Source of the DNA: Methanosarcina acetivorans C2A
Lineage (GTDB): Archaea > Halobacteriota > Methanosarcinia > Methanosarcinales > Methanosarcinaceae
Direction: 5' to 3'
Assembly (NCBI RefSeq): GCF_000007345.1
Contig: NC_003552.1
Location: forward strand, 4,340,001 to 4,404,000
DNA: 64,000 bases
The translations under genes were made by a program, and so were the position numbers. Shown one piece after another: positions 1-64,000 of this stretch. The notes beneath the pieces are model-generated. The model did no database searches and was not told the DNA's origin. It saw only the letters and a list, made by a program, of their open reading frames with translations. Numbering within the stretch: the stretch's first letter is position 1; each line of letters begins with the position of its first letter.

Positions 1-170
1 GATATCAGTGGTTTCTTTTGAGAGCGAACTTTTATTGGTTGGTCGTTCACAAGTTTCCCAAGATACTTGCTTTTCTGTCGGATTTTCTTTTCTACAGGAT
101 CGTAATAAGGAGTGATCTCATAGAGGTATTCGTTTCCTTTTATTACTTTGACTCTTGTAAATGGCTTCAT
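1..170 (-). CDS. Transposase N-terminus, cut by window edge
   Basis: The first 56 codons of a gene that reads leftward out of the window. The protein starts MKPFTRVKVIKGNEYLYEIT and continues with a basic stretch containing YYDPVEKKIRQKSKYLGK. This opening is familiar from IS1634/IS4-type transposases that are common in Methanosarcina genomes. The catalytic DDE residues would lie outside the window, so neither family nor intactness can be confirmed. The ATG is at 168-170. It belongs with the mobile-element cluster that fills the first 8 kb. Confidence 0.6.
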   Translation of the reverse strand, partial: MKPFTRVKVIKGNEYLYEITPYYDPVEKKIRQKSKYLGKLVNDQPIKVRSQKKPLI

Positions 171-470
171 TATGCATAATAATTAGGCACATAAAGATAT
201 ATACTTTTCGATAGATAGAGCACTGAAATTAAAGCAAAAAGAGGAGTTGTGCCTAAATTAGTGGGAAGTCAGGTTATATATCCCTAAAATTTGCAAAAAA
301 TCCGTAATTTTTTTTATAAAATACCTTTTCGAATTTAAAGATTAATATAGAAATTCTTTTTTGAGCATACTGGCAGTTTTGAATTTTTCGATCTAACATT
401 CTAACATTAGTTTTTAATTACAAAAGAGTATATTATTTATTAAAGTTATCAGGAGGAATTAGACCAAAAA
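171..470. other. AT-rich spacer
   Basis: No gene is visible in these 300 bases. They are very AT-rich and lie between the edge transposase (leftward) and the repeat protein at 471 (rightward), so they probably hold both promoters. A TATA-like stretch, GTATATTATTTATT, sits near 427-440, about 30-40 bases before the downstream start codon. Confidence 0.4.
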
Positions 471-878
471 ATGCTTTGGATAGGGAGTATTCTACTGGAG
501 AGTGAGTCCACTTATTTGCATAGTAACAATATTGAAACTGCTATTTCAAATGGTAATAATGCACGTACAAAGAACTCTGTTACAAAGGACTCTGTTACAA
601 AGGACTCTGTTACAAAGAACTCTGTCACAAGGGATTCTGTCACAAAGAACTCCGTTACAAAGGACTCTGTCAATCATATCTTCTCTAAATTTCTAAATCC
701 CGGGATGGAAGAGCTGCCGATTTATCTTCTTGGTATATTATTTATGATGTCTGGATTTTTGCTGTTTATTTATGGTCTTTTTATGAGGCAAATTTACCAG
801 TTTGTTATGGGTTTCATTTTTCTGATTTCAGGGCTTGTTTTAGACAATGCAAGAAACTCAGACACGAATGGGAAATGA
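471..878 (+). CDS. Small membrane protein with VTKDS/VTKNS repeats
   Basis: Function not recognised. Of its 135 residues, 33-67 are seven tandem five-residue units (TKNSV, TKDSV or TRDSV), encoded by a 15-bp repeat at 567-671. This Thr/Ser/Lys-rich segment is followed by two hydrophobic helices at about residues 83-102 and 105-123, so the C-terminal half should lie in the membrane. An AGGAGG ribosome-binding site near 451-457 precedes the ATG, a little further away than usual. It stands alone between mobile elements. Repeat number is likely variable because the units are nearly identical. A second open frame runs through the same repeat but lacks a ribosome-binding site and is treated as a shadow. 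Confidence 0.6.
   Translation: MLWIGSILLESESTYLHSNNIETAISNGNNARTKNSVTKDSVTKDSVTKNSVTRDSVTKNSVTKDSVNHIFSKFLNPGMEELPIYLLGILFMMSGFLLFIYGLFMRQIYQFVMGFIFLISGLVLDNARNSDTNGK
567..671 (+). repeat. 15-bp coding tandem repeat, seven copies
   Basis: Seven head-to-tail copies of a 15-bp unit (ACAAAGRACTCTGTY, with one CAAGGG variant), in frame inside the small membrane protein. Each unit encodes five residues. Confidence 0.9.
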
Positions 879-1181
879 AACTTGAAGAAAAAATTACCTA
901 TGCATCTGGATAAGTAGCACTTTAGCAGATTCGGAATAAGAACAGATATCTGTGATTTTTTCAGTTTTCCATTTATAGTCCCGAATTTTTCCAATTTTAT
1001 TTCAGTCGAATACCCCGCTAGCTTGCTGCGGGGATGGAAAACTTCCCCGACAACCGTTAATGATAATATGGTTTATCAATTCCATTTTCTGGGTGTTAAC
1101 TTCTGCTTAAACTAAATTATTTAGGTTTATTGCCTTCTTTAACGGAATTTTGAGCGGTGGCGCGAACATACCCCGTTGCTT
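879..1181. other. Spacer with REP-like hairpin
   Basis: No gene seen. A GC-rich palindrome at 1013-1034 (CCCCGC, then a nine-base AGCT-containing loop, then GCGGGG) stands out from the AT-rich background. At 1160-1180 lies one arm of a similar palindrome whose other arm is at 5215-5236, on the far side of the IS1182-like element. Confidence 0.55.
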
Positions 1182-1626
1182 GGAGGCTGTCCGACAATTA
1201 CTGGTGGTAATAAATTAGCAGTCATCGGTTGTGAAACTGGAACTTTTTAGCTCTATTAAATTTGATTCTATCCACTATTTTTTTCTTAAAGTGAAAAGTT
1301 CCATTTATTCCATTTCTCTTTCTAATGATCTCGTTTTTATTTGAGTAAATCCATATTTTCTTTAAGTTAACTGCTGTACATACCAAATTAAATTCATTTC
1401 TGACTGATTTAATTCCCCTTGTGAGAAATTCTCTAAACCCAAGATTTTCTTTATAGTTTCCAATTGCAGGTTCTACTACCTGCTGCCTTTGTCTGTATAT
1501 TTCTTTTGCTTCTTCAGTTTTCATTTTTTCTGTCAAGGGCGGTTAACTTTTTTCCATTTTGGGCGGTTTAGAATTTGCCAACCTTTTAATATAAATTTTA
1601 CTCAATTTTTCATAAACTTTTAGAAA

Positions 1627-2400
1627 TTACTGGCATATATTTCCTGTTTTTATTCCCTGTTTCTTCCTTTCTTTCAGCCTGTAACTTTCCCCTTTGATGT
1701 TAATCGTAGTTGAATGGTGGAGAATCCTATCAAGTACAGCAGCCGCTATTACATGGTCCTTGAATATCTCTCCCCATTCTCCATATGATTTATTTGATGT
1801 CAAGATCGTTGAACTCTTTTCATACCGTCTTGAGATCAGCTGAAATAGGCAGTGAGCTCCTTCTTCGTCAAATGGGAGATACCCTATTTCGTCAATTATC
1901 AGCACTTTATATTTCATCAAGTCCCTTAGTTTCTTTTCAAGCATTCCTTCTCGATTTGCTATTTTCAACTTCTCGATAAGGTTTCCTGTATTGGTAAAGT
2001 AAACCGAAATCCCTGCTTTTGCTACTTCAATCCCAAGAGCGATTGCAAGATGAGACTTTCCAACTCCGGGAGGACCAAGGAAAACGACATTCTCTGAATT
2101 ATGAACAAATCTCAAGGTTGCAAGGTCTTCGATTGCTTTTTTATCAATGGATTTCTGAAATTCAAAATCGAATTCCTCAAGAGTCTTTTTAACGGGAAAA
2201 ACTGCACTTTTCATCCTTCTCTCAATTGCAACAGCTTCTCTGTGTTTCTTTTCCTGTTCAAACAAGTAATCAAGGACTTCCATTGTTGTCTTGTTGTCCC
2301 TTGCAGCAATTTCAAGGTAGTTATCCAGAAGCTCTTCGATAGAATTAAGTTTCAGGTATTGCAGGTTATTGTGAAGTCTCTCATAGGTGAAGTTGTTCAT
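1627..2400 (-). CDS. istB: IS21 helper ATPase IstB
   Basis: A 257-residue DnaC-like AAA+ ATPase that helps the IstA transposase select targets. The Walker A motif GPPGVGKSH is near residue 108, followed by a Walker B-like LIIDEIGYLPFD near 168 and the TSNKSYGEW sensor region, the hallmark order of IstB. Length and domain order are normal for the family. Its ATG overlaps the end of istA by four bases (ATGA), indicating translational coupling. It could be mistaken for the replication loader DnaC, but its position and coupling to istA settle the identity. Confidence 0.93.
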   Translation of the reverse strand: MNNFTYERLHNNLQYLKLNSIEELLDNYLEIAARDNKTTMEVLDYLFEQEKKHREAVAIERRMKSAVFPVKKTLEEFDFEFQKSIDKKAIEDLATLRFVHNSENVVFLGPPGVGKSHLAIALGIEVAKAGISVYFTNTGNLIEKLKIANREGMLEKKLRDLMKYKVLIIDEIGYLPFDEEGAHCLFQLISRRYEKSSTILTSNKSYGEWGEIFKDHVIAAAVLDRILHHSTTINIKGESYRLKERKKQGIKTGNICQ

Positions 2401-3641
2401 TCAAAACCACCTTCACTAAATATTTCATAGACATCAAGAGACCTTTTTTCAACTTCGGGATCTGAGAACTTCAACGGGATCTGTGAATCTTTTTTGCATT
2501 TTGAGTTCTCTTTAAGAATCTCACTCAGGAGACCCTGGAAATGTTCCTTTTTCCTTGAAACTCTGCAGTTTCCAGGAAGGATTTCATGTTCACAGACTTT
2601 CTCATAATCAACATAGACCTCGAATATTCCTTCAAGGATCTGAAGCTCTGCAGTTCTCCCTGCAAACCTGTAAGGAACAGAATACTTATTTCCAAGGAAC
2701 GAAATATAACAGTCTCTGGAGACCTTTCTGGTCTCCTTATGGACAACTTTGTAAGGAGGAACCTGATCCAGAGGGCTCAGTTTCTCCTCCTTAAAGCGTT
2801 CAAGAGGGATTTGATAGGTTGTTCCGTGGACAGTTGAATTTACCCTTTCCAACCACCTGTGAACTTGGGCGTTCAGGTCTTCGAGAGAGGTAAACCTTCT
2901 TCCAAGGAAGAAATCCCTCTTGACGAAACCGACTGTATTTTCAATTTTCCCTTTTGTCTGAGGCCTGTAAGGCCTGCATAACCGTGGAATAAAACCAAAG
3001 CATTTGAAGAAATCCTCAAACTGTGGGTTCCATTCGGAATCTGATGATTTTAAGGCTCTTTTGATAACAACCTGTTTCATGTTATCACAGAGGATCTCCT
3101 GTGTAAATCCTCCAAAGTACTCAAAAGCGTTCAGATGACACTGAATAAGAGTGGGAGTGTCTATGCTCAGTGTAAATTCAACATATCTCATTCTGGAATA
3201 TCCAAGAATCATGTTGAAACAAAAGAGTTTCTTTACCTTTCCATCAACCTCAACTGTTCCCATCTCTGCCCAGTCAACCTGAGCCTGTACACCTGGTTTT
3301 GTTTCATAGCGGAGTACAGCAGGGACTCCCTGTTTAGGTCGGACTTCTCTTACGAAGTCCTTGACTATGGTTTTTCCTCCATCAAAACCCATTTCTTTGA
3401 TTTCCCTATAAAGGCGAACAGCAGTATAAGGACCTTCTTTGAGTTTTTCTTGTATGTAAGGTTTGAAAGGATCAAGTTTACTCGGTTTTGGCGGACGTTT
3501 CTGAGGTTCTGGGGCAGTTTTCTTTTTAAGATATTTCCTCACAGTTTCCCTAGCATAACCTGTTCTTCTAGAGATCTCACTGATGCTGAAGCCTTGTGAA
3601 TACAAATCTTGTATCAATAGCCATTCCTCCGTTTTCAGCAT
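2397..3641 (-). CDS. istA: IS21 transposase IstA
   Basis: A 414-residue DDE transposase. The N-terminus is a helix-turn-helix (SISEISRRTGYARETVRKYL, residues about 18-37). The integrase core carries the first Asp in AQVDWAEMG (about 125), the second in EILCDNMKQ (about 187) and the Glu in GKIENTVGFVKR (about 235). The C-terminal part contains the SFLGNKYSVPYRFAG motif typical of IstA. Length is normal and no frame damage is seen. It is the first gene of the IS21 operon and overlaps istB by 4 bp. Confidence 0.94.
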   Translation of the reverse strand: MLKTEEWLLIQDLYSQGFSISEISRRTGYARETVRKYLKKKTAPEPQKRPPKPSKLDPFKPYIQEKLKEGPYTAVRLYREIKEMGFDGGKTIVKDFVREVRPKQGVPAVLRYETKPGVQAQVDWAEMGTVEVDGKVKKLFCFNMILGYSRMRYVEFTLSIDTPTLIQCHLNAFEYFGGFTQEILCDNMKQVVIKRALKSSDSEWNPQFEDFFKCFGFIPRLCRPYRPQTKGKIENTVGFVKRDFFLGRRFTSLEDLNAQVHRWLERVNSTVHGTTYQIPLERFKEEKLSPLDQVPPYKVVHKETRKVSRDCYISFLGNKYSVPYRFAGRTAELQILEGIFEVYVDYEKVCEHEILPGNCRVSRKKEHFQGLLSEILKENSKCKKDSQIPLKFSDPEVEKRSLDVYEIFSEGGFE

Positions 3642-4887
3642 TATCTACAATCCTCGAACTTTTCACAAGGATTGAGAATTGGAAGTTTTTAAACCGCCGT
3701 AATTGGAAGATTCTTAACCGCCCTTGACATTTCGGCTAATTGCTTTCTTTCTTTTGAAAACTCTGCTATTTTTAAATGCCTAATTCCATCCTTTCTTTTT
3801 GTACAATTTTTGCTGAATTTACACTTTTTACATTCAGTTCCCTTATAAAGTCTGTATTTTCTCTTCCTTTCTTTCTCATAACCCTCATACAAAAACTTCA
3901 AGCTTTGTTTTTCAGGGCATATAAACTCATCATTTTCTTCATCATATTCAAACTTACTAATATCGAACCTTAGATCTTCGACGTTTTCTGTTATTGTTTT
4001 AGTTACTTCTTGCTCTGGAATATATGGATCCAATTTTTTATCATTCAAATAATGTATGTTGTTTCCGCTATAGTATCCAGTGTCTGCACATATTTTAGTG
4101 CCTACTTTTAATAAACCACAATTTTTTTCTACCATTTCAATTTGAGGCTTCAATTGATAGGTATCGTTTCTGTCTTGACATACATCGTTTGCAACTATAA
4201 TTCCTAGTTTATGATCAACTGTTATTTGAGTATTATATGCCAGTTCAATCGTTCCTTTTTTGTTAATCATAAACCGAGATTCTTGATCAGTTAAGCTCAC
4301 ATTATCAATACTGTCTTTTTCAAATTCATTAAGTGCCTTCTTAATCGTATTTTCAATCTTCCCATTTCTATCGCTAGATTCATCCTTATTGACTTGCTTT
4401 ATGTACTTCACGGCTACAGCTCTTACTTTATGTTTTTCACTTTCATTCAACTGATCATAACCACGGCACTTTCCAAAATGCTCATCCTCAACTTTGTCTA
4501 TTTCAATACCTTTTTTTAATTCATTTTTGACATATTCTTCAATTACTTCCAAGACATTTTTCATAATCGCACTTTTTCTTGACGCAGAGGCTTTTACTTT
4601 GGATCCATCAACGCTTAATTGTTCAAGACCTATTACTCCTAGATCTTTGGCTGCCTTAACTGTGTTTTTGAACATTGCAGTAATCAGTTCTTCATTCTCT
4701 TTTCTGAAATCACTGATTGTTCTAAAATCAGGTTGTAGGTTTTCAGCTAAATACATGTAAACTATATTTTCTCGAACATTGCGAGCTATCGCTCGCGATG
4801 AACGAACTCTATCAAGCATAGATTGAATCAAAATCTTACACATTATGCAAGGATGATAAGCAGGGTGTCCAGAACCGTCATACCTAG

Positions 4888-4987
4888 TACCGTGAAAACC
4901 CAAATGTTGAACATACATTTTAGTGACTACCATCAGCTGATATTGTTTTGATCTAAATTGATGATCCATAATTAAGTTTTCATGGTA
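4888..4987. mobile_element. 100-bp miniature inverted-repeat element
   Basis: Exactly 100 bp, with 12-bp ends TACCGTGAAAAC (4888-4899) and GTTTTCATGGTA (4976-4987) that are inverted repeats with one mismatch. A CTAG direct repeat flanks it (4884-4887 and 4988-4991). Removing it with one CTAG copy rejoins the IS1182 transposase frame as EFETRYDGSGHPAYHP, so it is a true insertion. It encodes nothing convincing and needs a transposase supplied elsewhere. CTAG-type targets are used by some IS5-group transposases; that link is inference. Confidence 0.82.
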
Positions 4988-5283
4988 CTAGTTTCAAATT
5001 CACTAAAATCCATCTCATCCACAAAAGACTCAACCAAATAGCAGATATGATCTGAAGGAATAAGATCTCGGATATCTGGAGGTAAAGTCCAAACTTGATT
5101 CTTTAAAGATTTAATAAAAACCATAAACCAAAAAATTAGTAGAATAGTATATAATAATTAATATATTAAAAGCGGAGACCTCGATTACCTGAAGTAATTG
5201 TCGGACAGCCTCCTTGCAGCGGGGTGCATCAGCGCAATTTTGATTTGATTGTTGGCTATTGATATTGTTTTGCCATTTAGCAT

Positions 5284-5715
5284 TCATTGTTTTTTAGCTA
5301 TTAGATAGATTCTTTTGAATTTTAAGTCGATCATGTCTGAGTCATCTGTCTGTTCTTCAAAAGCTTCTTTAACTAACTCACGGAAAGAACTTATGTAATC
5401 TTCGGTCAGGGTTTCCGTATAGAAAGACTGGTTCAAATAACCGTTTTCGGCTCCGGATTGATAAATCTTATATGCTTCTTCAGGAGAGAAGAGGTTCGAC
5501 TCTTCTCGAAGTTCACTATGAATAACATCAAATCCGCAACTTCTGAATAGCTGTTCATATTTTTTTGTGATATGCCCCGGTCCGCAGCAGAGGTCAAGGA
5601 CATCTTCTCCCGGTTGAATCGATAAAAGGTTCAGAAGGACTTCGGAAGCTGACTTTTGAACAAGTGAGTTTTTTGCATACGTAAAAGCCTTGGAATTAAA
5701 GTTTACTTCTGACAT
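5284..5715 (-). pseudogene. SAM-dependent methyltransferase with internal deletion
   Basis: The 143-residue frame keeps the start of a class I methyltransferase: a leader about 35 residues long, then the SAM-binding motif I, VLDLCCGPGHITKK (residues about 39-52). The text then jumps directly to YEQLFRSCGFDVIHSE, which belongs to the C-terminal third of such enzymes. The strands that bind the SAM ribose and the catalytic loop are missing, roughly 100 residues. The protein is therefore probably inactive. The junction is in frame, so a short product may still be made. It sits just outside the IS1182-like element, where deletions are likely. Confidence 0.7.
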
Positions 5716-6001
5716 TTTTGATCACTTTTCCTTGGTCTTAAATACATTCCTGAATTGTATTTGCGACAGTATGTTTCTATATAATCTTTCTGTCCGGAGT
5801 CTCAAACAATCAAAAACCCGGGAATAACTGTGGATTTGAAAAAGAGACGAAGAAGCCAATTTTGAGGATTCGGTTCCAAAAATTTACCAACATTTATTAA
5901 GCAGTCTATTGAGAGTTAGTTTTACAGTTTAAAGGTATATATCAAATCTAGCTTTATATCAAACCTTGTTCTGGTTCCATGCCGAGGCGGTATTATGAGA
6001 A

Positions 6002-6792
6002 ATGTTACAAAGAGAAATATTACAAAGTATGGAATTTTTTCGTTTTGGGCTCTTTTTTTTGCTGACATTAAATGCGTTAGCCCTGTCCGATCTTTCTGAG
6101 GATAGTATCAAACTCGAAACAATAGTGACGAACCCATGGGTATTGGCATGAACGTAAACTTCATACATTACATCCATGAAGAATTAAGTAACTACTCAGA
6201 TACGATTTTAACGGGTACAGTTAAAGAAATACTTCCGCCCAGATGGAATACAATAGACGGAAAACAGCCGAACAAACCACTTACTGAACTCGATCCTCTT
6301 AACGACACTATTTACACGGACATTGTTATAAGTGTGGATGAGTATCTCAAAAATCCATTATCGTATAGAGAGGTTATTGTCAGATCAATTGGTGGGGCAG
6401 TTGGAAATGTTAGTATGACATCGGACGCTGAACCAACCTTCAAAACGGGGGAGAAGGTTTTACTTTATCTAAGCGAGGATACTGATCTGTCTACAAAGGA
6501 CATCGATCCTGAACATTTCATTGTTACGGATTTTTACGAGGGCAAATTCACATTAACTGATGATGGGAAAGCTATAGGTCGCGTCGAAAACACTACTCTG
6601 GATGAGTTGCTGAGCACAATTACTCAAACCGACAATAGCACAAATGATACCGAAGTATCAGAGAATGCAGAAACAGCAGCTAGGCAGGCAGGAGTCGGTT
6701 CTACTATTCAATCAAAAAGAATTCCTTTCATGAGCTTCTTCTGGACGCTTGGAGCAGTGCTTGGAGCAGTCCTGATTGTAAGACACAGGTAA
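6002..6792 (+). pseudogene. Membrane-anchored surface protein, frameshifted
   Basis: Two open frames make one protein. The first (6002-6151) gives a signal peptide (MEFFRFGLFFLLTLNALAL from the ATG at 6029) followed by LSEDSIKLETIVTNPWVLA. The second (from about 6136 to 6792) continues NVNFIHYIHEELSNYSDTIL and ends in a hydrophobic anchor plus basic tail, FFWTLGAVLGAVLIVRHR. A single one-base shift near 6140-6150 joins them. The intact protein would be about 255 residues, exported and held in the membrane by its C-terminus. Function is unknown. The second frame also has an ATG at 6136, but that start would remove the signal peptide. Confidence 0.65.
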
Positions 6793-7079
6793 AAATAAGG
6801 TTGTTTATGATCCATTAAACGGCTATTCTGCTTCACTTAAAGGGTAGTATCTATGATTTTGTTATGAAGTCATAAGATCAAAACATTATGGAAATGGAGT
6901 AGAAAAGTAAGTATTTCCAGTAATAGTATCCTTTTATTCAGGTTCAGGGATGAGTGGTTCTAATTAATTCCGACTCATTCCTATTTTGCTCATGCCAACC
7001 AAAGTAAAAACTGAGGGGATTTTAACCCCTAAATACATTATATTTTGAGAAGTCCAAATCTCCTGGCATTCGATCCTTA

Positions 7080-7813
7080 GGTATTGTTAATTAAATATAG
7101 ATAACTCTTTATTTCTGTGTTTCATCAATAGAAGAACAGAGTACTTTAGCATTTCAAGACTCTTCGTATAACACTTTGTCTTTCATCTCAACCTTGCCAG
7201 AAAGTGCCTTAGTATGCCGTTATATCCTTCAACTGTATACGTTTCTGCTTTGGATTGAGTATGAATGGTTTCAGGAATAAACTCTGCATATGCCCTCCAG
7301 TGATCAGTCATCACTTCTCCAATCTCTTTCTTCTTTAATTTTTCCCAGAGTAGTTGTCCAGTTTTCGTTCCTCTGCTACCAAAAGAGCAGTTGATGAATT
7401 TTTTCCCAACTCTATCAACAGCAATCCAGATCCAGCAATATTTTTTTTGTTACCGATGTAAGTGTGCATCTCATCCAGTTCAACAATAGATATCTCATTT
7501 TCGCTTTTTAGCTCCTCTATCTCCTGACCAAATTTCTTTATCCATTTTTGGACAGAAACATGACTTACCCCTAAAAATCGTCCTATTGAACGAAATCCTA
7601 ATCCCTCAAGATAAAGTTGCAAAGCCTGTCTCTTAACTAAAGGAGAACTAGCAGTTGATTTTAGCTCGACTGAATAGTTATATCCACAATCGTGGCATTT
7701 GTAGCGTTGACGTCCACAAACTATACCGTTTTTTGTGTGATTGGAACTTTTGCATCTTGGGCAGTTCATGCAGAAATATAGGTTTTCATAATATATAACT
7801 ATAATTAAATACC
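7080..7813 (-). mobile_element. Decayed IS1-family element
   Basis: About 734 bp, an IS1-like size, around a damaged IS1-type transposase. Short imperfect inverted ends are visible: GGTATT with TAATTA and ATAG at 7080-7101, and CTATAATTAAATACC at 7799-7813. No target duplication could be matched, so the exact limits are tentative. Confidence 0.5.
7087..7769 (-). pseudogene. IS1-family transposase, frameshifted and nonsense-mutated
   Basis: The N-terminal zinc ribbon (CPRCKS and CHDCGYNY) and helix-turn-helix (GFRSIGRFLGVSHVSVQKWI) are intact, followed by VELDEMHTYIGNKKN. At an A8 run (about 7441-7448) the frame shifts. The continuation in the other frame reads YCWIWIAVDRVGKKFINCSF, then EVMTDHWRAYAEFIP and TVEGYNGILRHFLARLR. 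A TGA follows, after which KTKCYTKSLEMLKYSVLLLM completes the family C-terminus. IS1 elements can use frameshifting, but at a different place, and the TGA argues for decay. Without repair the transposase is inactive. Confidence 0.8.
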
Positions 7814-7877
7814 AATGCCAAAAATTGAAATGGGATTACCCAATTGTAGAATGAAAAATGGTTTTGAGACAGCCTGA

Positions 7878-8036
7878 AAAGCTATACTTGAACCGATCAG
7901 CGAAGAACTCAAAAAAATGACTCTTGCACTTGAATCCCAACTATTGAAACCTTTAGCTTTTCTGATTAAAGAAGCAAATGTGCTGGAACCTGAAATTTTC
8001 CGGAAATATTTGAAGAACTCAAAAGAAAGAGCATAA
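7878..8036 (+). pseudogene. C-terminal gene remnant
   Basis: An open stretch of about 52 codons with helical, charged content (ILEPISEELKKMTLALESQL, then FLIKEANVLEPEIFRKYL) runs from just after a TGA to TAA at 8034-8036. It has no convincing start unless the internal ATG at 7917 is used. It looks like the tail of a longer gene cut off when the neighbouring IS1-type element arrived. Family not recognised. Confidence 0.35.
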
Positions 8037-8061
8037 TGAAAAAGAAGTTAAGACAAGCTTT

Positions 8062-8868
8062 TTACTGCTTCTCTTTCTCCGTATCCTCTTTCCGGCTTTT
8101 AATAATGTTGCCGAAATACATACACCCTTCCATTGAGATCGTTGGCATCTCCGGGGATTCATCGACCATTTGTATCGGAGCACCCCGAACAAGCACACAG
8201 GGAACTCTTTCTCCTGCTTCTCCCATAAGGAGTTCAGCCGCAGAAACCAGGTTATCGGCTGCCGCTTTGTAAGTCAGGCGGAGGGGCTTTCCGTAAATAT
8301 CAAAAGTGCCTCTTGCATCCTCGACAGGTACAAAACCCGAAATCCCGAGTGCAAGCCCTGTGCAGCCCAGGCGCAGGGGCTGAGTCCTGCTGTCCCCTAT
8401 AATCACGCCCAGCTTGCAGGAGTAACGCTGCTCCAGCCTTTTCCGGATGGTTTCGGAACTTTTTCTCGGGTCTTCCGGAAGCAGGACTACGTGACCGTCA
8501 GGCGCGTTTGAAGCATCAATTCCAGCATTGGGAGAGAGAATACCCTTTGTAATCGTAAGAGCGGCTCCGGGAACACCCCCGAAAAGCTCGTCACATTCCT
8601 GAAGCACAAGTTCCATTTCCCTCGGGTCTATCCCGTATTTTTCCCCGAGAGATAAGGCCTTTTCCCCGGGCTTAATGCTGGCAAGCTCGACTATTCGATT
8701 TTCCGCCGTGGCAACAGCGGATTCGGCCAGCACAAAAACATCCCCATCAACCGGACTAATACCTGCGTCCTGCAGAGAAGCTTCAAGGGCCTGAACGATG
8801 TCGTCTCCTGCTCTGATGATAGGAGTCTCAATCCCGAACATCTGGATGGAAGTGATTTTTGGATTCAT
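8062..8868 (-). CDS. cofE: Coenzyme F420:L-glutamate ligase
   Basis: CofE adds one or more L-glutamates to F420-0 in a GTP-dependent reaction, giving the polyglutamate tail of the hydride carrier F420 used throughout methanogenesis. The 268-residue protein has the expected length. Typical motifs are VLAESAVATAENRI (about 46-59), GVPGAALTITKGI (about 98-110), PEDPRKSSETIRK (about 130) and the signature GDSRTQPLRLGCTGLALG (about 157-174), followed by FDIYGKPL and VRGAP. The gene stands alone, leftward, with about 250 empty bases upstream. No damage is visible. Confidence is high because the GDSR and RLGCTG motifs are specific to this family. Confidence 0.93.
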   Translation of the reverse strand: MNPKITSIQMFGIETPIIRAGDDIVQALEASLQDAGISPVDGDVFVLAESAVATAENRIVELASIKPGEKALSLGEKYGIDPREMELVLQECDELFGGVPGAALTITKGILSPNAGIDASNAPDGHVVLLPEDPRKSSETIRKRLEQRYSCKLGVIIGDSRTQPLRLGCTGLALGISGFVPVEDARGTFDIYGKPLRLTYKAAADNLVSAAELLMGEAGERVPCVLVRGAPIQMVDESPEMPTISMEGCMYFGNIIKSRKEDTEKEKQ

Positions 8869-9119
8869 TTTGATGCCTTTAAAATACTGTAATTAATCGC
8901 GATTTTCGGAAATATAAAATCAATATAGACAGAATCAGACCGTAAAATACCGGAAGGTATTGATAAATGTATCCAAAGGCTCCGGAAAACTCCCATAAAT
9001 AGAAAAAAGCTTAAAAATGAGAAAAAATACACCAGGGAGAATTAACCTGAAAAACTGAAAATAAGGTGCTGAAAGGTCAAAGTCAGATCTGGGAACAACT
9101 TTATCCTGAAGGATTACAC

Positions 9120-9932
9120 TCAGACAGGAGCAATAAGCGAATGCTTCAGTTCACGGTAGCACTTCTCAAAAAGAGCCTGGTCAGTTTCGAGTTCTGTAAT
9201 TTCTAAATCATAAAAGGCTGCAAATTCCCTTACCCGGGACTCGAAATTCTGCTGGTAGTTTAAACCGGTATTAATCTTTGCTACTCGGGAATACCTGGCA
9301 GCCCGAAATACCAGCTTTGACTCATCAATATTTTCCAGATCCCGGGCAAACCCGTTAGCTACGACCATTTTTTCCCAGTTGGCAGCCCACATGGGAGTAA
9401 GCATAAAAACCCTTTCACCCCTGAACTCCTTTATTATTTCCATGAAAGCTCGTTTGCCTCCCAGGGCAGCACATATGCAGTCGTCGACAATGTTCCCATA
9501 AGGGTCTCTTAGCAATGTAAGAGGACATTTAAGGTACCTGAAGTCCTCTTCGAGGTCTTTGAACAAATTTCCGCAAAGCCCATAAAGTAAAAGAATCCCA
9601 TCTGAAAAGAACGACATCCGAAGAATCTCATCATATACTTTCATTTTCAGCTGTGTGCGCATTTTGCCCATGCCAGCAATATCAAGAATATTGAGCACAA
9701 GCATGAGACCTTCTCCGTCGACATATTTCTCGTCTTCTAAGCATCTGAAGGCTTCAACGTTTTTGAGGGACAATTCCCGGCAGGGACAACAAATTTCACC
9801 AAACTTCCGTATGATCTCCTCTGAACTCTCATTTTTCAGTATTAGAACGTCGCTCACCTCTTCGTCATGCTCCATGAAATGAATAATTTCATCCTCAAAG
9901 ATCTTACATGAAATGATGCTCATTATCTTCAT
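9120..9932 (-). CDS. DUF1638 family protein
   Basis: A 270-residue soluble protein of the DUF1638 type. It starts with the beta strand MSIISCKIFEDEI, contains the LLLYGLCGN motif (about 114-122), a DDCICAALGGKRAF segment (about 149-162) and then RVFMLTPMWAANWEKM (about 172-187), the order expected for this family. The conserved cysteines in GLCGN and DDCIC suggest a metal or cofactor site. The biochemical function is not established. DUF1638 proteins are frequent in methylotrophic methanogens near corrinoid methyltransferase genes, but no such gene is adjacent here. The start is supported by homologous N-terminal strand content rather than by a strong ribosome-binding site. Confidence 0.72.
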   Translation of the reverse strand: MKIMSIISCKIFEDEIIHFMEHDEEVSDVLILKNESSEEIIRKFGEICCPCRELSLKNVEAFRCLEDEKYVDGEGLMLVLNILDIAGMGKMRTQLKMKVYDEILRMSFFSDGILLLYGLCGNLFKDLEEDFRYLKCPLTLLRDPYGNIVDDCICAALGGKRAFMEIIKEFRGERVFMLTPMWAANWEKMVVANGFARDLENIDESKLVFRAARYSRVAKINTGLNYQQNFESRVREFAAFYDLEITELETDQALFEKCYRELKHSLIAPV

Positions 9933-10293
9933 TATGACCTCCTCTTCAGGTTCCCCGGCTCTGGAGGAAAAAACTCAAAATCCGTCAACAGATCCAGACC
10001 TTTTCACCAGCCGATTCGGGTCCCGGAAAGAAATAGAAAAAACTCCACCTCCAACTTCCACAAAAACCCGGAATGGATATAGTAAATTACAGTCAGTATC
10101 GATTATAATGTATTTCCTGTGAATACTTAAAAGTAGGTCATAAGAAAGAGGCAAGAAGTATAAAAAGAAAAAAATTTATAAAAATGAAGGTGACGGCACA
10201 AAATACACTGGATGGAACTCTTCTGGATAGAATCCTTTAACGCTGTAAGAAAAAGAAAAGAGAATTCCGATTAAAGGATTATTCAGTATTCTT
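9933..10293. other. Spacer
   Basis: No supported gene. An open frame of 69 codons on the plus strand (9913-10122) is compositionally odd and overlaps the start of the DUF1638 gene, so it was not accepted. The segment should hold the promoter of the DUF1638 gene and the terminator of metF. Confidence 0.4.
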
Positions 10294-11172
10294 TTATATT
10301 TCAGAGATTCCTGCCATTGAAAGTAATCTCGGAGTGTTTTTGTGAGATCCGATTGGCATAATATGAACCCCGCGTGAGAGTTTTGTCAGCTCCTTTATAG
10401 TTTCGGATGCTATCAAAAGCCCTTCTTCAAGGGGTGAAGATGCCTCTTTCATTCGAAGCATGATTTCGTCAGGCACATGAATTCCTGAGATATTTTTATT
10501 CATATACTCAGCCATGCCCAGGGATTTGAGAGGAATCAAACCTGCAATTATAGGCACTTCAAGATGGTTTACTGCTTCCATAAACTCCTCGAAAATACCC
10601 ACATCATATACAGCCTGCGTCTGAATAAAATCGGCTCCGCCTCTGACCTTTTTTTCAAGCTTTATTAGCTGAATTATCTTATCAGGGTCTATGCCTGAGA
10701 CTGCGCCTGCACAAAAAGAAGTGCCTCCATCCAATATATTTCCTGCCAGATCAAAGCCTGAATCGAGCTTTCGGACAAGTTCGATGAGCTGTACAGAGTC
10801 AAGGTCATAAACGGGTTTCGAGCCTGGGTGGTCTCCACAGGAGGGGAAATCTCCGGTCATCAAGCAGATATTCCGGATTCCGAGAGCATAGGCACCCAGC
10901 AGGTCAGACTGGAGCCCTATCCGGTTTCGATCCCGGCAGGTAAGCTGCATAATAGGTTCGTGCCCCTCATCAAGCAGAAGTTTGCTGAAAGCCAGCGAAC
11001 TCATGTGCATAATTGAGCACTGGTTATCGGTGACGTTCAGGGCATCTGCGCGACCTTTGAGATGACGGGCATCTTCCAGGGGAACTGAATACCTGGTCCC
11101 CTTGGGAGGAGAGACTTCAGCAGTAACCAGAAATTTCCTGGAGTTCAGTTTTTCACGAAAATTAAAAAGCAT
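10294..11172 (-). CDS. metF: Methylenetetrahydrofolate reductase MetF
   Basis: Reduces 5,10-methylene-tetrahydrofolate to the 5-methyl form using a bound flavin. The 292-residue TIM-barrel shows VTAEVSPPKG near the N-terminus, ALNVTDNQ (about 45), EPIMQLTCRDRNRIGLQSDL (about 73-92), ICLMTGDFP (about 103), GADFIQTQAVYD (about 181) and VPIIAGLIPLKS (about 203), all typical of MetF. It is the last gene of folP-metV-metF, 24 bases after metV. The pairing with MetV matches the two-subunit MetVF enzyme of acetogens, in which MetV supplies a metal-binding subunit. In a methanogen that runs methanogenesis on tetrahydrosarcinapterin, this points to a separate folate pool. Confidence 0.9.
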   Translation of the reverse strand: MLFNFREKLNSRKFLVTAEVSPPKGTRYSVPLEDARHLKGRADALNVTDNQCSIMHMSSLAFSKLLLDEGHEPIMQLTCRDRNRIGLQSDLLGAYALGIRNICLMTGDFPSCGDHPGSKPVYDLDSVQLIELVRKLDSGFDLAGNILDGGTSFCAGAVSGIDPDKIIQLIKLEKKVRGGADFIQTQAVYDVGIFEEFMEAVNHLEVPIIAGLIPLKSLGMAEYMNKNISGIHVPDEIMLRMKEASSPLEEGLLIASETIKELTKLSRGVHIMPIGSHKNTPRLLSMAGISEI

Positions 11173-11196
11173 TAAGCGAGAATATTAGAAATGAAA

Positions 11197-11811
11197 TTAT
11201 TTAAAACCATGCTCCTGGGGGGCATGGGTAACGTAGAGAAGGTCAAGCCTTTTGATCTTTTTGAGGCGTTCATAAATAAGAGTCCAGACACAATCCTTTT
11301 CCCTGTTGACCTCGCACATCCCGCCCACAGCCCCTCCGCAGGGCCCGTTGAGAAGACCTTTCGGGCACTGGGCTTTCGGGCAGAGCCCACCGTATTCGCT
11401 TATGGTACAGTCCCCGCACATAACACACTGGTCGGAGAGAAGCTTGCCACCACTGGAACCCCCAAGTGAGAGGGTGTTGTTCGAACCGTAGATAGGCAAA
11501 TCCACAACAGTGGCAACAGCAGAAACTCCACTGCCACATCCCATGACCAGAACGCAATGCGCTTCTTTTATTTTCTCGTTTTTCTCAACAAGGGATTCAT
11601 AAGACCGGATACTGCAGGCTGCAGTTGGAAGAGCCCAGCCTACCACGTGCTTTCCGCTTTCTTCAAGCCGTCTGCACATCTCAAGGACCTCGGGTTCTCC
11701 CCCGGTCTTCAGTTTTGCAGCACATACGTTGCACCCTATAACGAATATATAGTCTTCGTCTTTTAACATGTTCAGGATTTCTTCAAAGGGTTTTGCTGAA
11801 GTTATGATCAT
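11197..11811 (-). CDS. metV: MetV-like subunit of methylene-THF reductase
   Basis: A 204-residue protein of the zinc/Fe-S MetV type (also seen as the N-terminal region of some MetF proteins). It begins MIITSAKPFEEILNMLKDED, has an early Cys pair in IGCNVCAAK (about 25-33), TAACSIRSYE (about 63) and VMGCGSG (about 90). It ends in a cysteine-rich cluster: QCVMCGDC, GGLCPKAQCPKG, GPCGG and GMCEV (about 125-170). The cysteines probably bind iron-sulfur clusters or zinc. It lies two bases after folP and 24 bases before metF, so the three are surely cotranscribed. Electron donor and exact role in Methanosarcina are not shown by the sequence. Confidence 0.85.
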   Translation of the reverse strand: MIITSAKPFEEILNMLKDEDYIFVIGCNVCAAKLKTGGEPEVLEMCRRLEESGKHVVGWALPTAACSIRSYESLVEKNEKIKEAHCVLVMGCGSGVSAVATVVDLPIYGSNNTLSLGGSSGGKLLSDQCVMCGDCTISEYGGLCPKAQCPKGLLNGPCGGAVGGMCEVNREKDCVWTLIYERLKKIKRLDLLYVTHAPQEHGFK

Positions 11812-11813
11812 AA

Positions 11814-13040
11814 TTACCTCAAATATCGGTATTCTAGATTAGTCCGATTTGCAATACATTCACGGATCATTTCTGCAATCAGTGGGAGGGAACGAGCCTG
11901 TCCTCCCAGTTTTCTGGCGAGGCGTTCAAATTGCAGCAGAGTGCCCATCACAAGCACATCGGTCGATTCCGTTTCATGGGAAACTGCATCTCTTGCAAGG
12001 GCCGCGTCTCCTCCCCTTGAAAGCATCTCCTGTTTTATTATCAGAGCCTCAGTGGTTGTAAGGTTTCCGATCTTTAACGTAAGATGGATGCTTTTTCCCT
12101 GCATTACCTGAGAACCTACCCTTGTAGCCCCAAGATTCCTCATTGCAATGCCTGCGTCCTGAGGAGTTTTTACCTCAAGTACCGAGACCTCATACCTGCC
12201 CTCCTTTACAACGCTTGTCCGGCTCCTCAGAGCTCCTGCAAGCTTGACAACGTCAGTAGTTTCGGGGACATCATGGGTACGGATAATATGTGCACCCTTG
12301 TGAACTGCAATTGCTGCTGCAGCCAGGCTGCCATAGAGCCTGTCATTTGCAGTTTTTCCAAGAACTTCGCCTATGAAGGACTTCCTTGAAAGAGCCGCAA
12401 GCAGAGGTTTTTCAAAAATCTTCAGGCGCTCGAAATCATCCAGGGTTTCAAAATCATAAATGGGCAGCTTTTCATCAGTCCACCTGCCAATTGCAGGGTC
12501 AAGGATGAGGTTGTCAGGTCCTATACCGCCAGCTCCGGCAGCCTCTATAATGGAGCCAAGAGCTTCAATAATGGCATCCATGCCCAGAGGATCTCCGGGA
12601 ATTTTGTTAGAAGCCATAACCACTGCCGGACAGTCATGGTCTGCTACCACTTCTATCATTCGGGGATCTACCGTAAAGCCGGAAACATCGTTTATGATAT
12701 CTGCCCCTCTCTTAAGAGCCTCTTCTGCAATTTCGGAAAACATAGTATCAACGGAAATTACCGCATCCACATCGCCTTCCAGCGAATCAAGCACGGGCAG
12801 TAATCGATCGAGTTCTTCTTTTTTGCTTATGGGTTTGGAAAAACGCCATGTTGACCGGGCTCCCAGATCCAGAAAAGTTGCTCCGTCTTCAACCATTTTC
12901 CGGGCAACATCAAGTGCGGATTCCGGGCTTGTAACCGAACCTTCGTAAAAAGATTCCGGGCTCAGGTTAATAATGCCCATTACGTGTGCAGGATATTGAT
13001 CTCCCACTTTCAGACCACAGATATCAGTATCAACTACCAT
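11814..13040 (-). CDS. folP: Dihydropteroate synthase (long archaeal form)
   Basis: Condenses a pterin with p-aminobenzoate to make dihydropteroate. The start chosen is the ATG at 13038-13040 (MVVDTDICGLKVGDQY); an open extension of 36 codons upstream has non-protein-like content. Pterin-binding motifs are clear: MGIINLSPESFYEG (about 21-34), FLDLGARSTW (about 60-69), VISVDTMFSE (about 98), IINDVSGF (about 119) and ALSRKSFIGEVLG (about 223). The 408-residue length exceeds bacterial FolP (about 280). The extra C-terminal 120-odd residues form a separate domain of unknown role. It heads the folP-metV-metF operon, which supports a folate (not only sarcinapterin) role. Confidence 0.87.
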   Translation of the reverse strand: MVVDTDICGLKVGDQYPAHVMGIINLSPESFYEGSVTSPESALDVARKMVEDGATFLDLGARSTWRFSKPISKKEELDRLLPVLDSLEGDVDAVISVDTMFSEIAEEALKRGADIINDVSGFTVDPRMIEVVADHDCPAVVMASNKIPGDPLGMDAIIEALGSIIEAAGAGGIGPDNLILDPAIGRWTDEKLPIYDFETLDDFERLKIFEKPLLAALSRKSFIGEVLGKTANDRLYGSLAAAAIAVHKGAHIIRTHDVPETTDVVKLAGALRSRTSVVKEGRYEVSVLEVKTPQDAGIAMRNLGATRVGSQVMQGKSIHLTLKIGNLTTTEALIIKQEMLSRGGDAALARDAVSHETESTDVLVMGTLLQFERLARKLGGQARSLPLIAEMIRECIANRTNLEYRYLR

Positions 13041-13490
13041 TTTTGACAACCAGGCTATTATAGCTTTTAACTCAGTTGGCGCAATTGCGCTTGATAAATA
13101 TGAGTGAATAAACAATGTGCGTAAGCAATAACATGCATAAACAAACAATACGTGCGTAAACAGTTATGGTTTTATTAAGTAATAAGGAATAATGAAATTT
13201 GAAGCCGAACCTTTGGATACCTTTTTTCGTTATGAAATGCCCACAAGACATTTCGTTGAACCACAGGAGCAGACGCTTTTAATTAGGTCAACCGCCAACA
13301 CTCTCCCTGAAAAAGCCTTTCTGTCCTGTCTTATGTCCTGTAATCCGAAAGACTTCCTGCAGGCAAGAAAAAACAAAACAATTTTTCCGGCTGCAAAGCT
13401 GAATACCTGAGAACTGAAAGGGACCGGGGGAATAAATGTTCGGCTAAACTTAAGAGCTATAGAGATTTAGAACTCCTGGAGACCAGATAT

Positions 13491-13539
13491 ATGGTTATGG
13501 ATAGAGTTTATGGTTATGGATAGAGTTTATGGTTATGGG
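13491..13539. repeat. 19-bp tandem repeat, 2.6 copies
   Basis: The unit ATGGTTATGGATAGAGTTT is repeated twice exactly and then partly, in the folP upstream region. Confidence 0.85.
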
Positions 13540-14116
13540 AAATAATTTTCTAACTGTAGTGGTGTTTTCTACCGCAATTCTCGATATAACAAATATCAGT
13601 CAGGGTTCCGGATAAGAGTGAAACCGGAGATCATCCCTGGAATACAGGGCCAACCACATATGAGATATAATTCAAGGTAATTGAAGTATATCAGGTAGAT
13701 TTGAATAGAGTTTACAAAAAACTCATTTTAGCATCCGAATATTTTATGAGAGCCTGGATATTTAATTAAGATTTTATGAACTATTTTTATTATTTATTGA
13801 AGGCAGACAGGGTCATAATAGAGTAGGCTTCAATGATACATAAAAATATTGATGTGTAAAACGACTTTATCACAATCCGGAAAGCTATGCTGAAGATCAA
13901 TACAAAGTATATATAAAAATTAAAATAAAATTGCCTTAATTGACATATTCAGAGGGAGAGAGTAAAACCTTCAAGCATAATACCCTCAGAAAACAAATTT
14001 ACTTGTCCTGAAGCGAAAAGTTTGAAAAGACTATTTTTGCGCTTTAACAACGGTAAAAGAGAACTCGAAATATCTGATGCATACAACCTTATTCCCTCTA
14101 CCTGACCTCTTTTGTC

Positions 14117-14137
14117 CCGCTCGACGCAGGAGAGCGG
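14117..14137. repeat. Dispersed hairpin repeat, copy 1
   Basis: Stem CCGCTC, nine-base loop GACGCAGGA, stem GAGCGG, followed by TCTGTCCCAAAAAA. The same hairpin with nearly the same flanks occurs at 17996-18016 and 27291-27311. Confidence 0.85.
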
Positions 14138-14452
14138 TCTGTCCCAAAAAAGAAGAAAAAGAAAATGCACACGAACAAAAAAACCAGAAAGTAAAATTAA
14201 CCTAAAAAGCTCATAAGAATCAGTTTTTGACAGACTGGCAGGTAAGCTGGAGGAGGCATCCCATATTCTTTAAATAAAAAATGACCTCCGGCTTTAAGAA
14301 AACTACTTCTTTGGCTGGCAGGACGACAAAAACCCAGCACGGAGCAGAAAGAGAAAACTGAAAAATTTGCTCTCGAATCCCGGTAGAACAAAAAAATGAA
14401 TCAATCAATGAGGGATCAAAAAAGGCTTAAAAAATTAAAAAAACAAAATGAA

Positions 14453-14484
14453 AAAAAGCCTTAAAATAGAGATTAAAGGCTTTT
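14453..14484 (-). terminator. Terminator of glyA-folD
   Basis: On the minus strand the sequence reads AAAAGCCTT, a 13-base loop, AAGGCTTTTTTT. This makes a 9-bp stem followed by a T run and overlaps the folD stop codon. Position and T tract fit an intrinsic-type terminator for the operon. Confidence 0.6.
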
Positions 14485-15345
14485 CTCCGCACACAGAAGC
14501 ACATGCTTCATGAGCATGGCAATTGTCATTGGCCCTACACCACCAGGGACGGGGGTTACAAGGGAAGCTTTTTTGATTACGTTTTCAAAATCAACGTCCC
14601 CATATACGCCGTCTTCTTCCTTGGTGATTCCCGCATCAAAGATTACAGTCCCTTCTTTAACCATATCGGCTTTAATAAGATGCTTAACCCCTGTCGCAAC
14701 AACTATGATATCGGCACCGAGGGTGTACTTCTTCAGGTCATCGGTGAAGATATGACAGACTGAAACGGTTGCGTTTCTGTTCAGGAGCATTGCAGCCATG
14801 GGCTTTCCCACAACATTGCTGTGCCCGACAATAACCGCATTTTTCCCCTGGACGGAAACACCGTACTCTTCAAGTGCCCTGATTACCCCGTGAGGAGTGC
14901 AGGGGACAAGGTCTTCGTCCCCGATCATGAGTTTTCCCATGTTATAGGGGTGAAAACCGTCTGCATCCTTTGTAGGAGATATGGCTTCCATAGCTTCCTG
15001 CGTTTCCTGAGGAGAGAAGTGTTTCGGAAGCGGGAGCTGGAGCAGGATTGCGTGCACATCTTTGTTTTTGTTAAGAGAATCGATCAGGGTAAGCAGTTCT
15101 TCCTGGGTAGCGTCTCCCGGAAGAAGATAGTCTTCTGCTTTGATGCCCACACGTTCACAGGCCCTGTGCTTCAGACGGACATACATCTTTGAGGCCGGAT
15201 CGTCCCCTACAAGGATGGTAGCAAGCCCGGGGACGATTCCCCGGTTGCTTTCAAGGTCCTCTACCCCTGACCTTACTTCTTCTTCAACCTGTTGAGCAAG
15301 TACTTTTCCGTCTATGATTCGTGACTCATAGCTTTCATCTGACAA
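14473..15345 (-). CDS. folD: Methylene-THF dehydrogenase/cyclohydrolase FolD
   Basis: A bifunctional NADP-dependent enzyme that interconverts 5,10-methylene-, 5,10-methenyl- and 10-formyl-tetrahydrofolate. The 290-residue protein shows the family signatures [20 protein letters not shown] (about 41-60, with the catalytic Tyr and Lys), LLQLPLPKH (about 100), [13 protein letters not shown] (about 119), [12 protein letters not shown] (about 141), [12 protein letters not shown] (about 164) and [11 protein letters not shown] (about 266). Length is normal. It lies 16 bases after glyA with GGGGAGG as a ribosome-binding site, so glyA-folD is an operon. It supplies formyl-THF for PurN and links to GlyA and MetF in a folate C1 cycle unusual for methanogens. 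Confidence 0.95.
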
Positions 15346-15361
15346 TGATAAACCTCCCCGA

Positions 15362-16609
15362 TTAGCTGTAAACAGGGAACCTTGAGCAGAGGTCCCTTAC
15401 CTTAGCGCTTACTTCCGACAGCAGAGCATCGTTTCCTGCATTCTTGATTGCAGTCTCGATATAGTCGGCAATCAGTTCCATTTCTTTTTCTTTCATGCCC
15501 CTTGTGGTACAGGCAGGAGTCCCGAGCCTTACTCCGCTGGTTATGAAGGGGCTGCGAGTCTCGAAAGGCACCGTGTTTTTGTTGGCGATAATCCCGGCTT
15601 TGCTCATTGCAGCTTCCGCGTCCTTGCCTGTAATGTTCATATTATTGAGGTTTACAAGCATCAGATGGTTGTCAGTACCGCCGGAAACAATATCAAAACC
15701 CTTCTCCTTCAGACAGGCGCAGAGAACTTTTGCATTCTTTACGGTCTGAGCCTGGTCCTGCCTGAACTTTTCATCCATGGCTTCCTTAAAGGCGACGGCC
15801 TTTGCAGCTATGACATGCATGAGGGGCCCACCCTGAATGCCCGGGAAAACGGCCTTGTTTACTCCCATTGCAAGTTCCTCGGTCTTTGAGATAATCATTC
15901 CGCCCCTCGGCCCCCGGAGGGTCTTGTGGGTCGTGGTGGTGACAAAATCCGCATAAGGCACAGGGCTTGGGTGTACGCCTGAAACGACAAGACCTGCAAT
16001 GTGGGCAATGTCTGCAAGGAGATAAGCTCCCACTTCATCGGCAATTTCCCTGAACTTCTTGAAATCGATTACACGGGGATAGGCTGAAGCTCCGCAGACG
16101 ATCATTTTCGGTTTGCATTCTTTTGCCATTTTCATAAGCTCGTCATAGTCCAGGGCTTCGGTCTCTTTGCTGACTCCGTAAGGCACGATGTTATAGAGTT
16201 TTCCGGAAAAACTTACAGGGCTGCCGTGAGAAAGGTGCCCGCCGTGGGAGAGATCCATGGACATGATTGTGTCCCCAGGCTGCAGTACGGAGAAGTAGAC
16301 AGCCATGTTGGCACCTGAACCTGAGTGGGGCTGGACATTTACGTATTTTGCCCCGAAGATTTCCTTTGCCCTGGCAATTGCGAGATTTTCGGCAATGTCC
16401 ACGAAATCACAACCGCCGTAATAGCGCTTACCGGAATATCCTTCGGCATACTTGTTGGTCATGATTGAGCCCTGAGCTTCCATTACAGCCCTGCTCGCAT
16501 AGTTTTCGGACGCAATCAGGTTAAGTTTGTGTTCCTGACGATCAGCTTCCTTTTGGATAGCCTCGAACATATCTGGATCGATTTTTTCAATGTAAGACAC
16601 TACTGTCAC
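15362..16609 (-). CDS. glyA: Serine hydroxymethyltransferase
   Basis: A PLP enzyme that converts serine and a tetrahydropterin to glycine and the methylene-pterin. The 415-residue sequence is the bacterial/M. barkeri-like length. Motifs seen: [11 protein letters not shown] (about 30), [15 protein letters not shown] (about 52), [15 protein letters not shown] (about 91), [13 protein letters not shown] (about 199) and [14 protein letters not shown] (about 224-237), where the Lys binds PLP. Methanogens that lack folate use a sarcinapterin-dependent SHMT; coupling with folD here supports a folate substrate. It heads the glyA-folD operon and is preceded by about 600 bases of AT-rich spacer. Confidence 0.96.
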
Positions 16610-17220
16610 CTAAATCCATACATTTAAAACTTATTCGAAATCAAGGGTTTCTTGCTAGCGTGAATTGATTATTAATTAATTGGATGATTAATTGAATGAT
16701 TAAATGTAAGTATGCTTGCGATTCTGGTATTTACTTATATTAATGTGTTGTAAACTTGTAAGAACTGCCTTAAAGCTGGAAGCAGGAAGAACGAAAGTTT
16801 AAACAGCCCTGAAGCTTCTCATACGAGAATTATCAAGGCCTCAGAAGATTCTTGAATAGGGAAATCTTTTTGCCCAGAACACTGATGAGTAATATAATTC
16901 ATATACTTATAACTGTCAGGGTATTAGTGAGGCGACTAATTAATGAAAGCTATTCCGGTTTTGGACCATTCTCCACTCCTTCAACAGGTTCTCGAAACCT
17001 GCTCCGCCGGGAACTACCTGATTTAAATACACCCTTTTTGATCTGGATTCCTATCTTCCTGATTCAGAACTTTATTGATCAAAACGTTATCGACTCGGCC
17101 CTGCATGATAAAATTAACGCAAATCCGGGTTTCGACAGAGTTCCTGCTCATTTAGGGACGATTTTAAGATTTATTTCAAGGGTAATTTTAGAGGCTATTT
17201 AAGGGTAATTTCAAGGGTCA
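16610..17220. other. Spacer between purN and glyA
   Basis: About 610 bases. A 116-codon plus-strand frame (16852-17202) exists but has no ribosome-binding site, no recognisable family and a repeat-like tail (AATTTCAAGGGT variants near 17170-17220), so it was not called. The half nearest glyA is very AT-rich and probably carries its promoter. Confidence 0.45.
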
Positions 17221-17829
17221 TTACTTAAGAGTTATTACATTTCTACCCTCAACTTTAAGCTTACTCTCGACAAAGAGCCTGACAGCTTCGGGATAGATAA
17301 TGTGCTCCTGTTCGAGAATCCTGGCAGTAAGAGTTTCTTCGGTATCTTCCGGGAGCACAGGCACGCATTTCTGGATGATAATGGGCCCGGAATCGAGTCC
17401 CTCATCTACAAAATGTACTGTGCAGCCTGCAACCTTTACACCATACTCAAAAGCCTGTTTCTGGGCATGAAGTCCTTTGAAAGCCGGAAGAAGAGAAGGG
17501 TGTATGTTCAGGATCCTGTGCCTGTATGCCTCAATGATTTCGCTTCCCAGGAGCCTGAAATAGCCTGCAAGCAGGAGAAGGTCCGTATCATACTGTTTAA
17601 GTATCTTCAGAATTTCCCTGTCGTATCCGGCTCTATCACGCCCTTCAGGATCAAGAAAAACAGCACTTATTCCATGTTTTTCTGCACGTTCGAGCGCATA
17701 AGCATCGGCTTTGTTGGAGATAACCACACTGACTGCCGCGTTTTTTATGTAGCCCTTTTCAATGCTGTCTATAATCGCCTGGAGATTTGAGCCCCGTCCT
17801 GAGACCAGAACTGCAATCTTTACCGTCAT
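17221..17829 (-). CDS. purN: Phosphoribosylglycinamide formyltransferase PurN
   Basis: Transfers a formyl group from 10-formyl-THF to GAR, the third step of purine synthesis. The start ATG 17827-17829 gives MTVKIAVLVSGRGSNLQAII, matching the family N-terminus; a longer frame starting at 17871 adds 14 unlikely residues. Motifs: SGRGSNLQAI (about 9-18), VISNKADAYALERA (about 38), LLAGYFRLLG (about 81), ILNIHPSLLPAFKG (about 102-115, catalytic Asn and His) and HFVDEGLDSGPIIIQ (about 132-146, catalytic Asp). Length, 202 residues, is normal. Most methanogens use formate-dependent PurP or PurT steps, so PurN fits with the folate genes next door. Confidence 0.94.
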   Translation of the reverse strand: MTVKIAVLVSGRGSNLQAIIDSIEKGYIKNAAVSVVISNKADAYALERAEKHGISAVFLDPEGRDRAGYDREILKILKQYDTDLLLLAGYFRLLGSEIIEAYRHRILNIHPSLLPAFKGLHAQKQAFEYGVKVAGCTVHFVDEGLDSGPIIIQKCVPVLPEDTEETLTARILEQEHIIYPEAVRLFVESKLKVEGRNVITLK

Positions 17830-18428
17830 CGAGCTTTTAGATTGAAACAGTGATATATTAGGGTTTTGCATCTTTATGATGTATGGGCAAAACGAGAGTA
17901 GAAGCTCTAAATATAGTAATAGAGTTGTAGGAAAGGAAATTATCAGCTAATCATGACCGGTAAAACCGTATTCTCCGTATTGAGTCGTTCCTGGCCCGCT
18001 CGACGCAGGAGAGCGGTCTTTCCCAAAATGAAAAAGAGAGAAGAGAAAAGCCAGAAAGCAAAATGGAATAAGAAGATTCAAATTAAAAGATCTGGAAAAT
18101 GCAGTGCCCACTTCTTTTTTGCAGAGTCTCCAGACAGGCTGGTAGAGGCTTTTGTACTTACCTGTGAATTAAAAATCGATTTTCACGATAAGAGAAGTGT
18201 TCTCTCAGTCTGAAGGACGTGTCTTCAAGATATTGTCTCTCTTAATTGCGGTACTGGCTTGAAATTTACTTTTTATCTAACTGCCAGCCTGTCCCAATTT
18301 CCGGGCGGCACAGTGAGAGAGAACAAAAAGAAAAGATTTCCTCGGGGTTTTGGCATAAATAAAGGAAATAATCAGGAACCAAAACGTGAGAACAAAAGGA
18401 AAAAGACAGGGAAAAGAAAAAGAACGGT
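17830..18428. other. Spacer with dispersed hairpin
   Basis: About 600 bases, A-rich. The only clear element is the hairpin copy at 17996-18016. A plus-strand frame of 86 codons (17953-18213) begins inside that hairpin region and has no recognisable content, so it was rejected. Confidence 0.45.
17996..18016. repeat. Dispersed hairpin repeat, copy 2
   Basis: The same CCGCTC / GACGCAGGA loop / GAGCGG hairpin as at 14117-14137, again followed by TCTTTCCCAAAA and an A/G-rich run. It lies upstream of purN. Confidence 0.85.
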
Positions 18429-19415
18429 TTACGCCCCACTGTTTGTGTCCTTGCGCTCCTCTATGAACTCAAGGAGTTCCTGCGAATCGCTGATCTTGTC
18501 GAGTTCTTTCTTTTCGATGAGTGCCGTATTCTCAACTGACTTCAGCTTGGAACGTCCGTTAATGATGAACACGGACTGAGTTTCCGTAATGCAGGAAATG
18601 CTGCTCATCAGATGGGCTCTTTTGACTACGGTTGTGTTAAACTCGCTAACCCCTGTAAGGATAACTGAAGACTTGTCCCTGGAGATTGCTTTGAAGGGAG
18701 CCTGGGCCGTAGGGAGAACATCATATCCGAGCATCGAAATCGTATTGAGGATCAGGTCTTCAGGCAAAAGCGCGTTATGTTTTACCTGAGGATCTTCCTT
18801 TTCAGGCTCTGCTTTCTTCCTGGGTTTTCTGCTCCCGCAAGACTTCAGGATATCTATGGGTCTTGCCAGTTCGACTCCGAAAATGTCCTCAAGCTGGAGC
18901 ACGACATCTATGGATGCGTCCATACCTTCTTCTTCATATTTGCTGATAGTCCTTCTTGAAACCCCTACCATGGAAGCCAGGGTACCGAGAGACATGGACT
19001 GATCCGTCCTTGCCTTCTTAAGGAGATCGCCTTCTATTGAGATATAAAGCCCGCCGGGAGCTGCTGAAACCAGAGGCTTGATATTTTCAACGAAATAGTC
19101 ATATAGGGTCTGAACATTCAGGGCAAGGATATCATAGCGCATGTAGACGACACTATCTTCGAGCATCTGGTCCCTTGTCTTGGCTCCAACAACGATAGCG
19201 GAACCTCCGAGATACTCAGCAAGATATTTCATCTCCCTGGCGGTTTCTTCGTTCAGGCCGTCAATGTTAAATAAAACCTTGCAAAGTAGTAGTGTTTCAT
19301 CTTTACGTGCGGCGACGTCAAAGCTCCTGGGACGTATATTACATCGGTCAGAAAGTGCAAAACCCGCACGAGACAATACATCAATAATTTGATGTATGAG
19401 AACCTCTTTTGTCAT
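18429..19415 (-). CDS. Archaeal XRE-type transcriptional regulator
   Basis: A 328-residue DNA-binding protein of the conserved archaeal HTH regulator family. The start ATG 19413-19415 gives MTKEVLIHQIIDVLSRAGF; the open frame extends 25 codons further but with unlikely content. An N-terminal alpha/beta domain (about 1-120) contains SFDVAARKDETLLLCKVL, as in restriction-endonuclease-like folds. A cro/C1 helix-turn-helix follows: DQSMSLGTLASMVGVSRRTI (about 139-158), then SKYEEEGMDASIDVVLQLED. The C-terminal domain (about 215-328) is of unknown role. It is divergent from tiaS, with about 150 bases between starts that must hold both promoters. Targets are unknown. Confidence 0.8.
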   Translation of the reverse strand: MTKEVLIHQIIDVLSRAGFALSDRCNIRPRSFDVAARKDETLLLCKVLFNIDGLNEETAREMKYLAEYLGGSAIVVGAKTRDQMLEDSVVYMRYDILALNVQTLYDYFVENIKPLVSAAPGGLYISIEGDLLKKARTDQSMSLGTLASMVGVSRRTISKYEEEGMDASIDVVLQLEDIFGVELARPIDILKSCGSRKPRKKAEPEKEDPQVKHNALLPEDLILNTISMLGYDVLPTAQAPFKAISRDKSSVILTGVSEFNTTVVKRAHLMSSISCITETQSVFIINGRSKLKSVENTALIEKKELDKISDSQELLEFIEERKDTNSGA

Positions 19416-19568
19416 TCCAGTATCAATCTCTGTTTGAACATCTATATATATATTTCTCCGACATTGGCAATGTTTACAGGAGGAAAACAAGTCGGAGAAG
19501 CCCGAAAATCACGGCATCCCCTCTCGGGAATTTCAGAAATATCAAGGGAAGAAACCGGATACGGAAAA

Positions 19569-20855
19569 ATGATCATCGGAATTGACGATACGGACTCAAA
19601 TGAAGGCATGTGCACCACATATCTGGGAGCCCTGCTGCTCGAAGAACTGCAGGAGTACGGGACTGTAGAAACCCTGCCCCTCCTTGTGCGCCTGAACCCT
19701 ACAATCCCCTACAAGACAAGAGGAAATGCAGCAATAGCCCTGAAACTCAAAACTGACTGTCCTGAAAAGATAATCGCCCACGTGACATCCAGAATAGAGG
19801 AATTTGCACGTATGGAGTGCGAAAAAACCAATCCCGGAGCCGTATTTATTCAGGAAAAAGATTACAGGAGCCTAAAGCCTATCCTCCTGAGTTTTCTGGA
19901 AAAGGCTGTAAAAGACGTAATCGAAATAGAGACGGCAAAGCACCTTATCTCGGAGCTCGGGATCAGCTCAAAAAGCTTCAAAAACGGAAGGGGACTGATA
20001 GGCGCACTTGCAGCCTGCGGGGCTATGCTGAACCCTGAGAAGTGGGACTGCACTTTTGAGCACCTGGCATACAGGCAGAAGAAAAAATGGGGAAGTCCCA
20101 GGGATGTTAATAAGGATAGCTTTTTCGAAGCTGACAGGCAGACCTATCCCGGAACCTGGGATACTGTAGACCTTGCAAACAGGCTCGTAGTCTGCGTGCC
20201 CCACTCAGCGGACCCGGTATTATTCGGAATTAGAGGAGAAAGCCCCGAACTCGTTAGCAAAGCTGCATCCCTGATTCGGTCCGAACCTGTTGAGCGCTTT
20301 GCCGTGTACAGGACAAACCAGGGAACGGACATGCATCTCCTGCCGGCAGCAAGCATCTCTGAAATCCGGGACATGCATTCCTACAGATTCGAAGGAACGG
20401 TCTCGGCAGTCCCGAAAACCATTGAAGGGGGACACGTTATCTTTGCTGTTCGGGACGGAAAAGGAGACGAAATAGACTGCGCAGCCTTCGAACCGACCAA
20501 GAACTTCAGGGTGCTTGCCCGAAGACTGTTACTCGGTGACCAGATATTCCTTTCAGGAAGCGTAACTTCCGGAACCCTGAACATTGAAAAAATGCAGGTT
20601 AAAGAGCTTGTCCTCCTTTACAGGGAAGAGAACCCGAAGTGTCCGGAGTGCGGAAAACACATGAAGTCCGCAGGGCAGGGACAGGGGTTCCGCTGCAAGA
20701 AATGCGGAACACGGGCATCCTCAAAAATTCGGTGCGAAGCCGAAAGAGACCTGGAACCCGGACTCTATGAAGTTCCTCCATGTGCAAGAAGACACCTCGC
20801 AAAGCCGCTGGCAAGGGAAAGAGACCAGAACATAAGGATTCATCCTTCCCGGTGA
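19569..20855 (+). CDS. tiaS: tRNA(Ile2) 2-agmatinylcytidine synthetase TiaS
   Basis: Attaches agmatine to C34 of tRNA-Ile2 (CAU), using ATP, so that it reads AUA rather than AUG. The start ATG 19569 gives MIIGIDDTDSNEGMCTTYLG, the family N-terminus; the frame is open 60 codons further upstream with no homologous content. The kinase-like domain (IDDTDS, about 4-10; RLNPTIPYKTRGNAAIAL, about 41-58) is followed by the agmatine-binding region with NGRGLIGALAACG (about 143), an OB-fold (about 275-345) and a C-terminal zinc ribbon, CPECGKHMKS ... CKKCGTRA (about 359-383). The 428-residue length is normal. It is divergent from the XRE regulator. Confidence 0.95.
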   Translation: MIIGIDDTDSNEGMCTTYLGALLLEELQEYGTVETLPLLVRLNPTIPYKTRGNAAIALKLKTDCPEKIIAHVTSRIEEFARMECEKTNPGAVFIQEKDYRSLKPILLSFLEKAVKDVIEIETAKHLISELGISSKSFKNGRGLIGALAACGAMLNPEKWDCTFEHLAYRQKKKWGSPRDVNKDSFFEADRQTYPGTWDTVDLANRLVVCVPHSADPVLFGIRGESPELVSKAASLIRSEPVERFAVYRTNQGTDMHLLPAASISEIRDMHSYRFEGTVSAVPKTIEGGHVIFAVRDGKGDEIDCAAFEPTKNFRVLARRLLLGDQIFLSGSVTSGTLNIEKMQVKELVLLYREENPKCPECGKHMKSAGQGQGFRCKKCGTRASSKIRCEAERDLEPGLYEVPPCARRHLAKPLARERDQNIRIHPSR

Positions 20856-20927
20856 ACGGGAAAGGCTATAGAGCTTAAATTCCCGAAGCTCTACACCCGT
20901 GCCTGCCTTTCCACCAACCCGAAAAAC

Positions 20928-21698
20928 TCAGTACAGTTCCGGCACGGGCGGAGATTTTCTTTTATGCTCGTTTCTCTCAATGCGCCTGGTAACGGAGTTG
21001 AGCTGCTCAATGGAAATCCCGGTATCCTTCAGAATCTTTTCCTGTTCTGCTCCTTCTTCAATCATCCTGAGCACATCATCAACCTTCAAGTAAGAAATCC
21101 CAAGTTCGGCTTCATCGGTCTGCCCTGTCCACAGACCTGCGGACGGCTTTTTGGTAATAAGGGGATCCGGGATTCCAAGCCTGCGGGAAAGTTCCCAGAC
21201 CTCGGTCTTGTAAATCCCGCCTATCGGCTCAAGGTCGACGCCTCCGTCCCCATACTTCGTGTAATAGCCGAGGAGGATCTCGGTTTTGTTTCCCGTCCCG
21301 ACGACCATGCGGTTTAGCCTGTTTGCATGGAAATAAAGAAGAGACATCCGGGTTCTTGCCTTCAGGTTGCCCCTGGTGAGCCGGTCCGAAGATTCGCTCT
21401 CGGGAATAGAAGCCATGAAAGCCGAGACAATGCCTGAGATGTCAATTGTCCGATACTCAATCCCGAGCCAGTCGGCAAGAATTTTCGCATCTTCACTATC
21501 AACAGCCGGGGTCAGGCTGCTTTCGGGCATGTGGAGGCCAAGAACCCTCTCTTTCCCCAGAGCTTCTACAGTAAGTGTTGCGGTTAGGGCAGAGTCGATT
21601 CCTCCGCTGATGCCTACAACTGCCCCGTCCACACCTGCTTTATCGGTCTCATTCCGGATAAACTCAATAATCCTGTTCTGTGCTTTTTCAAAGTCCAT
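20928..21698 (-). CDS. nadE: NAD+ synthetase
   Basis: Converts deamido-NAD+ to NAD+ with ATP and an ammonia source. The 256-residue protein is the short form without a glutaminase domain, so it should use free ammonia. The PP-loop VVGISGGIDSALTATL is at about 27-42. Other motifs are GLHMPES (about 54), TRGNLKARTRMSLLYFHANR (about 131-150, closed loop), VGTGNKTEILLGYYTKYGDG (about 156-175) and KPSAGLWTGQTDEAELG (about 208-224). Convergent with tiaS, whose stop is about 70 bases away. No damage is visible. Confidence 0.95.
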   Translation of the reverse strand: MDFEKAQNRIIEFIRNETDKAGVDGAVVGISGGIDSALTATLTVEALGKERVLGLHMPESSLTPAVDSEDAKILADWLGIEYRTIDISGIVSAFMASIPESESSDRLTRGNLKARTRMSLLYFHANRLNRMVVGTGNKTEILLGYYTKYGDGGVDLEPIGGIYKTEVWELSRRLGIPDPLITKKPSAGLWTGQTDEAELGISYLKVDDVLRMIEEGAEQEKILKDTGISIEQLNSVTRRIERNEHKRKSPPVPELY

Positions 21699-22399
21699 GT
21701 TCTCAAATTCCTGGAGTTTTGTTAATAATTGAAATCCGGTAATCTCGAAGTCAAATCCTAATTTAAACTCTAGTTCATCGGAAGACCGGAATAATCCAGC
21801 TATATGAATAATTTAGCCATGTGAATAATCCAGCCATATGAATAATTCAGCCGTATAAATAATCCAGCCATATGAAAACCAATCATACACATCTTAAAGG
21901 CTGATTCAGGTTGTATTAAACAGTTTTATACACAGAAGCTGTAAATATATTAATCTACCAGCGAAAATGGGATAAGGGTAAACTTATTTAATAAATAGGA
22001 GATATAGGAGACTCACCTTCCGGGCATAATAATATAAATACCTGAATATTAAAAATACTCAGTAACTACCCATTACCTGAGTATCCCGGTATCGAGATGC
22101 CAAAAGTGTCTTAAGTTGGCGAAAATGCATATTCCAGGAGTGTAAAAAACAAAAATATCTGGACATCGCCATGCTGAGGACTTTCGGATACGGATTCAAT
22201 ACCCGGAATGGCCCAGAGAAAAGCGCATACGGGACAAATTTTCCCGGATGAAAGGCATTAAAATAAAAAGAGCACCTAATAGAATGCATATTCCAGAATT
22301 ACACGATCCGGAAAATTCGGGAAAATCCAGTATCCTTTCATTTTACTTCGTTACCAGATAAAATTATAATCAAAAAGACAACTATTTTCGGGATGATCC
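21699..22399. other. Spacer upstream of cdc48 and nadE
   Basis: 700 bases between two divergent genes. It contains a 17-bp tandem repeat (21790-21874). A TGCATATTCCAG 12-mer occurs twice in direct orientation (about 22125-22136 and 22285-22296), roughly 160 bases apart. It must carry the nadE and cdc48 promoters; no single TATA box stands out. Confidence 0.5.
21790..21874. repeat. 17-bp tandem repeat, five copies
   Basis: Five consecutive 17-base units of the form AATAATCCAGCCATATG, with one to four changes each, in the nadE upstream region. Confidence 0.9.
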
Positions 22400-24760
22400 A
22401 TGGAAGAAATACAGTTGAAGGTTGAAAAGGCATACCCTATCGACCTTGGAAGAGGAATTATCCGGCTTGACCCTGCAGCGCTACTGAAACTTCAGCTCTC
22501 TCCCGGCGACATTGTAGAGATTAGGGGGAAGAAAAAGACCACAGCAAAGGTATGGAGAGCAGACCGGCAGGATTGGGAACAGGGAATAGTGCGAATTGAT
22601 AATTTTATCCGGCAGAATGCCGGAGTTTCCATCGGGGAGAAGGTGACCATTAAAAAGGTCGAAGCCCCGGAAGCAAAAAAGCTCATTCTGGCGCTTCCGG
22701 AAAGCATGACTCAGGGAGGGCCCGAACTGCAGTTTGGAGAGCATGCGAATGAGATCATAAAGCGGCACATCCTGAAAAGACCTGTTTTCAAGGGGGACAT
22801 AATTCCGATTATTAATTCGATGTCTCAGCCAATGACTGAGTCCCTGACAACAAGCCAGGTAATCCCGCTGGTTGCTGTTGAGACGGACCCGGCAAACACC
22901 ATTGTCCTTATCACGGAAGCCACAATTATTGAGCTCCGGAAAAAGCCGGTACAGGGCTACGAAAAAGCGACCAGAGGCGTCACTACCTACGAAGACATCG
23001 GAGGGCTTGGCCAGGAGATCATGCGTGTCCGGGAAATAATAGAGATGCCGATGAAACACCCGGAGCTCTTTGCCCACCTCAATATAGAGCCTCCGAAAGG
23101 AGTTATCCTCTACGGCCCACCCGGAACCGGAAAGACCCTTATCGCAAAAGCCGTGGCAAATGAATCCGGGGCAAGCTTCCATTACATTGCAGGGCCCGAA
23201 ATCGTTGGAAAGTTCTACGGGGAAAGCGAGGAAAGGCTGAGGAAGATCTTCGAAGAAGCAACCCAGGACGCCCCTTCGGTTATTTTCATTGACGAAATAG
23301 ACTCCATTGCCCCCAAAAGGGAAAACGTAACAGGAGAAGTTGAAAGGCGTGTTGTTGCCCAGCTCCTGACCCTTCTTGACGGGATGGAGGAAAGGGGGCA
23401 GGTCGTGGTTATAGGAGCTACCAACCGTGTGGATGCAATCGACCCCGCACTCAGGAGACCGGGGCGTTTTGACAGGGAAATCCATATCGGAGTGCCGGAT
23501 ACCAAAGACAGGTACGAGATTCTGCAGATCCACACCCGGGGCATGCCAATCGAGAAAGATGACGAAATCACACCAGCAGAGTCCGAAGTCGAACTTGAAG
23601 AAGCAACTGAAATCGAAGCTGAAATAGAAGTCGATGAAGCTGCCCTGGAGAGAGAAAAAAAAGAGAAGACAAACCGCTATCTCATGTATCTGGCTGAGAA
23701 GACGCAGGGCTTTGTAGGGGCAGACCTTCTGGCTCTCGTGCAGGAAGCCGCAATGCGCTGCCTCAGGGAAAACCTGCCTGACCTTGACCTCGAAAAGGAA
23801 ACAATTCCTCCCGAACGGCTGGAAAAGATTGTTGTAACCAAGAAGAACTTCGAAGATGCTTTGATGGAAGCCGAACCCTCAGCCCTGAGGGAGATCTTTG
23901 TTGAGATGCCTTCGGTTGGCTGGGACGGCGTGGGAGGCCTGGATGAAGCGAAGAATGCGATCATCGAAGCCGTCGAGTGGCCTATTAAAAACCCGGAAAA
24001 ATTTGTCAAACTGGGCATAAAAGCTCCGAAGGGAATCTTGCTTTACGGCCCACCGGGGACGGGAAAGACCCTGATAGCCCAGGCTGTAGCCAAAGAGTCA
24101 AACGCCAATTTCATAAGCGTCAAAGGGCCGGAGATGTTTTCGAAGTGGCTCGGGGAGTCGGAAAAAGCAATCAGGGAAACCTTCAAGAAAGCAAGGCAGG
24201 TTGCTCCCTGTGTTGTCTTCTTTGATGAGATTGACTCCATTGCTGCCATGCAGGGCATGGAATCTACGGACAGCCGGACTTCGGAAAGGGTGCTCAACCA
24301 GCTGCTGACCGAAATGGACGGGCTTGAGACCCTCAAGGACGTGGTAATTATTGCCGCAACAAACCGTCCTAACCTGCTTGACCCCGCAATCATGCGCCCG
24401 GGCCGTTTTGACAGGCTGGTTTACGTTGGTGCACCTGACCGTAAAGGCAGGATGAAGATCTTTAAGATCCACACAAGGAATACCCCGCTTGCGGAGGACG
24501 TAGATCTTGAAAACCTTGCCAATATAACTGAAGGATACGTGGGTGCTGACATAGAAGCAGTATGCAGAGAGGCTGTAATGTTTGCCCTCAGAGAGAACTT
24601 CGATGTTGAAGCAATTGAGATGAGGCACTTCAGAGAAGCCCTCAAGAAAGTAAAACCCACAATTAACGAAAACATTGCACAGTTCTATGAGAAGATAGAG
24701 GAGCAGTTTAAGGGAGGCCAGAGACCAGCAGAGACAGCTGGGTATGTAGGATACAGGTAA
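22400..24760 (+). CDS. cdc48: Cdc48/VAT-type AAA ATPase
   Basis: An archaeal p97 homologue: a ring-shaped unfoldase that feeds proteins to the proteasome or remodels complexes. The 786-residue layout is an N domain (about 1-190, double-psi barrel plus cap), D1 (about 205-480) with Walker A GPPGTGKT near 239-246 and Walker [15 protein letters not shown] near 294, then D2 (about 500-760) with a second GPPGTGKT near 550-557 and [11 protein letters not shown] near 605. Arginine-finger segments ([20 protein letters not shown]) follow each. Unusually, an acidic insertion of about 45 residues (about 385-430, rich in Glu, with [20 protein letters not shown]) sits in the D1 small domain. The C-terminus ends GYVGYR, with a penultimate Tyr that may dock on the proteasome. 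The start is supported by the N-domain match. Confidence 0.95.
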
Positions 24761-24823
24761 ATGGCACAAGGTTAAGAGCTTAAATTAGTATGACTCAAAT
24801 GGGTAACTTTTAAAAGGAAAGAG

Positions 24824-24832
24824 TTTATAAAG
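24824..24832 (+). promoter_or_regulatory. Possible TATA box for PRC-barrel gene
   Basis: TTTATAAAG, preceded by a purine-rich AAAGGAAAGAG that could serve as a BRE, lies in the gap after cdc48. It is about 105 bases before the PRC-barrel start, which would imply a leader of about 80 bases. Confidence 0.35.
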
Positions 24833-24936
24833 ATATAGCTTTAAATTGAATAAAATATCAAAAGTAAAAGTATTTAACCTCAAAAGCCAGCATTACCCAA
24901 ATTCCGCATAACACCGAGCACGGAGACCAGATAAGT

Positions 24937-25191
24937 ATGTCTAAAATATTTGCAAGAAACCTCCTCTTCAACAAGCAGGTGATGGCTACTGACGGGACGG
25001 AGATCGGAACTCTGAGCAACATTGTAGTAGAAATCAAAGGAGGACATATCATTGACCTTATGGTCAGCCCCAATCCCACCTTTGATGTTTCAAGATACAA
25101 AAAAGAGGATAACTATATCCTGATTCCCTTTGACTCCGTAAGCGCCATCAAAGACTATATTATAATAGACAAAATGAAAGCAAGGGTATAA
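24937..25191 (+). CDS. PRC-barrel domain protein
   Basis: An 84-residue single PRC-barrel. It starts MSKIFARNLLFNKQVMATDG, continues with EIGTLSNIVVEIKGGHIIDL (a typical barrel strand pattern) and ends ILIPFDSVSAIKDYIIID. Stand-alone PRC-barrel proteins of this size are common in Euryarchaeota. Proposed roles include RNA-related functions (a PRC barrel occurs in RimM) and cell-division partners in archaea; the sequence here does not decide. The gene follows cdc48 by about 175 bases and probably has its own promoter. No damage is visible. Confidence 0.85.
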   Translation: MSKIFARNLLFNKQVMATDGTEIGTLSNIVVEIKGGHIIDLMVSPNPTFDVSRYKKEDNYILIPFDSVSAIKDYIIIDKMKARV

Positions 25192-25485
25192 TTGAGCAAC
25201 AAAGAAAGGGAAGAATGAGTTTCCTTTCCTTTCATCTTATTTTCATTTTCGTTTTGTATTCATTTCAGCCCCGAGTTTCGCTGCCCGAGTTTCGCTTCGG
25301 GAGCACGAGGTCCTTTTCGCTACGCTCCGCTTCGCTCAAGAGGACTAATTTAAGGTTTTATAACAATAATGTTTCACTACTCGAGTTTCGCTTCGGGAGC
25401 ACGAGGTCCTTTCGCTACGCTCCGCTTCGCTCAAGAGGACTAATTTAAGGTTTTATGTAACTATTCATCTATACCTTCGTAAAAG

Positions 25486-25514
25486 CAATTTTTCCTCGTT
25501 TCGAGGAAAAATTG
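25486..25514. promoter_or_regulatory. Perfect 12-bp hairpin before the IS66 transposase
   Basis: CAATTTTTCCTC, five-base loop GTTTC, then GAGGAAAAATTG. It lies inside the element, 33 bases before the transposase ATG, where it could stop transcripts reading in from outside or mask the start of translation. Confidence 0.65.
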
Positions 25515-25547
25515 GATATAAATTGAATACTATTTCATTTCGTTATC

Positions 25548-27005
25548 ATGCTTACACGTGAAGAGATCCTTGAAATTTATGAAGCTGGTCCTGAAGCAGT
25601 TATTGCTGTAATCCAGAGACTTGAGTATATCATAGAGAAACAAGCTTCTCAGATTGCTGAACTTGAAGAACGTGTAAGAATTTTAGAGGCTCGTTTGAAT
25701 CAAAACAGCCAAAATAGCAGTAAACCTCCTTCTACTGATGTTTTTTGTAACGAAAAACCAAAACCTAAGAGTCTCCGTAAGAGTAGCGGCAAAAAAGCCG
25801 GTGGTCAAAAAGGTCATCCTGGAAAAACTCTTAAACTGGTTGAAAACCCTGATTAGATAAAATACCATTCGCCGGAATACTGCGATCATTGTGGTCATCA
25901 TCTTGAAGATACTGAAGTTCAGGACTATGAACGTAGGCAAGAAGCTGAAATTCCTCCTGCCCAAATCATATTTACTGAACATCGTTGTGAAATCAAGAAG
26001 TGTCCTCACTGCGGGAAAGTTAACAAAGGTTCTTTTCCAGAGTCTATAAAATTCCCTATTCAATATGGTCCTCGTCTTTTAGCCTCAATTCTGTATTTGA
26101 GGAACTATCAATTTATTCCATATGAAAGGATTTGTGATTTGGTAGAGGACTTCTACGGCGTACGTATCAGCCCTGCTACCATAAAAAGGGCGGAAATAGA
26201 ATGTTTTCAGAACCTGCAACCTTTTGAAGAAGCTGCTATGAAACATCTATTAGCGTCTCATACTGCTCATTGTGATGAGACAGGGATGAGAGTTTTAGGG
26301 ACGAAATGGTGGCTTCATGTTGTCTCAAACAATTTATGGACCTACTATTTCCCACATCCAAAAAGAGGGACAGAAGCAATGGATGCTCTGGGATTTCTTC
26401 CGCAATACAATGGGGTAGCAGTTCATGATGGATTTGCTTCATATAACAAGTATGAATGTGAACATGCTCTGTGCAACGCTCATCTTAAACGGGAACTTAC
26501 CGGGATTGAAGAGAATTTTGAGCAGCAATGGGCTAAAGAGATAAATGAACTACTCAGTGAGATGAAAAAGTATACTGATGAATGTAGGGAGATGGAAATT
26601 CCAATAGATCCAGAAAAAGTAAGGGAACTCGAGGGAATATACGATGCAATAATGCAGGGAGGAATTGAAGAAAATCCACCGCCTGATCCCTTAAAAGAAC
26701 AGGTGAAAAAGAGAGGAAGAAAAGCACAAACAAAAGCAAAGAATCTCCTTGATAGGTTCATACTACACAAGGAACAGATTCTGCGATTCCTCAATAACCT
26801 GAGAGTTTCGTTTGACAACAATCAAGCGGAAAGAGATATCAGGATGATGAAGCTACAACAGAAAATATCAGGAACTTTCAGAAGTATAGAAGGAGCGGTA
26901 GCTTTCTGCAGAATTAGGGCTTACATATCATCAATTAAAAAGAATGAACTCAATGTCATGGATGCTATTCTAGCGGCGCTCAATGGAGCGCCGCTATTAG
27001 CCTGA
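25548..27005 (+). CDS. IS66-type transposase with in-frame UAG
   Basis: One frame of 485 residues apart from a TAG at 25854-25856 (codon 103). Before it come a leucine-rich coiled coil (about 15-50), LNQNSQNSSKPPSTD (about 50-64) and KKAGGQKGHPGKT, the classic IS66 N-terminus. After it come the zinc region YCDHCGHH and CPHCGKVNKGSFP, then SPATIKRAE and the DDE core: HCDETGMRV (about 243), AVHDGFASYNKYECEHALCN (about 288-307) and FDNNQAERDIRMMKLQQKIS (about 422-441). With exact ends and a target duplication the element looks recent, so the UAG may be read as pyrrolysine rather than mark decay. If it stops there, only a 102-residue fragment is made. The usual residue at this place is recalled to be Glu. 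Confidence 0.88.
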
Positions 27006-27104
27006 GAATTACGGCATTGCTCAAAAAACATACTTTTTTATCGGTGGCTGAATAGTTACGGTTTTATAACAATAATGTTTCACTACTCGAGTTTCGCTTC
27101 GGGA

Positions 27105-27150
27105 CAGAAAAATCTATGATTTTTCTTGTAGTTGCGATATAATCGCAACA
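27105..27150. repeat. 46-bp double-hairpin insertion in repeat unit C
   Basis: Absent from units A and B. It consists of two perfect palindromes side by side: AGAAAAATC-TAT-GATTTTTCT (27106-27126) and GTTGCGAT-ATA-ATCGCAAC (27131-27149). Confidence 0.8.
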
Positions 27151-27290
27151 GCACGAGGTTCTTTTCGCTACGCTCCGCTTCGCTCAAGAGGACTAACTTA
27201 TGAGTTAAGAAGTGATCTTCTTTCAAGCAGACTAAAAATACAGGTTTCAGATCCATAAAACCTGATTGGCTATATTGTGTCGTTTTTATT

Positions 27291-27311
27291 CCGCTCGATG
27301 CAGGAGAGCGG
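27291..27311. repeat. Dispersed hairpin repeat, copy 3
   Basis: CCGCTC, loop GATGCAGGA (one base different from the other copies), GAGCGG, followed by TCTTTTCCGTAAAA. See copies at 14117-14137 and 17996-18016. Confidence 0.85.
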
Positions 27312-27592
27312 TCTTTTCCGTAAAAACCCTAATTTGATAGATTCTGCTAATTAATACAGTATTTTCTTACACAAAACACGTTGCATTGACACACTACATC
27401 TCAGTAAATTAAAAAATGTCCAAAAATCATAAGATGCAAGACAAAACTTTGAATTGTATTAAAAAAACAGAAGCATGAAGCCCATTTCAACATTATAAAA
27501 TGTGTGCTTCTGTCAAATTTGGGTAAAAAAGAAGAAAAAAGAGCAAATTTAAAGACCAACGTCTATGGAATAATAGAAGGCACAAATGAAAG

Positions 27593-28315
27593 ATGGCCAG
27601 GATGATATTTATGAAATCCAGTCAGTATGATACTGCTTTTGTTAAAGAAAATATGATGGGACCGAATTCAATGAAAATTATTGAAGAGGTGGCAGAATCA
27701 CTAACACTTGAAAAGGAAATGAGGGTACTGGATCTTGGCTGTGGGAAGGGATTAACTTCAATATTTTTGGCAAAAGAATATGATGCTACGGTTTTTGCTA
27801 CTGACCTATGGATTAGTGCGACGGAGAATTATGAAAGAATCAAATCAATGGGCATTGAGGATAAAATAATACCAATACACGCTGAAGCACACGATTTACT
27901 ATTTGCAGAAGAATTTTTTGATGTCACCATAAGTATAGATGCCTATCACTATTTTGGTGTCGAGGAAGATTATTTGACAAAACACCTTGCTCCGCTTGTA
28001 AAAAGAGGAAGGAAAATAGCAGTTGCAGTCCCGGGGTTGAAAAAGGAATTCGAAAATGGAGTTCCGGAAGAACTATAGCCATACTGGCTTGACGATATGA
28101 GCTTAACTCTACACTCATACAACTGGTGGTATAACCTATGGAAAAAATCGGATACGGTCAGCATAAAAGAGTGTAAGGAATTAAAGTGTCTGGAAGAAGC
28201 CTGGCAGGAATGGCTTTCCTGTGATAATGACTATGCCCGCAGAGATATAGGAATGATGGAAGTCGAGGGTGGAAATTACTTCAACCTGGTTTAGATAATA
28301 GCCACAAGACTGTGA
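27593..28315 (+). CDS. Class I methyltransferase with two in-frame UAG codons
   Basis: A SAM-dependent methyltransferase. The first 161 codons carry motif I, MRVLDLGCGKGLTSIFLAKE (about 44-63), ATDLWISATENYERIKSMG and DAYHYFGVEEDYL. A TAG at 28076-28078 follows VPEEL, but the frame continues PYWLDDMSLTLHSYNWWYNL, then ECKELKCLEEAWQEWL and DNDYARRDIGMMEVEGG to FNLV. There a second TAG (28292-28294) is followed by IIATRL and a TGA at 28313-28315. Sequence similar to the family C-terminus thus extends across both UAGs, giving about 240 residues. In Methanosarcina UAG can be pyrrolysine. Family members are recalled to have Lys and Gln at these sites. The start could also be the ATG at 27602 or 27611. 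The substrate is unknown. Confidence 0.8.
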
Positions 28316-28370
28316 AAATACCTCTTAAATTGAAACGCAGGTGGCAAATTGTAACGAATGCGGAGGATTA

Positions 28371-29160
28371 ATGATGAAAATCTATCAGGTAGACGCATTT
28401 ACAGAGAAACCGTTTTCAGGAAACCCGGCAGGAGTATGTGTCCTGAGTGAGAAGCTGGACGAGAAATTGATGCAAAATATAGCCAGCGAGATGAACCTGT
28501 CCGAAACCGCATTTCTTGTTAAAAATGATGATGGATACGACCTGAGGTGGTTTACACCTGATTCGGAAATTGACCTCTGTGGGCATGCAACACTGGCAAG
28601 CGCCCATATCCTGTGGGAAAAAGGATATCTGGAAACAGACCTGGAGGCAAAATACAGCACAAAAAGCGGATTACTGACGGCGAAAATAAATGACGGTTGG
28701 ATCGAATTAAATTTCCCGGCATTACCTGAAGAAAAAACAGAACTCCCGGCAGAGCTACTGGAAGCCCTGGGCGTGGAAGCGAGCTATGTCGGGAAGAACA
28801 TATTTGATTACCTGGTAGAAGTTGAATCCGAAGAAACAGTAAGAACAATGAAGCCGGATTTCCCGAAACTGCTAGAAGTCCCGGCAAGGGGAGTAATCGT
28901 TACAGCGAAATCCAACGCCGGAGAATACGATTTCGTATCGAGATTTTTCGCACCGGAAATCGGAGTATGGGAAGACCCGGTCACAGGGTCAGCTCACTGC
29001 TGTCTGGGACCTTACTGGCAAAAAAAAGTTGAACAAGGACGAATTCGTTGCCTACCAGGCTTCGGAACGCGGCGGCGTCCTGAAAGTAAAAGTTACCGGG
29101 AAACGGATTTTAATTTCAGGGAAGGCAGTGACAGTGCTGGAAGGAGAATTATTAATTTAA
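28371..29160 (+). pseudogene. PhzF-family isomerase, frameshifted at an A run
   Basis: Members of this diaminopimelate-epimerase-like fold include PhzF. The start is ATG 28371 (MMKIYQVDAFTEKPFSGNPA), preceded by GGAGG. Motifs: SEMNLSETAFL (about 39-49, catalytic Glu), LRWFTPDSEIDLCGHATLAS (about 58-77), FFAPEIGVWEDPVTGSAHCC (about 198-217). After GPYWQKK the frame shifts at an A8 run (29020-29027). With seven A residues it would continue LNKDEFVAYQASERGGVLKV and end TVLEGELLI at TAA 29158-29160, the normal family end. As written, the frame runs into a basic, non-homologous tail ending at 29192. This is either a true frameshift or a homopolymer error. Confidence 0.82.
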
Positions 29161-29250
29161 AAATAAGAGGAAGCGGCAAATTGATCCAATAAAAACAATA
29201 ATAGATTCACTCTCCAGGCACTGGTAGCAAGTTTAGAGGCGGCGGGATTT

Positions 29251-29592
29251 ATGACTGTTGAAGCGATTGGCTGTTGTGGGGCATATTGCGGGACATGTAA
29301 GGAATTGAGAGCAGGAACCTGTAAAGGCTGCAAATTTGGCTATATAAATGGTGAAAGAGACATAAACAAAGCCCGATGCAAAATGAAAGTATGCTGCATT
29401 AAAAAGAACTATAATACCTGTGCAGATTGTCCTGACTTCCTTTCATGTCCGGTTATCAGTGACTTCTACAGCAAAAATGGGTACAAATATAAAAAATACA
29501 AACAGGCTCTTGAATACATCAGGGATAACGGATATGCCAGTTTCCTCCAGATAGCTGACAGCTGGAAAGGTGCTTACGGCAAATGTAAATGA
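29251..29592 (+). CDS. DUF3795 cysteine-rich protein
   Basis: A 113-residue protein with cysteine motifs ending in SCPV, typical of DUF3795. It begins IGCCGAYCGTCKELRAGTCK (about 6-25) with GCKFGY directly after, then CKMKVCCIKK and CADCPDFLSCPVISDFY (about 59-75). The eleven or more Cys residues probably bind zinc or an iron-sulfur cluster. Its role is unknown; such proteins are common in anaerobes. It stands after the damaged phzF gene in the same direction. The start is the only good ATG, with GGCGGG a few bases upstream as a weak ribosome-binding site. Confidence 0.82.
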   Translation: MTVEAIGCCGAYCGTCKELRAGTCKGCKFGYINGERDINKARCKMKVCCIKKNYNTCADCPDFLSCPVISDFYSKNGYKYKKYKQALEYIRDNGYASFLQIADSWKGAYGKCK

Positions 29593-29748
29593 TATTTATG
29601 AGAACGAACCGACCAACGCCCGACTCTGAGCCCGGGGGTTGAGAGTCTCATAATAACACCCCTTTCAGCTATACACGTGGATGGCAAGGGTTTTGGAGTG
29701 TTTTCGGGTTGGTGAGATGAATCGTATTTGAAAGGAATCTGCTGATTT

Positions 29749-30474
29749 ATGAGGACGGATAGTATAAATCACTGGGATATTGTTGCTGAAAGCTATAGTG
29801 CGGAAAACCATCAGGGAAAAAATTTTCATGCCCAGATATATCTGGCTACCGTCAAGGAATTATTAGGCGATGTAGCCGGAAAACATGTCCTTGATGCAGG
29901 ATGCGGGGACGGCTTTTTTTCGTTCGAACTTGCACAAAAGGGAGCAATAGTTACCTCTGTCGACAATTCTGACGTGATGTTAAATATAGCAAAGCGCAAG
30001 CACTTCCATAGTAATCTTCAATATCATAAAATGGATTTGACCAGAAAGTTAACTTTTGAAAATGAATTATTCGATATTGTTGTGGCGAATATGCTGCTGA
30101 TGGATATTCCTGAGATCGATTCATTTATTCATGAAGTAGCACGGGTATTGAAAAAGCCTGGCAATTTTATTTTCTCGATAACACATCCTTGCTTCTTTTC
30201 AGGTAACTGGGAGGAAGATGAAAACAACATAAAAATGTATAAAAAAATTGGAAACTATCTGGATGAAAGAGTAGAAGAATTGAATTTTTGGGGTAAAACC
30301 TTACACTATCACAGACCTTTATCAAGATATATGGATGCGATTGAAAAAGCCGGGATGTATATAAGTTCATTTAGAGAACCGGTTCCTCCAAGAGAGTTAA
30401 CAGAATTATATCCGGAACAGGAGTATCATTATAGAATTCCGTCATTTGTAGTAATCAAAGCAAAGTCAATTTAA
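29749..30474 (+). CDS. SAM-dependent methyltransferase
   Basis: A 241-residue class I methyltransferase. Motif I is HVLDAGCGDGFFSFELAQKG (about 46-65), followed by TSVDNSDVMLNIAKRK (about 70), then the acidic-loop region LTFENELFDIVVANMLLMDI (about 101-120) and the post-motif segment VARVLKKPGNFIFSITHPCF (about 132-151). The C-terminus (VPPRELTELYPEQEYHYRIP) matches small-molecule methyltransferases of the UbiE/Methyltransf_11 group. The substrate cannot be told. It is unbroken, unlike its neighbours, and reads in the same direction as the GrpB gene that follows 90 bases later. Confidence 0.85.
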   Translation: MRTDSINHWDIVAESYSAENHQGKNFHAQIYLATVKELLGDVAGKHVLDAGCGDGFFSFELAQKGAIVTSVDNSDVMLNIAKRKHFHSNLQYHKMDLTRKLTFENELFDIVVANMLLMDIPEIDSFIHEVARVLKKPGNFIFSITHPCFFSGNWEEDENNIKMYKKIGNYLDERVEELNFWGKTLHYHRPLSRYMDAIEKAGMYISSFREPVPPRELTELYPEQEYHYRIPSFVVIKAKSI

Positions 30475-30563
30475 GAAAAATACTCCGGTATTCGTATAAC
30501 AACGGCTTTCAAGCAAGGTTTCGGGCTTTGAAGTATTATTGTTTTGTATTCAGGAGAATAAGT

Positions 30564-31088
30564 ATGGATGTGAAAATGAAAGGCATTGTAAGGGTTGTAC
30601 CATACGATCCTGAGTGGAAAACCGAATTTTTGAAAATAAAAGCAATGATTGTTGACTGCACTGGCGACTTTATAACTGGTGTCGAGCATGTCGGAAGCAC
30701 AGCGGTTGAAGGTCTTGCTTCAAAACCTATTATTGATATTGATGTAGTCATTGATTCTTACGATATTTTCCCGGCTGTGAAAGACAGGCTTTCAGAAATT
30801 GGGTTTGAACATAAAGGAAATTTAGGTATTGAAGGCAGAGAATCTTTTAAGAGAACCTTCATAGACGATTTTATGCCTTACCACCTGTACGTATGTCCAA
30901 AGGATGGTAAAGGTTATCTTGAACATATCGCTTTTCGTGATTATTTAAGGAATCATCCGGAAGCTGTGAAAGCTTACGGAGAACTCAAAACAAAGCTAGC
31001 CGAACAGTTTAGAACCGATATTATAGGTTATATGGATGGAAAACATGAATTCTTACAAAACATTCTTAAAAACGTAAACAAAGAATAA
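30564..31088 (+). CDS. GrpB/UPF0157 family protein
   Basis: A 174-residue member of the GrpB (UPF0157) family, a nucleotidyltransferase-like fold. The start ATG 30564 follows CAGGAG at about 30551; an upstream in-frame ATG at 30528 would add a non-homologous hydrophobic stretch. Family motifs: VVPYDPEWKTEF (about 10-21), VEHVGSTAVEGLASKPIIDI (about 41-60), HLYVCPKDG (about 112) and HIAFRDYLRNHPEAVKAYGE (about 125-144). The GST/S...DID pattern resembles the active site of nucleotidyltransferases. Some family members are fused to dephospho-CoA kinase, but the function of the stand-alone form is unsettled. Confidence 0.88.
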   Translation: MDVKMKGIVRVVPYDPEWKTEFLKIKAMIVDCTGDFITGVEHVGSTAVEGLASKPIIDIDVVIDSYDIFPAVKDRLSEIGFEHKGNLGIEGRESFKRTFIDDFMPYHLYVCPKDGKGYLEHIAFRDYLRNHPEAVKAYGELKTKLAEQFRTDIIGYMDGKHEFLQNILKNVNKE

Positions 31089-31618
31089 TTTTTGTTGGCT
31101 TTCGGGTATTATAAAAGGCAGGAATTAAGATAGAAATTGGGGCCCTCACCACAAAGGTTCAGGGAATTGATGTTTCATATAGAGCTTGCCCCAAAGCCAA
31201 TCTAATCTCTTATCATTAGAATTTTTCAGGATTGATTTTGTGATCCGAAACTTAATTGACCATTCGAAATACGAGATTCGGAGGAAAAATTTCGAGTTTC
31301 GGGAGCGCCTCAGCATAAATATTATTTTGATGATTTTTGCGGACACTACAACTACCGATTAAAAGAATTTAATCTGTTTTTGAAAAAAATTATAGCATGA
31401 TATAGGGTAAAATTAAAAGAAAAATAAAAATATAATTTGCAAAAACCCTTTTTTACACCCTTTCTGGCTTTTTTATACCAATTTAGTAACTCAGATATAA
31501 CAAAGGTTCCCTGAATACTACATAAATAATATTAGTTTAATAAGATAACTTTATATAACAAGTATATGTAGTTAGTGGTACGTATAATTAAAAAAACTTA
31601 ACAGTGGGGAAGGAAAAC
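31089..31618. other. AT-rich spacer
   Basis: About 530 bases, no gene seen. It becomes extremely AT-rich near 31380-31560, with a TATA-like TTTATATAAC near 31550 that could have been the promoter of the decayed DUF1699 copy that follows. Confidence 0.4.
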
Positions 31619-31808
31619 GTGAAACTGACACCTGAATAAGAACGGTTAGTTTCAAGGAAAAAATCGGTACATAAAATCTGAATGGACGCTCTGTTCGCCT
31701 GGCTTCATGCCTCCAAACAGGGATATTTTTGGACTGGTAGAAACCTGCCCGAAAATTAAGGCAATTCAGGGAGCTTATCCCAAATCATCTTTTGGTATAA
31801 TTGATTAA
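31619..31808 (+). pseudogene. DUF1699 relic, copy 1
   Basis: A badly decayed copy of the Methanosarcina DUF1699 family. Recognisable text is PPNRDIFGLVETCPKIKAIQ (from the frame at 31686-31808), which aligns with PSNKDISGLIETFPKIEVIQ in copy 2 at 32405. The preceding AACAGTGGGGAAGG leader also matches the ACAGTGGGGGAA leader of copy 2, so both came from one duplication that included the ribosome-binding site. Several frameshifts and stops prevent any product. Only the N-terminal half survives. Confidence 0.65.
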
Positions 31809-32038
31809 AGTGTTGATTGTTAGAGACTTTGGTGATATAACTTATATTGATGTTTGGGAATTGTAAAGTTTGGAATTCAGTCGTGTGTAAAATTAACGAT
31901 CGGAGTCCAAAATCCAAAAGCTCGATCAGTTACTTACAAAAGATATGGAGCAGTAATTTCGAGTTTTGGGATCAGCTCAGGTACAAACCTTGAATGAATA
32001 CAGTAAAAATTAATTGAAAAATAAGTGGGTGAAGTTTT

Positions 32039-32194
32039 ATGGAATATGTAACAAAAACATGTCCAATTTGTGGGAATGAGTTTATAGTCCAGAAAAAAGT
32101 GGAGGAAAAGGCAATTTACTGTACAATTAAATGCCTTTTAGCTGCTCAGGGAAAAGTGAAGAGGGAAAAAACTTCCTCATTCATGTCTGTATGA
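32039..32194 (+). CDS. 51-residue zinc-ribbon protein
   Basis: A very small open gene: ATG 32039, TGA 32192-32194. The protein begins MEYVTKTCPICGNEF and has four cysteines, C8, C11, C28 and C32 (CPIC and CTIKC), spaced as a treble-clef or zinc-ribbon knuckle pair. The tail is basic (KVKREKTSS). GGTGAAG at about 32029-32035 is a good ribosome-binding site. It lies between two decayed DUF1699 copies yet has no damage itself, so selection may be keeping it. It may bind nucleic acid or a partner protein. No specific function can be given. Confidence 0.62.
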   Translation: MEYVTKTCPICGNEFIVQKKVEEKAIYCTIKCLLAAQGKVKREKTSSFMSV

Positions 32195-32404
32195 ATTATT
32201 CCGTTTCACAGAAAACAGTATAATTTCTTTACTATTTCCCTCAAACCTAAAGCAATTGAAAAATGAAACCAAATTAAATCAAAAACACACATGATATTCT
32301 TCGAATAACAGGCAGAAAAAATGAAAGTAATTGAAAGTACTTTCATGCCAAAATAACTTAATAAAACCCGTTTAAATCAAAAAATAGCTTTACAGTGGGG
32401 GAAC

Positions 32405-32810
32405 ATACAAATTAGAGTAGTTAGTCCAAGAGAAGAAATCTTTACACTGAATGCAGATGAGCGCCTTGTTCACCTAGCTTTCAGGCCTTCAAACAAGGAC
32501 ATCTCTGGATTGATAGAAACATTCCCGAAGATTGAGGTAATTCAGGTACCTAAATCCTATATGGCTACGGTCTCAAGGTCCATAGAATGTTTCTTCAGAT
32601 TCAGAGAATTCAGCTTGTATAAGGGGATATGTGGGTCACAGGAAAGATATATGCGAATACTTCGCAATCCCATCCTCAGTGATTGAAAAGATTAAGGATA
32701 TGAAAATAGAAGGTAAAGCAGCTGAGGAGATTGAAAAGAAGGTTTCAAAGGAGGGCAAGCTGAACCGTGGAATGGTCGCTTATATCCTGACCAGGGAAAC
32801 TCCCGTATAA
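32405..32810 (+). pseudogene. DUF1699 relic, copy 2
   Basis: Almost all of a DUF1699 protein can be read but in two frames. First comes IRVVSPREEIFTLNADERLV, then HLAFRPSNKDISGLIETFPK and VPKSYMATVSRSIE. After frameshifts between about 32590 and 32670 comes the C-terminal half, FAIPSSVIEKIKDMKIEGKA and KLNRGMVAYILTRETPV, ending at TAA 32808-32810. The expected ATG is ATA here. DUF1699 is a small (about 135-residue) family largely confined to Methanosarcina, of unknown function with a helical C-terminus. The gene is dead unless sequencing errors are involved. Confidence 0.72.
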
Positions 32811-32859
32811 ATCAAAGAAATTCCCATATAAATCAAAGAAACTCCCATATATATCCAAA
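32797..32859. repeat. 21-bp tandem repeat, three copies
   Basis: Units AAACTCCCGTATAAATCAAAG, AAATTCCCATATAAATC... and AAACTCCCATATATATCC... follow head to tail. The first overlaps the end of the DUF1699 relic, so the repeat seems to have grown from its stop region. Confidence 0.85.
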
Positions 32860-33077
32860 CCGGATAAAGTACAACCTTTAAGAATTTGCTGGGGATTAAC
32901 ACGTAAGAAGATACTGAATCTTTCGAAACTTAATCCCCAGCTTATAATCTTCAGCTTAATTACTCCTATAAGGGAAAAATTCAATATCTCTCATCCGGTA
33001 ACTTCATATTCTCTATTTTTAATAATTCGTTTATTCTATTCTCTTAATCAAGTTTGATATAAAAGAAGGCTTCAGGC

Positions 33078-33428
33078 ATGAAGGATTTTCCGGAATTTAT
33101 GAAAAACAAAAGTAATCATATCAGTAGTAAAGAGCAAAATACTGAAGATATTGATGGCTACTTTTACGAAGGTACAGACGGCAGCCAGATGGCGTTCTGG
33201 ACCTGTTACTCTGATAGAGCTTCCAGGAAACATATTCATGAATTTGATGAGTACATGGTATGCATTAGTGGACAATATACAGCAGTATTGAATGATGAGG
33301 AGTTTGTTCTTAATCCCGGAGACGAATTATTCATCCCAAAGGGAACAGAACAGTGGGGGAGATGTATTGCCGGAACGAGAACTATTCATGCGTTCGGGGG
33401 AAAAAGGATTTGTAGAAGTGAAGAATAA
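33078..33428 (+). CDS. Cupin-domain protein
   Basis: A 116-residue single-domain cupin. The first cupin motif is about residues 54-73 (HIHEFDEYMVCISGQYTAVL), where the two His and Glu are metal ligands. The second is PGDELFIPKGTEQWGRCIAG (about 82-101). Other cupin hallmarks are the DGSQMAFWTCYSD strand and the final RTIHAFGGKR strand. Small cupins bind a metal and act as isomerases, dioxygenases or sensors; no choice is possible here. It has no operon partner: the next gene is on the other strand. Confidence 0.87.
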   Translation: MKDFPEFMKNKSNHISSKEQNTEDIDGYFYEGTDGSQMAFWTCYSDRASRKHIHEFDEYMVCISGQYTAVLNDEEFVLNPGDELFIPKGTEQWGRCIAGTRTIHAFGGKRICRSEE

Positions 33429-33507
33429 GGTATTTTAGAAATGTGGGGTATAGAGGATCCTGTGAACCACCTTCTTTTATGTTACATCGAGCAGCCTTTA
33501 CTATAAA

Positions 33508-34050
33508 TTAGGAAAGATACCTGCGAAAATTTCGCATTAGCATCAAAACAATCACAACAAATCCTATAGTAAGCACGGCAGCTAAGCCACGATGCTGTGA
33601 AAAGTGATTAACGAAGGATGTGAGTCCAAGTCCGATTAAAGTAACTGCAATTACATAGTAGTTTTTTCGCCTTGAAATATCGAGATATATTTTCAAGTTA
33701 TTACTTATCAGTTCATTACCCTCTCTATATCCTACCTTGTCGCCTCTTCTTACTAGCTTTCTGTGGTGAAAAATTGCCAGCACGTTACCAATTGAGATAA
33801 AAAAAGCTATGAATAAACAAAAAAGAGCAAAAGCGATATGATAAGAACGAAGAGCTTCCTGGTAGCTAGAAATTCCTCTGCCATAAACAAAACTAAGAGC
33901 TGCGATAGAGAAACCAAATACTGTAAATGTTAAGGTTATTAACGAAAAAAATCTATCCAGAATTTTATTTTGCTCCTCGAATAGATCTTTTTCAATACTT
34001 CTTTGCATGGCCTGATTTTCGTCCTCTACCATACTATATCTCCACACCAC
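33508..34050 (-). CDS. Four-helix membrane protein, unknown
   Basis: A 180-residue integral membrane protein without a recognised family. A soluble, acidic N-terminal helix (about 1-30) precedes hydrophobic helices at about 33-54, 72-95, 129-146 and 152-172. A cytoplasmic-looking basic loop (HHRKLVRRGDKVGYREGNEL) lies between helices 2 and 3. Such helix pairs with a central polar loop occur in small proteins that accompany stress or defence enzymes, but no partner is beside it. The start could be ATG 34050 or 34032; the second better matches the acidic N-terminus. Confidence 0.6.
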   Translation of the reverse strand: MVWRYSMVEDENQAMQRSIEKDLFEEQNKILDRFFSLITLTFTVFGFSIAALSFVYGRGISSYQEALRSYHIAFALFCLFIAFFISIGNVLAIFHHRKLVRRGDKVGYREGNELISNNLKIYLDISRRKNYYVIAVTLIGLGLTSFVNHFSQHRGLAAVLTIGFVVIVLMLMRNFRRYLS

Positions 34051-34077
34051 TATTCTCTTTCCAATTTTAGAAAGATC

Positions 34078-34169
34078 TCAATATTGCATGTTTTATAGTC
34101 CCAATATTGTATGTTTTATGATTTCATTATTACATGTCTTATACTCCCAATGTTGTATGTTTTATATAT
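34078..34169. repeat. 23-bp tandem repeat, four copies
   Basis: Four units of the form CCAATATTGTATGTTTTATAGTC with several differences, just upstream of the membrane-protein gene (minus strand), where they may overlap its promoter. Confidence 0.8.
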
Positions 34170-34265
34170 AGATCAATAAAAGATCAATAAAAACGTAATT
34201 CCACATCATTTTTAATTCGTAAAAGATTTTGTAGTATTTACCGACAGGCGAGTAAGGTGAGTAAG

Positions 34266-34895
34266 ATGCACACTCAAAGCAACAATATTTAGGACTACCT
34301 TAAAAAAAGTGAAGTCATAAACTATGATCATAAGCTGATTGTTGACAAGTGTCGTGAACTAGAGAAAGATATTGGAGAGATAGAAGAAAAAGACGAAATC
34401 GGCTTGATTAAGAAAATTTATGAGTTTGTCCGGGATGATATCGATCATTCAGGGGATATAGGCGCACGGGAGGTCACCTGTAAGGCATCGGAAGTTCTTG
34501 AATTTGGGCATGGGATCTGCTGTGCTAAATCTCACCTGCTTGCAGCCATGCTGAGATATTTCGGGGTACCGGCTGGGTTCTGTTATCAGAAACTCTCTTC
34601 AAGTCGTGATGTTAACATAAAATTCTTGCACGGCTTAAACGCCGTATATTTAAAAGATCTGGATAAATGGATAAGACTGGATGCAAGAGGTAACAAGCCA
34701 GGCCGTGATGCTCAGTTTTCCATATACGAAGAAAAGATTTCCAAGCCCGTAAATAAAGAGCTTGGAGAAGAAGACCATCTCGTAATCTTCACGGGGCCCA
34801 ATCAAACCGTTGTTGAAATATTAAAGAATAGTAAAGATCTGAGAGAATTATGGGAGCAGTGGGACCTCGGGTTGAGAGACTTGTTTCGCGATTAA
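34266..34895 (+). CDS. Transglutaminase-like protein with in-frame UAG
   Basis: The gene is best read from ATG 34266 after AAGGTGAG: MHTQSNNI, then TAG (34290-34292, codon 9), then DYLKKSEVINYDHKLIVDKC and on without a break to TAA 34893-34895 (209 residues). The transglutaminase core shows EVTCKASEVLEFGHGICCAK (about 71-90, catalytic Cys), KFLHGLNAVYLKDLDKWIRL (about 120-139, catalytic His) and DARGNKPG (Asp). Family N-termini are recalled to align across the UAG with Glu there. A TTG at 34404 could start a shortened protein lacking the first 46 residues. In this organism UAG may be pyrrolysine. The substrate is unknown. Confidence 0.8.
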
Positions 34896-35077
34896 GAGGT
34901 AATTCCGGGTCAGGGAAACGCCGTCCGGTCGTTCAATGTAACTTCGGCTGGGAGTATTCCTTCCATGCCCGGTTCAGTGGCTATCCGTGAGCCGGATAAC
35001 AGCAAGATTTTAAAGAAAACATAAAAAATAGATGCCATTCTGGATTAACATTTTTTATTTCGTTAGGGGATCAGGAG

Positions 35078-35481
35078 ATGTATATTGATTTAGGCAAGCT
35101 TGATTATAAGTTTTTACATAAGCCTTTATTAATAGGAGGAAAGGCGATGGAATATTACGGGCTTCGGAAATCAGGCCCAGATATTGATTTTGTGATATCA
35201 GAGAAGACCATTTGAGACTGGCTCAGAAGTATCCTAGCAATATAAAAAACTTACATGGTGACATTGGAATATGCGAGTTTGAATTTGAAATATGGAACCA
35301 GATATGTACATTTGATTATAATTATTTAAAGGAAAATGCGATAGAAGAAAAAGAATACGCTGTAATATCTCTAGAAAAACTTCTCTTTCTAAAAGCTCTA
35401 GCAATGAAAATGCCCAGGTATTTAAAAGATTTAGAACTTATCGTTGATAAAATATTGAAGGAAGCATATGATAAACAATAA
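35078..35481 (+). pseudogene. Nucleotidyltransferase-like protein, frameshifted
   Basis: The first frame, from ATG 35078 after CAGGAG, reads MYIDLGKLDYKFLHKPLLIG, then GGKAMEYYGLRKSGPDIDFV and ISEK, with the G-G...DxD pattern of a nucleotidyltransferase-like substrate-binding protein. It runs into TGA near 35212. One base change of frame near 35207 gives HLRLAQKYPSNIKNLHGDIG and continues to LEKLLFLKALAMKMPRYLKD and DKQ at 35481. Removal of the shift would give about 134 residues. The gene resembles small MNT/AbiEii-like nucleotidyltransferases, but without its partner the class is uncertain. Confidence 0.62.
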
Positions 35482-35669
35482 TATAATTTGAGTTCTACTA
35501 TTTTCCACAAAGTTTCCAGGTTTCCAAATACTATTTGATAATAATGCATGTTATTTGATAATAATACCTACTTATTAAAAAAATCGTTTGAATCAGATTT
35601 AAGAGAATCTAACTTGTTTTCGGCAGGTCGAGATCTAATTTTTAATAAGAAAAATAATAAAGATGAAGT

Positions 35670-36635
35670 ATGAAACTTGAAATTCAATTTGACCAACTAA
35701 ATGAAAAATATGTGGATGCAGCCGCTGATTTAATTATGTCTGCATACATTGAAGAAAAGACGGCGATTCCATTTTTACCTTATGAAAAAGACCACTTATA
35801 CTATCTCAGGAAGTTAATTAAGAACTTATTTGACAACGGAACAGGCATTGCTGCTATAAGAGGAGAAGAATTAATCGGGTTTATCGCCGGATTTGAGGTT
35901 AAAGAACTATTTGGGAAATGTAAAGGTATTTACAGTCCTCTATACGGGCACGGCGGGAAAAATGAATATAGAAGTGTATTGTACCAGGAGTTATATACGC
36001 ACGTAGCTGAAATATGGGTAAGAAATGCCTGCTTTACTCACGCGTTAACATTTTTCGCACATGACACGAAAACTACTGATTTATGGTTTTGGCAGGGTTT
36101 CGGTCTGCGCTGTGTAGACTCTATTTGCGAATCAAAACAGATTTCTGTAAATAATCCTTCTGATATTATAATTGGAAAAGTCAACGTGCCTGATATTCCC
36201 GCTTTAGCAGATATTCATAGACAGCATAACATGTATTATGGAAACTCACCTGTTTTCATGCCTAGAAGAGATGAAGATCCGGTCCAGGATTTAACCGCTT
36301 GGCTTAAAGAAGGAAATCGTCATTTATGGGCTGCTTATCAGGATGGAAAACCGCTGGGATATATGAAAATTCAACCAGACGCTGAAACTTTTGTTTCGGA
36401 CCACAGGAATGTTATGAACATAACCGGTGCATATGTTCTGGAAAGTGAAAGAAAAAAAGGTATAGGAACTATGTTATTGGGAGCAATACAGGAATGGCTT
36501 TTACAAAACGGTTATACTCTTTGCGGAGTGGATTTTGAATCCATAAATATTACGGGAAGCAGATTCTGGAATAAGCATTTTGTTCCGTATGCGTATAGCA
36601 TGGTCAGACGGATTGATGAGAGAATTTCAACATGA
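35670..36635 (+). CDS. Tandem GNAT acetyltransferase
   Basis: A 321-residue protein made of two GNAT folds. The N-terminal one (about 1-150) is degenerate. The C-terminal one (about 165-315) is better preserved, with IPALADIHRQHNMYYG, the strand LWAAYQDGKPLGYMKIQP (about 218-235), NITGAYVLESERKKGIGTML (about 251-270, the acetyl-CoA pyrophosphate loop RKKGIG) and DFESINITGSRFWNKHF (about 291-307). It would transfer an acetyl group to an unknown amine. It starts at ATG 35670. It has no operon partner and no damage, unlike several neighbours. Confidence 0.83.
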   Translation: MKLEIQFDQLNEKYVDAAADLIMSAYIEEKTAIPFLPYEKDHLYYLRKLIKNLFDNGTGIAAIRGEELIGFIAGFEVKELFGKCKGIYSPLYGHGGKNEYRSVLYQELYTHVAEIWVRNACFTHALTFFAHDTKTTDLWFWQGFGLRCVDSICESKQISVNNPSDIIIGKVNVPDIPALADIHRQHNMYYGNSPVFMPRRDEDPVQDLTAWLKEGNRHLWAAYQDGKPLGYMKIQPDAETFVSDHRNVMNITGAYVLESERKKGIGTMLLGAIQEWLLQNGYTLCGVDFESINITGSRFWNKHFVPYAYSMVRRIDERIST

Positions 36636-36659
36636 GTTAATCAACTCTAAAAATAAGTT

Positions 36660-36836
36660 AATTAATTCTAAACACAGGCTAATTATTCAGCTACCCTTGT
36701 TCCTAAGAAAATCAAGATATACGATCTAAAAACCGGGCGCGACTTAAGTGAAGTATCCGAAGAGGTTTACGCAGAAGTGAAGAACTGGATAATAAACAAT
36801 TTAAAAAAAACCGGAAAAAAGAGAGACGCCGGTCTG
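36660..36836 (+). pseudogene. Possible gene-tail remnant
   Basis: An open, protein-like stretch (ATLVPKKIKIYDLKTGRDLS, EVSEEVYAEVKNWIINNLKK) without a start codon lies between the GNAT gene and the chemotaxis-type gene. It resembles the last 40-50 residues of some protein but was not matched to a family. Confidence 0.3.
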
Positions 36837-36852
36837 AACAGGTTTCTTTTTT

Positions 36853-39800
36853 TTATGATTTTTTATTCCCGGATTTTTCTGACTCAATCTCCCTCTCTAT
36901 GGTTGCAATAGCAAATATCTCCCCGAAGTTATTCAACAATGGGGAGGCGGTCAGCCATATATCTACGATCCGGCCGTCCTTGCTGAGTCGCTGGGTTCGA
37001 TAAGGTTTTAGAGCTTCAGCCCGGCCAAGCCTCTTTACTGTGTTCAACTCTTCTTCTTTCCGATTTTCCGGGATCATGGAGCCAATATTCATATTCAGGG
37101 CCTCGGCTTCATTCCAGCCGTACATCTTCTCAGCACTTGGATTCCAGGCCAGGATCCGACCCTCCAGATCCTGTAATGTTATAGCATCATTCGAGTAGCG
37201 AACAACCATATCCAGGCGGGCTTCGGATTCCTTCAGTAGCTCCTTCGCCCGCTTCAACTCGGTAATCTCGGTAAAAGTAATTACTGCTCCCCTAATAATG
37301 TTTTCAAGTGTGCGATAGGGCCGGATGCGCATCAGGTACCATATGCCGTCATGGGCCTGGACTTCAATGTTTTTGGGCACCAGCTCGTTTAGCACCTCAC
37401 GTATGTCCTCTATCAGGCTGTCATATCCCAACAGGTTTGAGACGATGTCTCCAATAGATCGTCCTACGTCAGTAGGGATCAGGTTAATAATTCGTGTGAC
37501 TTCAGGAGTGAAACGCATAATGCGCAGTTGATGGTCCACAAAAATTGTGCCTATACCCGTGCCAGCCAGTAGATTATTCATATCGTCATTAGCTTGAGAC
37601 AGTTCGGTCACCTTATTTTGCAGTTCAGCATTGACCGTGACCAGTTCTTCATTGGTCGACTGTAATTCTTCCTTGGAGGTTTCCAGCTCCTCATTGGTGG
37701 ACTGCAGTTCCTCGTTGATTGACTGCATTTCTTCGTTGGAAGATTTGAGTTCTTCATTGGAAGCCTCCAGTTCTTCATTGGAGGCTTTGAGATCTTCTTC
37801 CTTGAGCTCCAGTTCTCGCCTCAGTGTCAGGATACGCATATCGATTCCCATTTTGCCCTCATCGGTTCCTTCTCTGGCACATCTGGCAACTGCCTCTTCG
37901 GTTTTATTTTGCTCTGATTCTGGAGATTCCTCAAAGGTGACCAGGAACAGATTTGGCCCACTGACTTTGCGGGGGCTTGCATTCACAGGTACGATTGTTA
38001 AATTTACGATAACAAAGTCGCCATTGGTTTTGACTTGCAGTCCGGGGTAGAATAATGGTTTTTTATCGACTGCCGCTTTGTGAAAGACCTTAATCAACTT
38101 CTGACGCAATCCCTCGCGCGCCATCTTCAGGATGTTCATGCCGGCCCCACCCGGAGCCAGTTCCAGGTACATGCCGGTACGTCCATGTATATAAAGAATC
38201 TCGCCTTTTTCGTTAACGAGTACGCTGGCAGGTGCGTAAAGCTGAAGCAACATCTGTTCGCTCAGTTCGCGCAATTTAGATTCACCGATGGGAACCTCTT
38301 CGGATGGTTTTTGAGTTTCCCTGAGTTCCAGTTGTGGCGGTACAAATTTTGCTATCGCATGGTATTGCTCATCTTCACCACTCTTTCTGCTTTTATACAG
38401 TTTTGCCTTGCGGTCCAGCGTGTCAAAAAGGTTCGTGAACCCGTATACGTTTTCGGAGGTACCAAGGAAGAGAAACTTGCCAGGATTCAACGCGTAGTGG
38501 AAGATGGGAATCAGTCTCTTCTGCAACTCCCCGTCCATATAGATCAGCACATTCCGGCAACTGACCAGGTCGAGTTTGGAGAATGGCGGATCCTTAATAA
38601 GATCGTGATCGGAAAAGATTACCATATCACGGATAACTTTTTGGACGCGGTAACTGCCGTCCGGACCCTGGGTGAAGAAGCGCCCCAACCGCTCCTTTGA
38701 GACATCGACAGAGATACTGGCAGGATAGGCGCCGATGCGGGCCTGTTCGATGGCATGTGCGTCAATATCTGTTGCGAAAATTTGTACTTTGAAAGGTTGT
38801 TTCAACAGATCCATATGTTCCTGGATCAGGATACCGATTGAGTAAGCTTCCTCGCCTGTGGAACAGCCAGGCACCCAGATACGTATCGATTCGTCTACAA
38901 GTTTGTCGATAAAGAGGTTCGGGATGATTTTTTCCTTAAGTACATCAAACGCATCTGGATTACGGAAGAAACTGGTGACGTTGATTAGAAAGTCTCGAAA
39001 GAGCGCTTCCACCTCGAGGGAGTTTTGCTCTAAATAATTCACATATTCTTCTATGTTCCCGATATTGTGGACTACCATACGCCGTTCGACGCGTCGGCTG
39101 ATTGTGCCCCTTTTATAATGGGAAAAGTCGTGACCAGTATGGGTGAACACCAGATTGAATATCTTTTTCATCGCGTCTTCGGCCCTGAAAACTGGAGAGG
39201 ATACTTTTTCAAAAGCTTGAGTGACATAGGCAACGAGATGGTACGGCATTTCTTGCGGCGGCAGGATGTAGTCAACCAGACCGGTGTCGATTACGTTGCG
39301 TGGCATGCTGTCATACTCGCTTGATTCGGGACTTTGTGCCATCACCATGCCGCCTTCAGCCTTAATTGCCCGTACTCCCAGTGTACCGTCACTACCTGTA
39401 CCCGAGAGTACAATGCCGATAGCCCTTTCTTTCTTTTCCTCGGCCAGGGAACGGAAAAAAAGATCAATCGGCATGCGATGACCGCGTGGCTCGGCCGGTT
39501 CTAGCAAGTTCAATGCTCCCTCTTTATAAAGCATGTCCCGGTTAGGCGGGATAACATAGACACAGTTAGGCTCAACGTCCATCCCGTTAGTGACTTCGTA
39601 AACAGGCATATTTGTATAGTGACTTATCAGGTCTGTGAGTATACTTTTGTGCTTTGGATCCAGATGTTGCACCACAACAAAGGCGATGCCTGGCCCCAGG
39701 CTGTCGGGGATAGCTGAGAAGAAGGCTTCGAAAGCAACCAGTCCACCAGCTGATGCACCGATGCCTACTATGGGAAATTCATCCGTTGTGAATTCATGTA

Positions 39801-40035
39801 TACCCTCCCCCGGAGCAGGAGGCTCAGAGATAGACATTGCTTCTGTAACATGTATCTGCTCTTCTTTTGCTACCTGCTTCCCTTTTGGTATCTGTTTTCC
39901 TGTTGGTACCTGTTTTCCTGTTGGTACCTGTTTTCCTGTTGGTATCTGTTTTCCTGTTGGTATCTGTTCCCCTTTTGGTACCTTCTTCCCTTTTGTTATT
40001 TGTGCTTTTTTGCTCGTGGTTTTATCTATAATCAT
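36853..40035 (-). CDS. CheB-CheR-PAS hybrid signalling protein
   Basis: A 1060-residue fusion. An N-terminal Lys/Gly/Thr repeat region (about 15-60) has copies of GKQVPT. CheB methylesterase (about 85-270): GIGASAGGL (Ser), VVVQHLDPKH (His), SGTGSDGTLG (Asp). CheR methyltransferase (about 285-550): HDFSHYKRGTISRRVERRM, WVPGCSTGEEAYSIG (SAM loop), LVSCRNVLIYMD. A small PAS-like region (about 590-710) is followed by a long coiled coil (about 745-830) with repeated SNEEL(E/K/Q) heptads, then two PAS domains (about 835-940 and 945-1050). There is no receiver domain. Such proteins are linked to two-component systems, and a histidine kinase follows 240 bases away on the same strand. They may methylate and demethylate an unknown receptor. 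Confidence 0.93.
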   Translation of the reverse strand: MIIDKTTSKKAQITKGKKVPKGEQIPTGKQIPTGKQVPTGKQVPTGKQIPKGKQVAKEEQIHVTEAMSISEPPAPGEGIHEFTTDEFPIVGIGASAGGLVAFEAFFSAIPDSLGPGIAFVVVQHLDPKHKSILTDLISHYTNMPVYEVTNGMDVEPNCVYVIPPNRDMLYKEGALNLLEPAEPRGHRMPIDLFFRSLAEEKKERAIGIVLSGTGSDGTLGVRAIKAEGGMVMAQSPESSEYDSMPRNVIDTGLVDYILPPQEMPYHLVAYVTQAFEKVSSPVFRAEDAMKKIFNLVFTHTGHDFSHYKRGTISRRVERRMVVHNIGNIEEYVNYLEQNSLEVEALFRDFLINVTSFFRNPDAFDVLKEKIIPNLFIDKLVDESIRIWVPGCSTGEEAYSIGILIQEHMDLLKQPFKVQIFATDIDAHAIEQARIGAYPASISVDVSKERLGRFFTQGPDGSYRVQKVIRDMVIFSDHDLIKDPPFSKLDLVSCRNVLIYMDGELQKRLIPIFHYALNPGKFLFLGTSENVYGFTNLFDTLDRKAKLYKSRKSGEDEQYHAIAKFVPPQLELRETQKPSEEVPIGESKLRELSEQMLLQLYAPASVLVNEKGEILYIHGRTGMYLELAPGGAGMNILKMAREGLRQKLIKVFHKAAVDKKPLFYPGLQVKTNGDFVIVNLTIVPVNASPRKVSGPNLFLVTFEESPESEQNKTEEAVARCAREGTDEGKMGIDMRILTLRRELELKEEDLKASNEELEASNEELKSSNEEMQSINEELQSTNEELETSKEELQSTNEELVTVNAELQNKVTELSQANDDMNNLLAGTGIGTIFVDHQLRIMRFTPEVTRIINLIPTDVGRSIGDIVSNLLGYDSLIEDIREVLNELVPKNIEVQAHDGIWYLMRIRPYRTLENIIRGAVITFTEITELKRAKELLKESEARLDMVVRYSNDAITLQDLEGRILAWNPSAEKMYGWNEAEALNMNIGSMIPENRKEEELNTVKRLGRAEALKPYRTQRLSKDGRIVDIWLTASPLLNNFGEIFAIATIEREIESEKSGNKKS
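39870..39985 (-). repeat. 18-bp coding repeat in the CheB-CheR gene
   Basis: About six imperfect 18-bp units (GGTACCTGTTTTCCTGTT on the plus strand) encode GKQVPT/GKQIPT steps. They lie between the start codon and the CheB domain, at a flexible N-terminal tail. Confidence 0.8.
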
Positions 40036-40272
40036 ATAGCCCCTTCCCTTCCTGCCTTGATCTGAATATTTTAATGCTCCTTTATATGTGCACCCAATGA
40101 TGGAAAGCTCGAAAATCCCGTTCTGAATAATATGTGTTGTGCAAAGTTATGAGAAAAAATGGTAATTATATATGGAATAACTGTTCTCTCTACAAGGCTA
40201 TATCCCTTTCTTTTCTGGCATGCTGATCCTGCCCGTGAGATTTTCAATGTCATTTGCACCATATAATTAAAT

Positions 40273-42186
40273 TTAGTAGGGCTTACGATGAAAACTGATT
40301 ATTTTTTCTGTTACCGTAAACTTCATGATGAACTCTGTTCCTTTGTCCCTTTTCAGTTCAAGTTCGCCGTCTAACTGTTCTACAAGGGAAATTACTAACT
40401 GAAACCCGAGACTATCCAGCTCTTCGATGTTAAGGTCTTTGGGAATGCCCACGCCGTTGTCTGAAACAATCATAGTAAAACTGGGGCTTTCGCAGTCTTT
40501 GCTATTGCTTTCTACGCATCCTATGCTGTTTCTACATTCTCTGTTCCCTTCTCTACGAAGTTTGATTCGGATTTCTCCTCTATCTCTACCTAAAAACGCA
40601 TGTTTGAGGGAATTGGAAACAAGTTCGTTAACAATCATTCCTAATGGGACTGCTGTATCCATATCAAAGAAAATGTTTTTTTCCAGATCCATATTTAAGC
40701 TGACATCGATAGTTCCGAGCCTGTATGTCAGGAAAAGGTTGTCAGCAAGCTCCTTGATATAAGAAGAAAAGTCAAGTTTATCGAGCCCGCCACTTTTATG
40801 CAGCTCCTCATGAATAAGAGCCATAGATATAACTCTATCCTGGCTCTCCCTGAAGGCTTCCATAACCTCCGAATCCTTAATACCCTCTCTTTTATTAAAC
40901 TTTTCAGCCTGTAGATCCAGCAGGGAGGAAATAACTTGCAGATTATTCTTAATACGATGATGAATTTCTTTTTTACGGGCAGCTTCTATATTTTCAAGGA
41001 ATTTTTCCATCTCTTTTTTCTGGGTCACATCATAAATTGTACCCTGATAGAATTCCGGCTTTCCATTCCTGCTATTAATTTTCTGGTAAATTTCACTAAC
41101 ACATCTGACTCTTCCATCCCTATGCTTTATACGATACTCGATATCTCCATAACTGGGGGATGGGGAATTTCGAATCTTTTCTTCTGCTTTGAGAACGAGA
41201 GAAAGATCATCCGGATGGATTATGTCTTTCCACTTAATACGGGATGTAAACTCCTCTTCTCTATACCCGGTTATCTCTTCAACAGCCCCGTTCAAGAATA
41301 CAGGAACGAAATTTTCATCAAGCTGAAAAACAATACCACGAAAATTTTGTATGAAAGAACGATATTTCTCCTCACTTTCTTCTACTTTTTTTATCGCAAG
41401 ATTCCAATCCGTAATGTCTTTCAGTACTCCGATAACCTCGTAGGGATAACCTTCATTATCCTTAAGGCAAACCCCTTTGTTTTCTACGTCAATGTAAATT
41501 CCATCCTTTCTTCTCAATCTTAATTCTTCTTTAAATCTGTCTCCGGTTTTATTCATAGTCTGGAGTCTTTCATCCACATGTTTCATACTTAAAGGCTGGA
41601 TACTTGTAATCCAAAAGTATTTGCCAAGATTCTGAATTTCTTCAAGACTATAGCCTGTAACTTCTTTTATAGCACCGGACCAGTTGCACCTATTTGTCCT
41701 TAAATCGTAATCATATACCAATTGGCCTGTCTGCTCTGTGGCAACACTGTATATTTCCTCGCTTCTCCGAAGTTTTTCCTCTGCTCGTTTACTATTGGTT
41801 ATATCCCTGGCGATAACTAAAGCAGCGACCGGATTTTCAGAGGTATCAAGAATTGGAGAAACACTTAGCAAGATGTTTATTATTATACCATCTTTTCTTG
41901 ACTGTAAAGTCTCATGATGATGGAGTCTATCGCCCTGTTTAATCAGTTCGGTTAATTCTTTCATTTCTTCGAATAGCGCAGGTGGCTCAAGGACAGACAT
42001 GGACTTTCCCAGAATTTCTTTAGCCGAATAACCATAAATTCGCTCTGCGCCTGTATTCCAACTGGTAATTGTGCCATCAAGAGTCTCGGTTATAATTGCA
42101 TCGTCCGATGATTCCACAATATTTGCCAGGATCTGAATTTGGTCTTTTGTCCTCATATTTTTCTTTGACAACTCCCCAGATATCAA
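40273..42186 (-). CDS. Histidine kinase with three PAS domains
   Basis: A soluble sensor kinase of 637 residues with no membrane segment. PAS1 is about 20-135 (VESSDDAIITETLDGTITSW), PAS2 about 145-260, PAS3 about 270-390 with a PAC motif after each. The kinase core is of the HisKA_2 type: KKEIHHRIKNNLQVISSLLD (about 404-423), where the first His of HHRIKNN is the expected phosphorylation site. The HATPase domain has MIVNELVSNSLKHAF (N box, about 513) and VSDNGVGIPKDL (G1, about 578). It reads in the same direction as the CheB-CheR gene, with a 237-base gap, so the two may signal together. No response regulator is adjacent. Confidence 0.92.
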   Translation of the reverse strand: MISGELSKKNMRTKDQIQILANIVESSDDAIITETLDGTITSWNTGAERIYGYSAKEILGKSMSVLEPPALFEEMKELTELIKQGDRLHHHETLQSRKDGIIINILLSVSPILDTSENPVAALVIARDITNSKRAEEKLRRSEEIYSVATEQTGQLVYDYDLRTNRCNWSGAIKEVTGYSLEEIQNLGKYFWITSIQPLSMKHVDERLQTMNKTGDRFKEELRLRRKDGIYIDVENKGVCLKDNEGYPYEVIGVLKDITDWNLAIKKVEESEEKYRSFIQNFRGIVFQLDENFVPVFLNGAVEEITGYREEEFTSRIKWKDIIHPDDLSLVLKAEEKIRNSPSPSYGDIEYRIKHRDGRVRCVSEIYQKINSRNGKPEFYQGTIYDVTQKKEMEKFLENIEAARKKEIHHRIKNNLQVISSLLDLQAEKFNKREGIKDSEVMEAFRESQDRVISMALIHEELHKSGGLDKLDFSSYIKELADNLFLTYRLGTIDVSLNMDLEKNIFFDMDTAVPLGMIVNELVSNSLKHAFLGRDRGEIRIKLRREGNRECRNSIGCVESNSKDCESPSFTMIVSDNGVGIPKDLNIEELDSLGFQLVISLVEQLDGELELKRDKGTEFIMKFTVTEKIISFHRKPY

Positions 42187-42664
42187 GTCAAAAAATCCCT
42201 GTTTGAGGCTCCTGCTTTATCTAAAGTCTCAGATTGTATCTAGTCCAAATTTTATAATATTGTTGATATAAAAAAAGTGTTTATTGATGTATATAACTTG
42301 TAGAATATTAAGAAAGTGACGGAAAAACTAATCTATTGATTACACTACATTTTTATTTGCCTATGAAACTAATTGCATATTAAAGCTTTTACAACCGGTA
42401 GTTGCTACCGATTTAAACGAGAAGTAGGCTCTAAAACAGCCAGTTTCTTTTGAAGGAACTCTGGAGAGATTTTTTTTCGCAAAGGTTGTTTTTTAAACAA
42501 ATCTTCCGTAATGGGAAAATTTTAAAACCCTTTCCAGAAGCTTTTTGAAGGGCAAATATCCAAAGATGTTTAAAACTCACGGGCCGGAAGTTATACTAAT
42601 CTGAATATCCCTGGCACACAAAAGATTTTAACTATTTGTATTTTTTTCTTTATATATAAGGTTT
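42187..42664. other. Spacer with small palindrome
   Basis: 478 bases without a gene. A perfect CGGTAG-TTG-CTACCG hairpin is at 42396-42410. The region includes the histidine-kinase promoter. Nothing else stands out. Confidence 0.45.
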
Positions 42665-43345
42665 TTAAATCCAGCCGTTGGATTCAAGAAATTCAATAGC
42701 TTCTACGGCTCCGTCCCCATAAGAGGCTTCTGTCACGTAATTAGCAGCTTCTTTTATCCTTTCGTCGCCATTTGCAACAGCAATCCCAAAACCTGCAGCC
42801 TCAAACATTTCAATATCATTTTCTGAGTCTCCTATTGCCACAAAGTCTTCAGCTTCAAGCCCCATTATTTCCGCAAGCTTTCGGAGACCTGAACCTTTGT
42901 TGATCCGGGTACTTTTGATGTGGACTGCGTATTTGGTGTCAACCATTTCGACATCGAAGGGCTGGGTTTCCAGGAGGGTTCTGGCTTTTTCAAGGTTAAA
43001 GTCCCGTCTAAGGGCAATCTCGGTTTTTCGGTAGAAGGGATCGAGTTTTGTGAGCTTGAAATATTCGGATAGAAAAGAGAAGGCTTTTTCACATTCTTCC
43101 AGGCTTTCTTCAAAGGTGCCGTTCAGGTCGTAGCGGACTGTAACCGCGCCTCCGTTTTCGGCAATCACAGCCCCGTCCAGGCCGATAAGCTTTGATGCTG
43201 TCCTGGCATAACAGAGAATATTGCCTGTGGCAAGGACTACCGGGACTTTAAGGATACGGATTTTTTTGACGGCCCCGAGGTGGAGTTCCCTGTTCTCGCA
43301 GGTAATCGTCCCGTCAATGTCAATGACGATAGCTTTGAATTTCAT
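42665..43345 (-). CDS. HAD phosphatase, phosphoglycolate-phosphatase type
   Basis: A 226-residue HAD-family hydrolase of the archaeal phosphoglycolate phosphatase (TA0175-like/Cof) subgroup. Motif I is VIDIDGTITCENRE (about 7-20), with the nucleophile Asp. Motif II is PVVLATGN (about 35). The substrate-cap region is about 80-150. KSTRINKGSGLRKLAEIMGL (about 149-168) contains the motif III Lys. Motif IV is FVAIGDSENDIEMFEAAGFG (about 172-191). It would dephosphorylate a small sugar-phosphate; 2-phosphoglycolate is the family name activity. The gene is about 70 bases after radA on the same strand and could be cotranscribed with it. Confidence 0.87.
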   Translation of the reverse strand: MKFKAIVIDIDGTITCENRELHLGAVKKIRILKVPVVLATGNILCYARTASKLIGLDGAVIAENGGAVTVRYDLNGTFEESLEECEKAFSFLSEYFKLTKLDPFYRKTEIALRRDFNLEKARTLLETQPFDVEMVDTKYAVHIKSTRINKGSGLRKLAEIMGLEAEDFVAIGDSENDIEMFEAAGFGIAVANGDERIKEAANYVTEASYGDGAVEAIEFLESNGWI

Positions 43346-43411
43346 TGAAAAGGGATTGGAACGGGGAGATAAAATACTTCCCCATTCATAGTTTTTAATT
43401 GATTACAGCTT

Positions 43412-44389
43412 TTACTGGTCGGTAAGTCCGGCTGTAGTAACCGCAACAACAGCTTCTCCTTCCGGAAGGCTGGGAGAGTCCACGAGGCGGATAATTCTCT
43501 TTTCTCCTTTGGACTTCCGCAGGTAGAGTCTGAAGGTTGCCGTGTGCCCCACAATATGTCCTCCGACAGGCCTTGTGGGATCGCCAAAGAAGGCATCGGG
43601 CTTTGCCATAACCTGATTTGTAACAACAACGCAGGCATTGAACAGGTCTCCGAAGCGGAGCAGGCCGTGCATATGTTTATTCAGCTTTTGCTGCCTGTCT
43701 GCAAGGGTTCCCCTTCCTACATATTCGGCCCTGAAGTGAGCCATAAGAGAGTCAACGATCAGCAGGCGAACGGGTTTTCCCATTTCCTTGAGCTCGTTTG
43801 CCAGGTCTGTTGCAGAGTCTACAAGAAGTATCTGGTGATTGGAATTGTATGCCCGCGCAACATGGATGTTCTGCAGGAATTCTTCAGGATCAAGTTCCAT
43901 TCCGTACTTTTCGGAAAGTCCCTTTACCATCTGGGTAATCCTTTCCGGCCTGAAGGTGTTTTCGGTGTCGATTATAATGACGGACCCGTCAAGCCCTCCA
44001 TGTTCTTTGTCCATCTGGACATTCACTGCGAGCTGGTGAGCCACCTGGGTCTTTCCGGAACCGAATTCTCCATACAGTTCGGTAATAGACTGGGTTTCTA
44101 TGCCCCCACCCATCATTTCGTCAAATTCGACACAGCCGGTGGTAAGTTTGCCTACCAATTTCCTCCTTTCAAGGACGAGGTCTCCGGTCTCAAATCCCCC
44201 TATGTCAGCAGCCTGCCTTGCAGAATTGATGATTTTTGCGGCAGTCGATTCCCCGATTTCGGCTGTAGTTGCAAGTTCGGAAGGAGAGGCTACGGCCACT
44301 GCTTCAACGGTGTTAAATCCGGCTTCTTTGAGTTTTTCTGCAGTTGCAGGGCCAACTCCTGGCAGTTCTTCAAGTGCGACTTCGCTCAT
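43412..44389 (-). CDS. radA: DNA repair and recombination protein RadA
   Basis: The archaeal RecA/Rad51 recombinase, which forms ATP-dependent filaments on single-stranded DNA. The start ATG 44387-44389 ([20 protein letters not shown]) follows AGGAG; an upstream in-frame ATG adds seven unlikely residues. The N-terminal helix-hairpin-helix domain is about 1-60. The core has Walker [10 protein letters not shown] (about 107-115), [15 protein letters not shown] (about 134), Walker [17 protein letters not shown] (about 210) and L2 with [20 protein letters not shown] (about 257-276). Length, 325 residues, is normal for Methanosarcina RadA. No intein is present. Confidence 0.97.
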
Positions 44390-44685
44390 TACAAATTCTC
44401 CTGGATGCACATGTTTGTATAAGGTGCATAACGGTTGCTTTCCTATGGTTTTGCAGGTATATATAGCTAGAGGAGGCAGGTTGAAAGTATTCTGAACAGC
44501 ATGGAAAACGCGTTAATTAATTCGAAAGAATCTGCCAAAAAAAAGAATAATAAAAGTTCTTTTCAGGCCCTTAAACTTACAAAAGAAAAGAAGAAAATAG
44601 ATAAAAAAAATAAAAAACCCTCAAAAAGCCAAAAAAACGGAGAAAAACCAAAAATTCTTTTTACTTAGTAGAGTATCCTCCAATC

Positions 44686-45156
44686 ATGCCAAAGGTCGCC
44701 GTAGGCGGTACGTTTCAGTATCTTCATGACGGACACGCCAGATTAATTGAAAAAGCATTTGAGATAGCAGGAGACGGAAAAGTCTACATAGGGCTTACCT
44801 CGGACGAGATGCTGCAAAAAAATCACAGTATCGACAATTATGAAAACAGGAGAGTCCGGCTGCTTGAGTACATAGACGAGATGGAGATTCCGAAAGAAAA
44901 ATATGAAATTACAAGGCTGAACGATCCCTGCGGCCCGACTGTGGAGGAAGATTTCGACTACATAGTAGTCTCCCCCGAGACCTACCCGGTCGCCCTGAAA
45001 ATCAACCGTATCAGAGAAAAAAAGGGAAAAAACCCTCTTGAAATTGTGTATGTTGAATATGTGATGGCTGAAGACGGGACTCCGATTTCGTCCACAAGGA
45101 TTGCAAAAGGAGAAATTGACAGGCACGGAAAGATGAAAAGAGAGTCCCAGGCCTGA
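44686..45156 (+). CDS. coaD: Phosphopantetheine adenylyltransferase, archaeal type
   Basis: Transfers AMP from ATP to 4'-phosphopantetheine to make dephospho-CoA. The 156-residue archaeal form shows the nucleotidyltransferase signature GGTFQYLHDGHARLIEKAFE (about 7-26, with the HxGH-like HDGH), VYIGLTSDEMLQK (about 33-45), then YIVVSPET (about 92) and the ISSTRI motif near the C-terminus (about 138-143), as expected. Archaeal CoaD is distinct from bacterial CoaD but related in fold. The gene is divergent from radA with about 300 bases between, and a small conserved gene follows at 45227. No damage is visible. Confidence 0.93.
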   Translation: MPKVAVGGTFQYLHDGHARLIEKAFEIAGDGKVYIGLTSDEMLQKNHSIDNYENRRVRLLEYIDEMEIPKEKYEITRLNDPCGPTVEEDFDYIVVSPETYPVALKINRIREKKGKNPLEIVYVEYVMAEDGTPISSTRIAKGEIDRHGKMKRESQA

Positions 45157-45226
45157 AAAAGCTGCATTTTCAGGCATATCCCTCCTTCAACAGGTATAAA
45201 TCCGGACAGGATTATAAAGTGATAAT

Positions 45227-45559
45227 ATGCCCAGAGAATTTACACAAATGGACATTGACATTTTTAATAAGCTTGCCCCCGAAGCGGGAGGAAACCAGAT
45301 TTCAAAAGAAGCAGGGCACCATTTCCCTTTCATCCTGCGCCCGGTTTCACACAAGTTTGCCGAATCTCCGGAAGACTTCAGGGAAAGGCTCGAGAGACTG
45401 AACGCAGAAGAACTTGACTACCTTGTAGGGCTTGCCCTCGAAGGAAAGGAAGATATCCAGTCCCTTGACGAAGACCTTGAAGAACTGATTGCGGTAGTCG
45501 AGGAAAAGTTATCCCCTGAAAAGGCAAAACAGTTAAAGGACCTTGTAGGCATTTTCTAA
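45227..45559 (+). CDS. Conserved small protein, unknown
   Basis: A 110-residue protein, highly acidic and probably soluble. It begins MPREFTQMDIDIFNKLAPEA and contains HHFPFILRPVSHKFAESPED (about 32-51), then RLERLNAEELDYLVGLALEG. The second half is helical with DEDLEELIAVVEEKLSPEKA. Family name not known to me; it looks like a methanogen-specific protein with tight composition and no damage. It starts about 70 bases after coaD on the same strand, so an operon is possible. Confidence 0.68.
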   Translation: MPREFTQMDIDIFNKLAPEAGGNQISKEAGHHFPFILRPVSHKFAESPEDFRERLERLNAEELDYLVGLALEGKEDIQSLDEDLEELIAVVEEKLSPEKAKQLKDLVGIF

Positions 45560-45608
45560 ACCGTAAAGATATTCGAAAGGGGGGACACGAAAAGAAACCA
45601 CCCGAATT

Positions 45609-45683
45609 GAATGCCTTCCGAATCGAATACCTTCTGAATCGAATACCTTCTGAATCGGATGTCTACCGAATCGAATGCTTTCT
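45609..45683. repeat. 16-bp tandem repeat, 4.7 copies
   Basis: Units such as GAATACCTTCTGAATC and GAATGCCTTCCGAATC follow each other and run into the first codons of the longest frame at 45675. This is a reason to place the true start of that gene later. Confidence 0.85.
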
Positions 45684-45728
45684 AAAAGGGATATAAGATA
45701 TATCTTTGAAGATACATTTTTGAAAAAC

Positions 45729-46562
45729 ATGTCAGCCGAAAAACTATTTTTTGGTACTGCCGGAGTTCCCAAAAGCGCAAAAGCCAGCAATAGCCCTGCA
45801 GGAATTGAGCGGGTCCGGGAACTGGGGCTCGACTGTATGGAACTCGAGTTCGTGCAGGGGGTGCGCATGAGTGAAAAAGGGGCAGGAAACGTGCTGGAAA
45901 CCTCCAGAAAAGAAAACATAGCTCTGAGCGTACATGCCCCTTATTATATCAACCTGAACTCCCCGGAAGAAGAGAAATTACAAGCCAGCATGGAAAGGAT
46001 TTACCAGGCTGCAAGGATAGGCAGCCTCTGCGGAGCAGAGTCGATAGTACTGCACGCAGCCTTCTATCAGAAGAGCAATAAACAGGCTGTCTACGAGAAT
46101 GTTTCAAAAGCCCTCGGAGAGCTTGCAGAGCAGCTCCAGGCCGAGAATATCCCTGCAGTCCTCAGGCCTGAGACCATGGGCAAACGTACGCAGTTTGGAA
46201 CCCTTGAAGAAGTGCTTGCCTTAAGCGAAGAAATCGAAGGGGTAATGCCCTGTCTTGACTTTTCCCACATACATGCAAGGGAAGGAAAGGAAAACTCCTA
46301 TCCCGAATTTACGGCAATCCTCTCGAAAGTGGAAGAAACCCTTGGAAAAGATGGGCTTGCAAACATGCACATGCATATCTCGGGAATAGAGTATAACAGG
46401 AACGGGGAAAAAAGACACCTGGTCCTGAAAGAATCCGACTTCAACTACCCCGAGCTCTTAAAGGCCCTCAAAGAATTCGAGGTTAAAGGGTTTGCCATCT
46501 GCGAAAGCCCGAACCTGGAAGAAGATGCGCTTCTGTTAAAGAAGACTTATATGGAATTATAA
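45729..46562 (+). CDS. Endonuclease IV-like TIM-barrel protein
   Basis: An AP-endonuclease-2/xylose-isomerase-like TIM barrel of 277 residues from ATG 45729 (MSAEKLFFGTAGVPKSAKAS). The longer frame from 45675 begins inside a tandem repeat. Metal-ligand motifs are present: LDCMELEFVQGVRMS (about 34-48), LSVHAPYYINLNSPEEEKL (about 66-84), ESIVLHAAFY (about 105-114), LRPETMGKRTQFGT (about 142-155), CLDFSHIHAR (about 173-182), NMHMHISGIEY (about 211-221) and FAICESP (about 257). These match the zinc sites of endonuclease IV, so it may cut at abasic sites; a sugar isomerase role is the alternative. Repeats lie directly on both sides of it. Confidence 0.78.
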   Translation: MSAEKLFFGTAGVPKSAKASNSPAGIERVRELGLDCMELEFVQGVRMSEKGAGNVLETSRKENIALSVHAPYYINLNSPEEEKLQASMERIYQAARIGSLCGAESIVLHAAFYQKSNKQAVYENVSKALGELAEQLQAENIPAVLRPETMGKRTQFGTLEEVLALSEEIEGVMPCLDFSHIHAREGKENSYPEFTAILSKVEETLGKDGLANMHMHISGIEYNRNGEKRHLVLKESDFNYPELLKALKEFEVKGFAICESPNLEEDALLLKKTYMEL

Positions 46563-46650
46563 TCTTGGAATTCCCTTTAATCTTGGAATTCCTTTTAATC
46601 TTGGAATTCCTTTTAATCTTGGAATTCCTTTTAATCTTGGAATTCCTTTT
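46561..46650. repeat. 18-bp tandem repeat, five copies
   Basis: Five head-to-tail copies of AATCTTGGAATTCCTTTT (the first with one change) begin at the stop codon of the endonuclease IV-like gene. Confidence 0.95.
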
Positions 46651-46696
46651 ACAGCAAGTCACAATACTTTCCGGATAGGCTTTCAGTCTAATCCAT

Positions 46697-47737
46697 CTAC
46701 TGATCCTTCTTTTCTGCATTAAATTCGTTAACAGCTTTTGCTGTATTCTCAAGCAGCCTGAAAGCAAGATCCTGGTCCGGCCAGAACGCCATCCCACAGT
46801 CCGGGTTCGCATACTTAATTCGATCCCCGAGGACTGAATAAGCCGTTTCAAGCCTCTTTTTTATAACTTCCGGAGTCTCCAGCTCGGTTATGACTTTTTG
46901 CAGGTACTCCTTTTCCTTCCAGGCATTAATTCCGTACTTTTCATTGACAATATTTACAAGACTGAAAATATCGGTACTTGATACTCCGATTCCTGCATAA
47001 GTATCCGAATCTTCCAGCACTTTTCTGTCCAGAAGATCAAGGTAGGAAGGATTTCCCGCATACTCAAACCCTATGACATTGATAGGAGTCTCACATATAA
47101 GCTCATACTTCAATGGGGAATAAACATGAATCTCCATATCCGCCCCCTGTTGCCGGGCATAGGTAGAAGCAACAGTAAGAGCCGATATGATCTCAGCATC
47201 AGAAAACTGAATCATATCGGTTAACCCCAGGCTGATTTCATCCAGCGCTATAACCTTAATTTTGAAATTTTTTGCTGTTTTAAATGCCTGTTTAACGAAT
47301 TTTTCAACATCCTGTGCAAGGATATTATATGCATCTACAAAAACCGTTGCCCCGAAAGCCTGAAGATACATATCCGTTGGGCCTGCAATACAAACCCTGA
47401 CTTCAAGAGTCTTTCCGGTCTCCTTTTTGTATCGTTTTGCGACTTCATCGATTATTTCCAGCTCAAGGATCTTTGCACTTTCCTCTTTCAATACATAAGG
47501 CTCAGAACAGTTTTTTTCGTCTTTTATAATATCAAGAAACTGGCCTATCATATCTCTGAACTGAGGATATGTGGGAACGTGCACTCCCACATCAATTTTT
47601 CTCTGGAAAGCCTCCCCTATTATTGAAAAGAGTTTTTCGTCTTCATTTCGATTTTCAGCTGCAGCTTTTACCCACTCCCTTGTGACACCTTCAGGTGTGG
47701 GAAGGCTGCCTTCATCGATAAAAATAATCTCCTGCAT
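46697..47737 (-). CDS. Core-MetE (methionine synthase-like) protein
   Basis: A 346-residue TIM-barrel resembling the C-terminal half of cobalamin-independent methionine synthase. Typical are MQEIIFIDEGSLPTPEGVTR at the N-terminus, VRVCIAGPTDMYLQAFG (about 113-129), KVIALDEISLGL (about 161), VIGFEYAGNP (about 222) and YANPDCGMAFWPDQDLAFRL near the C-terminus. The archaeal enzymes take methyl from a methylated corrinoid. In MetE the zinc is bound by His and Cys of an HxC motif, a Glu and a later Cys. Here the Glu and the NPDCG Cys are present but the HxC position reads IHVYSPL, so one ligand is missing. This may mean a different substrate. It stands alone. Confidence 0.75.
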   Translation of the reverse strand: MQEIIFIDEGSLPTPEGVTREWVKAAAENRNEDEKLFSIIGEAFQRKIDVGVHVPTYPQFRDMIGQFLDIIKDEKNCSEPYVLKEESAKILELEIIDEVAKRYKKETGKTLEVRVCIAGPTDMYLQAFGATVFVDAYNILAQDVEKFVKQAFKTAKNFKIKVIALDEISLGLTDMIQFSDAEIISALTVASTYARQQGADMEIHVYSPLKYELICETPINVIGFEYAGNPSYLDLLDRKVLEDSDTYAGIGVSSTDIFSLVNIVNEKYGINAWKEKEYLQKVITELETPEVIKKRLETAYSVLGDRIKYANPDCGMAFWPDQDLAFRLLENTAKAVNEFNAEKKDQ

Positions 47738-47906
47738 GCCTGGTATTAAGAGAGATGAAGTTTTATAGATATTGGAATTATTCTGGCATTACAACGAATT
47801 ATCTAAATTTTGCACCGCTGGTCGCTAAAAAAAGAAGTCTCAAACCAGTTTATTCTTAATCAATTTATGCTTAATCAATTTGTACTTATTTAGATTTGGC
47901 ACACCT

Positions 47907-48104
47907 TTACAGATGACCTTCATTAATAAAAGTGTCTGGAAGTAAGTCGAGTAGTTTTCTAATTCTTTTTTGACCTTTTTTGTGATCAATTTGTAAAGAC
48001 GACTTACTACCTAAACGTTCTAACATATATAATATCAAACGTCTCTCATATTGTTCAAGACAATATTCAGGGAAGTATTCTAGCAAATCCTCTTGAAAAA
48101 GCAA
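47907..48104 (-). CDS. Small ORF, unknown
   Basis: A 65-codon frame: MLFQEDLLEYFPEYCLEQYE, then RRLILYMLERLGSKSSLQID and a basic HKKGQKRIRKLLDLLPDTFI. The composition is protein-like and helical, but there is no clear ribosome-binding site and it sits among tandem repeats. It may be the remains of a longer gene. Confidence 0.3.
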   Translation of the reverse strand: MLFQEDLLEYFPEYCLEQYERRLILYMLERLGSKSSLQIDHKKGQKRIRKLLDLLPDTFINEGHL

Positions 48105-48113
48105 TTCCCATCT

Positions 48114-48183
48114 ATTGGCAATTCCTATCTATTATTGAATTCCTATCTATTGGCAATTCCTATCTATTATTGAATTCCGCTCC
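48114..48183. repeat. 35-bp tandem repeat, two copies
   Basis: Two copies of a 35-base unit starting ATTGGCAATTCCTATCTATT. The second copy overlaps the last codons of the DUF378 gene at 48167. Confidence 0.85.
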
Positions 48184-48484
48184 AACTGTACTGTTTACCA
48201 CTATACTTTTTCTCGCCTTTTGTATGCCAACGCTTTTTCAAGTCTGCATATTTTTCCTTATAAATCAATATCAGGTAGACTCCAGACAGGCCCACGAGAG
48301 CATAAACCAACCTTGAGAGGATTGATTTCTTGCCAAAAAGAGCTGCTACCAGATCGAAATTCAGGATCCCTACAAGACCCCAGTTCAAAGCACCTATTAT
48401 TACTAACAGTTTGGATAGAATCTTCAGTTCAGATTTATCCTTCTTTACCAGACCTTTCGAATACATATTTACCAGACCTCCCAC
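48167..48484 (-). CDS. DUF378 membrane protein
   Basis: A 105-residue protein with a DUF378 domain: the helix pair ILSKLLVIIGALNWGLVGIL (about 22-41), NFDLVAALFGKKSILSRLVY and ALVGLSGVYLILIYKEKY. The NWGLVG...FDLV pattern is the family signature. The C-terminal 35 residues are hydrophilic and basic. DUF378 proteins are small bilayer proteins of unknown role. The start could be ATG 48484 or 48466 (MYSKGLVKK). The last codons come from a 35-bp repeat, so the C-terminus may be recent. Confidence 0.78.
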   Translation of the reverse strand: MGGLVNMYSKGLVKKDKSELKILSKLLVIIGALNWGLVGILNFDLVAALFGKKSILSRLVYALVGLSGVYLILIYKEKYADLKKRWHTKGEKKYSGKQYSWSGIQ

Positions 48485-48805
48485 CGTAAAGCATTAAGAA
48501 AGGACAGCTTATTTTTGGCTGGAAAATTTTGACCGAAAAATTCGGATCATTAAAATACCAGATGCTCTGTCCCCCAAACAATGTTGGAGCTAAGATTTTA
48601 TTAATTTATTCCTCAAAATGGTCAGCATTGTTTTTCGGAAGGGGAGAAGTTTACTCAAAAGAACTCACCAATATTCAAAATAATATAATAACATTCAAAG
48701 GAACTTGATTAGTATTCAAAAGAATCTAACGAAAACCGAAAATAAGCAGAAAATAGCTGAAAAAAGAAAATGAAAAAAGAAAATGAAAAAAGAAAATGAA
48801 AAAAA
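48485..48805. other. Spacer
   Basis: About 320 bases, AT-rich, with a run of A-rich 13-base repeats (GAAAAAAGAAAAT) at about 48765-48800. On the minus strand this is a long T/C-rich tract just after the cbiO stop, likely its termination zone. The plus-strand TTCAAA(A/G)GAA motif recurs at about 48655-48725. Confidence 0.45.
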
Positions 48806-50167
48806 TTAGATTTTAAGCGCTCCAGGGTTTTCGTCGATCTCTTCAATCCACTTGCATCCGCCTTCCCTGTTAACCACGCCCACTGTAAACTCTATCCCAC
48901 TTTTTTCCACATACTCCCGGGTCCTGTTCAGGGCATGGTCCACCATTCCGCCTGAAGTGAGGATGAGGCAGCGTTTTCCACATAGGGCCATAAGGATCGA
49001 TTTGTCTATAACGCCCGAGGTCACGTCCAGGTGGATTCCGTCCTGTTCGGCAAGGGTCTTGCTTTGTTTGCCCATTGCCCCCACAAAGACGATTTCTCCG
49101 TCTTTAATGATCTGCCTGACCTCCGGCAGGGAATAACTGTCCATATCGTAAAGGAGCACTCCACCGGCTTTGATCCCTTTGCGCTTCAGTTCAACAATAG
49201 CTCTGCCATCAGGGTGGATGTGCAGGACTGTGGCATTAATCGCTTCATAAGGAGATTGGGTCGCATATTCCCCATACATAACCCCGATATTCAGGTTTTC
49301 GCCTTCCCTGACTCCGGGAGGGACCTCAACCCACATAAGGTCAAGCGGCTTTAGAGTGTTGACAAGCTCGGGTATTGTCTTGGGGGAATTTTTGCCGTAT
49401 GCAAGCCCTCTCCTCTCAATTTCATGATAAATCTCAAGGGTAGTGGGCTGGCGCAGACCTGCTTTTTTAAGAAGCTCCTGCTCTTTGAAGACCTCCGCAG
49501 GGGTTCCCTGCCCTATAAGTTTGCTGTTTGACATGAGGTACACATAGTCAGACCAGCGGTAAGCCAGGTCCACATCGTGGGTAGAAATGATGATCGTACT
49601 CCCGAAATGGTTGAATTCGTTGAGCAGATCCATGATTTCGTCCGCCCCTACGGGGTCAAGGTTTGAAAGGGGCTCGTCAAGGATAATTACCTCAGGCTCC
49701 ATAGCCATCACCCCTGCAATTGCAACCCTCTTTTTCTGCCCTCCACTCAGATGATGCGGGGGCTTGTCCTTCAGGCGGGTAAGCCCTACATGCTCAAGGG
49801 CATGCTGCACGCTGGCATCGATTCTTTCTTTTGAATAACCCAGGTTTGCAGGCCCGAAAGCCACGTCCTGATATACTGTGGGGGCAAAGATCTGGTCATC
49901 GGAATTCTGAAAAACTATTCCTACGGATTTCCGGATTTCCCGGAGGGACTTTGAATCGTACTTAAAAGGAGACCCGTGGAAAAGGATCTCCCCTTCCTGT
50001 GGCTTTAAAGTCCCGTTCAGGAGCAGGAAAAGAGTGGACTTTCCGGAGCCGTTCTGCCCTACGAAGGCGATCTTTTTTCCTTTTTTGATCTCGATATTTA
50101 TTCCCTGGAGAGCTACAGTTCCGTCAGGGTAGGTGTACTTAAGGCCCCTGGTCTCAAGAATGATCAT
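48806..50167 (-). CDS. cbiO: Cobalt transporter ATPase CbiO with C-terminal extension
   Basis: ATP-binding subunit of an energy-coupling-factor transporter for cobalt. The first 270-odd residues are a standard ABC ATPase: Walker [19 protein letters not shown] (about 35-52), Q-loop [12 protein letters not shown] (about 89-100), signature [20 protein letters not shown] (about 141-160), Walker [16 protein letters not shown] and the switch His in [16 protein letters not shown]. About 165 further residues form an extra domain with [34 protein letters not shown] and [18 protein letters not shown]. It is the last gene of cbiM-cbiN-cbiQ-cbiO. The extension is not part of normal CbiO (about 280 residues) and its function is unknown. 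Confidence 0.92.
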
Positions 50168-50178
50168 GATCTGTTACC

Positions 50179-50961
50179 TCAAACAATGGATATGTTTCTT
50201 GTAAAATAAAAAAGTGCAAGAACTGAAAGGAAGTAGGCAGAGGTTAGCAGCAGTTCTATTGCCCCTACAGGTCTTTGCACTTCAAAGAGAGTCATTTTTC
50301 CATCATAGCATCTGGAATTCATGGCAAGGAAGAGCTTGTCTCCCTGTTCCCAGGAACGGACGAAGAGAGTGCTTGCCAGCATACCCAGAGAATGGATCGA
50401 ACGCCTGAAGTTCGAGTAGCCTAACCTTACAGTCTGAGCATACCTTATGGAAAGGGCCATATCCAGGAAAACGAAGATGTATCGGTAAATCAGCATGGAA
50501 AGCTCGATGAACGATTCCGGAAACCTGGATGCCTTGAGCACGGCAAAGAGTTCTATCATTGGCGTTGTAAGCGCAAGGAAGTAAAGGCAGCACATCCCGC
50601 TTAAGGACCGGGAAAGTACCAGCAGGGCAAGCTCAAGTCCGTCTGCCCTTACCGAGAAAAGATAACCTGCAAGTTCGAAAGACAGGAGCTCCTGTCCCGA
50701 GCCGGAGAAAAAAGCAATGATAATCACACCTGTGAGTGCAAAGCCTACGGGGGCGAGCAGGAGTTTCAGGTATAATTTAAGGGGAGCCCTGCCGAGAGCA
50801 ATTGTTGTAAAGCTCATGCAGAGAGCTATGAAAAGAGGAGTAATAGGGGATGTGGACGAGACTCCCACAAGCAGCCCGAAACAAACTATCACCAGCTTCA
50901 ACCAAGTGTTTCGGTGCCTTAGAGGGCTCATAAGGGCATAATCATCAAGGATATTTGTCAT
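50179..50961 (-). CDS. cbiQ: Cobalt transporter permease CbiQ
   Basis: The T-component (energy-coupling membrane subunit) of the cobalt transporter. The start ATG 50959-50961 gives MTNILDDYALMSPLRHRNTW; an open extension of 11 codons is not supported. The protein has several hydrophobic helices (about 20-65, 70-90, 105-125, 230-250). The cytoplasmic coupling helices include SRSLSGMCCLYFLALTTP (about 120-137) and the later RSIHSLGMLASTLFVRSWEQ segment (about 181-200), which contact CbiO. Gene order cbiM-N-Q-O is the usual one and supports cobalt rather than biotin or other substrates. Length 260 is normal. Confidence 0.92.
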   Translation of the reverse strand: MTNILDDYALMSPLRHRNTWLKLVIVCFGLLVGVSSTSPITPLFIALCMSFTTIALGRAPLKLYLKLLLAPVGFALTGVIIIAFFSGSGQELLSFELAGYLFSVRADGLELALLVLSRSLSGMCCLYFLALTTPMIELFAVLKASRFPESFIELSMLIYRYIFVFLDMALSIRYAQTVRLGYSNFRRSIHSLGMLASTLFVRSWEQGDKLFLAMNSRCYDGKMTLFEVQRPVGAIELLLTSAYFLSVLALFYFTRNISIV

Positions 50962-51074
50962 GTGGGGAACCTGCAGATAAGTAGATGAAAGCAAAAATCA
51001 AGGTTTAAAAATAAAAGGCAAAAGATAAAAACTTTCCTCCCACAGGGAGGACAGTAGAAGGGGAGAAGAAGAAA

Positions 51075-51413
51075 TTATAGCGATTGTCTGTCGCTGGGTT
51101 TACTCTTATCTTTATATCCAATGTCGTTTTCATAACGGCCTTTGGCCTTGTAATAGCCAAGGAAGTAACCGATAATCCCTGCCCCGATAGCTGCCTGAAG
51201 CCCGAAGAGAAGGCTTTCTATTTCCCCACTTGGAGGCTCCCAGATAGGTTCTGCAATTGGTTCGTAAGTTCCGCCGGTGATCTCATAAATCACCCCTTCT
51301 GCTTCTCCGTCAGCTCCTCCGTATTCGGCATCTGTCGTGGATGACATATAAACGAACTGGGCTGCGAAGATGAGGAAAATTGCAAGTACGATTAGTTCCA
51401 GTTTTCTGCTCAT
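51075..51413 (-). CDS. cbiN: Cobalt transporter subunit CbiN
   Basis: A 112-residue membrane protein that assists CbiM in cobalt uptake. It has an N-terminal helix (LELIVLAIFLIFAAQFVYMS, about 5-24), an extracytoplasmic acidic segment with GGADGEAEGVIYEITGGTYE and PIWEPPSGEIESLLFGLQAA, and a second helix (IGAGIIGYFLGYYKAKGRYE). The two-helix topology with the PSGEIES...LLFGLQAAIGAGIIGYFLG motif is the family signature. Its ATG overlaps the cbiM stop by four bases (51410-51413). Confidence 0.92.
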   Translation of the reverse strand: MSRKLELIVLAIFLIFAAQFVYMSSTTDAEYGGADGEAEGVIYEITGGTYEPIAEPIWEPPSGEIESLLFGLQAAIGAGIIGYFLGYYKAKGRYENDIGYKDKSKPSDRQSL

Positions 51414-52117
51414 GCGGGATTCCCTCTCAGTTTTCTTACGACCGAATCTTCAAGGACGTTCATTTCAACCAGGATATCGCTCTTAACGTTGACCACATAC
51501 TTGAAGAGCAGGGCACTGACAGCTCCTTCCATGATTGCAAGAGGCACCTGAGTAACTGCAAAGACTCCGGCAAATTTAACGAACGAACTCATAAAGCCTG
51601 CAAAGGTAAGCACATCTCCTGCAGGATATGCAAGGGCAAGTTGCACAGAGGTAGTTACATAAGTTGCCCAGTCCCCGAGGGCCGTTGCAAGGAAAACTAC
51701 AAGATAGAAATTGAGATTTGCTTTCATTCCTGCCTTATAGACCAGGTATGCCACCACAGGGCCCAGAATGCCCATAGAAAAGACATTTGCTCCAAGGGTT
51801 GTAAGTCCTCCGTGTGCAAGGAAAATTGCCTGGTAGATAAGTACGATGGTTCCGAGAACTGCGGTAATTGCCGGCCCGAACATAATTGCTGCAACCCCCG
51901 TGCCTGTGGGGTGAGAACAGCTTCCGACTACTGAAGGCAATTTAAGGGAAGATAACACAAAAATAAACGCACCTGCAACAGCAAGGAGAGGCAATACCTC
52001 TCGTTTTTCATTAATAAGCTTGTTCATTTTATAAATACCAAACGCGATCACTGGTATTGATACTACAAACCATAGTTGCCACCAGGGGGTCGGCAAAAAT
52101 CCTTCCATTATGTGCAT
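51410..52117 (-). CDS. cbiM: Cobalt transporter substrate-binding subunit CbiM
   Basis: The membrane S-component that binds Co2+. The mature N-terminus MHIMEGFLPTPWWQLWFVVS (about 1-20) contains the family-defining MHIMEG, whose first residues form the metal site. There are about six hydrophobic helices, with SSLKLPSVVGSCSHPTGTGV (about 55-74, the conserved SCSHPTG metal loop) and later ALGDWATYVTTSVQLALAYP (about 146-165). It heads the four-gene operon. No cobalamin riboswitch was visible in the 480 bases checked upstream, so control is probably at a promoter. Confidence 0.94.
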   Translation of the reverse strand: MHIMEGFLPTPWWQLWFVVSIPVIAFGIYKMNKLINEKREVLPLLAVAGAFIFVLSSLKLPSVVGSCSHPTGTGVAAIMFGPAITAVLGTIVLIYQAIFLAHGGLTTLGANVFSMGILGPVVAYLVYKAGMKANLNFYLVVFLATALGDWATYVTTSVQLALAYPAGDVLTFAGFMSSFVKFAGVFAVTQVPLAIMEGAVSALLFKYVVNVKSDILVEMNVLEDSVVRKLRGNPA

Positions 52118-53033
52118 GAGATCACCGTAAGAATATCAAGTAAAGATTACTGAGGTTAAGTAAATTTAAATTGAGTTATTGCATACATAAAGGTTACGGT
52201 GTAACAGAAGCAGATGCATGAGAGCCTGTAAAATTAATTTGAACGTAAAAAGGTTCTCAAAGCTGAGAGTAAAAAGAACAGAACAAGCAAACTTGAATCA
52301 ATATAAGGTATAACTCAAGAAACTGATTATACAGAATATTCAATAAAAATGAGAGAAATCAACATAAATAGAGATCTATTTAAAAAACTGAACTGAGACC
52401 CATGAAATACGGTATTAAAAAATAAATAGAGAAGAGAATAGAAAGTAAAATTGCGTAGAGTTCAGAGAAATGTGAGGAAAAAGAAAAAAGATGAAAAAAA
52501 TAAAAAAATGGAGGTTATAGCCGCAGATAGTTTCCGTTTTATGACCCGGAAGATAGGTCTGAATGGCAAGCAAAGCAAATAAAAATCAACTAAAATTGCT
52601 TTAGCAAAGAGATATTGTACCCAAAGTTATATAAGTATATCCATTTGGTTCCTTTAGAGAAGAAATCTTGCAACAAGATCGCCAGAGACGGTATACTGTG
52701 GAAGAAAAATAAGAAGATTTAAATGTAAAATCTACATGAATAAAGGAAAATTGGCCTGAAATTGAAAGAAAATGCAGGCAAAAAAAGAAAAACTGAAAGC
52801 AAAAAAACCGGGTTTGAAAATGTCCGGGTTGCCCGCAGAAAAAGCGAAAATCCAATTTACTGGCTGTTTGAGGTACTCAAAGTTCTTTAAATTCACATAA
52901 CTCTTTTAATTCATATTATTGTAAGCCTTAAAGCCGGTTTACATCTGTAAATCCGAAAGCTAATTTTACCGAAGAAGATTCAGGATTCGTTTTACCGGAA
53001 TAAATCAGGGTTCATTTTACAGACCTGCAGACA
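52118..53033. other. Long AT-rich spacer
   Basis: About 900 bases with no convincing gene. An 84-codon minus-strand frame (52601-52855) is nearly all Phe/Ser/Cys from an A-rich plus strand and was rejected. The right part includes direct GAAAAA-rich tracts. It holds the cbiM promoter. Confidence 0.5.
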
Positions 53034-53495
53034 TTAAAATCCACCATTAAAAAGTACTACCGAATAAGCAAGTACTAAATAACGTCCGAATTTTCCCAGA
53101 AAGACCAGGATTGAAAAAGACCTGAAAGAAAGTTGCATAAGCCCTGCAACCATGGTAATCACATCCCCTATACCCGGCACCCAGGTGAAAAGAAGGGTGT
53201 AAACCCCATATTTGTTAAAAAGCCTTTCACTTTTCTCGAGCTTTTCAGGGGAAGGAGAAAGATACCTGTCGAGTACATTCCGCCCTTTTAAACCCAGATA
53301 GTAAGTGGTGCATGACCCGAGAAAGTTACCGGTGGTGGCAACCATAACTACGGCAAAAGGGCTAAACCCCTGGTAAACGAGGGCGATCACCAGAGCCTCC
53401 GACCCGAAAGGCAATACTGTAGAAGCCAGAAAACTCAGGATGAAAAGATGCAGGTAACCATAGTCAACAATAAAGGCGGTCAGGGATTCAAGCAT
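53034..53495 (-). CDS. YqaA/VTT-type membrane protein
   Basis: A 153-residue membrane protein of the YqaA branch of the SNARE-associated/DedA (VTT) family. Motifs: FLASTVLPFGSEALVIALVY (about 22-41), VATTGNFLGSCTTYYLGLKG (about 52-71) and FTWVPGIGDVITMVAGLMQL (about 103-122), with the P-G-GD re-entrant loop diagnostic of the group. DedA-like proteins are lipid scramblases or transporters; YqaA's own role is not known. No operon partner. A tandem repeat of 31 bp lies directly upstream and may include promoter parts. Confidence 0.87.
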   Translation of the reverse strand: MLESLTAFIVDYGYLHLFILSFLASTVLPFGSEALVIALVYQGFSPFAVVMVATTGNFLGSCTTYYLGLKGRNVLDRYLSPSPEKLEKSERLFNKYGVYTLLFTWVPGIGDVITMVAGLMQLSFRSFSILVFLGKFGRYLVLAYSVVLFNGGF

Positions 53496-53511
53496 AGCAA
53501 TCTTTCTCTTA

Positions 53512-53573
53512 GTTCCTGCTTACTATTCTATTATATTATTTTGTTCCTGCTTACTATTTTATTATATTATTTT
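53512..53573. repeat. 31-bp tandem repeat, two copies
   Basis: Two copies of a 31-base unit starting GTTCCTGCTTACTATTYTAT, upstream of the YqaA-type gene. Confidence 0.85.
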
Positions 53574-53689
53574 ATGCCTGCGTGAGAGCAGGTTGTCCAC
53601 ATTAAAAGGTTAATACTTTTGATACTTGAACATAAGGAAAATAATAGTTTGAAAAAAACCCATAAAACAATCAGCTTGAAAGATACGAA

Positions 53690-53733
53690 GAAAAAAGAAG
53701 AAAAAGACCGGAATTAGAAATTAATTTCCGGTC
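53690..53733 (-). terminator. Terminator of the S-layer gene
   Basis: A perfect 8-bp stem (GACCGGAA at 53706-53713 with TTCCGGTC at 53726-53733) is followed on the minus strand by TTTTTCTTCTTTTTTCTT. It starts about 30 bases after the S-layer stop codon. Confidence 0.7.
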
Positions 53734-53761
53734 CTTGCTACGGAAGAAATATCAACCCGGT

Positions 53762-56368
53762 TCAGTATCTTCTCTTCCTGAGCAGAACAAATGCCGTGGC
53801 CAGTATTCCGAGAGTTACAATCCCGCTGACAAAAGGAGTTGACTTCGTAACTTCGTAAGTTCCGCTCATATCCCCTATCTCAACAGTATAATTTCCTGCC
53901 TCACTCTCGGTATTAGAGAATTCGACCACCGTACTCGTACCGGCTTCAAGGCTCACGGTTTCGGACTCGACGGGCTCACCATTGACCAGCAGTTCCACTT
54001 CGTTTTCTCCTGCAATATTGCCGGTGTTTTCTACTTTCACCCGGATCGTAACTGCATCTCCGCCCTCAACAGAGGCAGGCTCGATTGAGAAGTCCGAATA
54101 TTCAAAAACGGCTTTATCTTCGGAAACCTCGACAATGGTTTCGCCTTCTTCATAACCTGTCTTTGTGGCATTTACCGTATATGTACCCGGAGCGGTTGCC
54201 CAGTAAGATACAGTGCCGTCTGTGCCCGTCTGCTCCTCAACCTTCTGACCGCCGAAGTAGACATCCGCTCCGGAGACAGGCTTGTTTTCGACAGAGTCGG
54301 TAACCTTTATAGTAATCTGGTCTCCTATCCTAGCAGTTTCGGGAGAGACCGAGAGGAGCAATTTCAGGACACCTGCCCCGACAACGTCAACGTCCCTGGT
54401 TCCGGAGATATACCCTGCTTTGCTTGCAGACAATGTGAAGCTGCCTTCTTCGGTTGGAGTATACGTAAGCGTTCCGTCATCTCCTGTAGTCCCTATGCTC
54501 TCGTCATCGAGGAAGAGTTCTACCTCACTGACCGAAACGTTTCTTGCCGTGGCCAGAATTTCTGCTGCCTGCCCGACCACAAGGACATCGGGAGTTTCGA
54601 TTTCCAGCTGGTCCTGGGCAGCAGTCTCGACTTCGACATAGGGGTAGAAACGCAGGACTGAGGCGTCGGCAACCCTGAACTTAATGTTGCCCATCAAGTC
54701 AATGGTATTGCCTTTTGAGAGGGAGATAGAGTCTTCGTTCTTCATCCTGATTCCGGAGCTGGAAATAGTGCTTAGTTCCATCTCGCCGAAAGAATCGCCC
54801 TGGGAAAGCTCAACATAATCTTCGGAGATCTGGAAGACCCCTTCTATGAACACAGCATTGGTTTCCGTACCGCTGAAGATCTGATCAAGATGGACTGCAA
54901 TGAGAGGAAGATCTTCCGCACCCCCGAGACCCGTTTCATAGACATAGTCACTGTTGGAATTGAGGAAATCTTCATCCACCACATTCCCGTCCTTTTTGAG
55001 CTGCACCCATACGGTGTCTCCATTGACGTCCACTTCCGCAATGTTCAGGGAATAACCTTCATCAAGTGTCAGCGAAGAGCCCGTAAACATCGACTTTTTG
55101 TTGTCGTCATCAATCAGGACCTTTGCGAGGACATTGTCCGAAAGCACGCTCACGCTCTTTGAATTTCCAAAAGTATCATCAGGATAGCCTGCAAAATACT
55201 TCTCTGCCATAAAGCCGATAACTTCATAGCTCCCCCAGTCTTCGTGCTCGAATTTCACAAGGGCAGGGCTGGTGGAATAAACAAGCGTCTCGTCATCAAT
55301 TGACCTACCACTGATATCTTCGGTGAGGGTCAGGCTTTCGGTGGAGACATTTTCATCGATATTGTAATAGAAGCCTTCAAAGTTGAACGGGGTCCAGACA
55401 GTTGTATCAAACACTTCATCGTGAACCGTTCCCCTCAATTCGTAGGTTCCGGGTTCGGAAGTCTCAACTATGGGGGCAAAGCGGATGTCGTCGGCATCAG
55501 CCACAAGGAAGCTGAGTATTCCCATTATTTCAACGGTGTCTCCCTTGCTAAGAGTAAAAGAATCCCGGTTTTTCATTGTGATCCCGGAACTTGATGTGGA
55601 ACTTATTTCCATTTTCTCGAATCTGTCCCCGTTCTCGATCTTGACAAATTCATCGGAAACCTGGAAAACCCCATCAACAAAAACAGCATTGGTTTCCGTG
55701 CCGCTAAAGATCTGATCAAGGTGGACTGCAATCAGGGGTACATCTTCCGTATCCCCAAGATCGGTTTCATAAACATAGTCACTGTCAGAAGAAAGGAAAC
55801 CGTTATCCACTACATCCCCATCCTTTTCAAGCTGGACCCATACTTTATCTCCGCTGACATCTACCTCGACGATGTTCAGGGAATAGCCTTCTTCAAGTAT
55901 GAGGGAAGAGCCCGTATACATGGATTCCCGGTCATCACTATCGATCAGGATCTTCGAGAGCTGCCCGTCCGAAATAACACTTATCCCGTCATTTACAAAG
56001 CTGGAATTTTCGGTGTATCCGGCAAAATACCGCTCAGCCATAAACCCTATGACCTGATAGGAACCCCAGTTTTCGAATTCGAACTCCGTTTCTATGGGTT
56101 TTGTCTCATACTCCAATCCGTTTCTTGCAATGCTCCGGCTGCCGGCAGTAAGGTGGATAGTCATATATTCGGAACCTTCCCCGGTATCCAGGTCATAGTA
56201 AAAGCCTGAATACGTCTGGGGTGTCCAGGTATAAGTAAGACTCTGATTAGCGTTTTCATCCCATATGCGGTCGCCTGTTGAATTTGAAACCTCTGCGGCT
56301 GCAGTTTCGCAAAGCAATCCAAGCACTAGAAACAGACATAACGTAATCATATATTTTTTAGTCCCCAA
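53762..56368 (-). CDS. S-layer duplication-domain protein
   Basis: An 868-residue secreted envelope protein. It has a signal peptide (MITLCLFLVLGLLCETAAA, cut near residue 26). There are two copies of the Methanosarcina S-layer duplication domain (about 45-310 and 320-580). Each has TWTPQTYSGFYYD/TVWTPFNFEGFYYN, WGSYEVIGFMAEKYFAGY, LAKVLIDDDNKKSM, SLNIAEVDVNGDTVWVQLKK and HLDQIFSGTETNAVF versions. Ig-like or PEGA-like modules follow (about 590-660 and 665-750), then a CARDB-like domain (about 755-840, ENTGNIAGENEVELLVNGEP) and a C-terminal helix with a basic tail ending FVLLRKRRY. The two-domain block matches S-layer proteins; the added Ig/CARDB modules suggest a specialised surface protein rather than the main lattice. 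Confidence 0.92.
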   Translation of the reverse strand: MGTKKYMITLCLFLVLGLLCETAAAEVSNSTGDRIWDENANQSLTYTWTPQTYSGFYYDLDTGEGSEYMTIHLTAGSRSIARNGLEYETKPIETEFEFENWGSYQVIGFMAERYFAGYTENSSFVNDGISVISDGQLSKILIDSDDRESMYTGSSLILEEGYSLNIVEVDVSGDKVWVQLEKDGDVVDNGFLSSDSDYVYETDLGDTEDVPLIAVHLDQIFSGTETNAVFVDGVFQVSDEFVKIENGDRFEKMEISSTSSSGITMKNRDSFTLSKGDTVEIMGILSFLVADADDIRFAPIVETSEPGTYELRGTVHDEVFDTTVWTPFNFEGFYYNIDENVSTESLTLTEDISGRSIDDETLVYSTSPALVKFEHEDWGSYEVIGFMAEKYFAGYPDDTFGNSKSVSVLSDNVLAKVLIDDDNKKSMFTGSSLTLDEGYSLNIAEVDVNGDTVWVQLKKDGNVVDEDFLNSNSDYVYETGLGGAEDLPLIAVHLDQIFSGTETNAVFIEGVFQISEDYVELSQGDSFGEMELSTISSSGIRMKNEDSISLSKGNTIDLMGNIKFRVADASVLRFYPYVEVETAAQDQLEIETPDVLVVGQAAEILATARNVSVSEVELFLDDESIGTTGDDGTLTYTPTEEGSFTLSASKAGYISGTRDVDVVGAGVLKLLLSVSPETARIGDQITIKVTDSVENKPVSGADVYFGGQKVEEQTGTDGTVSYWATAPGTYTVNATKTGYEEGETIVEVSEDKAVFEYSDFSIEPASVEGGDAVTIRVKVENTGNIAGENEVELLVNGEPVESETVSLEAGTSTVVEFSNTESEAGNYTVEIGDMSGTYEVTKSTPFVSGIVTLGILATAFVLLRKRRY

Positions 56369-56756
56369 GGTAGACCTCCTTTTGAGATAATGGAGCAGGG
56401 ATGAAGCCTTTGGTAAACCAGAGAGAAAAATAGAAACAAAAAAGTTTCCAGAAAATCCCCTAAAGTTTACCTGGGCTCGAATACCCCTTTTGCTATAAGA
56501 TTTTTAAAATATTCAATAATATACAGTTCAAGATATTGCATGGATTGAATAAAGGTTTTTGGGTAGTTGTTATTATAAGCAGGGGAAAATGAAATATGAA
56601 ATCCTTAAAGCGGAAGAAAAAAAGAGAAAGAAGAAAATATAAGGTCAAAGTAACTTAAAAAATAAAAAAGAAGAGGAATATAAAAAATTACATATTTTTC
56701 TTTTTAAACATGATGTTTTTACTACAGAAAGTTTTTTACTTGTGAAGCATCTTTTT
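56369..56756. other. Spacer
   Basis: About 390 bases, AT-rich, without a gene. The part near 56400-56560 should contain the S-layer promoter; a TTTTTAAAATATTCAATAAT region near 56504-56525 has TATA-like character. The rest is A/G-rich. Confidence 0.4.
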
Positions 56757-57512
56757 TTACTTTAAACTGTTTCTTACGTACGGATTAATTTTTTGCTTAT
56801 TAAGCAGTTTTTTGTAAAACACAAACCAGGGATTATCCAGAAAACCGATTACATTCTTACTGATAAGCTGCCCTATAACCAGAGGAAGGACAGGCATAAT
56901 CCCGTAATAAGCTATAACGACAAAGATCAGGGAGTCCAGTGTAAGATTAACAAAGTCACTTGCACTCGAACGAAGCCAGATATAAGGGTTTATCAGGGTA
57001 TCGTGTGGGAAGTTCTTTTCTTTTTGTTAAAAATGTTTTTTGAGGGATGCAAAGACCCAGGCGTCAAGGTTCGAGCAGACCAGAAAAGAAACCCAGCTTG
57101 CAATTGTGATCCTGATGCTCAGTCCAAAGAGGCTCATCCAGGCGTCTTCCAGTTCAAAGAAAGGAGCAGGGCTGAGACTTGTGACCATACCTATGAAGAG
57201 CACGAACAAAACCTGGGTCGCAAAAGCGATGAAAATGGAGATATGCGTTTTCCTCTCCCCATAGACTTCATTGATCATGTCCACGACCTGAGCAATAAAA
57301 GGATAGATGAAAACTGCCGCAGGAGCAAAGAAAGAGTAAAAGCCGAGGTCAAAGACAATAATACGCGTGGCAAGGATCTGGGAAGCCGCAAGGTAAACCA
57401 CATAGAAAGCAGTGAGCACGGTAAAACCGTTTTCAGGCATTTTTTTAATAACATAAACAGATGTATAAGTAGCAATTGTAAGAGTGATAATCCAGTATAA
57501 CCAGACTAACAT
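56757..57512 (-). pseudogene. YhhQ-type queuosine-precursor transporter interrupted by UAA
   Basis: A membrane protein of the VUT/YhhQ family, which imports 7-deazaguanine precursors. The first frame (57512-57027) has KMPENGFTVLTAFYVVYLAA, GFYSFFAPAAVFIYPFIAQV, DMINEVYGERKTHISIF (about 77-93, family hallmark) and LVCSNLDAWVFASLKKHF. A UAA at 57027-57029 stops it, but the same frame continues QKEKNFPHDTLINPYIWLRS, then SASDFVNLTLDSLIFVVIAY and PVLPLVIGQLISKNVIGFLD to a stop at 56757-56759. These are the expected last two helices, so one base change made the gene stop early. UAA is not the pyrrolysine codon. The full length would be 251 residues. Confidence 0.82.
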
Positions 57513-58037
57513 TTTTTATCACAACCGGGTTTTCATGAAGCTTGGGGTGGATCGGGACCTGGAATGGAGCGACAAACTTGAAATAAACCGACAGAGACTG
57601 CAGAGTTTAAAATTAAAGAGGAGGCAAACCTGCAAAATTACAGGATTCGGGAAGGAAAAAATAGTGCTTATTTTATTTAAAGTGTGTATATTTTCTATCA
57701 CAGGGAGCTCCGGAGAATACCCCTGATTTGAGTCCCACCACTCGAAAAAGGGTTCTTCAACCCTCCAGGCCTCCAACCAGAAAAACAACAATCCTTTTTG
57801 AAATTCTACCTGGATATCCATAAAATATAAGTTGAAAGAGAAGATTTCTGACCTGTAGAATCAAGAATAAATTTCAGAAGGAATTAACTGCAAATAATCA
57901 ATCTGGTAATCATTGCAAATAGAGAATCGTTACGTAAATCATTAAAACGGAGAATTACTCTGAAATTCAATAATCAACCTGCAAGATCGAGAATTGACCT
58001 TCAGAATCAAAAAATAACATATGGAGCCGTCCCAGGC
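57513..58037. other. Spacer upstream of cca
   Basis: About 520 bases. A 100-codon minus-strand frame (57519-57821) has no recognisable content. The right end is rich in AATCAA/AGAATT motifs repeated irregularly between about 57840 and 58010. It contains the cca promoter. Confidence 0.45.
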
Positions 58038-59402
58038 ATGGAAAAAGATACCAGCATTCCAGAAGACCTGAAACTTGCCGTACTTGAAAAGATCAAACCC
58101 ACGGAAGCCGAAAGAAAAATACTCACGGCAGTTCAGGAGGAACTTGCAGCAGAAGTAAAAGCGGCAGCAGAGAAACTTTGTGTAGCGGATATTTTTGTAA
58201 AAATGGTTGGTTCTGCCGCAAGAGGCACCTGGCTTTCAGGCACCCATGACATTGATGTTTTTATCAGCTTCCCCGAGGAAACCTCCAGAGAGGAACTGGA
58301 GAGGAGGGGCATGGAGATTGCCAGGGAAGTGGCAAAAAAAGCAGAGCATGCCGAAGACCGTCATGCTGAACACCCTTACCTGAACATTGTTTTCAAAGGC
58401 TTTGACGTTGACCTTGTCCCCTGCTTCAGGGTCGAATCCGCCTGCCAGCTCAAATCCGCGGTGGACAGGACACCCTTCCACAACGAATTCGTAAAAACCC
58501 ACATAAAAGGCCGGGAAGACGATGTCCTGCTCATGAAGCAGTTCATGCGCGGAGGCGGAGTCTACGGCTCGGAACTGAAAACCCAGGGCTTTTCAGGCTA
58601 CCTGACCGAACTCCTGATCATTCACTACGGCTCCTTCGAAAACACCGTAAAAGCCGCCTGTCTCTGGAAACCCGGCAAGAAAATAGACATTATGCAGCAC
58701 TCGGAAATGGAACATACCGAACCTCTTGTAATGGTAGACCCTACCGACCCCAAACGAAACGTTGCAGCAGCCCTCTCCCTCGACAAATTCTGCATGTTCA
58801 TGGACCACTGCCGGGAGTTTATGAAAAGCCCCGGACTCAACTTCTTTTTCCCGCCCCCCCTCTCGCCGCTTGAAGACAGAGAATTCCTTGAGAAGCTGGA
58901 AAGCCGGAAAAGTTCCCAGCTTGCAATTGTCTTCAAAACCCCCGATATTGTGGACGACGTCCTCTACCCGCAGCTCTACAAAATGGAACAGGCTGCAGCT
59001 GCCCTCCTGCACGAATACGATTTTTCGGTAATCAAAACCGGCGTCTGGTCAGGAAAGCCCGAGACCGTAGTCATGCTCGAACTGATCTCCGGCACCCTCC
59101 CCAACGTCAAGAAAAGAATCGGTCCTCCGGTCTGGGTCAGGGAGCACGCCGAGAAGTTCAAAGCCAAGTACGAAGGGGCTGAAAATGTTTTCGGAGGCTA
59201 TATCGAAGGCGGAAAGTACGTCTTTGAAATCCAGAGAAAATATCCCACTGCAAAAGGGCTCCTTGAAAACCAGCTTCTAAACTGTTCCCTCGGAAAACAG
59301 GTCAAGAGCAGTGTGAGTGCAGGCTTTGAGGTCATCGAAGATGCAGAGATCTGCAGGCTGAAAGATCCTGATTTCAGGGTTTTTTTGAGGAAATGGGTGT
59401 AA
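58038..59402 (+). CDS. cca: CCA-adding enzyme, class I archaeal
   Basis: Adds CCA to tRNA 3' ends without a nucleic-acid template. The 454-residue class I enzyme has an N-terminal polymerase palm: KMVGSAARGTWLSGTHDIDV (about 56-75, with GSxxRGT and DID metal ligands), then YLNIVFKGFDVDLVPCFRVE (about 114-133, third carboxylate). Central segments are AVDRTPFHNEFVKTHI (about 139-154) and TQGFSGYLTELLIIHYGSF (about 182-200). The tail region with VMVDPTDPKRNVAAALSLDK (about 230-249) and the C-terminal alpha/beta domains complete it. Length is normal for archaeal Cca. It reads in the same direction as the HEAT/nucleosidase gene that follows 160 bases later, but the two are probably independent. 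Confidence 0.96.
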   Translation: MEKDTSIPEDLKLAVLEKIKPTEAERKILTAVQEELAAEVKAAAEKLCVADIFVKMVGSAARGTWLSGTHDIDVFISFPEETSREELERRGMEIAREVAKKAEHAEDRHAEHPYLNIVFKGFDVDLVPCFRVESACQLKSAVDRTPFHNEFVKTHIKGREDDVLLMKQFMRGGGVYGSELKTQGFSGYLTELLIIHYGSFENTVKAACLWKPGKKIDIMQHSEMEHTEPLVMVDPTDPKRNVAAALSLDKFCMFMDHCREFMKSPGLNFFFPPPLSPLEDREFLEKLESRKSSQLAIVFKTPDIVDDVLYPQLYKMEQAAAALLHEYDFSVIKTGVWSGKPETVVMLELISGTLPNVKKRIGPPVWVREHAEKFKAKYEGAENVFGGYIEGGKYVFEIQRKYPTAKGLLENQLLNCSLGKQVKSSVSAGFEVIEDAEICRLKDPDFRVFLRKWV

Positions 59403-59564
59403 ATTTACTATTAAGCACAAATCGTCCCTCAATATTCGATTTTTCATATAAAGCGGAATTTTTTCCGCACAAATCCTATTTACCGGCTCTTATTCGTTAA
59501 TCCTTATTCTAAAAAGAAACCGTTTTAAGCTTTAAGTTTTATCGGAACTTATGGTGTTGGGCAG

Positions 59565-62500
59565 TTGATAGATCAGGAAGAGATTCACAAGCAGTGTTTT
59601 AGTGATGATCCAAAAAAGCGTGTCAAAGCGGTAGAGCAATTAAAAGATAATTTTTCATTACATTCCAATAAAGAAAAGGCGTGGAACGACTTAATTAAGC
59701 TGGCCAATAGTGAAGATTGGCATGTAAATAATAATGCTACTTATGCCCTTATTTCTGTATTTTCTCAAGTGCCAGATAAACAACAGGCATGGAACGATTT
59801 GGTTAAACTCGCAACTGGTAAAGATAGTCCAGTAAGGTTTAGAGCTGCATCTATTCTTAGTTCTGTATTTCCCCATGTGCCAGATCAGCAAAAAGCAGAA
59901 GATGATTTACATAAGATGACCATCGATAAAGACAGCTTTATTAGGCGTATGGCTGCCTCTGTCCTTGGTTCTTCCTTTACTCAAGTTCCAGATAAAAGGC
60001 AAGCTTGGAATGACTTACATAGAATGATTACTGATGAAGAAAAGGACGTCAGGCGTATGGCTGCCTCTGCTCTTGGTTCTGTATTTTCTCAAGTACCAGA
60101 TAAACAACAAACTTGGGATGACTTAATTAAACTCACAACCGATAAAGATAATTCGGTAAGATCTAGGGCCGTTTCTGCTCTTGGATCTGCATTTCCCCAT
60201 ACACTAGATAAACAAAAAGCATGGGATGATTTGCATAGATTGACTACTAGTAACGATAGTTCAGTGAGGTCTGGTGTCGCCCATGTTCTTGGTTCTGCAT
60301 TCTCACACGTGCCGGATAAACAACAGGCATGGAGTGATTTACATAGACTGGCTACTGATAATGTTAATTCAGTAAGGTCTAAAGCCGCCCATACTCTTGG
60401 TTCTGCATTCTCACACGTGCCGGGTAAACAAAAAGCATGGAATGACTTGCATAGATTGACTACTGATGAAGATCGTTTTGTGAGGTGTAATGCCGCCTTT
60501 GCTCTTGGTTCTTCATTCTCACACGTGCCGGATAAGCAAAAAGCATGGAATGAAATACACAAACTAACGACTGATGAGGACAGTTTTGTAAGGTCTGGTG
60601 CAACCTTTGCTCTTCATTTTGCTTTTTCTCAAATTCCAGATAAACAACAAGCTTGGGATGACTTAATTAAACTCACAACTGATGAAAACAGTAATGTGAA
60701 AAGTAGGGCTACCGCTGCCCTTAGCTCTGTATTCTCGGACGCACCAGATAAGCAAAAGGCATGGAACGACTTACATAGAATTACCACTAATGAAAATAGT
60801 TCGATTAGATCTAGTGTCGTCTCTGCTCTTGGTCCCGTATTCTCACACGTGCCAGATAAACAAAAAGCATGGAATGACTTGCATAGATTGACTACTGATG
60901 AAGACAGTTTTGTGAGGAGTAATGCTGCCTTTGCTTTTTTTTTCGCTTTTTCTCAAGTTCCAGATAAACAGCAAGCTTGGAATGATTTAGTTAGACTTAC
61001 AACAGACGAAAACAGTAACGTGAAGTATACGGCTGTAGACGTCCTTGGTTCTGCGTTTTCTCAAGTGCCGGATAAACAACAGGCATGGAGTAACTTAATT
61101 AAACTTTCAACAGATGAAGACAATTGGATGAGGCATAGTGCCGTTTTTGCTCTCGGTTCTGCATTTTCTCAAGTGCCGGATAAACAACAGGCATGGAGTG
61201 ATATCCGTGGACTGACCATCAATGAAGATAGTGTTGTTAGGCGTATAACTGCCTCTGCCCTTGGTTCTGCATTCTCACACGTGCCGGATAAACAAAAAGC
61301 ATGGAATGATTTACATAGACTATCCATCGATAAAGACGAGGATGTTAGAATCTATGCAAACCATTCTCTTGGAAAAGTTTCCATCTTTAAGGCTTCTCAA
61401 GCAGAAAAAGAAGAAGATTACAAACGAGAATTGGAAATAGCAATTGAGTTCTTCAAAAAAGCAGCACAGGAGTCGGAATTGAGTAACCCATCTCAATTCT
61501 GTCTTCCTTTTTACCGTTCGTTCCATACAATAGTTTTCAAAAAACAGGAAGCAAAAGAAGAAGTAGACAAATATCTTGCAGAAGCAAAAAAGGCCGTTGG
61601 TGGTTCAAAAAGCAAAGAATTGCTCTTTGAAGCTGTTAATAACCTTGCAAACGCATTAAAAGAAGTCCAAGATCTGGAAAATCGAGACTTAGAGGAAAAA
61701 AAAGGTGAACTTAATTATTATAGGCAATACTGTGATCGTGCAGCAGAACTAATGAGAGATACCGAAGGAACCGCACCTTTTGCAACTATAGCAATGAAAA
61801 AAGGGCTGCCTATATTGGACAGAAACCTAAAAGAGCTTCTCGAAGAGATTCAAAAGAAAGCAAAGATCGCGTGTCAGGTTTCTCAAGGTACTTCAACACA
61901 AGAGATTGCATGTTCTATTAGTAAAGAAGTCCAAACATGGGAAATTGGTAGTCAGGAAGAAATGGCATTTTGTGTAGAGCGTTTTATATTTACTTTAGAA
62001 TCAAAAATTCCAAGGCTTCCAGAGAACGAGAATATTTTTAAGATTATCAATGAGAGCAAAGATCAAAAAGACATTAACAAATTGTTAGAGAATGCTTCAG
62101 AGTTGATAGAAATAATACCGGAAATAACCATTGATCCTGAGAGAATGAAACCGACAATTGGAATCATTACTGCTTTACCAAAAGAATATGCTGCGGTTAA
62201 CATATTACTGGAAAATAAAAAAGACAAATATAAGATCTCAGGCTATGGAGCAGGCCGAAGGTATTGCTTAGGAGAAATACTTTCCGAGGAAGGGAATAAA
62301 CACAACTTAGTTTTGGCAACTTCAGGCATGGGAAATAATATTGCTGCAACAAGGGCAGCTCTTCTTCTTGAGCACTTCCCAAATGTAAAATCAATTATTA
62401 TGGTTGGCATTGCAGGAGGTGTTCCAAATCCATATAAAGAGAATGTTGATGATCATGTTCGTCTGGGAGATATAGTTGTTTCAAATGAAAACGGGGTTAT

Positions 62501-63035
62501 CCAGTACGACTTGATAAAGCAAGAGATTCAGGAAATTACTTGTAGAAATCCTCCCAGACCACCGAGTTCGAGTCTTATAGAAGCAGTAAGATACCTTGAA
62601 GCAGAAGAAATTCTTGGAAATCGCCCATGGGAAAAATATATCGCTCAATCTCTTTCTCAACTTAAAATTGATCGTCCTTCCGAGGATAAAGACATTTTGC
62701 ACAATTCAGACAATCAGGATGAAATTATTTCTCATCCTGAAGACCCGAAGAGAGTAAATGGTCAACCTCGAGTCTTTACAGGACCTATCGCTTCTGCAAA
62801 TATACTTCAGAAAGACCCAAATGCAAGAGATAAATTACGGGATAAGTTCAAAGTAAAAGCCATTGAAATGGAAGCTTCAGGCATTGCAGATGCAACATGG
62901 AACCATGAAGTAGGTTATCTGGTGGTAAGGGGCATCTGTGATTATTGTGATTCTCATAAAAATGACGAATGGCAACAGTACGCAGCAGTTGTGGCAGCTG
63001 CGTATACAAGAGCCTTAATCGAATCGATTCCATAA
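59565..63035 (+). CDS. HEAT-repeat/nucleoside-phosphorylase fusion
   Basis: A 1156-residue two-part protein. Residues about 33-605 are sixteen tandem 36-residue HEAT-like units of the form DKQxAWNDLxxLTTDExSxV followed by RSxAAxALGSAFSxVP. Residues about 610-855 are a helical linker with TPR-like EKEEDYKRELEIAIEFFKKA. Residues about 861-1156 are a PNP_UDP (nucleoside phosphorylase/nucleosidase) domain: TIGIITALPKEYAAVNILLE, ATSGMGNNIAATRAALLLEH (about 917-936), VGIAGGVPNP (about 945), AIEMEASGIADATWN (about 1099-1113) and VVRGICDYCDSHKNDEWQQY (about 1120-1139). The EMEA Glu and the CDYCD Asp are the expected ribose and base contacts. The only start is TTG 59565. No membrane or signal segment is present. 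By analogy with NLR-like proteins it may be a sensor whose nucleosidase is switched on by repeat binding. Confidence 0.88.
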   Translation: MIDQEEIHKQCFSDDPKKRVKAVEQLKDNFSLHSNKEKAWNDLIKLANSEDWHVNNNATYALISVFSQVPDKQQAWNDLVKLATGKDSPVRFRAASILSSVFPHVPDQQKAEDDLHKMTIDKDSFIRRMAASVLGSSFTQVPDKRQAWNDLHRMITDEEKDVRRMAASALGSVFSQVPDKQQTWDDLIKLTTDKDNSVRSRAVSALGSAFPHTLDKQKAWDDLHRLTTSNDSSVRSGVAHVLGSAFSHVPDKQQAWSDLHRLATDNVNSVRSKAAHTLGSAFSHVPGKQKAWNDLHRLTTDEDRFVRCNAAFALGSSFSHVPDKQKAWNEIHKLTTDEDSFVRSGATFALHFAFSQIPDKQQAWDDLIKLTTDENSNVKSRATAALSSVFSDAPDKQKAWNDLHRITTNENSSIRSSVVSALGPVFSHVPDKQKAWNDLHRLTTDEDSFVRSNAAFAFFFAFSQVPDKQQAWNDLVRLTTDENSNVKYTAVDVLGSAFSQVPDKQQAWSNLIKLSTDEDNWMRHSAVFALGSAFSQVPDKQQAWSDIRGLTINEDSVVRRITASALGSAFSHVPDKQKAWNDLHRLSIDKDEDVRIYANHSLGKVSIFKASQAEKEEDYKRELEIAIEFFKKAAQESELSNPSQFCLPFYRSFHTIVFKKQEAKEEVDKYLAEAKKAVGGSKSKELLFEAVNNLANALKEVQDLENRDLEEKKGELNYYRQYCDRAAELMRDTEGTAPFATIAMKKGLPILDRNLKELLEEIQKKAKIACQVSQGTSTQEIACSISKEVQTWEIGSQEEMAFCVERFIFTLESKIPRLPENENIFKIINESKDQKDINKLLENASELIEIIPEITIDPERMKPTIGIITALPKEYAAVNILLENKKDKYKISGYGAGRRYCLGEILSEEGNKHNLVLATSGMGNNIAATRAALLLEHFPNVKSIIMVGIAGGVPNPYKENVDDHVRLGDIVVSNENGVIQYDLIKQEIQEITCRNPPRPPSSSLIEAVRYLEAEEILGNRPWEKYIAQSLSQLKIDRPSEDKDILHNSDNQDEIISHPEDPKRVNGQPRVFTGPIASANILQKDPNARDKLRDKFKVKAIEMEASGIADATWNHEVGYLVVRGICDYCDSHKNDEWQQYAAVVAAAYTRALIESIP
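59661..61376 (+). repeat. 108-bp coding tandem repeat, sixteen copies
   Basis: DNA-level repeats behind the HEAT units. Several neighbouring copies share long nearly identical stretches, such as TTCTCACACGTGCCGGATAA, which points to recent unequal crossing-over. Confidence 0.88.
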
Positions 63036-63067
63036 CCACAAATACCAATAGAATTGCAAAATCGAAT

Positions 63068-63916
63068 TCAATACAGCGAAACAAAACCCTCCAGCCTTTT
63101 CTGATAAAACAAATACTGCTGAGCATACCCGCAGTAATAGCCGAAGTATTCCCGCCCCCATTCTCCCATACAGCTCAGGTTCGTGCAGGTTTCAAAGTAG
63201 CTGTCATCGATGTGGTAATGCTGGATGATCTGCCTGACATGGGTGTCAACAGGGAAGGCTTCCATTTTCTCAAAGGCGAAAAGGAGAACGCAGTCGGCAA
63301 CTTTTTCCCCGATGCCGCGAAGCCTCATAAGGCGTTCCCTTGCGTACCGGTATTCCAGGCGGTAGAGGACGTTAAGGTCAAGTTCGCCTGAAGCCACATC
63401 TCTTGCTGCTTCTTTTATGCGTTCGGTCCGGAAGCCGAGCTTGCATTTGTCAAGCAGGGAAAGGTCGGCTTCTGCAAGGGTATCGGGGTCGGGAAAACTG
63501 AAATAGCCTTCTTCGAGTTCCTGACCGAAAAAGCGGCTCAGGAGATAAATTCGTTTCTGAATTGTGGGGATGCTTGAGGCTGTTGCGAGCATATAAGAAA
63601 TCAGGCATTCCCAGGGGTCCTGCCGGATCAGGCGAAGCCCGCTGTATTTGTTGATCGCCCTGTTTATCAGGAGGTCTTTGTTTATGCTTTCGTAAATCGA
63701 GGGCAGATCGTCGTCCAGGCGGAAATAGTGAGAGAAAAATTCAGGGGGGAGCCGGGAATCGATCAGCAGTTCTCCGCTGTCCTCCTCCTGCGAAAGCCGG
63801 ATAACATGGTCTCCTACAACACCTGTCCACCAGTCCCCTGACTTTTCCCAGCGGAAGACCTGCCCGCAGTCGAGGGTGTAATCGAGGTTGAAGATTTCGG
63901 GCTCAAGCCTGTACAT
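63068..63916 (-). CDS. OGG1-type 8-oxoguanine DNA glycosylase/lyase
   Basis: A HhH-GPD base-excision enzyme of 282 residues. N-terminal TATA-binding-like domain: LDYTLDCGQVFRWEKSGDWW (about 11-30, the CGQ(A/V)FRW motif of OGG1/AlkA). Middle: DPWECLISYMLATASSIPTI (about 100-119). HhH and catalytic lysine: MRLRGIGEKVADCVLLFAFE (about 194-213) with Lys near 202; then the catalytic Asp in AFPVDTHVRQIIQHY (about 219-233). The protein ends GYYCGYAQQYLFYQKRLEGF. It removes 8-oxoG from DNA and may nick the strand. It overlaps the end of the upstream sugar-kinase gene by 14 bases, so they are probably cotranscribed; it is convergent with the HEAT/nucleosidase gene. Confidence 0.93.
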   Translation of the reverse strand: MYRLEPEIFNLDYTLDCGQVFRWEKSGDWWTGVVGDHVIRLSQEEDSGELLIDSRLPPEFFSHYFRLDDDLPSIYESINKDLLINRAINKYSGLRLIRQDPWECLISYMLATASSIPTIQKRIYLLSRFFGQELEEGYFSFPDPDTLAEADLSLLDKCKLGFRTERIKEAARDVASGELDLNVLYRLEYRYARERLMRLRGIGEKVADCVLLFAFEKMEAFPVDTHVRQIIQHYHIDDSYFETCTNLSCMGEWGREYFGYYCGYAQQYLFYQKRLEGFVSLY

Positions 63917-64000
63917 CCAGTTCCAGCTCCCTTAGAAAAGTTGCGGCAGTTAAGGTATCTCCAAGTCCGACAGTGGTCAGGGGGGATTTAGAAAGCAGGG
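63903..64000 (-). CDS. ADP-dependent sugar kinase, C-terminal end
   Basis: The last 32 codons of a gene that enters from the right edge. The text SPLTTVGLGDTLTAATFLRE followed by LELDVQA and a stop contains the GxGD motif of the ribokinase fold, in the form and position seen at the C-terminus of ADP-dependent glucokinase/phosphofructokinase. The stop at 63903-63905 overlaps the glycosylase start. The substrate cannot be told from this fragment. Confidence 0.62.
   Translation of the reverse strand, partial: LLSKSPLTTVGLGDTLTAATFLRELELDVQA

Follow-up and report, generated by a model that had tools for sequence, protein, structure and literature searches.

The gene lying between cca and a DNA glycosylase gene in the window (the whole stretch of 64,000 nucleotides of the Methanosarcina acetivorans C2A chromosome analysed here) encodes an array of HEAT repeats followed by a helical linker and a C-terminal PNP_UDP nucleosidase domain. 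Judged from sequence comparison, its product is a mosaic in which a front typical of its own chromosomal site is joined to a PNP tail resembling those found at a second site. We consider it reasonably probable that this protein combines, in one gene product, an intracellular sensor and an effector of the immune type, operating without an NTPase and depleting nucleotides, with ATP as the probable target.

Architecture of the window gene and of the HEAT-linker family

The initial annotation had described sixteen HEAT units of 36 residues, a helical linker, a PNP_UDP domain with four intact motifs and no NTPase between sensor and effector, in a gene located between cca and a DNA glycosylase gene. 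Each of these points was borne out (Table 1). The HEAT units follow one another with perfect 36-aa spacing, match the Pfam family HEAT_2 (2e-55) and are encoded by DNA with a 108-bp period and 14.5 copies (TRF), far above chance. The linker was modelled by AlphaFold2 as all helices, with pLDDT values mostly between 75 and 90. The PNP domain matches PNP_UDP_1 (PF01048) from aa 864 to 1144 (1.4e-20), and GMGNN, GIAGG, EMEASG (aa 1101-1106) and CDYCD (aa 1125-1129) are all present in it. The PNP half of the AlphaFold2 model was too poor to be used, with a shallow alignment and few homologues, and a fold search with the linker-PNP model, of which this half is unreliable, gave no PDB match with E <= 0.001. 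A Pfam scan of the 1156-aa protein detected neither an NTPase domain (NACHT, NB-ARC or other STAND) nor a match to TRADD-N or EAD, and no receiver domain was found in it. Orthologs located at the same site likewise begin with a TTG codon and, in the protein, with I(D/N)Q(E)xIH.

The archaeal cca gene (TIGR03671, 7.7e-162) precedes the window gene on the same strand at a distance of 162 bp, and the convergent gene for the OGG-type glycosylase lies 32 bp downstream. Further upstream, a Vut_1-type transporter gene (window 56796-57512, minus strand) has an in-frame stop after 161 codons, which is TAA and not the TAG/pyrrolysine codon; its ortholog in L013 (90% identity) reads through 239 aa, indicating that the window copy is truncated.

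Table 1. Positions of the window gene, its parts and flanks, and of related features elsewhere
Feature	Position	Strand	Remarks
HEAT-linker-PNP gene	window 59565..63035	+	1156 codons, one intact ORF, TTG start
Sixteen 36-aa HEAT units, proposed sensor	window 59649..61376	+	aa 29-604; unit frame, 108-bp tandem repeat, HEAT_2
Helical linker, constant part across the family	window 61386..62138	+	aa 608-858
Approximate recombination breakpoint (putative)	window 61926..62030	+	aa ~788-822; cca-site type front / PNP-type tail
PNP_UDP nucleosidase domain, proposed effector	window 62142..63032	+	aa 860-1156; catalytic positions E874, E1103, D1126
cca (CCA tRNA nucleotidyltransferase)	window 58038..59402	+	conserved-site flank, outside the system
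OGG-type 8-oxoguanine DNA glycosylase	window 63068..63916	-	other conserved-site flank, outside the system
44-aa PNP fragment, argG site of the same genome	2643798-2643932		
HEAT-linker with nitrilase-type tail	L157:3-1865	+	9.1e-94 vs PADLOC CARF-nitrilase
HEAT-linker with nitrilase-type tail	L148:5851-8082	+	assigned from sequence likeness
TPR-like repeat protein ending in module b	L168:6015-9356	-	domain name from sequence reading
GNAT-like protein ending in module b	L167:2735-4501	+	domain name from sequence reading
DEAD/Ski2-type helicase with the same PNP clade at its C-terminus	L084:6888-10118	-	genome G043, other genus; 56% identity

The gene was first regarded as a lone one. It does stand alone at its locus, but it is not a lone oddity: the search of archaeal genomes for the same architecture, which had been suggested as a check, recovered a large HEAT-linker family with interchangeable C-termini, few members of which have PNP tails. 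We defined this family by a HEAT array, a linker matching our profile A2 and a variable C-terminal module, all three of which were found in the window protein. Sequence comparison of its members indicates that the HEAT array and the linker are the constant parts and the C-terminus the variable one. Of 393 Halobacteriota genomes sampled, 42, belonging to 15 genera, gave matches to profile A2. Within the Methanosarcinaceae, 112 genomes were searched; the linker alone was detected in 43 of these 112, whereas only 8 of the 112 contain the PNP domain, once as a helicase fusion and once as a fragment. A literature search, whose coverage was incomplete and which leaves novelty unproven, found no description of a HEAT-linker-effector family.

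The tails present among the relatives are the PNP domain, three modules called here b, c and d, other membrane-like tails and a nitrilase-type tail. Module b, the commonest of them, is an undescribed module made of a coiled-coil with three strands and a helix (alignment; model pLDDT 77); a fold search with this model gave no match, and neither module b nor the linker corresponds to a Pfam family. Since a TPR-like and a GNAT-like protein also end in module b, this module appears to be portable too, and we regard it as a candidate adaptor or effector with no assigned function. Module c is short and contains a motif resembling IPxIPxLxSYE, and module d is a hydrophobic tail. The nitrilase tail of L157 matched the DRT nitrilases of PADLOC more weakly than the CARF-nitrilase; on the strength of the latter match, the HEAT-linker and CARF-nitrilase families would draw on one effector stock. 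Members ending almost directly after the linker recur throughout the genus and could serve as regulators or partners; a paralog of this kind, with HEAT units and linker, is encoded in the same genome as the window gene (G000:C1:4189713-4192748; L016:5708-8770). The same genome also contains a broken linker with a module b remnant (G000:C1:3713089-3713710; L019), which again points to turnover among these genes.

Tail exchange at two chromosomal sites and diversification of the HEAT array

The cca-ogg site was compared in nine species or genomes, for four of which only one flank was fully seen, and the family members at this position carry the PNP domain (window), module b (five, one of them frame-broken), module c, module d or a truncated tail. 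A second site is located downstream of argG, where family members were found in nine loci, three of them, from three species, having a PNP domain. Over its first ~180 residues, the window linker is closest to the cca-site orthologs, with about 75-80% identity versus 57-68% for the PNP proteins of the argG site, and from about aa 788-822 onward the window protein is closest to these argG-site PNP proteins. Such a pattern identifies the window protein, at the level of sequence, as a recombinant of a cca-site front and an argG-site-like PNP tail. Among the PNP proteins, the linkers are 54-80% identical and the PNP domains 82-89% identical. On a tree of 79 linkers, 3 changes of the PNP label were required, all 3 being forced by well-supported branches, and 18 changes were needed for module b. 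Taken together, these comparisons indicate that tails were moved by recombination.

In M. acetivorans itself, the argG site, which is occupied by a HEAT-PNP gene in other species, contains only a PNP fragment, next to a predicted Gabija pair (G000:C1, about 2643798-2648000; L018:7799-11996). The gene beside the fragment matches GajA with an E-value of 9e-246, and the UvrD-type ORF at the site is taken as its putative GajB partner. The 150 neighbour proteins of the family surveyed with PADLOC and a Pfam scan, with no background control and hence no claim of enrichment, were mainly argG, ogg and ADP-PFK, and a few were GajB, PDC-S02, DRT-helicase and mads. Most of the neighbours are thus of non-defence types, and the surroundings of the cca-ogg site are housekeeping.

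The 77 proteins compared contain between 3 and 25 HEAT units, and those at the cca-ogg site between 5 and 25. For 41% of the units the nearest unit was located in the same protein, compared to 1.5% expected by chance, which points to duplication within the array or to concerted change. Five positions of the unit (24, 25, 28, 29 and 32) have a spacing that would place them on a single face of its second helix. In a split-sample design, in which the positions were chosen on half of the proteins and evaluated on the remaining half, they gave family-wide dN/dS values of 1.3-1.7 versus 0.36-0.38 elsewhere, all of these being counting estimates on related, non-independent pairs. The proposal that the HEAT array is fast-changing is thus supported for the family as a whole and for young arrays, in which the hypervariable positions reached roughly 1.4-3, but only in part for the window array, an old one (pS 0.58) in which the same positions gave about 0.8, fast but not above 1. 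An unrelated NACHT-HEAT array, taken as a control for the selection analysis, gave no usable information because of saturation.

The PNP domain and its relation to known effectors

The three catalytic positions of the PNP domain align, in order, with E12, E174 and D197, the catalytic residues of E. coli Mtn, and with the corresponding positions of Cap17-type sequences. The window protein matches the PADLOC model of PN-superfamily effectors (7.6e-20). A cyanobacterial STAND PNP protein has the same CDYxDSxKNDEWxxYAA motif, and distant PNP relatives encoded on Acinetobacter and Pseudomonas plasmids adjoin CBASS oligonucleotide cyclases, the place of the Cap17 effector. A tree of the PNP domain (16 rows, long branches, deciding forks 78/83) left undecided whether its kinship is with the CBASS/STAND PNP domains or with metabolic MTA/SAH nucleosidases. 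The same PNP clade forms the C-terminus of the G043 helicase, a fusion that is a candidate single-gene helicase-nucleosidase defence protein by its sequence. This helicase also matches Hachiman HamB models, which may reflect general similarity among Ski2-type helicases.

PNP has been tabulated as common to CBASS, Detocs, pAgo and NLR-like systems (PMC10952713), and the PNP effector of Detocs is reported to convert ATP into adenine and ribose-5'-triphosphate (PMC11249213). The window protein resembles the Cap17-type effectors of Detocs, CBASS and NLR-like systems, which are ATP nucleosidases, in having a C-terminal PNP_UDP_1 fold within a multi-domain protein and the same catalytic positions; it differs from them in its HEAT sensor and helical linker, in its archaeal origin and in the absence of a receiver domain, a cyclase partner and an NTPase. 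Detocs, moreover, is a three-gene operon with a receiver-PNP effector, whereas the window gene is alone and encodes no receiver domain.

The repeat arrays of fungal NLRs are of the WD40 and similar types. In those fungal NLRs that have PNP_UDP, a nucleosidase domain is likewise combined with a repeat array and effectors are exchanged (PMC9815663), but the window protein has no STAND NTPase, is ordered as repeats, linker and effector, and is built of HEAT units instead of WD40, TPR or ANK. The CRISPR type III CARF-nitrilases and the DRT RT-nitrilases share a nitrilase tail with the relative L157; the HEAT-linker replaces their CARF or reverse transcriptase part, and the tail of the window gene is PNP, not nitrilase. 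Kaur et al. (2020, 2021; PMC7159879, PMC8195603) described predicted conflict systems, NTP-dependent or of the TRADD-N/EAD kind, which have exchangeable effectors including PNPase together with HEAT/TPR superstructure repeats, and which occur a few times in multicellular archaea such as Methanosarcina. The family shares with them exchangeable effectors, PNPase included, and HEAT repeats; by contrast, the window protein is devoid of an NTPase, and its HEAT-linker-PNP architecture was not found in the passages of these papers that were consulted. Compared to known conflict systems, the family stands apart in that it lacks an NTPase, has an undescribed linker, is hosted by archaea and shows tails being exchanged at fixed sites. 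It should be noted that, according to a review from 2024, Detocs/PNP is absent from archaeal genomes (PMC11249213); the HEAT-PNP sequences are a counter-example if their domain is functionally of that kind.

Proposed mode of action and alternatives

In the model that we favour, the HEAT array would bind a variable ligand, most likely a protein of viral or other foreign origin, which is suggested because the copy number of its units changes and one helix face evolves fast. The conserved helical linker would couple this binding to the C-terminal module without an NTPase, probably via release or oligomerisation, and the PNP-fold nucleosidase would cleave adenine nucleotides, in the first place ATP, at their N-glycosidic bond, so that the infected cell is stopped. 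Cleavage of ATP is proposed because of the catalytic residues and of the kinship with PNP effectors, and by analogy with these we give about an even chance that ATP is the main substrate. The initial annotation had put forward a sensor-effector of the conflict type acting through depletion of nucleotides or NAD. The first part of this proposal has gained from the tail swapping, the defence-type tails, the site shared with Gabija and the diversifying HEAT units of the relatives, which together make an immune role of the window protein likely. The patchy occurrence of the PNP domain and the fusion of its clade to a HamB-like helicase point the same way. Counting against this role are the PNP tree, which does not separate the two kinships, the value of about 0.8 for the window array, the housekeeping setting of the cca-ogg site, the mostly non-defence neighbours of the family and the lack of a fold match for its commonest tail, module b. 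As to the second part, N-glycosidic cleavage of ATP or dATP is probable by analogy, but specific support for NAD was not found. NAD depletion was therefore not retained as the main chemistry.

The same machinery might instead respond to stress arising within the cell or to non-self kin in aggregates, a reading that we regard as unlikely. Methanosarcina does form multicellular aggregates, and one survey notes an enrichment of conflict systems in organisms of this kind (PMC7159879). Non-self recognition and cell death are the context in which fungal NLRs with PNP_UDP effectors have been discussed (PMC9815663, PMC12881547), and the lack of viral relatives of the PNP domain, both in a pattern scan of IMG/VR and in a tblastn search of 50,697 phage records, is also compatible with a trigger of this kind. 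However, the tails that the family shares with CRISPR and CBASS effectors and the occupation of the argG site by Gabija favour an anti-virus or anti-plasmid role.

We find it decidedly improbable that the PNP domain is a metabolic enzyme, either an MTA/SAH-type or another purine salvage nucleosidase, with the HEAT array serving as a scaffold or localisation device. The solved structures nearest to the domain are indeed MTA/SAH nucleosidases, with E. coli Mtn sharing its fold, all three catalytic residues are kept, and cca and ogg are housekeeping genes. By contrast, the domain is about 60 aa longer than Mtn, is fused to a HEAT-linker and scores far below the equivalog cut-offs (87.1 bits against 169 for PRK05584 and 47.6 bits against 73.8 for TIGR01704). 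Its occurrence is sporadic, a salvage enzyme would not explain the unrelated tails of HEAT-linker proteins at the same site in other species, and the quick turnover of the repeat units also argues against it. A secreted or contact-dependent polymorphic toxin, in which a constant delivery stem carries variable C-terminal toxins, would similarly combine a constant front with an exchangeable C-terminus, but it is most improbable here, as the Pfam scan recognised no secretion or delivery domain in the window protein, no small immunity gene lies between it and the convergent glycosylase gene, and the front is itself a diversifying repeat array.

Returning to the immune sensor-effector, its family could form a lineage-specific archaeal repertoire of immune receptors, like the NLR repertoires of fungi, in which NTPase-free HEAT-linker proteins would vary their recognition face under selection, gain and lose repeats, and swap their effector tails, such as PNP, nitrilase, membrane tails and new modules, through recombination at fixed sites. 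We put this wider view forward tentatively, holding it to be slightly short of an even proposition. If true, PNP nucleosidase effectors would exist in archaea on a type of receptor that has no STAND NTPase. The genes with different tails at the same site constitute a natural series in the genetically tractable Methanosarcina, with which it becomes testable what archaeal repeat-array receptors recognise and how an effector is switched on without a nucleotide-driven switch.

A conflict-like protein with a PNP domain of another type was also observed in Methanosarcina: in genome G100, a SEFIR/TIR-PNP-FGE-sulfatase fusion is encoded on the minus strand of L134 (5361-7538).
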